Below, piece after piece: positions 1 to 64,000 of a stretch of DNA of 64,000 nt. Position numbers and translations under genes: made by a program. Every line of letters begins with the position of its first letter. The first letter of the stretch is position 1. The stretch lies in assembly GCF_048128805.1 (NCBI RefSeq), contig NC_135997.1:23207815-23271814 (forward strand). The letters run 5' to 3'. The stretch comes from Centroberyx gerrardi. Taxonomy: Eukaryota; Chordata; Actinopteri; Beryciformes; Berycidae. The notes under the pieces were generated by a model, which saw only the letters and a program-made list of their open reading frames with translations, was not told the DNA's origin and searched no databases.

Positions 1-2111
1 AAACATAACAGGACCTCACATAGAGAGCAGAGAAGACACACTGTATAGCAGCTGATTAATCTAAAAACAACACAGGTATACGTTAAAAGCCGAATAATTG
101 TTCCAGTTGGGCTATATGAAAGAACGTTTCTATAAATATTTAGGAGGATTTTAAAATATGATTTAATCATTTGTAGAAATTACAATCAAAGCTGCAATTC
201 AGACATTTTAAATGCTTTATTTATTGGAATATTTCTTAATGAACCTCAACCTAAAGAGGGGCACCCATAAAATCTGTGCCTACCACACAGCAAAGTAACA
301 CACTGGATACCCCTTATGTGTAAAGAGTGTGAGGATCTAAAATGAATTGCAGCACTTAAATCTCTCCCCCCAAATACGATTTTTCCTTTCTCTCCAGACA
401 AAGCCCCATCATTCTCGGTAGGCCGTATTGATCTGTGCGGCCCCTTTAACGTGTCTTTAGGTGTGTGATAGAATGATCCCCCAGCTCTGTGAGAGAGAGC
501 CTACAGATTTTCACACATCCTATTGACCGACTGGTGAGAGACACCCCAGTCTTTCCTCTTCCTCACTCTGAAAATCAATAATAAGCTTCTATGTGCTCAT
601 TCATGTGTCTCCATGTCGTCCCTGAGAGTTGCCTAAGGCACAATTTTGGAGACAATTGTGATTGGATTGAGAGATATTTGGATTTCATTTCAGACGCACC
701 ATGGAGATTTAGAACTACTGACTCTTCATGGGAGATGGGTTTGATGCTGGATGCTTTGGAAAGGTCTGTGTCTCCCCCTTCTGGTCACCATGGTAACCTA
801 CAAAACTGACTTGCCTATCACTACTGTGGTATGAAAACTTCTGTATCTAAAAAAAAAAAAAAAGGAAAGCTTTTGGAGGAATTTAGGGGGAAAAATGAAT
901 AGTTTTCAGACTGATGACCACACATCTGTGAAACAATAGTCTATAATTTTAATTGGTTATGCAAGTTATACTTACTCAGAATACAAATTTTCAAGTAAAA
1001 ATGAATGAATTAATTAATTAATGGATAAATAACTAGATAACAAAGTAGTAGTAGTAGAATACATTTTGAAAATGGAGAACACTTTATCTGATCTTGCACT
1101 GTTTAAAGTTATATTTAACTTTAACTAGAACATTTTCACCTTTTAGTACCAACAGCCCACCTCAGAGTTAATGAAAGGTCACTTACAATGGCAGCTCTGG
1201 GGACCCATCGCCACCACTATCGACTCATTTTATGTGTTGAAAATCATAATTGTAACACATGTAAAAACATGGCAGGGGAGATCAATGTAGCATCATTACA
1301 TCCTGTGTCAACATCTTTACTTTTAAAGAAATAAGTCTATTTTGCAGTTACCAATTTTAAAAGTTGGGGGCAAAACCCATGTAGTGTTCATGTAGTGGTG
1401 AAATTGATTCTGCCTCCCATCTTATCACCACCTCCAATCTGCTGGAGAGGATTTGTCAACTCTGATATTTTCCTAGTGACATTAAAACATTGCCTGAATT
1501 TATTGCCTACACCACAGGAGTCAGAGAATTGTCTGTGTAATATATTCACAGATACTGTATGTTTGCTAGTGGTTCAGTTGCTAATGAGAGCCAAGTAAAC
1601 AAATGCTCCTGTATCTCCATAGAAGGCATTAAGACAGCTGATCAGGGAGACAGAGAGCTGAGTTCACATTCATATAAATGATAATTAATTAGGTCTACAT
1701 TTACAGTTGCAGCATGGGACTAAACAGAGTCTGTACTTGTTCTTACAGCCTTTGCCACAAGATGGTAGACTTGCTGCAGTGGTTTTCCTCTGAGTAACGT
1801 GACAAGTATGACTGACAAGTATGTCAAAAATAGTTCTGTTCATGATTGTAAGTTACTAAAATATAAACATGTGATAGCGTTGGACAAGTGTATACAGGTG
1901 TCTTGATCATGTATACACTCTCTGTAACATACAGAGTTGACCTACAGTCCCTAGATCATATCAGACACACACAGGCATACTGTGTACATTATCTTAGCAT
2001 ACAGAAACAAATGCTCTCCTCATGTAGCAAATGAATCCTTTCAGGCCACTTTTAGACAAGATTTTCAGTCTTATCCACCATTCAAATGATAATCAAAGAG
2101 GTATGCTATCT
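1..2111. other. Spacer upstream of pstpip1, no gene recognised
   Basis: I see no exon, RNA gene or clear transposon here. The region is AT-rich, with a short A run near 850-863, an AATTAATTAATTAA stretch near 1007-1022 and a short (AGT)n near 1045-1058. Short open frames exist on both strands but lack splice context and resemble nothing I know. It may hold 5' UTR exons or enhancers of pstpip1, or the flank of a gene outside the window. Confidence 0.5.
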
Positions 2112-2183
2112 CCCACGTGGGCTGCGCTGATTGTGGTCAGTGACATCATGGGTTAGAAGTTCTTCCTCATTGAAAATGAGTCA
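2112..2183 (+). promoter_or_regulatory. pstpip1: Putative pstpip1 promoter motif cluster
   Basis: Seen in about 70 bp, some 170-240 bp before the pstpip1 start codon: the palindromic E-box CCCACGTGGG (2112-2121), a RUNX-type TGTGGT (2132-2137), a CRE-like TGACATCA (2141-2148), a reversed ETS/PU.1 core CTTCCTC (2162-2168) and a consensus AP-1 site TGAGTCA (2177-2183). A second GAGGAAGT lies at 2335-2342, just before the ATG. PU.1, RUNX and AP-1 sites are typical of myeloid and lymphoid promoters, which fits the leukocyte expression known for mammalian PSTPIP1. That the cluster is functional is inference, since each motif is short enough to occur by chance. Confidence 0.4.
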
Positions 2184-2347
2184 CGTTAACATTTGGTCCA
2201 CTCACTGTTTTAAACACAGCTCACTTGGCAAGTGGTCCTGTGACCTTCTCTAACTTTACTTGGGTTGTTAGTAAGTGATAATTTTTGGGCAAAGTCGCGT
2301 GGGCAGTGCCAAGGAAACCAAATGTGTTAAGTTCGAGGAAGTAACAA

Positions 2348-2356
2348 ATGAGATGA
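2348..2356 (+). other. Two-codon uORF overlapping the pstpip1 start
   Basis: The sequence reads ATG AGA TGA, and its stop codon overlaps the main pstpip1 ATG (2353-2355) in an ATGA arrangement. If transcription starts upstream of 2348, ribosomes would meet this start first. A stop-start overlap of this kind can permit reinitiation or reduce output. The transcript start was not determined. Confidence 0.45.
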
Positions 2357-4256
2357 CACCCTTGTTTTTCAAAGATGCTTTTTGGGTAAGTATTTTTGTG
2401 GTCTCATGCTGTGTTCGATTTGTCCTTGTCAAAAACTGAAAAGTCGATATATCGCAATTATTTAATTATTTATCTGAAGTTTTGATGTTAGATTTACATT
2501 ATCGTATGCTAAATAAATATACACTACAATGTAATTTATTAATCATACTAGATTATCTGAAGTACTTACACAGCAAATACAAATTGCACGTTTCTAGACT
2601 GTCATTGTCAGTGACTGATACATAATGACACGACACAAAAGAGTATAGTGCCAGCATGATTCAAAAAAAGCATTTTAGAATAGGTTACACTAAAGAGATC
2701 CAATTTGAAATGTTTTGAGATGAGATATGTCTATGTTCTCTTCATTAGTGTGGGTGATTTTAAATAATTGAACTGGGAAAGTATTGGTGAGTTGTACTGT
2801 TGCCATAATCCATACAACTTGTCTTTAGTCTATACGCACCCTCCCTCAATGCTAAGCCATTTTAATGTTGGAGTGGCAGTGTTTACATTTAAGGCAACAA
2901 CTGATAATCTGTCAGCTGCACACATAAGAGAGAACAGATTAAAAGGGATTTGGGTATGTTGCCATGTCACTTCCCAACAGTTTTGCTAAGTGCAAGTTCT
3001 GCATTTTCACCATGTTGTAATAATTGTTGTGCAATGTTGTTGGTTACAATATTTCTCCACGGTATGTCCCCTCATTACAGGGGACTGAGTTCACTTGTCA
3101 TGCTGGGCACGACACTCTGATACAAAGGCTATGTGATGGCAGACGGATGTGCAAAGATGTGGAGGAGCTTTTAAAGATGAGGTAGTGGCCAGATGTGAAA
3201 CTGGTTTTGAATCTGTATTTCCCACAAGTGAAACCAACACTGACCATTGAGCTAAAGGAGATTTTGGCGACTCTTTAAATCACAGACACCTAATTTCTGT
3301 GATTATTGTGTAATTAATAGTAACAAAGTGCATTATAGTGAATATAAATCTAACAAAACATATAGCAAATTACTTTCAAGGTAAATCTCAAGAAGTAACC
3401 AAATACAACAAAATGTTGACCAGGCCAAAGACAGATATTTTAGCAGCAACAAAACTAGTTACATTTTATTACCGCCTAGTTACACTGTGATTACAGAAAA
3501 AGACAGCTGCAAAGTGGCTTTCTCTTGTTAAATGATGCTGTTCATGCTTAAAAACCAAGGTAGGTTTTCTACATTTAACAGAGCAAGGCCACCAGAACTG
3601 GCATAAATGTCCTCTGCATGTTGAAGAGGATGGCATCTCTCTTGTCGACAAAATCCTATCATGCATAATGTATCCTTGTTTACAATACATTTGAGGAAAT
3701 AAATGTGAAGGGAATTTACATGTTGTCACTTTTCAAATTCAGACTAATTGCCTCCATCATTCATAATGTCCTACAGTTTGAGGAAATGAAACTGAAATGC
3801 TAAATTCTGAGCTTAAGAGTCATCTGTCTGTCCATCATGATGCACAGGGCTCTGGCAGAGGAGAGGTATGGGAAGGAACTGGTGACTATCGCTCATAAAG
3901 CCGGGGGACACACAGAGATCAGGTAAACACGTTGCTTCATATACAAAGAAAAATGACTGTTGTTTAGTCCACTGGCTATGATGGCATTATGTTTGTGCCT
4001 CATTTGAATGTCATAGATACAGTACATAATAATGAAATATTGGTCGACAACGCAAGAGTTATATTCTAGTTTGGGAAAAAAGGGCATGTGAAAACAGCTG
4101 TGGGACAGACATGTATCCATAATGTCAAAAGAATATGTGAAGATATGTTCTGGATACTGTTTGAACCTGACCATGTGTAATATTAAGGCAATGAGTCACG
4201 TTTGAGTGAATCAATGTGCCAGTGAGTCACATTAGTTTTTAGAGGAAACACGCATT

Positions 4257-4294
<38 letters not shown>

Positions 4295-5908
4295 TGTGTG
4301 TGTGTCTGTCCACTACTTCAATGACCCCCTCAAGATAGGTCATTATCTGATGCAGTTTCCTGTTGGCACACACAGTCTTTGTGCCATGCCAGTTCTGTGT
4401 ATTTAGAAAGCTCACTACACTCTAGCATATGGTTCTACAGAGGCTCTTTGCCATAGGGGAATCCCTTAGTGATGCCATATTAAAGCTTTTTGAGCTTTTG
4501 AGTGAGGTTTTGTTAAGGGTGATAAGGTGCAGTATCAATAAATTACTAAAAAGGTTCTATATGACAGCAATAAAAAATCCCCTATGATTCTACCTATATA
4601 GCGTTAACAATAGATTCATTGAGAGCCAGGAACGTCACCTGGATGGAAGCGAGTTTGAATCTCTGTGCCGTCTACGAAAATCTGAGTGGGGAAAGTGAAT
4701 GAGTTTTATTGTTTTATTATTCTTTTTATTTATTTATCTTGTGTTGTGTGTTTTTTATTGCTACTTTTTCTGTGAAGCACATTGAGCTGCTTGTGCATGA
4801 AATAGCATGTGCTATATAAATAAAGTCTGACTAAAGGCTGTGCTGAAAAGAGCATGCATGCTAAGCAAAAAGTGAAAAAATTGTATATCTGCTTTTTGGT
4901 ACTGTGTGTTTTGTTTTTAGTGTGCAAAGTAATTTGGATTGTTTGTGCCCTGCACACAAACTATATAGATGAACTCTGAATTATCTCTGATCTTAACTGT
5001 GCAATATCTTCTCAGCACCTTGAGAACATCCTTCAATCAATTAAAAACACGTAAGTTCAATAGTCAATTGTCGGCTGCACTAATTGTCTTTGGACTCTAC
5101 CTATTGGTCTTGTCTGTCTAAAGTGCAACATCAATAACGTTGCTGTATGTTTTTGGCCACAGAAATCGAGAGCATTGGAAACTTTCACATTCAGCTGTCT
5201 GGTATGTTGAAAGACGAGGTGAAAAAGATTGAGATGTTCCGAGAACGGCAGAAGGAGCAGAGGAAAAAGGTACTGGTGAATGAAAACATTTGTACTGATA
5301 ACTAACTAAGCAGTAACTTCTTCTACCCACATTTTGAGGGTCCCTGGTGGTGTTCATGTCCAAGAAAATATTTTGCCACCGTTACTGTGGAATCTGCTTG
5401 AACAAAGGACGCAGTGAAAAAAACATAACAGTAGATTGAACTTATTTCATCAGAATGGAAAATTAATTCTCATTCTTTTTCAAAGGTTTCTACGATATCT
5501 TAGGAACACTTAGGAAAAGTTGCTGCTGACATATTAGCCCACCATGGATATCAATAGAATATATTGTACATTTAAATATTATAAACAAGCTTAGATTCTA
5601 TCGATTTCAACTATGCTGTTTCTCCTACAGTTTGAGGGGATCATGGAGAAGGTTCAGAAGGGAAAGCTGTCTTTGTTCAAGAAGACCATGGAGGTAGGAA
5701 AACAGCTACATGTGCTGTCATTTAAATTACCAGTGTTTTGAATTCATCCCAGAAAAAATATACTACCTATTGTCTCCTAATGAGGACAATGTTTCGAGAG
5801 ATTAGCTTTTTCTTTTTTCAATTGAAACTGACTTTTATTCCTCCTTAACCTAACATAGATAAAGGTGCTAAATGAGAGGTGTTAGTGAACACACCACCTA
5901 CCCTCACT

Positions 5909-5968
<60 letters not shown>

Positions 5969-8963
5969 ATAGAGACATGCTGTAGCAGACAGGAAGAGAA
6001 GAGGAAACTGCTTGACAGAAAATATGCCTACTCACAAAGACATGTCACACATTTGTCTCACACTGACTCACATGCCTCTCTTTATATCTAGCTATCTCTC
6101 ACCGAGACTCTCTGTCTCTCCTTCACTGACAGTGACAATGCATCCTGTGTTATTTTAACATTGCTTTTTTTAACAGTGGACAAACATGCAGCCGCAAGCA
6201 CACACACACTCACACACACACACACTCACATGTGAGTGCATGCATGCGTTCACCTAGATTATTACTGGTGTAGAGGAATTCAATAGCATACATGTGGTTT
6301 ACGAATTATGTGAGTGGTGAAGTGACACGGTATTTAGATGAAAACATAAACGCATCAAAAAAACTACAATTTATTTAAAAACACACAAAAAAACATACTG
6401 TATGATTTCTTTTTTTCTATGGGATTTATTCTCTGCAGAAGTAACATATTAACATATTATTATATTATCTAACATAGTAACATATATTTGTATGTTCTAT
6501 GTAAATTCTCCTTGCCTTTTGTGAAGCTGTGTAGCTCTCACTTTCCGTTGGTCTTTCACCCAGTCTAAGAAGACCTATGTACAGAGATGCAGGGAGGCGG
6601 ACGAGGCGGAGCAGGTGGCTGAGAAGACCACTACTACACCTGCACCCAAACACTCAGACAAGGTACATAATAAATAAATATTAAATAATAAATAGGGGCA
6701 CTACCACACTGTAATACGGGTGTCAGACCAGGGTTTCCCCTGCCATTTAACTAGGAGTCAGTCACCTGAACAAGAGTAACTGCCACCAAGCTTAGAGGCA
6801 TTTTTTTGTATGGTTTCAAACGCAGACCTTTTAGTTTGTCATAAATTTTACAATCACAACACTGGGAGCTGACATCTACAGATTTCTCTATGGCGTAAAG
6901 ACTTCAGACTTGGTGGGGATGTAGCCTACACTAGTCTATAATATACAGCAACTGTGCAGTCTGTTGATGAAATACAAGATTCCAGTACATAGCATGGAAA
7001 CATTAGTAGTGGGACTTTCCACTTCTGTGCTTTAACAGCTAGCAAAGAAGAACTGAACTTTGTTCATATGTTATTATCACTTTCAGTGCACATTCAAACC
7101 CAGCAATTCCCAGAATGGAGATGATTATATTTGAACCTTTGTATATTCAAGAAAGGTACAAAAGCAACTTGAGATATTAAAAGCCTTCATAAGCACCTTC
7201 ATTTTTTTAAATACAGATTGTTTTGTTTTTTTTCCTCCTTTTTTTCTTTATTGATATTTTTCTATATTTTAAAATAGTTTGGACTGCCAGTTTCAGTTTA
7301 GTTTAGGGTGTGGTCTGTTGCACAGGAAACAAGATTTATTAGTGTTTAATGTCCATGGTCAAAGCCTCTCATCTTAAGGAGAACTGAACTGTTAGGGGTG
7401 TGTTCAAGGAGAGCCAGGACCCAGATGCAGAATCGAACAAAAACAGTTTATTTCCGAAAGTTAACAAAAACTCACTAGAAAACTGGGACTAGAGTATCTA
7501 CAAGTGATACGCTGAGGAAACACTACGACAGGAGATCTTCACGAGAGCGAGGAGGCATGAGACACGAGCATGTCCGGGAATCATCTGGCACTGGGGAGAA
7601 TTTGGAGCAGGCTTAAGAAGCCGGGCTGATTGCGGGATGAGAGACAGGTGTGCCTTGTGAGCCTCACTCCCGTGGAGATTGGCCCCGCCCCTCTGCATGT
7701 ACCTGCTGAGGGAGAGGGAGCCAGGAGAACAGGGAAGGGAGACCACGCCCACACACAAACAAAGCACGGACAGGGAGAGAGACCGACAGGGGAGCACTAG
7801 GAACACAAGGAAGGGGAAACACAAGGAAAACACAAGGGCCAGGCAGGGACCATGACATGAACTGCTCTTCTTCCTGAACAGAGCCTGTCTCATTGGTCAT
7901 GTGTGTCACTTCCCCGCTACTTCTTGTTTCCCAGGTACATCACAGGGCCAAGCAATGCAGACAGGCTGCCAAGGAAGCAGGTCTGAGCCACGTGTCACCA
8001 CACACACATATATATATAATTTCTGTATTTAAGCTTCATAAATGAGTCATTTCCAGTATTCCAGTATTGTGAGCATTTCTCATTACAACTATTAGTCAAC
8101 AAATATTGGTGATCTGAGTTAAGATAATACTTAAAGTGTATGCTGCACTGTACATTTCTATGTTTTTATGTTACAAACATTATTATTTTGTTTATGTTAT
8201 GATAGTTTATGTCGTAACGTAAGAGGTGGCACAGAGCTTATCTCATTACAAGTACTTAGCCCCATTAAGAATATTAGACATTCTGTATATGAGGACCCAT
8301 TCTGCAATGCATTTGTAAGTATAGCTGTACTATCTAAAATCATATTATATTCTTTTACAGAGAAGCTGTACTTTTCCAACACTGTTCAGCTAGAAAGTGT
8401 TCGCCAGGACTGGGAAGACACCCACAAAAGCACGTGTGAGGTAAAGTCGACCTTAACTTGATGTCACATAGCACTTCTCTCTCTGACGCAGCCTCCACCC
8501 AGAACAAGAACCTGTAACCACACAGTTACACACCACATCCCCTTTATCTGAGTAGTATGACTCCTTTCAGCAGCCACCTTCCCACTGCTGATCCTTAAAG
8601 AGAGCCACTGTATCCTGTACTGAGCACACGAAAAAACTAGCAACTGACAATAGAATAATTAAGCCACAATAACAACTCCTCATGCCTATATATATTCAAT
8701 ACTGCACAGTGCACTCATACAAAAGAATGAGGAAGCAATAACAGCACCATACGTTTATAATAAGCTATCGAAGTGCGTTACATTGAGCACGTCAGCCATG
8801 TCCAGTACTTACATGTCGGCTGATTCTGTCAGTGCATACTACTGCAGCATGACAAGTGGCAGGGTGAAGGAAGAGAAAGAGAGAGAGAAAATAATCCTTT
8901 CTCTTCAAACATCAAGTTACTGAGGCTGACATCCACTTGGAAATGGTATAATAGCAACCACTG

Positions 8964-9016
<53 letters not shown>

Positions 9017-12000
9017 CATGTTTTTCAGGTGTTCCAACAAATGGAGGGAGACCGCATCAGCATCCTGAGGTGCGCTCTGTGGGACCACTGCAATCACTTC
9101 TCCATGCAGTGTGTCAGAGACGACGAGGTGAGCTCACCTTGCCTGGATATAAATGGTTTTAAATGGATTCCTCAGCATTAATGCATAGACCAGTGTTGTA
9201 GTCGAGTCACCAAAACCCAAAGTCCAGCTCAAGTCCCAAGTCCTCAGTGTCTGAATCCGAGTCTAGGTCCGAGTCACCAAGGCCAAGTCTGAGTTGAGTC
9301 TCAAGTGCTCAGTACTTGAGTCCGAATCCAAGTAACCAGTTTGAGTTCAAGTAATCCATGCTAAAACAGTCTTTTCCTTGATTATCCTTTTACATATTTT
9401 ACATTTGGCAGTCCTTTTTGCACCAGTTAATGTAAGCAAAGCTCACAATATGTGGTGGAGCCACTAGAGACTAGCGATAACTAGTGATGTTGTCCCTCCC
9501 AGGCACTGTGTGCTCACCAATATGTTAAATCATCCTATCAGTGGTTGTGTTGTACATGTAGGCCTATAATTGTTATAGTACGGTTTTGGGGGAATTTGGC
9601 TATTTTTCCTACTTACCCAGAGTCAGACGAACTCTGGATTCCTTTTTTATGTCTCAGGGTGCAGTTTGACAGAATGAGAATGGTTAGCTGAGCTCATTTG
9701 CTGGATGTCTACAGAACCAAGTAGCAGCTCCTCTCAAAAGTAGGAAAATACACTTTTTTTTTTTACACTTTCTCCAAAGATGAATGGCTGGTCTAACAAA
9801 GCTATACATTATAATTGACATACTTACAAAGTCGTTAATTCAACTAGTAATAAAGAAACAGGAATATATCAACTTCCTATCAACTTTCTCATTCTCGACC
9901 AGACTTCTTTCAGGGTACGTTCAAGACAAGTGGGAACTAGGAAACTCCTATTCCCGAATAGGAAAAATCCATTTGAATGGCCCTCCAACTCGTAATTCCT
10001 AGTTGGAGACTTGGCATTCTTCTCTGAGCTCAGGTTCCCACCAATATAATACAGGACTGGGGAGACACCCACAAAGCACGTGTGAGGTACAGTGAATCTA
10101 AACTTGATGTCACATAGCACTTCTCTCTCTGACACAGCCTCCACCCAGAACAAGAACCTGTAACCACACAGTTACACACCACATCCCCTTTATCTGAGTA
10201 GTATGACACCTCTCAGCAGCCACCTTCCCACTGCTGATCCTTAAAGAGAGCCACTGTATCCTGTACTGAGCACACGAAAAAACTAGCAACTAACAATAGA
10301 ATTATTGAGCTACAATAACAACTTATCATGCCATCATATCAATACTACCCGGTATCGAGTACTACAGACCTAACTGATCTTGGACTTGACTTGGGCTGAA
10401 TTTCTCACTTGAATGCTCAGGTTTACGACAGGCTCGAGTTCAAGAATGCTGTTGCTGTGCTGTTAGTAGCAATTTGTCATCAAAAATGTATTAGCAACTT
10501 TGGGATTTGGTTAGGTTTGGACTTACTGAAAGCTGCGCCTTGGGCTTGGTTTGGGTTTGGTTTCAGGCTGGGCTGAATCATTTAGGTTTCAGGTCTGAGG
10601 TCAGCCTGGGTTAAAAAGAGCAGACACTACAACACAATCGTCCATTTGGTAGATAATTGAATCCACGTTTTAGTATTTTTTGCTCATTCAATGTTAATGT
10701 TAGCACCCTGCTCAACCTATTGAGCTACGCAGGAATATTATCCAGTTTTGGTTTTAAATGGATTGCCTGCTATTTTTTATCAGTTGTACGAGGAGGTGAG
10801 AAAGATTCTGGAAAAGTGTGACATCACCGCAGACAACAACAGTTTCATAGAGATGAAAACCACAGGTTCGAGTCCACCAGGTAAGCCATCGCTCTATGGG
10901 GAAGGCTAGCCATTTTTCATAGTGATAACATTTCTGCCTACTTAATATTCAAATGGGTCTTTGACCTCAGAGTAACCTACAAACTGCAGAACCTGACATT
11001 ACCAGAGAACTGCATTAGAGAACTATATTTTGCTTTCCTGCTTCATTAGGCTGTTACTAATGACTAATAAGGACTCAGCTGAACATCAGAAAAAATATCA
11101 ACATCAACAACAAAAATTGTGTTCTGAGAATGAAGTCAGAATTCCAGAATTCTGAGATTAACCTCAGAACTCAAATAAATGTTTCAGGTGGCCCTAATCC
11201 TCTTCCGCAGTCCTGCATATTTGGTGACTTTGGGTTAGAATTTTGCATAAAATCAAACCTTTCTCTTTCAGTGGACCCACAGAAAGCAAAACTTCTCCTC
11301 GCTTCTCAAATGAGCAACTTCTCTTTCGTTCTCACAGAGCCCGTGGTGTTTGAGAGCTTCTATCAGACGGAGCCGTCCGGGGACAGCAATGGCAGCGCTC
11401 GCTTCTCAGGGGGAGGAGGCATCATGAAGAGGTATGAGACCGCAGACTGCACACTCCACCACCTGGGAAGGAGGAATCAGGAGGAGACAACATTGCTACA
11501 ACCTGTCAGGGTTAGGGACACAACACATGAGCAGGACAAGGTTGTTGTGGCAGCAGCAGTGACAATACAGTCTCCTCCTGCATCATCTTGTCCTAACACA
11601 ATATGGAGGAGTGGAAAGTATCCTCACAGGGGGCGTGAGGGACAACACAGACGGGTGGAACTTGATTTTGAGTGGTCATCAAGTGGGTTTATTAGCTGCC
11701 GTCTTCACATCACTTCTATTAGAGCCCATTTAAATTCAGGAGTCAGGACAATTTTGCACAGGGGAAAGAGATAACAAACACACTTCTCTGTTCTCTTTTG
11801 TGGTGCAAAGTGTCTAACCCCACAGTTTAGAGTGAAAGATTCTTGCACAGACATTACCTCTATATCTTTATAATACACCCATGATTGTGACAAATTTCCT
11901 TACATAAATAATCATCAGTCAGCACTCTAAATACACTCTAAACACTCATTTAAGGCATTTAGCCTCTGCTGATTAGTACCAGCCATTGGCTTGGGCTAGT

Positions 12001-14076
12001 AAATTTTCCTTGCTCAAGTGTGAATTTTCAACAATCTGATTCATCTTTTTCATTCTAAGTGGGCAAAATATTGGGCAAATATTGTACCTTCATTTCCTGC
12101 TCCCTGTAACAATACTGACCAATCCTCCTTTCTTCGCTCTAGACCTCAACAAAACAGAAGCTAGCATTCAGCATCCATCCATACTAGTTCATACAGTGTA
12201 ACATAACAACTTAAGGACAGGCCAACATGAACATGTCATCACTTGTATCACATGTATTAACCAAATTCACGAGAATCAAATTGGATAGGAGTGTTTTTTC
12301 CTTGCTCTGCTTTCAAAAAACAGTTAAGTCAGCCAACTGCAAGACTGTTCTGTATGCCTGTCTATTGATCAGAAACTCCTAGTAGGACATTTTATTGTAA
12401 TACCTAACCTAAATATCTCACCTGGCCATGGATCACACAGGTTCTCCAGCCTCCTACAAGGAAGCCATGGGGGTTCAAAGGTCAACATCAATGACAGTCC
12501 TCCACACTCACAATCAGCAGTGACATCTAGTGGCCAATGTAGGTACCTACCTTCATATGTATTTTATCGTCATCTCACACTTGGCTTAATGTATATTTGA
12601 ATATGGTTTCAAATATTTGAACTTCTTGACATGTGCTTGATTCATTTTACTGGAATTGTAAACAGCCACACAAGTAGACATGCGCCATACAAGATGAATC
12701 CATATTCATCTTGAAGTGCTCCGTATGTGTTGAAGTAATCAGAACATATTACACTGCTATTTTTTTTTTTTTATCATATCAGTTAATCATTATATTATGA
12801 TTCATATAGGCTATATGATTCATATATCGAGATGAATCATATGGAGTATAGGAACACATGGGCATATTGGTGTGTGGATTGAGCCTTGAAATTTTGCTCA
12901 AATGTAGAGAAAATTAAAGTGAAACATTATTTTTTTCCTTGATCATATTCAACCTAATATGCTCATGCTTGCAAAAAACCTTTTCTGCATGTTTTCTGCA
13001 TGATTCTGTGTGCCTTAGATTTTGTGTGGCACAGGTTGGGAATCACTATACAGTAACTGTACGAATGAAGTAATAGCATTCATTATATCATATTGGTATC
13101 ATTGCATAGTATCTAAATATGTCATACTGTAACCACATTCAATATTGTGTCTACATACTGTTGTGCACTGTAATGTTTTATCTCTAATGCCTTACCTCTT
13201 ATCCCTGGCAAAGTTACAGATTATAGTTCTATGATATCCAATAAGGCGTACATATTACGCTCTAAATGTCTTACTGTGATCACTGGCTCTAGCTGAGAAT
13301 GCAGATGGAGTGTATGCGTCGATACCTGGTGACCAGCCAGCAGTCTCAGTGGCCGCTGTTTCAGCTGATCAAGATAACTACAAGGTGCTTTATGACTACC
13401 TTGCACAGGTGAATACTATAAGTACTTCATTCAGTCACAGCTATTTAACCACATGTTACTAAGATTTGACCATTACATTCACCTGGACAAGAAGAAGATC
13501 AGATATTGGTCACACAAGGCCAAAATCAGAGATATTTATTTTTTCATTCCTGTGTGAATCCAGTCCACTCTACACTCCCGATGGCCCAATTTGGTAATTT
13601 ATTTTTTACTATGGCTGCCTGTCATTTCCATCCCATCTCCATCTCTGTCAATACCTGCTTGGATAAAAAAAAAGGGTTTCATTGGAGGGTCTCATCTCAA
13701 CATATTGTACCTGTAGTTTCATCAAACTATTGCGGAATTACAGCAAATGAACTTTTCAGTTGTTACTCTGCAAACAAGACATTTTAGTAAAAAATTACCA
13801 AGATTTTTGTCAAGTAATTTTGTAAATTTTGCATGGAAGTTCAATGAAAATGCAGTCCTAGAAAATTTTATAACTGAAGACCTTAAGAATTCATATGCAG
13901 AGAGTTCATGAGTTTAAAAGGTGTCTTTGTTCCCTGGCTGGTCAGGAGCAGGACGAGCTGTCTGTGACCAGAGGGGACGTGGTGCAGGTGCTGGAACAAG
14001 GACATGATGGCTGGTGGACCGTAGAGAGGAACGGGCAGGCTGGACTGGTGCCAGGAAACTACCTAGCTAGAGTCTG

Positions 14077-14077
<1 letters not shown>
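2353..14077 (+). CDS. pstpip1: PSTPIP1, F-BAR and SH3 adaptor (15 exons)
   Basis: Coding exons: 2353-2385, 3081-3181, 3848-3922, 5016-5050, 5163-5269, 5631-5693, 6564-6662, 7935-7980, 8361-8440, 9029-9127, 10784-10880, 11338-11431, 12441-12538, 13293-13408, 13946-14077. All junctions are GT-AG and in phase, giving 424 codons (human 416). The product is a cytoskeletal adaptor that in mammals binds PTP-PEST phosphatases, WASP, CD2 and pyrin. The F-BAR domain spans about residues 1-260, opening with FKDAFW. The SH3 domain is about 370-424 (ALYDY-type [24 protein letters not shown]). Residues A229, W231 and E249 align with human A230, W232 and E250, the PAPA-syndrome and PTP-PEST contact positions. 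Y350 in a GVY context matches the regulated tyrosine. Exon 13 must use the donor at 12539, because the GT four bases on would bring in a stop. tspan3 follows tail to tail, as in human 15q24. Whether this is the a or b teleost copy cannot be told. Confidence 0.95.
4261..4306. repeat. (TG)n microsatellite
   Basis: Imperfect TG dinucleotide run in pstpip1 intron 3, with one A interruption near 4293. Confidence 0.95.
4620..4833 (+). repeat. SINE-like retroelement, tRNA-type head
   Basis: Lies in pstpip1 intron 3. A pol III B-box-like GAGTTTGAATC is at 4651-4661. The 3' part (about 4772-4831) has the 'AAGCACATTGAGCTGC ... TATATAAATAAAG' form common at the tails of fish LINE/SINE pairs. A tRNA-like head with a LINE-type tail suggests a SINE. 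The family name and exact ends are not assigned. Confidence 0.6.
5919..5964. repeat. (CA)n microsatellite
   Basis: Pure CA run in pstpip1 intron 6; shorter CA tracts follow near 6200-6230. Confidence 0.95.
7395..7857. repeat. Interspersed repeat in pstpip1 intron 7
   Basis: This block of unusual composition runs from about GGTGTGTTCAAGGAGAGCC to GGGACCATGACA. It includes 'CCCAGATGCAGAATCGAACA' and 'CAGTTTATT' and then a purine-rich GGGAG/ACAGGGA section. I recognise this pattern from many fish introns as a dispersed repeat, but cannot name the family. Open frames across it (for example 7498-7893 minus) look like low-complexity artefacts. Boundaries are approximate. Confidence 0.45.
8405..8686 (+). 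repeat. Direct duplication, copy A (exon 9 end plus intron)
   Basis: Covers the last 36 bases of pstpip1 exon 9 (from CAGGACTGGGAAG), the splice donor and about 245 bases of intron 9. It is nearly identical to 10052-10332. This copy carries the functional reading frame and is probably the source. Confidence 0.9.
8966..9016. repeat. (GT)n tract beside a splice acceptor
   Basis: About 22 GT units (8966-9010) followed by CGCGCG, ending only 12 bases before the pstpip1 exon 10 start. The sequence between is ATG, five or so T and CAG. Unit number is expected to be polymorphic. Confidence 0.95.
9190..9360. repeat. GAGTC-rich degenerate repeat
   Basis: Many imperfect copies of GAGTC, AAGTCC and CCAAGTC follow a GTGTTGTAGTCGAGTCACC start. 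This pattern is familiar as part of a dispersed fish element. A loosely matching CACTACAACAC lies inverted near 10629-10639 and GAGTACTACA near 10355, so the element may reach across most of pstpip1 intron 10. The outer limits are inference. Confidence 0.45.
9905..10040. repeat. Possible short inverted-repeat element
   Basis: Contains nested self-complementary pieces (for example CCTATTC/GAATAGG, and CCAACT with AGTTGG) and 'GTTCAAGACAAGTGGGAAC'-type text that I associate with dispersed fish sequence. It lies just upstream of duplication copy B. Neither terminal repeats nor a target duplication was established. Confidence 0.3.
10052..10332 (+). repeat. Direct duplication, copy B (pseudo-exon in intron 10)
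   Basis: About 281 bases, roughly 90-95 percent identical by eye to 8405-8686 and 1.65 kb downstream in the same orientation. It repeats the last part of exon 9 and a GTACAG donor. One base is missing in the exon part (AAAAGC became AAAGC), which breaks the frame, and GAA has become GGA. An ATACAG just before could act as a weak acceptor, but inclusion would shift the pstpip1 frame. Confidence 0.9.
12690..12713. repeat. Perfect short palindrome
   Basis: CAAGATGAAT and ATTCATCTTG flank a four-base centre in pstpip1 intron 13. Several more GATTCATAT/ATATGAATC-like words lie at 12798-12842. Function unknown. Confidence 0.8.
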
Positions 14078-14124
<47 letters not shown>

Positions 14125-14901
14125 GTATATTCACACACAAAAACACAGGCACATGCATACACTCAAGGATGCACAGATGCAGGCAAGCATGCATCCACAC
14201 ATGTATGCAGGCATACATTGAAGTTTGCAAAGACTCTGGCATGTACATACACACACATCACCACCCCTACAGATTCACACACACTTACAAACAGGCTTGT
14301 CAAGCTTCCTCATTAAATGTTCTTTGCAACCCCAGTTGATGTCTAAAACTTGAAATGATCTGAACCAGCAAGAAATTTTGCTTCATTGTGAGCAGGACGG
14401 CAGAACACACACCTTTTCCAAACTACTGCCATATTGAGTTGAATATTGTTTAGGTTATTTGAGCAATTTGCTAAAGTTGCAAAACATCTTCACTTCACAT
14501 CTTTTTAGGAGTATCTAGATTTTATTTTAAGGCTTTCCAGTAATAGATTTCTGTATTTATCCGTGGGATTGTACGGTATCTTCCATGGGAAATTAGTCAC
14601 AGCATGGCATCACAGTGTAACCCTGCTACCTCTTTTTGCAGGGGTGAGATTCTCACAGCCTTCAAAGACATTAGAATGGCTTTACCATAGTGATTCTCAA
14701 AAAACCTGTCAGCTATCTCATGTATACCACGAAAACTCAATCTGTTGCCTGAATAGGTGTTCCCTTTCTGTACTTTCTATTTACTCTGTGCTTCATATAG
14801 TGGCTACATCAAGATGATACAATGGAGGAAACTGCTTTCACAACTACATCAAAGTATCAACTGATAGTGGAACTGTTAGTTTCAACAGTCAAAACCCCTG
14901 C
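14078..14901 (+). other. pstpip1: pstpip1 3' UTR with (AC)n at the stop codon
   Basis: No further coding sequence is seen. The UTR opens with a pure AC run (14078-14120) that begins directly after the TGA and is followed by further CA-rich sequence to about 14290. The extent is inferred from the poly(A) signal at 14902. Confidence 0.6.
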
Positions 14902-14907
14902 AATAAA
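14902..14907 (+). terminator. pstpip1: Poly(A) signal, pstpip1
   Basis: Canonical AATAAA, the first convincing one after the stop codon, giving a 3' UTR of about 840 bases. Confidence 0.5.
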
Positions 14908-15058
14908 AAACAAGACAACACATGCATAGTTTTTTATATGATTGATAAAATATATGTATCAGTTAGTAGTAACCTATCATGTGGGCAAAGTGCTTACTTT
15001 AATATAAAACCATGGGATTAAATGCTGAATGCTGAACACTCAAGTTGAAATGTAGAAG

Positions 15059-15064
15059 TTTATT
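15059..15064 (-). terminator. tspan3: Poly(A) signal, tspan3
   Basis: AATAAA on the minus strand (TTTATT here). It implies a tspan3 3' UTR of about 1.25 kb, 15040-16313, and cleavage just short of the opposing pstpip1 end. Other candidates are possible. Confidence 0.45.
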
Positions 15065-16313
15065 TCAGTCTCTTGTATGTTCCCCAATCTATATACACAA
15101 TTTTGTTTCACACTTTTTGTTGCGCTAGCTGAATATCTAAGGGTCAACTTAACATCTCAAAAATATTAAAACAGTACACAATGCCACAAAAAAGGTACAA
15201 AATAAGAGTGAGTCATAATCCTTCATAGCAGGTTTACAACTAACAATCAAGTGGTTGAACCACTTACCATACAGTAGAAGGTTCTTTAAGTGGAAACATG
15301 TCTGTATCTACACACAAGGGTCATTAGGTAATACTGATAATACTCCTACCAATAGCACTTCTATGTAGGAATGGAGACTAACAACAGGTTGACTGATTCA
15401 CAATTTAGTTGTAGTATGTATTGGCAAAGCCTCGCTAGTGAAGCCTCATTAAGAGAACATCCACAGAATTTACATGTTATTCACATGATCTGAATATTTG
15501 TGAACATGAATAACTCTTATCAGTGATGGCTTCAAGGGACAAACATAGAGAAATAGAGAAATTAAAGTCTGGCTTTGTGGACTAATAGAAAATTTGTTAG
15601 TTTTTACATCCCAATAAGCTTTACTTCATTATAATGCTAACACAGGGTATCACAGTCAATCTTCAATTCACAATCAAATGAGGAACTCCAGGTTTTGTCT
15701 TTTGCATTTTGCATCTGAGGTTAGAGTGTTGCTTCTGTTCTTTCTGTGTATGAGTAAAAGTTTTTCATGTTCACAAAGATTGGTCAAACTGAGTTCGGAA
15801 TAGTGAATATGTTCTGTTGAGCATAGATTTTCTGTCTAAATAACCATGAAATATCTCCAGAGCTCTGGCCATAGTGCAAACTGGCACACGAGGAAATACA
15901 TTCCGTACAACGCGCTGAAAAATTTCATACATGAGCTCCAAATTACTCCTTGTGATCCTCAAAGGGACGAAGAAAACAGACTGTTTTTTACGAAGCCACA
16001 ATAAAAAAATACTTGCGCATCAACATCAATAATGTCAATTAGCCATGTACAACTTTGGCCTTTAGAAGCATTTCAGTGTTTGTAAAAACATTTAAAATAA
16101 CAATAACTTACAAAGCATGTCAATAAATAACTTACTGGTTTCCCCTTGAAGCCCCCCTCCACCCACCCAAACCCCATCATCAGTGTTCGCTACTTTTATC
16201 ATGAATTGTGCAAGGTGTGCTTGAGCTTATATAACTACAGCTGAAATCTACTGTGGACAAGTCCGGTGAGGCTCCTTTTATTGGCTGAGTGCTTCGTTGG
16301 CTGGCTGCGTCCT
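15065..16313 (-). other. tspan3: Probable tspan3 3' UTR
   Basis: AT-rich sequence between the tspan3 stop codon and its likely poly(A) signal. No exon or repeat is recognised. Short open frames here (for example 15771-16001 minus) have no splice or homology support. Confidence 0.45.
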
Positions 16314-22979
<6,666 letters not shown>

Positions 22980-23006
22980 TCATATCGCCGCAAAGACAAG
23001 GCAAAA

Positions 23007-23014
23007 GTCACGTG
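23007..23014 (-). promoter_or_regulatory. tspan3: E-box/CLEAR-like site upstream of tspan3
   Basis: GTCACGTG lies about 155 bases before the tspan3 ATG, and an inverted CCAAT (ATTGG on the minus strand) lies near 22976-22980. GTCACGTG is the core of MiT/TFE (CLEAR) sites found at endolysosomal genes, which would suit an endosomal tetraspanin. Function is inferred from sequence only. Confidence 0.35.
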
Positions 23015-23479
23015 CTCCGATGATATCATCATTCAAAAAGTCTGATGATGGATAATGAAACATTGGGACCTGTAACAATGTAATTTATACATTATTTGTT
23101 ACATTCTGTAACAATGTAAACGTGTAAATTATAGGCTACGTTTAGATTACAGTGTGGACATGCTTGACGTTCCTGGTGCTTCACTATTATTATATGCTAA
23201 TGCACAATGATAATTGTAACCCCATCACACATTTTATTACACAGCTGATTACACAATTTTCTATAAAATTACAAATGAATATTGTTGCTTTTCAAGCTGT
23301 AAGATGTCATTTAGTTTTAGTTGAGAATGGCAAAATACATTGCATTGAATTCAGTGGAATGGTATGTGTAAGAAGTTATAAGAAGAATGCGATGCATTGT
23401 AAGAGGGAGAATATCACATACATCATACAACACAGAATGTACTTAAAACTGCAATTTAAGGGCAGGAGGAAGAAGTAAG

Positions 23480-23785
23480 GAGGTAACTGAATTAAAGGAA
23501 AGCAGCAAGCCCAGACAGGATCGCTGTGCGTCATCACTGTGCTGCTGAATTGACCCCTGTGTTCACCAACATCTTCAACACCTCCCTCCACCAATGTACA
23601 GTCCCACTGTACTTTAAAGAAGTCACCATCATCCCTGTACCAAAGTCCACCATGCCTCCCCCTTCACTGACCCCACTCACCCTGCTCACCACCTTTTCCA
23701 GCTACTGTCCGCTGGAAGATGCTGCAGATCACTGCCCACCCAAACATTCCACCTCAAAAACAGCTTTTTCCCCACTGTAATACTA
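23480..23785 (+). mobile_element. LINE reverse-transcriptase remnant, internally deleted
   Basis: Translation across small frame breaks gives KAASPDRIAVR, then ELTPVFTNIFNTSL, QCTVPLYFK and TIIPVPKS. These are the fingers/palm motifs of CR1/L2/Rex-type reverse transcriptases. The sequence then jumps to RSLPTQTFHLKNSFFPT, which resembles the very C-terminus of such ORFs, so the middle of the enzyme is missing. It is dead: frameshifted and lacking the catalytic FADD-type region. Confidence 0.65.
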
Positions 23786-25282
23786 ACTAGTTATGTCCTG
23801 TACTCACCGCACCTTGTCTGTTAATGTGTTCTGTGTGGTATAACCTACTCATCGTGTGTATAACGTGATGTGTATTGTGTGCTGTGTCCAGTAGGCTTTG
23901 TGTGTTGATGCTGGAACTAAGCTGAATGCCATACTGTAACCAAATTCCACCATCCTTGGCTGTGTGTCATTAAATGCATGCAGTGCTGTTGCCATTGGTT
24001 GGTTCCAGTCAGGTAACTCTGTGTTGCTTGGAATAAGTGAGATGATGCCTCTCTTTGTAAACCGTTTTTGGTACGTCATTTGGTACGTCATTTTGGTACT
24101 GACGTCTCAGTGCAGGGAGTATGTACTCTGAAGATCGACAGTACACTGGTTCGGCTGTGATCTCTGTGATCTTTGTGACTTAGGCTGACGGTGTACTGCT
24201 CATATGTTGATGCTTAATGGCTCCCCTGTTATTTTTCCAGATACCCTGGTGCCAATTCGTTTCAGTTTTGTACAGACAGGGCCCACCCCCGGCACTGAAC
24301 ACAGGATGTGTAAGCACAGTCTCACAAAAAGTGTCAGCATTGATAAAGATGGCCTCAAAATGTGGTAAATGTGTTTATGCCAGAGGGTGGCAGTGTATCA
24401 TTGCTATCTTCACACTGGCCTTGAAATCTGTGAAAGAGAAAAGGCAGATGTGAAAGCTATAAGCAGCTGGTAATAATAGTTCACAGCTATATGGTAATCC
24501 ATGCGTTGGCTAAATAGATTGTTCACTCATTCACTGAGAGGCATAAATAAATAATAACAATTACGTTGCACCAACACTGTCCCTTGGCAAAAATGTCTTG
24601 AGACACGTATGCAATAGCATGCTCCCTATGTGAGTGAATGTAACATCACCACTTTCTTTACTTCAAATAAACCAATTAGAACTATGTATCTCCTTTAAGG
24701 GGAAGATGGATAACTAAACCCAAAATTAGTACCTGTGGGGTCCTCGATCAATAATGACTTGGACTCTTGCTCTAAGCGTTAACTTTATTGAGTTAAAATC
24801 TGCCACATTTGTCTCTGTCAGCTTTTGGTGTTACAACCAAACAAGAATGGCACTTACAAGCATAAAGTTAATGCTGTTGATAAGAACACCCATCCACACT
24901 CTGGTTTATTTAGCACGCTTATTCAAAACCTAGAACTGTTTGCCACAATTTAATATGTTAGTCAAAAAGGACAAGAAAATAAGCAAAAAAACAGACAGAT
25001 AGAAAGACAGACAGGTAAACAGCAGGTACAGGTAGCATAGGCAAGGTCATTTGGGACATAGTCACGGTTTACTAGTGTAGCTAAAACCACAAAAAGATCA
25101 CCAGTCATTCTTACATAAATGTAGATATGGTTGCCTGAGTAAGGTATCACAAGCTGAATTCATTTGAATGGTAATATGAGTCATTGTCGACCGTCACTGA
25201 AGGTTTCAAAATTTAAATCTCCCAACATTACATGTCACATCCATTTACTGCCAATGTTTTACCTGCTGAAAAGTAATGGAGT

Positions 25283-25309
25283 GGGGGGGGGGGGGGGGGG
25301 GGGGGGGGG
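25283..25309. repeat. Poly(G) run of 27
   Basis: Uninterrupted G run, rare in vertebrate DNA, capable of G-quadruplex formation and prone to sequencing length error. Confidence 0.9.
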
Positions 25310-26344
25310 ATATGCCATATTGGCCTTCCCTATCCCAAGAAGTCCATCTTGGTCCAGGTGGGAGGGTCCCACCAAATCTCATTCAATAAATAATTTTGTG
25401 TTCACTCATTCTCCCTGATTGAACTAGCTCTAAGCTTCCGTGGAAACAAATATTGAATGATATGAATCCTGTTGCTGTTCATCAAACCGTTAACAGAAAG
25501 ATAGTTTACTGATCTCCAAGGGGAAAACAGGTTGTCACACAGCAGTAGTTTAAACAGACCATAATGTGGATGAAATTCCAGCAATGAAAAAATGCCAGAT
25601 GGCTAATCATAGTCTATCCAATATCAAAATTACAATCATCAGAGTTAAAAGCCCATGTAACCTCTACAAGATGAGGAAATTCATGAGCTGGCCAATGTCT
25701 ATAATTTCTGCTGTTTGATTGTTTACACCATCATCAGGGTGAAAAGAGTGCATTGGGGCATTTCACCCATAATAAATTTGGAATTAATTTAGCCGCAGCC
25801 TTTGGTGTAATTGATTCCCCGGGTTAAATATTTGCTACAATCTTTAGTTCATCATTTTTTGAGTTGATTTGAATTCCTTAATAGCCATATTCCCCCTACC
25901 AGCTACATAAAACAACTCACTGTATATTTTCCAGCAGTACTCCTCTGTGAGGCGTTAGGCCACATTAGCTTTTCATTTCCATCATTTCACTGAGCTGTAT
26001 TTAGCACTGATACTTGGATGACCATCCACCACTATTCTGCAGCTATAGGATGATAGTTGGATGCAATTCAATGTACACTGAATGTACAGAATATTAGAGA
26101 CATCTTCCTGACATTGAGCTGCAGCTGCTTTTGCACAATCCACATCTCAATTGTCTCAAAGCTTCAAAAATCCCTCTGTAACTCGTCTGCTTCTGTTTAG
26201 CTACATCCCCTCCTTTGTGATTGGTATAGATTTAATAAGGGCAATCAATAAGGGATAATGGTTTTTACCTGGATTCACCTCATCCGTGGTACTCCATGAA
26301 TAGAGTTAAGTGTCTCTAATGTTTTGTACATTCAGTATATATTG

Positions 26345-26466
26345 TGGTCCTGTGTAGTTCAATCAGTTGGGAATGGTATGGTTAAGGTTTTGATTTCCAC
26401 TGGGACCACACACTGTAAAATGTATGCACTCATGGTAGTCTATGGTAATTTGGATAAAAGCATATC
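26345..26466 (+). repeat. tRNA-derived SINE
   Basis: Starts with a tRNA-like head: A-box-like TAGTTCAATCAGTTGG near 26355-26370 and B-box-like GGTTTTGATTTCC near 26387-26399. The body is GGGACCACACACTGTAAAATG, then TGTATGCACTCA and TTTGGATAAAAGC. This matches the layout of the widespread fish tRNA-derived SINEs with a GGATAAAAGCGTCTG tail. Its terminal part is eroded. Confidence 0.75.
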
Positions 26467-26895
26467 TGTGCATGAATAGTGATTTGTGATCCTGCATTTG
26501 AAAAATAAAAACAGATGCTGTTTGGCAAGAGTGAACAGAGAGATACACAGAGGAGAGACATTTGTCTCTTGCAGCAGGAAGTGACACAGAGCTGTGCGTG
26601 TGTGTACGTCAACAGAAAGTTGGATTATTGGATGATTCCTAGCATACAAGAGAAGGAAAGCTGGGATTTGTGTAATGGAGTGAGTGGGAAGTAAGCTGGG
26701 ACCACTGAGATGATAAATTCAATCTCTCACTCCCCCAGGAGTGAAGCAGCATATGCCATGGGGGATCTGTGCATGCTCACATTGTATAGAGTTATCACCC
26801 ATCCCAACAGCTAATACTCAGCAACATGTTTGGATGTGCATTTCAAGTCATGGAGGGACAATTATATTTCTATCCAATCAACTCATTCAGATGCA

Positions 26896-26898
<3 letters not shown>

Positions 26899-26934
<36 letters not shown>

Positions 26935-26946
26935 ACACACACACAC
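26899..26946. repeat. (AC)n microsatellite
   Basis: AC run with one T interruption, in the spacer between tspan3 and nmb. Confidence 0.95.
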
Positions 26947-28889
26947 GCACAGAGGGAGATAATTACTGTAGAAACATATTAAGCTGCACTGTGCATCAGA
27001 TTGATATGTACAGTTGCCTGACCTTTCAATTTAATTTGTTAAGGACACACAAAATTCATGTGTGAAAGTGAATTGTCCCTCATCATTCAAATACAGACAG
27101 GCACATATCTGTTGTATATCTGTACTACCAGCATAAATAATCAGTTAAGGCTGAATCATCAATATATCAATGTCCTTATTTTTGGTTCTTAAAATCATTT
27201 TACTGCAGTGAAGGGACCATTTGTGTTGCAAAAACAACACTCAAGGAAGTATTTTTTAAGTTTCTCCTCATCCACTCATCCCCTCAAGACTCTCCTCATC
27301 AAGAGCACAGCTTACAGAAGGCGCTGAATGTAAGTTAGCCTAACACAGTCAAGAATCCAACACAATGATTTTCAGTGCTTTTCTTCAGGGACCCAAATTT
27401 TCCAAATATTTTTGTTGCAAGCTATTGTGCAGGCATATTTATGACAATTTAACCAATTTTCTGGCCTACTAACCTATTTGGCTACAATGCTCTGCAATTT
27501 AAATTTCAGCAACCTAGAGAGGCTTTGGCAACATAACATAAGCAACAGCTTAGAATACCAATTTCTCAAGAATGAACCCATTTTAGTCCTCCAGTGACCC
27601 GCCTTTGAGTCCCTCTGGTTTTGAAAACCTCTGGCCTAAAGGACTTTGTTAGATATGACTTTTTCATTATGTTGAATTGCACATTTATTGAGAGCATGTG
27701 TTTTATTTTTTTCTGAGTCATCGGCTGAGCCAAGGGTTAAAGCAGCAGAGTTGTGGAGTTACACATGCAGGTAGGCTGTACAGACTATAGCCAGCTTTAT
27801 ACAGAATACAACTCACTACTCTGTTTAAATTGAACATACATGAACAGTCTGTCTCTTCAACTGTGACTACACCAGTGGGTTGACCACTCTGACACAGAAT
27901 ACACACCTTGGAAATGACTTAGCCTACAGCAACAGACGAGGCATTGTGTGAGAGATATTGAAATAGCCGCGTCCGCTTATAATACAATGGATCAGCCCAA
28001 GGCAATAAAGCTGAGCCATCTCACATCACGGTTATTGATCGAGGGAAACAAGAGATCATCCTTTCATGCAAAAGCTAAGGAGAGAAAAAAGTAGTAGATC
28101 CCAACAGAGAAAATATGAAAGTAAAGTTAGTATTGATTTTATATCAAAGGAAATATTCATGAAACATGGAAATATTATTTATATAAGCTGCCTACATTTG
28201 TATTTATATAAGTGTTATTTTGGACATGATTTTAGAACATGCAAAGAAAACCTTTCTTACTCATGCTGTGAGAAAAATCTCTAGATGTCTGTTGCACGAA
28301 TGGTTATATATGGTAAAAAGGCTGTGAAGGTCAATGTGCTAGGCCTTTATGGAATATAGGCAATAAGGAAACTTTTCTCTACGTGTTAATTGCAGCCTCA
28401 AGAGACAAGTACAATTACCATCTTTCCAGGCCTTAATGAGATGCAAGCGAAGAATGAGTCATACTCATTTCACTACAGGCATGTCTAGTCATTTTGCTAT
28501 ATTCTCAGTTCTCACGCATGAATATTTCAGGAACTAGAAAAAAGTCCAGTGGTGTAGCCTTAGTTAAGTTTTGAGTATCATGTGATCCCTTCCTCCAATA
28601 TATATGTGAATATTAATTAGGATAAGAGTTCATACCAGTTTATCCCAAAACGTAATATACCAAAAGAGAATATATTTAGCTACAGCAGATCGAGGTCACA
28701 ACCTTTGCAAATAATTGTTTTATTCAATATAAATAATTTTCATCGACAAGACAGTTTAACACATCATCATTGAAATAACAGGAAAACAAACTCCCCACCC
28801 AAGTGACAAGTATTGCAGATGATCTGTAAACATGACAGTTACTGTAAATTACAATCATGATAAAGCAGGAGACTGTAGACAATGACGAA

Positions 28890-28895
28890 TTTATT
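28890..28895 (-). terminator. nmb: Poly(A) signal, nmb
   Basis: AATAAA on the minus strand, about 85 bases past the nmb stop codon. A second one lies at 28719-28724. Confidence 0.5.
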
Positions 28896-28977
28896 TCTTA
28901 TTTTGACCAATGAGGCCAGATGACTTCTGGGCGCTCATGCGTGCAGGCTTTCATGGTAAGAGACTTTTTCTTGTGCA

Positions 28978-29696
28978 TCACTTTCTGCTGTTTTGGATGT
29001 AGTTTTCTAAAATCTTCATCAACAACCCCGCCTCCTAAAACAGAGAATGCAAAATGAAATACACCATCAATTTCGCAGACATTTTTTCCCCTCCACAAAA
29101 CGTTTGGTTCTCACCTGATTTTTCGAGCGGCTCTCTTGCGTATCCACCTGGGCTTGCAATGCCACTCGCAAAACCTCTTGGAAAAGGTCCCCGAGCCCGT
29201 TCTGCTCCGGAGCCAAGGCAACTTCCAATGCATCGACGCCCTGCCCGTCAGCAGAAGGCAGCATGGGGCTGTCCATCACACTCTTCTTGCCCATAAAATG
29301 TCCTTCCAAATCAAAGAAAACGCTTATTAATTCTGACTTCAATTAAGTGTGAGAGGGGATGAAAACCTTTTTAGTGACAAGTATGTGGCACAAGCATCAC
29401 AACAAGTAAGGAACATGTAATCCTGTAAAAGGAAATCCAACATCTATTAAATGTGACAAATGTATAGGCATCCAATACAGATATGACCAATTGGTCTATA
29501 GTGCATATTAGATGAGAAGATGATTCTTACCTGTAGCCCAAAGGTTGCCTCTTGGATTCACTTTAATTTTTGCAACTTTATTCCTAAGCTCAGTCAAATC
29601 GAAACTTACTGCAGTGGTAAGAGATATGACAGAAAATAAGACAAGGTAAGTAAATAAACCAGACTGGCAAACATTATTCAGTGTAAACCCTCGCAT
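28978..29696 (-). CDS. nmb: Neuromedin B precursor (3 exons)
   Basis: Exons: 29531-29696, 29115-29302, 28978-29034, joining in frame to 136 residues. The start is the first ATG after the TATA box. An N-terminal signal peptide (hydrophobic LFTYLVLFSVISLTTAV, about residues 14-30) sends it to the secretory pathway. The bombesin-family peptide GNLWATGHFM is residues 50-59, followed by GKK, the amidation donor and dibasic cleavage site. Arg49 provides the upstream cleavage position. An intron splits the glycine codon within WATG-HFM, as in human NMB. The remainder is a C-terminal extension ending ILENYIQNSRK, similar to the human tail. Mature NMB acts on Gq-coupled BB1 receptors in smooth muscle contraction, feeding and endocrine control. 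Human order NMB-SEC11A matches the next gene. The exon 3 frame was chosen by phase; the alternative longer frame (28898 stop) does not match the family. Confidence 0.94.
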
Positions 29697-29781
29697 CGCA
29701 ACACGTAGTGTCGAACTGTCCTCCAGGGCGCAAATTTCCAAATGTCTCTAGTTGGTTGGGGATTGCTCAGGCGCACCCTGC

Positions 29782-29788
29782 TTTTATA
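29782..29788 (-). promoter_or_regulatory. nmb: TATA box of nmb
   Basis: TATAAAA on the minus strand, 86 bases upstream of the ATG. This predicts a start site near 29755 and a 5' UTR of roughly 60 bases. Confidence 0.6.
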
Positions 29789-30959
29789 GGCTGTCCTGGC
29801 CGGGGTGGGCTGTTTTTGTTGCGTGGAGTTATATGCAGCCTGCAGAGCAATTCAAATGTGAGGTGGTTACTCAAGCATGGTTTTCATTCATTTTCAAGCT
29901 TTCAGTTGTTTTGGTCGTGCGCCTTTACGCACGATATGGTTCTTTTGTCACTCGCGGCAGATCTGCGTGTTTGCTGTGTAAACAATCGCCAACCAATGGT
30001 ATCAGCAAGTGTCCATAGCACTACGTTTAAAAACAGAATCAACAGTACAGTGGCTTGGGTTGGTTTTTTTAATTTTAATTTCCCCATTGTGTAAATGAGT
30101 TCTCAGGTTGGATATCTGCCATGGGTTTGGGTATCCTACACGAATTACAGTATTCCCAAAAGAAAATCAGATGCATATTATGGGGGAAGTTGGTCAGGAC
30201 AAATTCTCATGATTTCAGTTACTGCATTTGACAGGTCTATATACTCTCATCATACTGAATCCATCATATGCCACAACAGAGGCTACTGAAATAATCAATA
30301 AAAGCTATATAAACTAACAAACACTGACATAATGTCTTCTCTTGGGGTTTGTACAGTGTATATTCTCAAAGGGTTCCCAGTGTGAATTGTGTGGTCTATT
30401 ATCAGATCTACACATGCCACAGTTGATACCTAATGCGTCCCTCTAGTCTGGAGGAAGTTGAGAGCAACACATCATTTCCTGCCAAGACGCCCCTGAGGCC
30501 AAGCCTGGCCCTTACTATGAGCAACATGACATTTGGCCAGTTGTGGCACGCTGCTGTGATCACCATCAGCCTTCTGAGGACAGCAGGACCTGCTGATTTC
30601 TGCTGCTAATTTAGAGCTGATGAGACAGAGCGCCTTTTTTGTCACTTCAGGGTGCTAAAGTTGGAAGTTCAGTGGAGGAGCTGCAGCTAATATATTGCTC
30701 TTTTCTCAACCTTTGGCATTCACACACACACACACTTCTGATTTCCGCCGTTCTGCGTAGCTGAATGTCAGGCTAATCAGAATACTGTTGTCTGAGCTAC
30801 TCTCTCTACTCTCAGCCACTCCTCAGAGATTTGATGAACTGAGACAAGCAGCCACGTTAAATGCAACATGATTTTATAGCGCTGAATTTTCCTTCAAAGG
30901 TGTGGAGGATACTCATGATCATGTCCCAGGCGCAAGACAGTTTATTTATAAATCATTTT

Positions 30960-31110
30960 TTGCATGTTTTAATTCAAAGTATAGGAAAGTACAGGAAAGC
31001 TTTAGAGAGAGGGGGATAAGATGTGACAAACGTCCTGGGCCGAATTCGAACCCAGGACGTCACATTTACATGGTAGGGCCTACACACCTTAGACAAACCC
31101 CCGGGGGTTT
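30960..31110 (-). repeat. tRNA-derived SINE, minus strand
   Basis: On the minus strand it reads CCTGGGTTCGAATTCGGCCC, with a full pol III B box GGTTCGAATTC (31042-31052), then a C/T-rich stretch and CTTTCCTGTACTTTCC. This is the layout of a common fish SINE. Ends are approximate. Confidence 0.65.
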
Positions 31111-31387
31111 ATCAGATTTGATAGATTGACCCCAGGGACTGCCTAGGGCTACTAGTTTTGTTGTTGATTTCATCCATCAGGGGCATGGCAAAATGGCAAT
31201 CAGCCAACAGTGTACAAACTCATGCGCATCCTACCACTGTCACAATATCAGGACTGAAGTGGAACTGAAAACCCATTAAGGTTTAAACAGATGAGATTGC
31301 GTCCATCATAAAATTCTGAGACTGATTTGTGAATTTCTTTATCCAGCTGCTTATTCATGTCTAATCGACTATTATGAATCCATTTTT

Positions 31388-31620
31388 ACTTCCGCCAAGG
31401 AGGTTATGTTTTCAGTGCCGTTTGTTTGTCTGTCTGTTTGTTTGACTGTTAGCAGGATTACTGAAAAACTACTGGCCCGATTTTCATGAAACTTCGTGGA
31501 AGGGTGTAGCATGGGCCAAGGAAGAATCCATTAAATTTTGGAGCGGATCTGGATCTGACTCACGAACAAGCAATAGCACGAACCTTGGCGGAGGTCTGCA
31601 CTCTCCGAGTGCCCTTCTAG
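31388..31620. mobile_element. MITE-like repeat with TCCGCCAAGG ends
   Basis: TCCGCCAAGG (31391-31400) and CCTTGGCGGA (31583-31592) are exact inverses. Between them lies the familiar text CTACTGGCCCGATTTTCATG, GGTGTAGCATGGGCCAAGGA and TTTTGGAGCGGATC, followed by CTCTCCGAGTGCCCTTCTAG. This repeat is very widespread in animal genomes. No coding capacity. Confidence 0.65.
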
Positions 31621-33234
31621 TTACCTCTGTGATGTGCATTGTGGCTTTTTTTCATACCATAATACATTTCGTACAGTATATTAGTAATTCACCACTGAAA
31701 ATAGGCAATATGTAAAAAGCGACACTTGACAGGGTACAGGGTCAAGCCCTCTGAGGTCTAAGACTGCTACCGAATGTAATCAATTTGTCCAAGGTCAAGT
31801 ACCTGAATAGGGTGTGAGGTTCCTTTTTGTGTTAATTTTGATTACAGTTGATCCATGCTTGATACATCTGTGATTATATGCCAGTCGCAATTCCCCCTGC
31901 AATGTCTAATTTTCATCATGAAGGACCATGCTGGGAAAAACACTTTATGTCCACATTATGTAAATGAAGAGGTGCCTCACAACCAACGTAAACTACTCCT
32001 TTGAGTTTAAGCATGTGTGCATTCATGAAAAGGGCGCTGCTGGGAACCCGCACACATCCAACCTTGAAGGTCTCCTCCAGTGACCTTCCAAAAAAATGAA
32101 AATTTTCAAACAAGCCTTGCAAGCAAATCATTTAATTTACAAGGAAAAGTGTGAGTAACAACTGATTCTTGGCAATTGGAGCAGTTACAGCTATGCAACC
32201 CGACCCTGATTCCCCTGCTGAAGAGCTGAACCTTATTTTGACTGGGATTGACAGTGTTGGAGATATCAGTTTTTGATAGACAGTTTTCAGAGAAGCTTAA
32301 AAATATGAATGAGGTGATGATGGTGCGGCCGCTGCAACAGGCCTTCAAAGTATTCCAAAAGCTTTAACTTTTAAAAACATGCCGTATGAACTGTACATTC
32401 TTCATTTTTTTAGATATTTTTTTTGCTCATCTTTAGAAAACAATAAATTTCATGATATAGTAGAGGATTACTAACAATGTTTGAAATGTTCATCATTTAA
32501 TTCGATAATTGTTTCGTAAAGAGCACTAGCAATACAAAAACTCATCATCCCCTCAAAAGGTCTTTCAAAAAGATTTCCAGAAGATGCATATTGCTTATCA
32601 CTGGCTAAACCTTAATAAAACAGATGTTGGACAGAAGACGTACCTACTCAATGTCAACAATTATGTAAAATAATATGACTTTGAACAACATATACAGATG
32701 TAGCCACCATTAACTTTCTGTATTTCCACATCACTGTTGCTCCACCACCAAGGGGAAATGTTTTTAATTCCAGCACTGTAGGGTAGCTGGCTTCTGCAGT
32801 GGCTATCACTGTAGAGCATAGTATTTGAAAGAGTTAAAATAATCCATAATGGAGGGTAACAGATTTCATATTTAATATCACTCATATTCACTTGTCATAA
32901 AATACTTCACATCTTTTTCAAAAGACAATGAATTAACAGGAAAGAAACAAGACTTAATGAACCATTAAGAATGTCGTAATCACATTCTGAGGAAAATTAC
33001 AAATAAAAGATTGACTTCAACTTGAATCTAGCCTAGTTCCCTCACAAAAATACTTTTAAAGCTTGGATTTTTCAAATGTAAACACCCTATCCACAGTTCT
33101 ACAAAAATGCTCAAACAAATGATACAAAAGAGCCAGTTGGGTTTGACAAAATCTAACTTAATTCAGTTTTCAAAGGCATGACCGAGGTTTCCTGGACGTG
33201 GTTGATCCTTCCTGTGTCCTGAAGTTTGGGCATC

Positions 33235-36200
33235 TCACTCCCGATGGACCAATACAAAGAGACCCAGCATGAAGAGAACAGCATACTGGGGAAGGAAAAC
33301 AGGTGAGAATTAAATCATTTCTGAAATCACCCCATGAAAATTAGGTTAAATGAAATTAAATATGAGAGTTAAGGAAAACCTGCGAATTGGGATTGGATCA
33401 GTGGCGTCAGACTTACCTTGAATTTGGGGTAGTCGTTCATGAGAATGGTAACAATTCCAATGTATGGCACAAACCTGCAGACGAAAAGAATATTCACTGT
33501 CAGAAAGTTTCATTGATGCATAACACAGGTCGGCCTGTAACTGAATACAAATCAGAAAGAAGACACAAAGCTCATTTACTGAAAAGGTTTAAAGAATGCA
33601 ACCTTTTAGCCACAAAAATAATCTCTGTGACCAACTGGCCCGTCACTGCTGGTTGCAGCATGAGATTTAAGGGGCATCTGAAAATGTCAATGTGGCATTT
33701 ACTCTATCATCAGAGATGTGATCAGGACATCACAAAAAGTAGAAAACAATGAGGCATAAACAGGAAAACAAGAACTCCCTGTTAGAAATGAGGATGAAAT
33801 GTCATAAAACAAAAAAAAGATGAAAAAAAAAAATAGATGTCAGTTGTGCAGGATTTGCTGAGTTTGATTATGATGAAAGGTTTTCACCAATATTGTACTT
33901 GATTCATGGACCAAAGATTACCTGGAGCACTAAAACACCTTGTTTATTAGTCCAGTTTGGACGCCTCTCTCGTAAGCAATTAATTGCAGCCTCTGCAATT
34001 TGGAAATTGCAGAAGTTGATATTGCGATTTCAATTTCTTTTTCAATTAATTGTTCAGCTCTACTGGAAACCCTACAACTTGCGGTTACAGAAGGACAGGC
34101 AAAGTTATCTGTGCCATCATGGATATTTGTCAACAAAGGTCTTACCCCCTGGCTCTTCCCACCACATCTTTTTTCTCCAGCCAGTGCTGCCCCTGCTTGT
34201 ACAGCCCTCTGTCATCCACTGCATTGTTGTCCCCTTTGGTCAAGAACTTAATGTCTCCGTTCTCCCTGTGGACAAAGTATCACGATAGTTTCAGACCACA
34301 CTGTGGACCAAGGCTACTTTTTCATTGCATCTGACTGAATGAAGAATCTTTCGGCGTGTGAAATATCACACAGGCGTATCTGAACATTATTCCAGATGCC
34401 TTTTCAAAACAAGCCAATCCTACAAACAGCATTCTCAAGTTTCATAGACAGGCATGGACCCCGGTGATACAGGAAGCACTACAACACCACAAGCAACACT
34501 TTATAACAAAGTGTGCATTCATACTTTTCATGGATCTTTAGTACTCTGTGTACTATTGGGATCTCTCTGCCCTCTATCCTGAAGACGACAATCTCTCCGA
34601 CTCTGATGGGATCCTCTACCCGGTTGGTCAGAAACAGCAGGTCTCCTCTGTGGAAAGCCGGCTCCATACTCCCACTGAAATGACAAATCATTTTGTAAGA
34701 GTAGGTATCATTTTTACAGCATGGTAGATACATATTTTCAAAATTAAAAATCTTCTGTTGTCGTCACTTAGTACATTTAAAAGGAAATGTCCACCCTTGG
34801 ATACTCTTTTTTGTTGTATCCACTTTCCTTCAACCTGCCTCATCTACTTCTACTTCAGTTAGTGATTTCCTACGTTTCCCACAATGTCTTTTGACAACCT
34901 CCAGAGAACAGGCGAGAACGTGTCGCATTCAGCTGTGGGTTACATGAACAGAACAAAGTCAGCTTGACACGGAATTAGAGCTGGGCAATATATCGATATA
35001 ATATCGATATTGTGATATCAGACTAGAGATCCTCTGGGATTTTGGTTATCGTAATATTGTGATATAGCTTAAATGTTGTCTTTTCCTGGTCTTATAGGCA
35101 GCGTTACAGTTATCTTTTACAGTTATACCATTTACTTAACTCGTTTGACTGTTCTAACATTGAAATGAACAATGAATGCCTCTACCTGCCTCACCATCAT
35201 ATCCACATTAGCCTACTAATGCTTATTTCTCAAATTGTGTAAATATCTTCTGAAAACACCAATAGTCATCCCCACTCACCAGCCAAAATAATTGGAAGAC
35301 CAGTTTTCCATAAAACATTAAAGAGCTGTCACATGTTTGTTAAGCAAAACCTGCAGCGCCGTTCTTAATCTGATTATCTACTTATCGACAATTAATCATA
35401 ATTGACTGGTAATCATATTATCAAATAATAATAATTTATTAATCAAATGCTGATATTTTACCAATAATAAGTGAGTAAACGATCCAGCTAATCTAGGACA
35501 AAACTAGCAAACACTTTGGTCTCCAGTGACTGGAGTTGAGTTGTGCAGCGGACCTCTGCTCCATGTGGAGTCCAGCGAGTGAGAAGTGAAAATCTGAACT
35601 AAAAAAGATAACTGGAATAATTGGGCATGAAATGTTTGTGACTCATGTCATGTGCAAGTGATGGATTATTGCCCAATTATTATCATCTTTTTTGTTGTGG
35701 TTTAGTTGCTCACTCCACTTACCCACTGCATTCGGGGGAATCCTTACTGAGCAGAGGTACAACTCCACTCTTCAAGCACCAAAGCCTTTCTGTATTAGCT
35801 GTGTGATTTGGTGTGATTTGAAAATCACACCATTGTTTTCTTTTCACATCAAATTTGTACGTTTGGCTTCCCGTAATCATCTGACCATATGAAAACAGCA
35901 AAGACATGAATGACAGAATAACAGTATTAGGATATGAATACTACGTTATTTTAAGGTTGTAGGCTACTGTATCCTGTATGTAGGAGTGCATTGTCAGACT
36001 GAGGGCATGGGTGATGCACCCAGCCCATTTTTATAGATCACAAAAATACATAGAGAGGGATGATGCAGGGATAGCGTGAAAACAGGTGACATCTAGAAGA
36101 CCGGTATGTGATAGTTTAAATGTGGCTGTGCATTGAATGCAATTCAAAGATGAGAAAATGCATGAGACTGAGTGACTTGGCAGCTTGTCCTGTCAGGTGT

Positions 36201-37394
36201 GTGGTGGGGAAGATGTAATTCCAATTCTTGAAGCTCTCCGACCAAAACTACATCATAATAACCTGTTAATTGCCTCCCTGAATATGTTTTATGACCAGCT
36301 GAGGGAAAATGTGAACCTAAAAACTGTAAAAACACTCTTGTCTCTACTCTTGCGGTCTTGTATCTTTTGCATGAAGTCAAACAGTGACGTTTCCCTCCAT
36401 ATCAGCATTACACCGCATTGCAATAGTCCACTGTCTTTGGAGTATGTTGTTTTGTGCTCGGGGAGAAATCCCCATGCAGACCTTACCACCCTGGCAACAT
36501 TAACAACCACCAGCCCTTAACCCTGGGAAAATTTGCCCATTCAAATTCTGACTAGTCCAGTCCAGAATGAAAGGTATTAGCCCCCTGCTAGCAGGTTGGT
36601 GAATTTGTTACCAGTGGTAGTGCACCAACATGGCTGGCAACTGTAAAGGTCACACAGAACAATAATCAAATGCCTACCTGAGAACCACAACGATAGGACT
36701 CTCACTGCCAGTGACAACCATTAGTCCTTTCCAGATCATCAGCGCAGAGGACACAATCATACCAAAGTTCAGCACCTGGTAATAGAGCTGCATACAAAAA
36801 TGCACAGGTTTTAAAAGTCATATTTAATCAATCACCAACAGTCTGCACCCCTTCAAAACCTAGGCTAAGTGTCCATTATGGCTTGCATCAGACTATCTGC
36901 AAAACATTTCTTAATTGAAAAGGCCATCTTAATCATAAACTGGCCTAACCAGATCGTCTAGCTCATTAGGCTTCCTCAATCATATGTTTGAGATTAAATT
37001 AAATTAATTGTTCATTCATTAGCAAGCACACCAGCTGGAACAAAGAGTGCATAAACGAGAGTAGTGGAATTAACTGAGGAAGGTAGCTAACTGTTAGCTA
37101 TGTTGAAGTCAGATCATTCTTTAAACGAGATAGCCAGCTTTCTTTTAGGTTGCAGTACAAAGCGAGCCTTGTGAAAGGTACGTGTACACAAAAGAGAAGA
37201 TTGCAGGGAGCTAACAAGTGACAGATAAACTGCAACGTGTTATTGGAGTTAGCTAGCGGTCGTCGGCTAGTTAGTTAGCTCAGGTCCCTAACCACAGAAG
37301 GAAGCAATCGCACCATCAGAATAAACTAACGTTGGGTACATACCTGCCGCTTATTCATGCGACGAACATCGTCAAGAAAATCTAAAGATAACAT
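33235..37394 (-). CDS. sec11a: SEC11A, signal peptidase catalytic subunit (6 exons)
   Basis: Exons: 37344-37394, 36678-36787, 34525-34674, 34146-34265, 33417-33474, 33235-33285, in frame, 179 residues as in human. It is a type II ER membrane serine protease of family S26B that removes signal peptides during translocation, working with SPCS1-3. The membrane anchor is about residues 22-41 ([20 protein letters not shown]). The catalytic Ser56 is in SGSMEP, His96 in IVHRVL, and Asp122 in the GDNNAVDD segment, matching the human Ser-His-Asp residues. A second hydrophobic C-terminal stretch ([14 protein letters not shown]) is present. Near-complete identity to human fits a housekeeping gene. The start is the ATG at 37394, which lies 100-130 bases downstream of an ETS/GC-box promoter. 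Introns carry an AT-rich MITE and other repeats. It is the same strand and neighbour of nmb as in human. Confidence 0.97.
33935..34070. repeat. Possible MITE fragment abutting sec11a exon 4
   Basis: Holds a perfect palindrome TCTGCAATTT-GG-AAATTGCAGA (33992-34013) and ATTGCGATTTCAATTTC ... TCAATTAATTGTTCAGCTCTA. The latter resembles the 'GATTAATTGTGCAGCCCTA' end of a common fish element. Limits uncertain. Confidence 0.4.
34985..35285 (+). mobile_element. MITE fragment with ATATCGATAT terminus
   Basis: Begins GCTGGGCAATATATCGATA and continues with TTGTGATATCAGACTAGA, TTGTCTTTTCCTGGT and AACACCAATAGTCATCCC. This is the left part of a non-autonomous element frequent in teleost introns. The right terminus, expected as the inverse of the left, is absent, so the copy is truncated. 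Located in sec11a intron 2. Confidence 0.6.
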
Positions 37395-37496
37395 TGTTGC
37401 AAACACTACTATATAGAAAAACACCTAAATCACATGAAAACGTTTAAAGTAGCGAACATATGGATGCACGTCAGGCAGTGAAACTTGCATCCGAAT

Positions 37497-37528
37497 CTTC
37501 CGGGTGCGCTCGGTCGGAAGTCCCGCCC
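37497..37528 (-). promoter_or_regulatory. sec11a: sec11a core promoter elements
   Basis: An ETS site CTTCCGGG (37497-37504), a second CGGAAGT (37515-37521) and a GC box CCCGCCC (37522-37528) lie 100-135 bases upstream of the ATG. There is no TATA box. This is the usual make-up of a housekeeping promoter. Confidence 0.5.
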
Positions 37529-38069
37529 ACTTTCAAACGCTTTGTTGAGGTGTCACTTCTGGATACGGGCGCGTGGAGGAGGGGGTTTCCAATATGTTGC
37601 ATGCACTGTTTTGGGGAGTTTGTGTATGCAGTATGCAGTGTTTTACAGCGACTTCAGTGTTTTACAGCTGAGAGGCGTCGTTATGCACGAAGCGGCGTCA
37701 AAACTCCAGTGTATTAAAAAAAGAACGCAAATGTTTGATTAAATCCGTTATTTTTAATCGATAATAAGTAGTCCATAATTATTATAGTCATTTAGTCATT
37801 TATTCTTCCGCCAAGTAATCTAGGTCTTAAACAGCAGCTAAACAACGTGGATTCTATGCGACACAGAAGTAGCGGTATGAGTGGGACTTTTGTTTAGTGC
37901 GTTAATATTTAAAGTGACTAGCCAATCAGAACGGACGGAGTCTTTTTTTGGCTTCAGCAAGGCTTCATATGAAAATCTTCAAAAATTGTCACGCTTTGAC
38001 AAAAACGTTCACACAAAACAAGCAGATTAGCCTGACCATTTGTAACTGTGAGTAAAATCAAGGCTTAAA

Positions 38070-38348
38070 CCCACTGAGCGATTATAAATTGATTATGGTA
38101 GATGTCTAGGCTAAAATGAGGCTATAGGGTTTAAAAAGTTAAAGTGTAGTAGACATCTACTGCATTATCTTGTACATATGGACTTCTCGTGCATATTTTT
38201 GATATTTACAACTGTTAATGCATTGTTTAAATATGTAATAATGTATTTACCGTTTGGTCTAAAACTGGACTATACATGGCCAAAAAAGATCCTGGGCCAT
38301 ATTAGAGCTAAAGACGCAACATTGAAATGACGTCTAGTGCTCAGTGGG
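38070..38348. mobile_element. MITE with CCCACTGAGC ends
   Basis: Terminal inverted repeats CCCACTGAGC (38070-38079) and GCTCAGTGGG (38339-38348) bound 279 bases. Inside, GTAGATGTCT (38098-38107) pairs with AGACATCTAC (38151-38160). No coding capacity, and no clear target duplication. Confidence 0.6.
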
Positions 38349-40092
38349 ATATGATCAGTCATACTGTGTTCAATAAAAAGATGAGTAAACTGTGACCTCC
38401 AGGCAGTAGTAAGGCAAACAACCAATATAAAAACAAATCACTATGAATTAATCATTTATGTCATATTAATGTCAGCCTTTAAAGGTGGGTAAACTTTACT
38501 CCACAAATAAAAAGGTGTGTAAACTGAGTGTAGGTGGGTTTACTCTCCACTACATCAGTGTTTATGATTAACACTGGACTGTGTCTCACAATCAATATTG
38601 TGATAGCCTGCTTCACAAAAAGGAGAAATCTAGGTTGGCAGGTGAGTAGCTTACACCCATAGTGATTATAAACAGTTTTCTTTTTTTCTTTTATCATGTG
38701 CCACATCTAATTTCCTGTAGGAAGTGCATTCGACTGAGTAGGTGATAAGATAATTAGTGACCACACACCTGAAACCCAGCACAAGTATTTGTTGTTGACT
38801 CAGCCTGTGGGGATTATTAGCAACACATCTGTCACACCTGTTTTAGCCATTATTAAAACATAGGATATCATTTCTGCGAGTTTATATGACTCATACTTAA
38901 TTGTGTTTGTATTGGTTTTTTTCCTGATGTTTCCGAGTTCATGCTCATTTGACGAAATTTTATGAGACAGTGTTGGCTGTGTGGTTTTCCGAATTGTGTT
39001 TTGTTTTCCACCTGATACAGCATGTTTGGCTCTCCTGAGAGACAACAAGGACGCACCGATATCACTACTGGTATCAACTATAGGGCCTATACCATAATAA
39101 GATAGGGTAGGTGTTTTGGAGAATTTCCCCAACAGTAAAATCTAATACCAAAAAATTAAAAATCTGACCAATATGTTTGCCTTTTTCAGCAATAAAAGTT
39201 TATTAGATTTCTCCATTGAAGAAAAATGGATTATATCTCAGTAATTGTTAGTAGGGTGCTGAGGTAAAACTAATGCTATCAGCACTGAGTATCAGTGCAC
39301 TGGACAACACCACTAGCACAGAGCATCAAAAGACTCACTCCACACTCTGCCGACAGAAGACAACATGAGGTGAGTGGGCATGAGGCTTGGGCTTGGCTGT
39401 TATTCCCTATATCAGTAGAATACAACAACTAAAATATCTATTGTATACTTTAAGCACTCTTAAAGCAACCCAAAAGGACTGTAGCAATTTTTACAGCTTA
39501 ACCTGGATGTGCACAGATAGCATTTGAAGACCAATTGAATAGTATTTCCAAAACATTATATTCATTTTTGGGTTAAAAATAAATAAATAAATAAACATTA
39601 CCTGAATCTCATTCATTCATTCAATCTGTCGAAGTGAAAATAATTTTGTTAACCATGGACTTTGGAAGTTACCTCGTATCCTTTTCCATAATTTATTTTT
39701 ATTTGTCAGTGCTTAATGAATGAATTTTCAGGCACATGCAATGGTATAAAGGGAGCTATCAAGTTCCCACACAGTTCTCTCACTCTGCCCTGGTGTGGGG
39801 CGGCTTCCTGATATCATGAAGGTCCAGTCATCTCTTTAACGGCTGGGCAAATTCTGACCTTAAACGGGTCTTAGGATTTGAATAATAGTTTTTATCCATT
39901 GATGCATTTCTTTCCTAATGGGAGCATTTTCTTTTAGTAGGACACATTTACGAAGGTAATAGTGCATAGACAAATGATAGAGTTGTGTTATACAGCTTAA
40001 TGTTCTCTGTGATGTCAGTGTGTTTTATGGAGTATGATTCATTGTATCATGGTTTTGTGTTCTGGCTTGAGTCTGCTCTGAGAACAATAATA

Positions 40093-40122
<30 letters not shown>
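40093..40122. repeat. (ATCT)n microsatellite
   Basis: About seven tetranucleotide units. Confidence 0.9.
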
Positions 40123-40123
<1 letters not shown>

Positions 40124-40344
40124 TTACATGCAAACATACATACATACTCCTCTCAAGTGTTGTCATCATTTTGGGGCTTTTGGATTATATCCAGATACAT
40201 TATGTTTCACCATTGGTGGAAATGAATGAGATTGTGGTATTCTGTTCTTAAAATAGGTGAAATAATGTAACTAGAAATGACATATGATGAAGTGATTGCA
40301 TATTTTAACCCATTACTGAATTTAAAAACAAGAGTCTAACAGCC

Positions 40345-40440
40345 CCGTGATGTTGAATTTTGTGGAAGCGTCTCTGCTGGGAATCAAACTCAGGTCTCCT
40401 GTTTGAGAGTCTGCAGTCTAACTCCCTGCGGGCCACGTGA
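40345..40440 (-). repeat. tRNA-like relic
   Basis: On the minus strand, GAGTTTGATTCCC looks like a pol III B box within a T-arm (CTGAG paired imperfectly to CCCAG). Upstream is a GGCCCGCAGGGAGTTAGAC D-arm-like piece. The anticodon stem does not pair well, so this is a degenerate tRNA pseudogene or SINE head rather than a working tRNA. Confidence 0.35.
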
Positions 40441-41358
40441 CCCGTACAGTGGTGAACAGAGCGACCGACCGACTGACAATACCATCCATACAGTCCCTGG
40501 CGCGGAAGTTGCTTTATCCTCGCTTCATAAAGCCATGAAATGTTGAAATGCTAAGCTAATATGACTAGCGATTTCTTTTTTTTTTTCATTGTAGCATCAA
40601 AACCCATCAGAATCCACCTCAACAAATAAAAAAAAGCATAACCCCCGAAAAGCAAAATAGTCAATATTAGAGTTAGACGTAGTTAAAGGCAATCATTTTT
40701 CTCTTCTATTCATTTTCACATTAGACTGAAAGGGATCCGGAATCCCTTATTTGGGCTGAAAAATGACGTCACACTTGAGAGGACTGTTATGGACTGCTAA
40801 TGAGGTTACTTTTTTCAATCATTTGCTTCAAATGTCATGCATAAGTTGATAAGATGCAACCCAACCAGCTCCAAACTCCAGGAATATTGTTTAAATGTTA
40901 AATAATTTCAGAAAAATCTAACAAGTGAAGGTTATTTTTACATCCCCAAAGTGCATTAACAGTTTTGATTTTATTCTAGCAGATTTAGCCTTTCATTTCT
41001 CCCATGAGAGGGAACTATGGTGCAAGATATGGATCAGAATGTCATTATTTCCTAGTCAGCAAAAGCTGGCTGTGCAGAGGTAGATTAACTCAACACTGAC
41101 AGTCAACTTAACGATGGCACTGAGACCAGTGGCTGCCTGCGACTTTTGGTGGATTGGAGATAAAACTTTTTTCAAATGCCAACTAGTCTGTGGCATTTAG
41201 GAACGTGTGATGCTTTTCATATAATCTGTCTAAATGGTCAGAACTACGCTGGCCCGCCAATTGTAATTGAGATCATGCACAACAATGTGAGGTCAGAATC
41301 ACAGGCAGCCTGGTGAGGGATTGGTCCTTAGATACCACACTCGCCAGTCTCTGTTCCT

Positions 41359-41359
<1 letters not shown>

Positions 41360-41396
<37 letters not shown>
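41360..41396. repeat. Poly(T) tract of 37
   Basis: Uninterrupted T run. It could be the A tail of a minus-strand retroinsertion, but no element body was recognised beside it. Confidence 0.9.
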
Positions 41397-41397
<1 letters not shown>

Positions 41398-44300
41398 TTC
41401 ATTTGATTTAATGAGGTCTCACCAAGAGTACACCTCCATTGTGCCTCTGATGTTGTACAAATATAGGACTTGGCTGAATTTAAGGATATAGTTGTGTTGC
41501 CTGGCATAACCTAGTATGTGTAGACCAGTGAATAATTGTGCCCTTTTGTAGTCCTACTGCTAGTTATCTATCAAAATGAAATGTTAGCAATCAATTTCCT
41601 TTAGCTAGAACAAATCGCTGCTGTCGGTTGAAAACCTCATACCTCCAAAATGTCAACTTTTGCAGAATTAAGAACACAGGCTTGTTTTTAGATTGAACAC
41701 AACGCATTTTTGAGTTTATCCAGTGGGGTTTTGAAAGGGTTTCATAGACCCCATGTGTCATACAATTTACTCAACCCATAGAGTAACATGTAATCCTTCA
41801 ATTGCAATTGGAAAACATGGAAACCACCAAAACTGGAGTTATACGTCACATGACAACAATATCATGTTCGATATGATGTCACAACCTAAGCCTGACTGTA
41901 TGAGTGCTGCTTAATGTGCTTAATGTGTTCAGGACCCAAGGCTGTGTGAGTGCCAGGTCTTCACACGAACTCAAATTTATGTCCTATTAAATGAGATGGC
42001 AATTATTTAGGCCTAAATGTACTTGCAAAATTTCTCTAGTTAGGCACTTCCGATTCTCTCATTTGCCGTGTCTTGTCGTGGGTCTTTATTCTGAGATTAC
42101 TCTAATTGCGTTGATCCAGTGCTCTTTATTTCATTCCATCAGAGCTACTCAGTGCAGCATGAGGAGCTATGCCAATGCATGCTTTTCTCTGTAATTTCCC
42201 TGCTTCACTCATTATTTTTTCTGTAATGTCTTGCAGGATTCTGATCAGATTAAGGAGTGTCTCATTTTCTGATGGGGCCCTTTCAGGAGAATGTGATTTA
42301 CTGTCACTTATACGAACAGACAATGATGGTGACAATGTGGAAGAGATCCTACAAAATGGAGATAATGAGCTTCAAGATTATTTGAGTTCATTTCCAACAC
42401 ACTCTTCATCCATTCTGATTACCTGACGTTCATAAGTCAATATATCTCAAATCTATCTAACAGGAGGATCCATTGTGCAAATGTGTTATCTTTTTGTCAC
42501 CCAAAGACAATGTCCTGTATCTTTTAAACAGTATCATACTTTGTTTTCATTTTGTGCTATCAATCATTTTGTAAGAGTAGGTGTCACTTTTTTCAAAGGG
42601 TGGATATAGGATTTTCAAAAGAAATACCATATTCCCTCCTTGTACATTATTGTGCCAATTTATGGTTGATTATTTAAAGACTAAAATTAATCAAATTTTC
42701 TAAAACTCTAAAGTAGCATTTTTTCAAGACGACAGCTATAATAGCAGGGAGTGACAGATGCAAAATAGAAGCAGGGAAATACTTTTAGCAATTTAGGCAG
42801 TTGCTTCCCAGGTAAACCAAATGTTCACCTCCAGCTTTATCCTAAGTTTGGTCAATTAAAAACAAGGCATCATTTGATAGTCTGCGTGGACAGACTTTTG
42901 CTTTTCTCACTTTTCACCAATGGTGCGGTGAGTGAAGTAACAGTAGGTGGCAGGAGTGTCATGTTTCATGATAGGCCCGATCTTCCCCAAGTTGTCATCA
43001 CCTCAGTCACACTAACCGGACGTGAAAGGCCCATCCAGTCCCCTACCTCAGCAATCCTACGCAGGCCTGGACTTGAGTCATCGTTTGGGATACCTCCCCT
43101 GTGGGTATTCCAAACATACACACACGTCTAATGAGCTGCAAGAATAGCCGAGGTGAAGCAGCACCTAGACACACGACAACACAGACTTAGTGGGGAATCT
43201 GCTTGATAGGGACGGTGAATCAGACACGAGCGAGATGTCAGTCGGTTTTGATCCATTCACAGCAAAGTACGGCTCTGTTCTGTTCAGTTCTCAGAGGTTT
43301 AGCTTCTCTCTTCCCCACATTAAAGAGGAAATTTACACCGAAACAGAATTGAACAGATCGGAAAAACAAGTTAGTGTGGAATGTCATTATCTGTCGTTCT
43401 ACAAAATGCTGTAAGATGCCCATATTTTTTGAAGTAGACATCATTTGTATACTGTGCAGAAGCAGAAAAGAGGAAAGGAGTCACAAACAGTTATGTATTG
43501 GAGGCTAACACTGTACAGCAGGCTATAAGATAACACTAAAATTAGATGGTTGACATTGTTGATGTTTTCCACTTGTCTTTAGTATCACAGAAGTGATTTA
43601 CTATTTATCAGATCAAACCTTCAATGAAGCAGCCTCCTCATTTATTTCTGCCCTACTTCCAAGAAGACTATCCACCGTAGATGTGTCACAGATTATAGCA
43701 AAATAGAAGCGTGTCAAAAATGCGGTCTGCCTAATTGAGGCGTCAGCTATCAGGCACAACAGTCTGTCATCTCTTTCTGCTGGCGACAGCTCCTGACCCT
43801 CTCATGCTGCTGGATGACATCAGAAGTGACATTAAGTGAGCTTTTTGATAAGTGTGCATTTAGCATTGAGGCGCTGTTCACACCTGTGTGTGAGGCCACC
43901 GCTTACATAAACGATGACTCACAAATGACTGGGAATCACAAATGATTACCATGATGAAGTTAGCCTTTCTCCCTGTAAACACACTGGTTGCAAGCAACAG
44001 GAACCTGAATTGCCGCTGAGTGGTTGTACTATTGAGCAAGTAATGGCTCAAGGAAACAGGCTTTATTTAACACTGACATCTAGTGTACACACGCAGTCTT
44101 TTCTCAAGTTAGAGATCCAGAAACTTTGTGTGCTCTTTGTGTAGGTCTGCCATAAGTGATTGGATCCTGGACAGTGTATTCACTCCAAATGTATAAGTGC
44201 TATTCTAACTTCAATTGAAATCAGAATAACAGTGTTGTGAAGTTGTTTGAAAACAAACGATTCAGGATGAGAATATACAATATTTTAGTTATTTTTGTTA

Positions 44301-45421
44301 TCCTTTAATCTCCTTTTTGACCACAAATCTGTGTGAGGTATCTATACATTTCAGGTATCCATGTACTTTTGGAATGTCATTCTTTGGATGACCGACTCCT
44401 GGTTCTGCCAAGATGGCTGTGTTGTGCATGTATGCTCCACCTAGATGTTACCATTACATCTCACAGCTAAATCTGTTGTAAACCTGTGATGTAGCTGCAA
44501 ATAAAACTTGTAGTAAAATGTTTCTTGTCTGAAATTGTATAATGGTAATGAATAGGTTATTATCAGTGGCTATCTCCAATATAGCAACCCTATTCATAGC
44601 CACTGTGATGCTTTATGTCATGACTGTATGTCAGCATGATGACAGACTGCAATGTGACTGAACCCTCTCAGATAACAGGAGTGACTGAGATAACACTGGG
44701 TCATTTTTCTTCCAACACAATGTACTGTATATCACAGTGAGTGAATGTACATGACAGATAGACGAGGTGGGGTGTCTTTTACTACAGTGATTCAGCCCAC
44801 TCCCTATTATTTGTGGCTGCCATCTTGCATGATAGCTTCTATTAAGAATGGCATTCAAAATTTGTTCAACATTTCACCTACTTTAACAGCTTCTTCAAAT
44901 GATCAATGCGCAATCATATGTTTTATTTTACAGTCATTTGCATTCAAAGGTGCAGTTTCTAAAAATGCAGAACACTGTAACATGACAGGTAAACACTGTT
45001 ACACTATAAAAGCACAGCACCGTAAGCCACTGTACAACAGTGTCATGTGAATGAGCTACATTTGGCTTGATACATTCAACAGACTGTAACTCATGTATCA
45101 ATGTACCCATCTGTAAAATCTGCAACCTACATTAGGCTTGTTGTGTATCCATGTTATGGTTTGACTGGAATTGATATAATCATTCCCCTGTATACTTACA
45201 AGGGTGACTAAAAAAGACAAGATATATTCATCGTTGTACACTTAGACATACTGTATATATTGCTACTCCAGTCCAACATTCGTTTACCCTAGACATTCAT
45301 GTAGTACAGACAATTACACTGACCTGAGATGACATTGGGATTAACAGTCTGTGATCTACAATGATATGTGAAGTGATAGAATACAAACCCAGGCAAGCTA
45401 GAACAATGCATATACATGTAG

Positions 45422-45509
45422 CCATTGTAGAAATCTCACTTCCACTTAACCCTAAGATTCGTTGAATGCAGGATACAGTAGATGCAGGGTGCGGAGATTT
45501 CTACAATGG
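45422..45509. repeat. Perfect 16-bp inverted repeat, hairpin candidate
   Basis: CCATTGTAGAAATCTC (45422-45437) and GAGATTTCTACAATGG (45494-45509) are exact inverses separated by 56 bases. The arms continue for three more bases with one mismatch. It lies about 480 bases downstream of the candidate alpk3 poly(A) signal in transcript direction. Confidence 0.75.
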
Positions 45510-45991
45510 TTACCACAACATATAAGGGAGTCAATCCACAATAAGTGATAATGCCAAGGAATGGTGGCTGTTAATGGCTAAATAGTTAAAGCTTAGATCA
45601 GACTACAAGACTCAAGTCTTCAAGTTCTACAAAGTGCAAGTCTTGCCCAACTAGGGCAGTTCAGACTAAACGTTTGCCATCCGGTCGGGAAGCTGTTCAC
45701 ACTATGTGACGGGACAAAGGTGGGCATCACACACACTACCTGATTCTGTCATTCAAAAATGTTTACCCAATCATCCAGAACTGCAAATACAACTACAAAA
45801 TAGGTATTCTGTCATTTCTTGGTATAGAAGCTAGTTTATATTTACATTATGCATTTTGAAGTGACATTATTACAGGGATAATATTGCTGAAGAAGTTGGT
45901 ATCATACTTCTTTCATTCTTTCACTTAATTTGTAATTGCATTATGTGGATTGATTCAGGCACATTGCCATTTTATATAATGTTATATGAGA

Positions 45992-45997
45992 TTTATT
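45992..45997 (-). terminator. alpk3: Candidate poly(A) signal, alpk3
   Basis: AATAAA on the minus strand, about 550 bases past the alpk3 stop codon. The sequence between (45998-46545) contains no recognised feature and is taken as 3' UTR. Confidence 0.4.
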
Positions 45998-46545
45998 CTT
46001 CCTACAAAAATTGTATAGCAACTTATCAATAGCTGAGCAAGTGGAGTTGGGAATCTTCCTGATATAAACTACCTATAAGTGGGAGTTCTTGCTGTTCTCT
46101 TGCAGTTAATTTTCAGTCTTATATGAGTCTTGTGCTGCTTCACTCTACAGGGGCCTAACCAGACTCGGCCCGATAAGATCAAACATATTTGAAAAAATTG
46201 CATCCAGCCAAACAGTGCCAGGGCTCGACGCTGCCAGACATTGACAAAGTTAGCCTTAAAATCATGTAGTCTGACTTAAATCAGCTTCCTTATTTTCTTT
46301 AATTTTTCTGTCTCCTGGTCTCTGATGGTTTCATAGCTCTGTGTTTGTCGTAGCTCAGCGGAACTGCCAGCAGCCTTGTGTCTTAGACTTGCTTCCTGCT
46401 CCTCCTCGGCTGTTTTGGGGTCGCTGACACATAACCAACAGTGATTCTGGTTCAGGATTTCATCAATGAGAAAATCAATGACATTTGATCAGGATACTGT
46501 TCCATTGCGAAAATCAGTGACATTTGACGTTGACAGATAGCTATT

Positions 46546-49500
46546 CTATGTCATCTTAACATCTTTGGGAGCATCAGCAGCTTTTTGTTTAGTGGGTGTC
46601 TTGCTGCTATCCTGCTCTGATTCAGCCTTCCTGGGCAGTCTGGGGCTGCCAGCAGATTTCCTGCCAGTCTGAGGGCTGGAGGAGCCAGCGGCCATCTTGC
46701 GTTGAAGTAAGGGACTCCTGGAGCCCTTGGGCTTGGATGGCGTCATTAGAGAGTCCATGGCCTTCAGAGACCTCAGGCCCAGTAGACCACAGTAGTAGTT
46801 ACACTGGTGCTGGGAGACAAACTGCTCAAAGACCTTGGGATTCCCTGTGGCAGACAGACCCTGATACCTGCAGCAACACACAATAAGACCCAAAATGATA
46901 CAGTTGTTTCACTAAAAATGTAAATTGCCTGTAAATTGAGGTGCTATTTTCACAGTATCAATTATAACAACAACAAAATACAAATATACTAACCCTGTTG
47001 GTTTGACTGAAATTCCAACATTGGTGATCTTAGTGTCAACACCTGCAAAATAATCACATACAACAATGTTCATTTTCTGTTGTTCAGGCAAAATATTCAG
47101 ATGTGATGGACATGCATCACAAATTTAGGAGGCAGAAAAAAAAGAAAAATAATACATCATAGTTTGCTGAACACACCAGTCTTAAAATTTATCTTGGATA
47201 ACAAACTCAGTGCCTAATGGACCAGAAGGTACATAAAGATGGTGGCCTTATTGCCTTTGTAAATTAAAGTGATACGCACATCTCCCTGTTTCACTGGTGC
47301 TGGATGAGGATGGCAACATTTTTATTACAAACAACATTTCAACCTAGTTGGCCTTTGTAAGGTGTGTGACCAGACAAACTACTTTTTACGGCCTCACTGC
47401 CTCTCCGATACATGCGCCAACATGATTTTAAGGTAAATCTGATGGGCCAGGAGATTTCAGTAGTGTAAAACCACCAAGTATTCCAACAGTGCAAGAAATC
47501 CTGTGGTGTGCATCCAGTCTCATTTCTTGTGCAGAGTTAAGGTTTCCTCCTACCTTCCAGCTGAGTGAGTAGCAGATTGCCATTGGTCCACTGATGGATC
47601 CAGTGCTGCAGGGCACAGCACTTCTGCTCCACCTCAGACCCAGTCCTCATGACTAGTCTGCCTGTGTGATCCAGTAGAGAGTATTTCAGGTAGACTCCCT
47701 TCAGATCAGCCTCCACTGTGGCATGGGGGACAGTGTTCGCCGGTCGGTACATCAAGTAGACTGGAATCACCCTGTGTAACAAAGGTTGTTGTGATGTGAA
47801 TGACTTTTAGGGAGACCATATACTCAAGAGGATGTTACGTTCTTATGAAGAGTAAACTGATCCCACTCACTCCAGACATGGGCCGAAGTTTTCAATCACT
47901 CTAGCCTCTGCGGAAAAGATCTTGCAGTATTCACGAGCCAAGTTCTGTATTCTACATTCCTGTTTGCAGAACATTGGAGAATAGCCAGTTTAGATAAACA
48001 CAACCTACACCAGTACATTTTTTAATTTGCTTTTGATCAGTGGCACAGTAATCATATGGGGGTGGAGGCAATGGCACTTGACTGATTCACCTTAATACAG
48101 GATTTCAAAATTAAGAAGGGATAAATAAATTACAAAACCAAATCTTTCATTTCAGAGGAAGACAAGAAGAAGAAAGATCTTGTCTTGATGTGATATTGGT
48201 GTATTTTTTGGCTGATATACTATACTTTGCAATAACCTTGTTACATTTTTTTATTTTTATTTTGTCATATGATTCTTTTAATTCTTGCCATGCCTATTTG
48301 AAAAAGAAAAATTCCCACTCTTCCCCTGAATCCCCAACTTTTTTTTTATTTACTTACCTTCTTGGCGGTGTCCAGGTTCCTCTCTATGAGGCAGCTTTCC
48401 CCTTTGCCCCCATAGGTGATAGGGTTGCGTACTTTAATGACACATGTGTTCCCGGACTCGAACACAGGCTCCAGGCCGTAGATAACCTTCGCTCTCCAGA
48501 CTTTGTGAGAACAGCCGTCACCAATATGAGATTCCTGCATCATTATGCGGCCAAAGAATTTATTGCCCCAAACACCAGAATCGGCTACACCCTTGTTCAA
48601 CATTAGGGGTGTCATTTCGATTTCCTCTCCGACTGCATACATAAGATGAGAGTGCCAAGCCAATCAGATAAGCATTTCATGGTTTTACAGGAAGAAATTG
48701 TGTTCTAAATCTAAAAGTGATCTAAATATATAAAATCTCATCTTACCACCAAGATCCTCACGCAGGGATATTCCAGCCAGGACTGCAAAACAAGAGATAA
48801 TAAAGAATGAGACATGCTGTAGCTATTTAGTGCCACAAAAAATGTGTTATTTTACAACAAATATAAGATAAATGGGTACATACTATCGACACTAAGTAGG
48901 AAGTCTGTCGCGTCTGTCCCATGTTCATTTGTGATTGTACATCCATAAACACCACAGTCTCCGCTCGACGCCTGAACGATGGCTAGATTTACCTGCGTCT
49001 CATCTCCTGCACTGAGAAACAAACAAAAAATTTGCATAACATAAAACATCTCAGAAAATATGCAATATAATCTTTATTTTTAGTATTTGATCAATAAAGG
49101 GTTTCATTCCAAAATACAATTTTTCATATACCCTTTTCAAGCCTTGCTGGCAAAAAACTCACTATTATGTGTAAGCACTATTATGTTCATGGAATACCTT
49201 TAAAGTTATTAAGTCTTCCTAAGACCTTTGTAAAAAAAATACAATAACATTATAAAAGAAGCAATCATTTATATTTTCAGAAAATTTGGAAGTAGCAAAT
49301 AATATTATATAGCAAATAATATATATAATATTCCCAAATATTAAATTTCTTATAAAACTGAACACAATTTACACATTTACTTCAGGACTTGAGGACTTAC
49401 TTTCTTTTAATCTGAGCAATCTCCACTTCATCTCTGTACCATTTGATAGTGGAGTCACTAAGAACATTGAAGAACTGGCACCACAGTTTCAAGTGTCCCG

Positions 49501-52500
49501 AAGCATCTGAGAAGGACTCCCCCCTAATCTTACGGATAACCTGAGGAGCTGGAAGGAGAGAGAGACCCCGACAGAGACAAATAGGTTAAGATATACGCTT
49601 TCCTATGTTACACCTGTCTCTTTAATATGTTTACTACATCAGTTAAACCAATCAAGTAATCCTTCCTGGCAAGTAGCATGGGCCTTTTGCGGCAGTGCCA
49701 AAGGAAACAGCCACTGCTCATGCACATAGAGGCTCTGGGTGGCACTTCCCATAGAAGCTAGGCCAAAGAAAACTACACTTTAATGGCTCCTTTTAGGAAA
49801 TGAGATCACTTCCTCAAAGCATGGCAATAGAACAGGTGCTACTAGTAAACTACTGCTAGCAATGACTACCAGCAAAGAGTGCAGCAAAGAGTCTTCTAAA
49901 ATTACAGATTCGTTTTTCACCCTATAGTGTATGAGTTACAGTTACAGTAGCACCACATGAATACTTTCTCCCCATTAAACCCCCATTTTTAAATACTAAT
50001 GAGGCATGATGGGCGTTTTACCTTTGAATGGGTCATGCTTGTCCTTCTCTGCAGGTTTTCCCTCGGTCTTGGGGGTGTGGATCTGCTGGGCGGGCTGTTG
50101 GCTCGGTGCTGGAGTCTCAAGCGGCGTCTTCCTCCTGCTCAAGAGAGGAGAACGCCTCTCTGCTGGAGAGGTTCGCCCGCCGCTGGGCTGAACTAGAGGC
50201 GACCGTCGTGACAGGCTAGGAGACACAGAGAGGGCCGCAGGGCCTGGGGAAAGCTTGCTGCTCTGTGTAGACACTTCCTCTTTCTGGGGTTGGTTATCAG
50301 CCGGCGGTGTGGCCTCGCTGTCCTCTGTTTGGGACTTGGGTACTAAGATTTTGCGGCGGGCTCCAGAGGCCAGTTCTTGTGGGGTGGCAGAAGGAATGGG
50401 GGAAACACCATTTCTTTTCCTTAACAATGGACTTGCTTCAGGATTCAGAGGAGTTAAAGAGTCAGTCTTTGAACATTCCTCAACCATAGATAAAGAGCCC
50501 TCCTGATGGTTAAGTTGAAGATCAATCGCTTGTGTTTCAGCGCCAAGTACACTTTTTGTTGCAAATGTTTGTATATTCTGTAAACCACCCACGGTTGGTT
50601 TGTGCTCTTTATGTTGATCTAAAAGTGTGGCGGGATCTATTTCACTGCTCCTCAAATGAGTTTCACTGACGAGTTGAATTTCTGGGGTTAAATTTTGTAT
50701 TATTTCAATGTCTTTGCCATGAAAATGTTCCTCATGGTCATGCTCCAAAATCAACATTATTGAATCTTGACTGTTGGCATTTGTAGACGGCGAGAGTGTA
50801 GGATCCTTCTCTATTACTGCGGTCAGTGGTTTCCCAGGTCCTGGAGCGGTAATCACTGATGGGTTTGAACTTGGGGTAAGTATATTAGTCAATTCCTGTT
50901 TTGGAGTCATAGGCAAAAAATCTATTTGGACATTCTCAGTCCCAGAGAGGGAAACAGCAGGATCATGTTTCAGAGGAGCTGCAGTTGATGCTCCAGATTC
51001 CTGGCCAGTGTCCATGACACTGTCGTTATATTTTTCGGTACTGCTAGGTTTTGTGGTCTCTAAAGTGCTGCCTGTGTCTACGACAGAGATAGGAGGGATC
51101 ACAACAGTTGGGGAAGTTGCATTTAGGGATTGGATTTGTTTGTGATCAGTTTTAGTCAGTCTATGGCAAACTTCCAAATGTGCAGCCTTTATGTTTGCAT
51201 CAGTAGCATCAGTGCTGGTCTCCATTTTCTTGTCAAGCTTTGACTTCTTCACTTCCAGTTTACATTCTGTGTCGTCAACTCTTAATTCTTGACATTTCTC
51301 TGTAGCAGATGTAGGGGGACGTTGGTCAGCAGGGATTGGTATGGTAGTCATTGAATTTACTACTGTGGATTCAAGAGCCTTTATCTGTGATCTCAAAAGT
51401 TCAGCAATAGATATGACTTTTGGCACAGGTGTTGGGATCTCCTTGAAGCCTTTTATTTGTTGCTCAGTTAAGTTTGTCTTATGGATGCTTGTATTTTCTG
51501 GAGTTTTTGTTATATGTGGAATAATAATCTCAAGGTTAGTTGGCTTCAGATTTTGTGATTCTGAATGTTTCTCCTCTGGCCTTTTTAACACAGGTTCATT
51601 CTTCTCTGTTTCTTTATCAGATATGTCCACAATGATAATGTCACTGTTTTTTTCCACTGGCTCTTCTGTTTTAGCTTGTTCAAGCGTCTTTAGTTCAACA
51701 ATTTCAGTTTCCATCTGAACTATACATTCATTTGGGGCCACATTGTCAGCCTGTACTAATAACTTACCTAGCTCATTACCTTTTACTTTCTCATCAACTT
51801 GTATTTCTGTCCCCTCAACAGTTTTTATAGCCGTCTCAACTTGGCTTTGCTGGACGGTGGGCGAAACATTACACCCCGGGGTGTTCTCACCATCACCAGG
51901 GCTTTCGAGGGGTGACTTTTGTAGGTCTGTAAAAAGGACTGTATGGCTTTCATTTGATCCCCTGGAATGATCCCATGTGTCCTGCGTCATTTTGTCAAAG
52001 GCTGCTTGGACAGGAGTGTGCAAAGAAGGGGCCTGGTTGTCATCTGTCGCGGTCTCTCTTCCCGATGGACTCTTTTGTGGTGAATGTGCATCCATCTTAC
52101 ATTGGGTGGGTCGTGGTTCGAGGTTGACAGGTGCATCATTCCTGTTCATCTGTGTATGGGCCTGTGTAACCTTGAGGCACAATACAAGCAGAGGTATCCA
52201 TGCTGTAAATACTTATTCCCTTATCCCTGGCTATGCTGGACATGGATAAACACATGTAATTTTAAAAACAGCAACAGCGTAGCCAGCACAACAAACAAGG
52301 AATGGAATGGGAATACATTAGAAGGAAGACGCATTCAGAAATCCATGCATTATTTAATTAACAAACATGGATGGTTCAGTTAATTTCTGTGGACTTGAAC
52401 AGCTCATTTCCAAGATAGATTCCAGAGAAGAGATATATTCTGTGATGGAATCAAGAGGCACTTTCAGAACCTATTTTACTTTCAAATGAGTACTATTTCA

Positions 52501-55500
52501 TTGTTTTGCAAACATGTCTGATGCAGGATCCCTGGAAAATTACCCTGGACACCACTCAAGTGTTTACAAAGTCACTCTCCTGTTCATTTCCAGTGGAGCA
52601 GGTCCAGAAAGTGTAACTTGATTACCTCCCACATTTGTTTTTTGCATTCTTGTTTGTAGCTTTGTGGGAAACCGGTTAACAAATCTTGAGTCATAGGATT
52701 TCTTTTTTGTAATTAAGTTTTTCTTTAAATAAGCAAGCATGCAAAGAAAAAGGCCAAAAACTGCGAAGGCCATAAAATAAGTGGCAGACATCAACCAATT
52801 CACCCTCAACCCCACACCAAAGCCAGCATACTACCTAATAAAAGCCGGTTAGCAGGCTAGCTTTATGCTCCAATCATCAAATGACAAGTAGCACTCTAGT
52901 AGTACTGCAATCTGAGATACTACACAGTATTGTAATACTTCTGGTGTACTATAGAGTAAAATTACCATATGTCAGTGCTCTACAAACATGTTTCTTTAGT
53001 GTCAAATCTCCATAAAGGCCATGGTTGAGCTGAAACCCTGTTTAAATTAGCACCAGAGGCTCTAATGGACTCCCTGTGTCATGCGTCACTCGATGGATTA
53101 GATAAGACATAATATAGCTCAAGGGTCATTCTCTCTGCCTATATTCTGCCTTAATGTTCTCTCAAAAAGTAACTGCATGCTTCAGTTTGGAATACTACTT
53201 AGGCTTTAAAATCACATGCAATCTATGATGACAATACAGGAAAGAGAGTATGATGTTTGGCAGCCTAACTGAAACAAAGTCTACTGCTAATTTCCATCTA
53301 TCACAGTGCTTATAGCTAAGTCTGACATGAGCAGGCCTATTCACAAGGAAGAGGGCTATTTTAAGTTATAGTGTGGCCAGAGTGGAATGTAAATAATTTT
53401 AAGAGGTGCTTCAGCCATGCAGTGTTTTGTCTCAGCTCTTGATTCCCACAATATTCAGACAGCTGGAGTCATGATGATTGCATAAGCAGTGAACAACAAA
53501 GATTCCTAATTATAAAGCATCTAAATATCTGAGTACTAATCTGGGATCTCTGGTCACAAACTTTAGAGCCCAGAATTTATTTCCTCTTTCCATACAAGGG
53601 TGAGAATTTCTGATGTTTTCTCTGATTTTTCATTAACCTATTAGGATAGAATATATTTTAAGTTAGTTATATGCAGCCTAAGTGTTGTACCTGAAAGCTT
53701 ATCACAGTCATCCTTCAAGACATAGTTATTATGGGAAAGATACAGCAGGCACATTTAGTGCACTCTGAGTTTTCCATCTCTTAGGTCTTCATCACAACAC
53801 TATGTATTCAATTTCACTTTTAATTTAGAGGCCAATCGCTTGTTTGTGAGACCATGTACTGACACTGTCAAGAATACAGAGCGCCAAATTCTCAGTACAG
53901 GGAGCACGTTATATAAGACCTTATATAAGACTTATAATGCCAAATTGCTATCATAAGAAATGCAGCGTTGGTCTTCTCTCAGATCTTTGCACTTACGTTT
54001 AATATTAAATTTGCTGCAGGAACATACCTGTTGCATCTGCCAGTGTGTGCGTCATTTAATTCTTGTCACACAGCGGGGCATACTTGTAAAAGCTATAAAT
54101 AGCCGCAGGATGCTTGTGTTACTGATCGGGCCTGTGTTGGCAACGCAAAGCACTCATGAGCTCATGCGAACAGGGTCACTCACCTCGCTCTGCAGCGGCG
54201 GCCGAGACACAGACGCATTCTTTAGGCTGGGGCTTGTTTCCTTCTCAGACAGCTGATCTGTAGACTGTTCACATGGACGCAGAGGCAAAGCATCCTCGCT
54301 TTCCCTCTGCACGTCCGCTGACTCGAGGTCCCTGTGTGCTAAAGTTGCACCAGCGGAAGTAGTGGAGGGATGTGGACAAACTGCTACTGCTACTGAAGAC
54401 TTCTCGTCAACTTCCATGACTGTAACATCCTCTTGTTGTGTTTTAGTAATGTCCTCCTTTACTGTGCTTAAGGGTTGTTGGGGTGTTACTGCAAGACTTG
54501 ATTGCAGTTGTGTTGAGGTAACAGGAGGATTTGGGTTCAGCTTTTTCAAATTTTCGAATGTATCTTTACGTCTAACTTCCTTGTCAAGCTCTGCAGCTTG
54601 TTTACCTTTAGTTCCTGACACAGTACGATTTGTAGATGGGAGAGTAGCAGCGGATATTGGGACAGTGGGCTGTTCTTTCTGCAAAGGGACACCTACATTT
54701 CCCTCTACACATACCTTTACCTCCTCTGAAGGCATCCTATTGACAGGCAATGCTTTCTCTGCTGCTGATTTCTGACGCTGTTCTGTCACTTTTCTGGAGT
54801 CTGAATCCAAAGTTGGTGAAGTAACAGTGCTCTCTACTTCCATCACCTCTTCTAAAGTCCTCTGAGACTGTAATGGCTGTGTGGGAGCCACAGCTACGGA
54901 GGCCTCTTCATTTGCCCTTCTCTCCTCAGACACCCTCTCTGCAGGAGCCTCTACCTTCACACCCTTTGCACCATTGGAGATCTTAATCTTCTTTTTGATA
55001 AAGGGTGTTTTGGGTTGGTGTGCAGTGAAAATCTTCTGCGCAGAGTCATATATGTATGTCGAGCCATTTTCATTGACGGCCTTTCCATTGGTAATGGGAG
55101 ACACTGCTCCATTAGTGATGGGCACTGGCTTCTCCTCCGCCTCCTCCATAGTGGTCTCCTGTAGCCTGGCCTCAGTCTCAGCAGCTGCGGCCTGTTGGCT
55201 CTCCTCCGTCCCCTCGTCTTCCATGGAGCTAGGGGTGCTGAGAAAGGCTTCCATTGGGGACCGACGTTTCCTCTGTGAGCGGTCCGGACTGATGGGTCTT
55301 AGTTGGTCCTGAAGCTCAGGCCCCTGGTTTTCCTTACTCTCCAGTTCCCTGCGTTTATGCTCAGCCTTTTGTTTGAGCTTGGCAAAGTACCGCTGGTGGA
55401 TCTTGAACTCGTTCATGTCGCCCACCTCCAGAACCCCAGAGCAGGATACAATGCCTTTGTTGTTGCTGGCCGATGCCTGGTATATAGCTGCATCTTCCAC

Positions 55501-58500
55501 AGTGCAACTGAGAAGAAAAGACACTTTTAAATGACTGTTAACATTATCTCAGGCCAGTTGAATCTTGACAGAAACAAAGGTAGACAATGAGGAATGCTGC
55601 TTTGGCTTGAACACTATGTAGAGGCAAGAGGTGCTCTTTGGAAAGTGGGGTAGTTCATGTGGAGAAATGTAGATCCAAAGAATTCCAAGGCTCTGTCTCT
55701 TTTTCGAAAATTAATAAGCCTCTATTATTTTGGCTAATTCATAGCGAAAAGATTAAAATAACACATCGATGTGTTGTGGATTGTCTGCCTTCATCAGGGA
55801 GCTCTTTTTGCTATGCATTAGCCAAACTAATAAAGGCTTTTTAATTTTCAAAGAAGAAGAGTGACTTGGAATTCTTTGGATTTACATTTCTCCATAGAAA
55901 CAAATGCATTATAGGAATACAATCAAATGGCATATCAATGCTTTCAAACATACATACTTGTAAATGTGCAGGGAATGGTTTTGTCCGTTACGGAATATTT
56001 CATATTTAGGCAGTCCACAGTATCTGTCTAACTGCATGTCATCTTTATACCAAGTAACTTCAGGAGTAGGGTGTCCTAAAAAACAAAGAAGCAAACTAAC
56101 AAAACTGGAAGTGATAGCAGTGATGAGATAACAATTTGTAGATCATCTACAAAATGGCTAGCCATTTACTTTACAATGGCTTCATTGCAGTGTATTCCTA
56201 TATGCAAATTTGTAAATAAAGAACAATATTTTTCCAGTATTTCATGAAAATGTACCTGAAATATAATGTACATGAAAGTTTGTTCAGAACAATGAAAGCA
56301 CAAAGTGAACATATGTATACTAAAATAAGTACTTACAGTTCCAACACTGTTGAATAATAAATACTTTTGGTCAACCAGTTGGTTACTGGCCACAATTTAA
56401 TCATAACTTTAACATATCAGAATAACAAAACAAAATGGCATGCTAGCACTTGGTCCTATTTATTTTCTGCTGACAATATAACAGATCGCCACATACATTA
56501 TAACCTCACTCAGCACTAAATGAGACACAATATTGCATAATTTTAGTATGGAGACAGCAGGAAAGATTAGAACATTTCTCGCCAGTGCTTATGTCAGGTG
56601 TTGGAATTCTTGTTTTGGAAGTACTTATTTTAGTACATTATGTTTGTAAATTTTTCACTTCCATTATGTTATTACATACTTGTAAGCACATTATGCATTA
56701 GAGAGATTTCCATCAAGTACTTCTGGGGTATTATTATGTCCTTACAATACTTTTCTATAGCTTAATATACAGGTGAATACACTGGAATAAGGCCACTGTA
56801 AATCAAGTGTTACCACAAAATGTATCCTACAGATGCTTAGAGCAGAGTTTACCTGTAACCATACAAGTGAACTTCACATTGCAATTCTCGGACACAGCTT
56901 TTGACTTCAGCGTTGTCTCAAATGAGGGCTGCGTTTCCTCAGTTAATTGTGCCATTACACTGCAGAGTGTGCTCCTGTAAAAAAGGGGCATATAAAGTTG
57001 TTTCTCTGCAGTTTTTTTTAGGTCATTTTAGATGTATAGGATTATTCTTTAGTATAGATCAGTAGTTTTCAAAGTCTGGGTCAATTGGAAAGATTTTAAT
57101 GGGGGTCTGAATTAGAAATTGTTGCCTTCAACGGCTTAAGTTTGTGAAAGGCCAATTCTAATTTTAAATGAAGCCCTTAGCCACCAGTATACTATGTAGC
57201 CATAGCCTTCACATGCCCCTAAATGTAAGGTAGGCTGAAAAAATAAAACAGGGTAAATTCTATTATATTAGGCAACACAAATCCAGTTTGTGTCACAAGA
57301 AAAAATCTTGTGAAAAATTGGGCCACAGACCAAAAGTTTGACAACCACTGACTTCCCACTAATATCCACTCTTAACATAGTCCTCACTAAAATATGCATT
57401 ATGTGATTTATTTCAGACCACTTTGCTGAATATGATTTCCAGAGTAAACACAGGGGCTATTCAAAATTAGTACACCAGCTGAAGTGGATCACATTCAGCA
57501 AAATATCAGCGATACATTTACTTACTTTGCACCCGCACTTACAGTCAAGGTATTAGTTGATATGGATTTGTCAACAAACGCATTACAGTACCTTGCTGTC
57601 CTGTACTGAGAATACCTGTGACTTGAGCAGCTATGCAGAAAGGAAGCAAATAGAAGCAGCTCATCAGGCAAAATGCATGTTGGCCATGTTTGAACATGGC
57701 TGAAAACATTCATATGGACTATGAGCTCTCATTATACTCTATACTGTGAGGACATTTACCACCAAGCCATTTACAATTTTGTCTCTCTGAACTTGTGCTT
57801 ACTTACATATTAATAATTCAAAGCTAAACTGATTTGTTCTTTAAGGTTTGAATTCATGATATTAACTAGGATAATCAAGTCCGGCACAAACCAAGAAGGG
57901 GTCCAGTAGAGTTCGAGTTAAGACCAACACCAGAGACAGGTGAGTCTACCAAACAGTAAGCAAACCTTTCAAAATTGTTTTAAAAATAATAATAAATGCT
58001 TTTCACAGAGCACACAATAGAGGGTTCAAAGGAGAGTGTATCTTGTGATTTTTAAATACTGCAATTCAATATGAATTGGTATTAAGCCAGGCTAGGAAAC
58101 CCACAATTCTCAGAGACAAGAGCAGGACCAAAACAATTAGTTTCAGAAAGAAAAATAAAACCAACCAATTTATGACTGGAGTCAAATACTACACCCACAT
58201 CAAACCCAACATTTGCTCATAGAAGCCTCTTTAGTCCATATGAAATTCATTTACAGAAATGAGACACACGGCCATAAAAATAATGTATTCAATACAGAAT
58301 GTAGGCTATGTATTGAATCATTGTAGCATGTGGAAATGTGGCCAAAACATTGCAGAGATGAAATAATATTAACTGATTAATGCTTGCATGCATATGATAA
58401 GCGCAGAAACATTATCCGGGTGCTTGTGTATTACGTGTGGTTGATCTATGTCTGGTGTGGACATCCATTTCAGTCTTGGGTCAGTTCACATTTAAAGGAT

Positions 58501-59678
58501 ACTGTTACACTTCACTGCATATTATCCATGATTAAACAAACAAAACAAGACACTAATGCTAAAGACAGTCACTGTTTTGAACAATATAATGATATGGCTT
58601 GTAATAGTAATGCAAACAGTCATGCATTTCCTTGTGCTTGTTGGAATGCAATTTTGCTCACTTGTGAATAACACAAAAAAATAATGTACTAATTAAGCCA
58701 TGGCAATGTTACAAAGGCAACTTTTGAGGCATTATAGATGGGGAATTTTATAGGAAATTAAGACTCATAATATATTTGTTTCTTATAGTCCATCATTTTA
58801 GCCTTATAGTTTTTGTCCCATTTACCAGCTCTCATCCCCGCTGCAAGCAATGTTACCATCTCCATTGCCTCAAAATGTTGTTGATGTATCATTTTACAGT
58901 GGGAACACTCTCGACAATTTTTGGGTGACGTAGGTCCCCCAAAAAATGTTCTCATGGAACAGGCAATAAAGTGAGACACAGGGTAAAAAAAAATCTAGGT
59001 TCCTTGAAACAAGATGTTCCCTTAAGGCACTAATGCTGAGGCAACTCCTTGGGGAAAGTTGCCCCAAACATTGCCCTGTGTATTTCTACCGATAAGCAAA
59101 ATTACTGCTATGTAATTATCTGAAAAGACTGTTAGTATGCTTATTTACTGGGGTATAATTAAGAGATCATCAGAATATCTGCATGTGTAAAATACTGACA
59201 GATTCTGAATTATTGGGCCAAAACAAAACCTGAATGCCAAATTCATGTTTGTTTTTCACTGTCAAAATATAAATGCTTTCCATGCAGAAGCTGTTGTTAG
59301 TGTTTTGCTTATTGTGAAACAAGGCCTGCATAACTGAGATGGTGCTCTCAATCAGCAATTTACTTAAGCTTGGGTTACCATGGTAGCTACAAACAAAGAA
59401 AAAACACGTCATGCACTTTTGCCTCACTCTCAAGAGGAACTGTTTGGAAATCCTGTCATGTTAATGCATATACATGCTGGGCAGGACGGTCCTACAGTGG
59501 TATAGGACGGTCAATGACACATTGCGTTTATCAGGAATCTCTACCTGTTCTCTGGCCTCACATTGGAGAGGTAGCTGCAGCCACCAGCCCGGCTACTCCC
59601 ATTGACATCATCCCCATTGTACTGGCTGGATCTGCCATCGGCAGAATAGGAGCGTGTCATCATCCTCCTGGAACTCAT
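46546..59678 (-). CDS. alpk3: Alpha-kinase 3, Ig and alpha-kinase domains (13 exons)
   Basis: Exons: 59545-59678, 56853-56974, 55958-56075, 54184-55507, 50022-52170, 49401-49548, 48884-49011, 48747-48782, 48358-48632, 47871-47959, 47554-47771, 46994-47042, 46546-46867. All are in phase, giving 1703 residues. N-terminal Ig about 60-152 (C82, W94; the second Cys is replaced in AIYQASA, as in human). A long Ser/Thr/Pro/Glu-rich, probably disordered region 160-1280 comes mainly from two huge exons. The second Ig is about 1283-1375 (C1306-C1356). The alpha-kinase fold is about 1387-1630. Its zinc ligands H1564, H1617, C1619 and C1623 are present, but the DLQ/TD catalytic acids read QLE (1578-1580) and TN (1587-1588). 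ALPK3 acts at the sarcomere M-band and nucleus of cardiac and skeletal muscle, and its loss causes cardiomyopathy in human and mouse. It is the neighbour of SEC11A region genes as in human 15q25. Confidence 0.95.
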
Positions 59679-60992
59679 TTTCCACCAGATAAAGTTACGC
59701 ACAGATCAAAGTTTTCCAGGAGAAAAACAAAGGTTTCCCTTGTCACTTCTGTTTTTTGTCCTGAAAGACCGATAGGAGCTGAAAGAGAGAAGAGAGTGAA
59801 GACATGAGTTCAAATGTCCTGTGATGTTTGAAAAAGAAATGTCACAAGACAGCAGAAAGTTTAGGAAAGTGTAGGAAAGTGTCTCATGAAGTCAAACTTT
59901 CTTTGTGTCGTTCCATAGATTGAAACAAAATGCCATGTAACACAGAATTAAATATCAGCACAACAGATGCTCTGTAAAAGAATCTATTTTACTTGCTGAT
60001 ATACCTATGATTTCCACAAAAAACATTCAGCAAACAAACTATTTTCCAAGCAGTTAACTCACCATTCACAAGTTTCTTTTTCTCCTTTGACAGATATCCC
60101 ACAGCACCAACTTAAGGCACTGCGATTTCCAATCAAACATGAGCATGCGTAGGCTGCTGGACTATTTATAGTTACACTACAAATAGGCACAAGAGCACAT
60201 CACACTTTCCAAAACTTGCCTTTGGACCATTTTATCAAAAAGAAAAAGAAAAAGCACCAGAAAAGAAAAGCCAGTCAGTAAAGAGTCTGCACAGAAGCAA
60301 AAACAAAATCCTTCTGAAGGTGAAGAATCCATACTAAGCTCCATGTCAAATACAAGGTCATCCCACATTTGGTAGTCCTCCAAATGGGAGGAGAGGATTT
60401 AGAAGACAGGGCGAAGGTTTTTTTTTATTTGGTTACCAGTGGATTACAGGCCCTCTTAAGAAAGCGATCTTTCGTTTGACCAGTAGTGGGCTCCTCTTTT
60501 CCCCTAACTGCTTGCTTGGCTGTGGATATAGACTGTAGTAAAGAATCACATGAGCCTGTCAGTCAAAGGGATCACATCACCCTTAAAAGTACATCAATAT
60601 GAGCAGTAAATTAATTCAGTCATGCAGGCATCCAGTCACACTCGGTTCCTTTCCAAACAAGTGTTAAGTTACATCAACGTTCCATTACCAAGGGACTTGT
60701 TTATACGGAATATATGCACAACATTTCAAAAACATTAGTAGAAATTGGCACATTTATTCCACAGTTTTCCTCCAGAATTCTCTCTTTGTTTGTTAAAATA
60801 AAAATACATATTTTGTCAACAGTTCGCATCATAAGATGGTGAAGCCCACCAAGCTCTGTGGCATGCATTGTCCTGTGACTGACAATTGCATTGGACCCCC
60901 AGAGGAAAAGCGGTAGGAATAGAACAGCCTTATATAGGCTGATCCTACTGACTGCTAAAGAGCTAGGGGCTCTCATATCCTTACACAAGCAT

Positions 60993-60993
<1 letters not shown>
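59679..60993. other. Upstream flank of alpk3
   Basis: The frame stays open for several codons before the alpk3 ATG, so some 5' UTR lies here, perhaps with a non-coding first exon. A repeated AGGAAAGTGT occurs near 59861-59882. No TATA box or coding exon is recognised. Confidence 0.4.

Positions 60994-61034
<41 letters not shown>
60994..61034. repeat. (CA)n microsatellite
   Basis: Pure CA run upstream of alpk3. Confidence 0.95.
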
Positions 61035-61036
<2 letters not shown>

Positions 61037-61084
61037 CAATGATCAGCAGTTGGATTTGTTGTGTCTGTTGTTGCTCAGTAAATC

Positions 61085-61140
61085 AATTTGTGATGAAGTG
61101 TTTTTGTTAAAAGTGCTTCACAAATAAATTTGACTCAACT
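61085..61140 (+). repeat. Retroelement tail
   Basis: AAAAGTGCTTCACAAATAAA followed by TTTGACTCAACTTTAC resembles the 3' ends of fish non-LTR elements with a short simple-repeat terminus. No body is recognised upstream, where the (CA)n lies. Confidence 0.4.
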
Positions 61141-61856
61141 TTACTATGGGCACTATATTGACATTTTTATTGCTTATCATTAAACAGATCATGTTTGGGG
61201 AAATATTAACCCATGGGAACGACATGTCATCACCTTTAACTTAAATCTCTCTCGCATGCCAAACAAATTGCAAACTTACAAACTTTTCCGTGAACTGATA
61301 GTAACTGGCACCACTATGAGTTCCAGCCTCCTGAGTGTGTCCTGCATAAATCAAGTTCAAAGATATCAATCAGAGTTTTCTCTCATGTTACTACATAGAC
61401 TCATCAAATTACACGATATGTGCCTGCTGTGCAGCTATTTTAAATTACGTTTTTTTTTTTATTTCCATCGATCCATCATGTTTCTCAGTAACTCCCACTC
61501 TTTCCACTTTTCCTGCCAGGGAGCTCATACAGTGACTCAACTTATTATCAACATTAATTGAAGAGTTTCATCTCAAAATACTATGTCCGCTATTAGAAAA
61601 AATGTACACATATTCTTACAAAATGTTTGCAGGCGTAATGGTAAATTTGACTATGGAAAATTACTACAGAATATAGTACTATATAGAATATAGTAACTTA
61701 TTGACTGACTAAAGACCTTTGATGACAAAATACATTTTAAAGGGTATAATTCGGGTTTTTTTTAAATGCTGATCCATCAGTAGCAACAATGAGGGAACTT
61801 TCTCTGTCAAAATGGCCACATAGTATACCATTTTGGAATGGACCCTTTCTATTATT

Positions 61857-61857
<1 letters not shown>

Positions 61858-61896
<39 letters not shown>

Positions 61897-61900
61897 CACA
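61858..61900. repeat. (CA)n microsatellite
   Basis: CA run with one extra A near 61880. Confidence 0.95.
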
Positions 61901-62599
61901 TCGTGGTCCTGGTGATAGACATGTATGTGCTGGAGAGCCTTGTGTGAAGTGGCTGAAGCATGGCGGCCTCGGCACGGTCTGATATTCTTGTAGGCGTGCA
62001 CCGAGGGATCAAAGCACAACAGGGTGTGAAAACACTGCAGCGGCCTGCAGACATGTCATGTGACTCTGTTGGCCAGTGCCTCCCATACAGCATGTGACTA
62101 AACTGTTGATGGTTTGAAAGGGATTTCCTAATGGTGCGCCTATGAGGAAATAACAGCTGATTCTCTAGATGGAGCTCTTCCATGAGGTTTTGTTTGCAAG
62201 TACTTCTGAGGGCCACATCATATTACAACCTTTTTTCCATAAAAAAAAATCCTGTTGATGTTTCTTTTTCTGATAACAATCTCACTTCAAATCTCAGTTC
62301 AGATGGGGATACACATGATTCCAACATTGCATCCCCATTGCCTCATGCTTTGCTATGTATAGCACTTGACAAAGTCCTGTTGTGGCTTAGTCTGGCAGAT
62401 TGATAGAGGGGCTACAAATGATGCTCAGTGACATCATTACCAGCTATGTGTTTTCCATTATCATCTTTTACCAACATAATTGTGCACTCTCAATCAGAAA
62501 TAAAAGGAGGTTTCTGTGGGATAAATGTAAATTGATATAACCTGTCATTAAAACCAGGGTGGTAATGGCCCAGCCCAGGTCTAGGGGACTGTGTTCAGT

Positions 62600-62672
62600 C
62601 TCTAGTCTAGTCGAGTCATGTGTATTTATATAGCCCTTTATCACAAGTATATCTCAAAGGGCTTTACATGCC
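62600..62672 (+). repeat. Short dispersed repeat
   Basis: Text TTTATATAGCCCTTTATCAC then CTCAAAGGGCTTTACATG, with the inner inverse AGCCCTTT/AAAGGGCT, is a recurrent fish repeat motif. Flanked by (TG)n. Confidence 0.45.
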
Positions 62673-62685
62673 ATCATGCATCACC

Positions 62686-62688
<3 letters not shown>

Positions 62689-62740
<52 letters not shown>
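62689..62740. repeat. (TG)n microsatellite
   Basis: About 26 TG units. Confidence 0.95.
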
Positions 62741-62741
<1 letters not shown>

Positions 62742-64000
62742 TGGGGACAGGGATCAGCCACAGGGCATGAGACAGGTTGGACAACTGTAATCTCCACTTC
62801 CACTGTGGAAAATTTTCACCATCTCCACGGACATCCAAGAAGTCGTGACCTTTCAGCATGAGGCCACGAGCCTTTCTCTCTCAGCTTCTCTGTTCTAAGG
62901 TCGTTTGTACAGAAGGGAGAACTCTGTTCAGTCAACAGCACCGACACTAGATGTGCAGCTTTTAGCAGCAAACAACCTCCCAGTCTTCTTCTGCTTTTGT
63001 GAGTTTTAGTGTTACTGGCCATGGGACAACAGAGCAGCTTGTCATCTGTGTTGAAAGCCTTCAGCAAACCATGTTGCCCTTATCTGAGACAGATTTACAT
63101 GCACATTGTCAGCCAAATTAAATGTTAGTGGATGTTCATTTTTCTGTACAATTAAACAATTTCACCATTTTTGTTTTGAACAGGTGGTCTCTGTAACTAC
63201 ACAACAGGTGCTTGTGTGCTGAATGAGACAGAGTTGCTGAAAGAGCTCCATTCTCCACTGCTGAGGCTGAGGCAGAGAATTAGAGTGGGCAAAATGGACA
63301 CGTCCTGGTGTGTGTCATGGGTCTCCTTCAGTAAATGTTGTGCCTGTTGATCTAAATGGGCCAACATACCAGCTCCCACCTTACATGGGTGTGTACTGCC
63401 GACTGTAAAGTCGTTTTATCTGATGAGAAGGGTGAAAGAATGTTCTGGTGCATTCGTATCATTTTGTAACCTCAGTCGATAAAACATGTCTTGCAAATAA
63501 TGGGTCTAATCTAATGGACTCAAAGTGGCCTAGCCCTTATTTCATTATGGCGAGAGATTTGAAAAACTAAAGGCTCATTGCTCAACAACTTGCTGGCTGG
63601 ATCTACTCTTGTTTTTCCAACTGGTAAAATTGTCATGTAGAGTGGGAATTAACCGTTTGATATTGCTGCCTGAGCCGCAAATGAACTCCTGCGATAAATC
63701 ACTACAATAAAAGCGGCATGGAACACCGGCTGCACTGGAACAGGCTGTACTAATCCAGCTGGGATAGTACAGCGTCGAGATCCAAGATGGTTTGAGTGGT
63801 GACGTGTCGACATGGCCTGTGCGCCATGGACTGACAGATAAAGGAGCACAGCAGCAGCAGACAGACAGGGGAGCAGGCAGTTATAATCCTGGTTCCGACC
63901 ACAGACTATAGTGGGTCTTTCCAGGGCCAGGGCCAACTCAACGTGTTTACAAGACAAGATCAAAAGCACATAAAATATATCCCATCTGACAGATCATTTT

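Follow-up and report, generated by a model that had tools for sequence, protein, structure and literature searches.

Two acidic residues of TRPM7 count as invariant (PMC5318989, available text): D1765, described as the key catalytic aspartate, and D1775, a catalytic residue too. In the alpk3 gene of the fish Centroberyx gerrardi both positions, as well as the glutamine position Q1767 between them, are occupied by other residues. The question raised by this locus is therefore whether its alpha-kinase domain can still be a kinase and, if not, what the domain has been kept for. The locus was analyzed in a window of 64,000 nucleotides, the whole stretch of DNA under study, and coordinates below are positions in this window unless another contig is named. 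The explanation favored here, to which we give a probability of roughly 0.8, is that the gene is one of two ALPK3 duplicates and that its alpha-kinase domain is a putative pseudokinase, with a zinc-stabilized fold kept by selection after the loss of catalysis. It is drawn from the sequence of one fish genome.

The alpk3 gene lies on the minus strand and was modeled by hand from genomic sequence only. Its 13 coding exons run from 59678 to 46546 and encode 1696 amino acids in a frame free of internal stops; the 12 introns all have GT-AG ends, the borders having been chosen partly for GT-AG and phase. Exon 1 (59545..59678) carries the proposed start codon at 59678, and a similar exon 1 is found in a second copy of the gene on contig C4. 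The first Ig domain starts in exon 2 (56853..56974), continues in exon 3 (55958..56075) and ends in exon 4 (54184..55507), which also contains a long linker. Exon 5 (50022..52149) is a long linker exon that may start at 52149 or 52170; its two candidate acceptors (window 52150-52171) lie seven codons apart and a clear pyrimidine tract is found at neither. The second Ig domain starts in exon 6 (49401..49548) and ends in exon 7 (48884..49011), followed by a further linker in exon 8 (48747..48782). The kinase N-lobe is encoded by exon 9 (48358..48632), with the ATP lysine K1446 and the P-loop GCSHKV, in which His stands in for Arg, and by exon 10 (47871..47959), which contributes E1481. Exon 11 (47554..47771) keeps the hinge residues E1521, G1526 and K1530 and contains the zinc ligand H1557 together with Q1571 and E1573. 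Exon 12 (46994..47042) reads VDTKITN... and places N1581 at the position of TRPM7 D1775, while exon 13 (46546..46867) holds the end of the kinase domain, the zinc ligands H1610, C1612 and C1616 (HQCNYYC) and the C-terminal tail, with the stop codon ending at 46546. These residue numbers are seven lower than those of an earlier, sequence-only reading of the locus, an offset attributed to the alternative exon-5 acceptor at 52171, since it equals the length that this acceptor adds.

That reading had named the gene alpk3, and both the protein and its neighborhood bear the name out. The kinase domain matches the Pfam Alpha_kinase profile PF02816 over its full length (E 3.6e-41, 141.7 bits against a cut-off of 21.3, profile 1-185 of 185), and two I-set Ig domains lie ahead of it (E 5.4e-19 and 4.9e-07). 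Human ALPK2 and ALPK3 both have a SEC11-family neighbor. In the window, an open frame at 34482-34763 (minus strand) holds a sec11a exon whose match to SEC11A (7p2p, E 3.3e-29) is better than that to SEC11C (7p2q, 5.9e-25), which tells the ALPK3 block apart from the paralogous ALPK2 block. With this exon as a 51-aa query, a single match was obtained in the whole genome at E<=0.001 and no second sec11 gene was found. Further along the window there are an nmb-like open frame (29070-29747, minus strand; Bombesin match below the Pfam cut-off), tetraspanin open frames (18159-21598, minus strand; Pfam E 3.7e-10 and 6.3e-08) and the open frame of an SH3 protein (13874-14074, plus strand; Pfam E 8.3e-14), which we take to be nmb (neuromedin B), tspan3 and pstpip1, respectively. 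The human order is NMB, SEC11A, ZNF592, ALPK3 (15q25 block); among window frames of at least 58 aa, no znf592-like frame was seen between sec11a and alpk3. An identity as alpk2 was considered and rejected, given the preference for SEC11A over SEC11C, a separate alpk2 locus on contig C2 (TDMQG...LTD) and a tree of modest support. In this tree the two fish alpk3 copies group at 100/99 and are joined to human ALPK3, beside alpk2, at 86/81, a node that is below the starred level, depends on a provisional human sequence and carries a long-branch warning.

Searched with phmmer against the PDB, the alpk3 domain matches TRPM7 (1ia9, E 4.7e-06) and Dictyostelium MHCK-A (3lkm, E 0.0078), plus related chains. 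The alignments run without gaps across the catalytic motif and set Q1571 (CAG, 47563-47561), E1573 (GAA, 47557-47555) and N1581 (AAT, 47022-47020) in the columns of TRPM7 D1765, Q1767 and D1775; MHCK-A places the same three residues equally gap-free. The substitutions first noticed as Q1578, E1580 and N1588 are thus real features of the alignment. They also withstand inspection of the splice junction that runs between them: exons 11 and 12 (47771-47554 and 47042-46994, minus strand) are bordered by GT-AG sites and keep the reading frame across their junction (...LLLTQLEG / VDTKITNVGIS...), and a splice or frame mistake at this point was rejected on these grounds.

The sequence-only reading was right about these three positions, but its list was incomplete. 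The P-loop arginine is replaced by histidine in both fish alpk3 copies, as judged from an alignment with fish alpk2 and a provisional human ALPK3 only, and the residue equivalent to TRPM7 N1795 is Thr in one copy and His in the other, in a loop with gaps that makes this column less sure. The corresponding P-loop arginine of MHCK-A, R592, is described as an invariant basic residue (PMC4876393, available text). Other parts of the domain have been retained. The four predicted zinc ligands, H1557 and the HxCxxxC residues H1610, C1612 and C1616, are all present, in agreement with the intact module reported before as H1564, H1617, C1619 and C1623. The ATP lysine is also kept (K1446, equivalent to K1646 in TRPM7), and it is present in the C4 copy as well. 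PDB 4zs4, an MHCK-A chain with Ala, presumably engineered, at the position equivalent to D1765, shows the alpha-kinase fold in a structure that lacks the catalytic aspartate and could be used as a template for fish ALPK3.

How exceptional these residues are within the same animal can be seen from a scan of the genome with PF02816 (one assembly, 779 Mb, 278 contigs; all 14 first-look candidates scored), which gave at least 8 matches at at least 7 alpha-kinase genes. Besides alpk3, five genes were found: eef2k on C20 (DIQG...TD), alpk1 on C23 (DLQG...TD, with extra residues in between), trpm7 on C1 (DLQG...TD), trpm6 on C8 (DIQG...TD) and alpk2 on C2 (DMQG...TD), the names being our own assignments from their sequences and from PDB and other known relatives. 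All five share with fish ALPK3 the PF02816 fold family and the zinc module, apart from one exception seen when alpk1 is aligned; unlike fish ALPK3, which keeps none of the three residues, every one of them keeps D, Q and D. The same holds in an alignment of 11 rows, where D1765, Q1767, D1775 and N1795 are conserved in 8/8 non-ALPK3 rows (five from this fish, three from the PDB) and none of them in either fish ALPK3 row, which read Q/E/N/T and R/E/N/H. The trpm7 kinase exon (G000:C1:23768117-23768338) and alpk3 share this contig, roughly 0.5 Mb apart. This linkage agrees with the report that TRPM7 and ALPK3 share one chromosome in the bony vertebrates examined (PMC13143021, available text).

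The second alpk3 gene (G000:C4:15281452-15296113) reads RLEGVAAKLTN, that is, R, E and N at the three catalytic positions, and its HQCNYYC motif is intact. By tblastn, 11 of the 13 exons match there in order, and exon 12 was read directly; the copy was assembled from exon 9 onward, the 12-codon exon 8 being left out. With the first Ig region of ALPK3 as query (150 of 289 candidates scored), two loci match at 63-98% identity in 6 pieces, and the other 66 of the 72 matches lie at 25-38%. The C4 gene adjoins znf592-like and nmb-like frames, while the C1 gene adjoins nmb and sec11a; the name znf592 is a provisional assignment, and the N-terminal part of this frame has no Pfam match. This reciprocal pattern of neighbors is as expected of a whole-genome-duplication pair, and on sequence grounds the two genes look like duplicates.

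The kinase domains of the two copies align over 244 codons with no gap and are identical at 169 of them, with an NG86 dN of 0.19, a dS of 2.06 and a ratio of 0.09; these values are rough, as dS is about 2 and near saturation, but constraint on the protein sequence is still shown. The ratio rises to 0.27 in the C-terminal tail and to 0.21 in the 50 codons round the active site, which are less constrained. Gapless domains with a dN/dS of about 0.09 indicate that the fold stayed under selection. The loss of the catalytic residues most likely predates the duplication, judging from the two sequences: the simplest history is a loss before it, since E and N are common to both copies and the aspartate is absent from both. 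The idea of a drift of this one gene, as first proposed, is accordingly not shown, both duplicates having the same E and N and lacking the Asp.

These observations can be assembled into a coherent picture. With no catalytic aspartate, no amide partner to it, no second acid and no P-loop arginine, the fish ALPK3 domain would very probably be incapable of transferring phosphate in the way known for alpha-kinases. The retained ATP lysine, hinge Glu, G1526 and K1530 leave room for nucleotide binding; any ATP bound there would lack normal metal ligation. Catalysis would have been lost ahead of the fish genome duplication that made both copies. That the zinc module is retained in a gapless domain under selection implies that the fold matters, and, by analogy with mammals, the domain and the two Ig domains may together provide a platform on which M-band proteins of muscle dock. 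The earlier suggestion that the fold is held for binding and not for catalysis therefore fits the purifying selection in the two copies as far as the fold is concerned, its docking part being an analogy. Titin kinase has a conventional kinase fold and not that of an alpha-kinase. It resembles the ALPK3 proposed here in being described as a scaffold of the M-line, a pseudokinase without activity, as cited in the available text of PMC9698156. Mammalian ALPK3 is needed for the correct placing at the M-band of myomesins (PMC9698156, available text) and of SQSTM1 (PMC11358020, available text). The fish genes also matter, as the joint loss of alpk3a and alpk3b in zebrafish leads to vertebral malformations, with low penetrance (PMC10847475, available text).

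It had also been proposed that this fish lineage has drifted further than the human one. The human row used for the comparison is provisional, but it agrees with 8 of 8 residues named in two papers and with the length of 1907. For human ALPK3, D1774, A1776, G1777 and D1784 are named in PMC9698156 (available text), so that the earlier statement that human ALPK3 keeps DLAG and TD is borne out. At the columns of D1765, Q1767, D1775 and N1795 this human row reads D/A/D/S. The columns of G1723 and K1727 in the hinge are kept in 6 of the 6 non-ALPK3 rows that reach them; both fish copies have G and K (G1526 and K1530 in the window gene), and the human row has K and S. A BLAST alignment, with a gap of one residue, would instead pair a human Gly with fish G1526 and a Glu with K1530, and the MAFFT alignment, which gives Lys and Ser, was adopted because it agrees with the S1731 named in the available text of PMC9698156. 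The same text counts the G and K cleft residues, Q and N as missing from ALPK3 orthologues; of these four, this fish has lost Q and N alone. It numbers the lost residues G1725, K1729, Q1769 and N1797 at one place, apparently after human TRPM7, and uses the ALPK3 numbers S1731, A1776 and S1800 at another.

Mammalian and fish ALPK3 are thus alike in their two Ig domains and C-terminal alpha-kinase domain, in the zinc motif, in the gene neighborhood and in the loss at the Q1767 and N1795 positions. They differ in that the human protein keeps D1774, D1784 and the P-loop Arg, all three lost in the fish, and in that it has lost the G and K cleft residues, both present in the fish; the human Lys lies four residues ahead of S1731. 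The claim of a further drift is therefore wrong in kind, each lineage having retained what the other lacks. It is important to note that, with the provisional human sequence, only 2 of its 8 Asp columns in the kinase domain are Asp in both fish copies, so that a comparison between human and fish alone would not single out the catalytic pair. What stands out, as far as sequences can tell, is the loss at positions that are fixed in the rest of the alpha-kinase family.

Several other explanations of these residues deserve consideration. One, which we think unlikely, is that the cleft has been repurposed into a nucleotide or small-ligand sensor that switches muscle docking without catalysis, ALPK3 catalysis being perhaps unneeded since the bony-vertebrate ancestor. 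The sensor would account for the retention of the lysine, the hinge Glu, G1526 and K1530 and for the E and N newly established in the two duplicates, identical residues which could have a kept role in the site; the early release is suggested by the different residues lost in fish and mammals. Also unlikely is a parallel decay, in which each copy lost catalysis on its own once the duplication had taken place, or gene conversion from one copy overwrote the site of the other. That one copy has Gln and the other has Arg at position 1765 is in line with separate losses, and a family that was already relaxed, as the different set lost in human ALPK3 suggests, would permit them to be repeated. However, the identical E, N and P-loop His of the two copies speak for a common origin of the losses, and the high silent divergence round the site (dS 1.2) disfavors a recent conversion.

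We regard as quite improbable an active site that has been rewired by a swap of D-x-Q for Q-x-E, with E1573 taking over the metal or base duty so that phosphate or another group is still transferred. The E and N common to both copies and the retained lysine, hinge Glu, G1526 and K1530 would suit such a site, but position 1765 itself carries Gln in the window gene and Arg in the C4 gene, so no particular function can be keeping it in place, and D1775 and the P-loop Arg are also lost in both. Finally, it is hardly credible that the gene is decaying or that its model or sequence is in error, even though the model is hand-built from genomic sequence with splice sites picked for GT-AG and phase: 1696 codons without a stop in frame and the low dN/dS led to the rejection of a pseudogene, the same losses recur at an independent locus, and a single sequencing error is excluded as the cause because the change from Asp to Gln takes at least two base changes and that from Asp to the Arg codon of the C4 copy three.

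The reading of fish ALPK3 as a pseudokinase bears on a dispute over the human protein. That ALPK3 is a proposed pseudokinase scaffold, as the sequence-only reading stated, is in keeping with PMC9698156, which calls it a pseudokinase and reports very few phosphosite differences when human D1774 is changed to Ala, but it is contested by PMC11358020 (available text of both), in which the recombinant human kinase domain raised 500 phosphosites and phosphorylated SQSTM1. In the main text of the latter, as available, the control of the global kinase assay is water and the terms 'kinase-dead' and 'inactive' are absent; with such a control and no kinase-dead or inactive one named, co-purified activity is hard to exclude in this assay. 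The fish data leave the human case undecided, although, to judge from the residues of both copies, the ALPK3 of this fish cannot be assumed to be a kinase. In the texts available, literature searches returned no mention of a fish ALPK3 without the two aspartates; the orthologue alignment in Figure S1 of PMC9698156, zebrafish included, may show one.

In this sense, the fish offers a natural experiment, in which both ALPK3 genes are without the catalytic aspartate and their kinase domains are under purifying selection. Here an ALPK3 domain has been preserved, apparently with no need for canonical catalysis, and, since fish and human have each lost residues that the other keeps, the constraint on catalysis seems to have been lifted long ago. 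The putative pseudokinase is of a proposed and contested kind and bears on an open medical question. Fish ALPK3 domains may serve as a natural negative control for kinase assays, and the finding supports the view that ALPK3, a heart- and muscle-disease protein, can fulfil a scaffold function rather than an enzymatic one.
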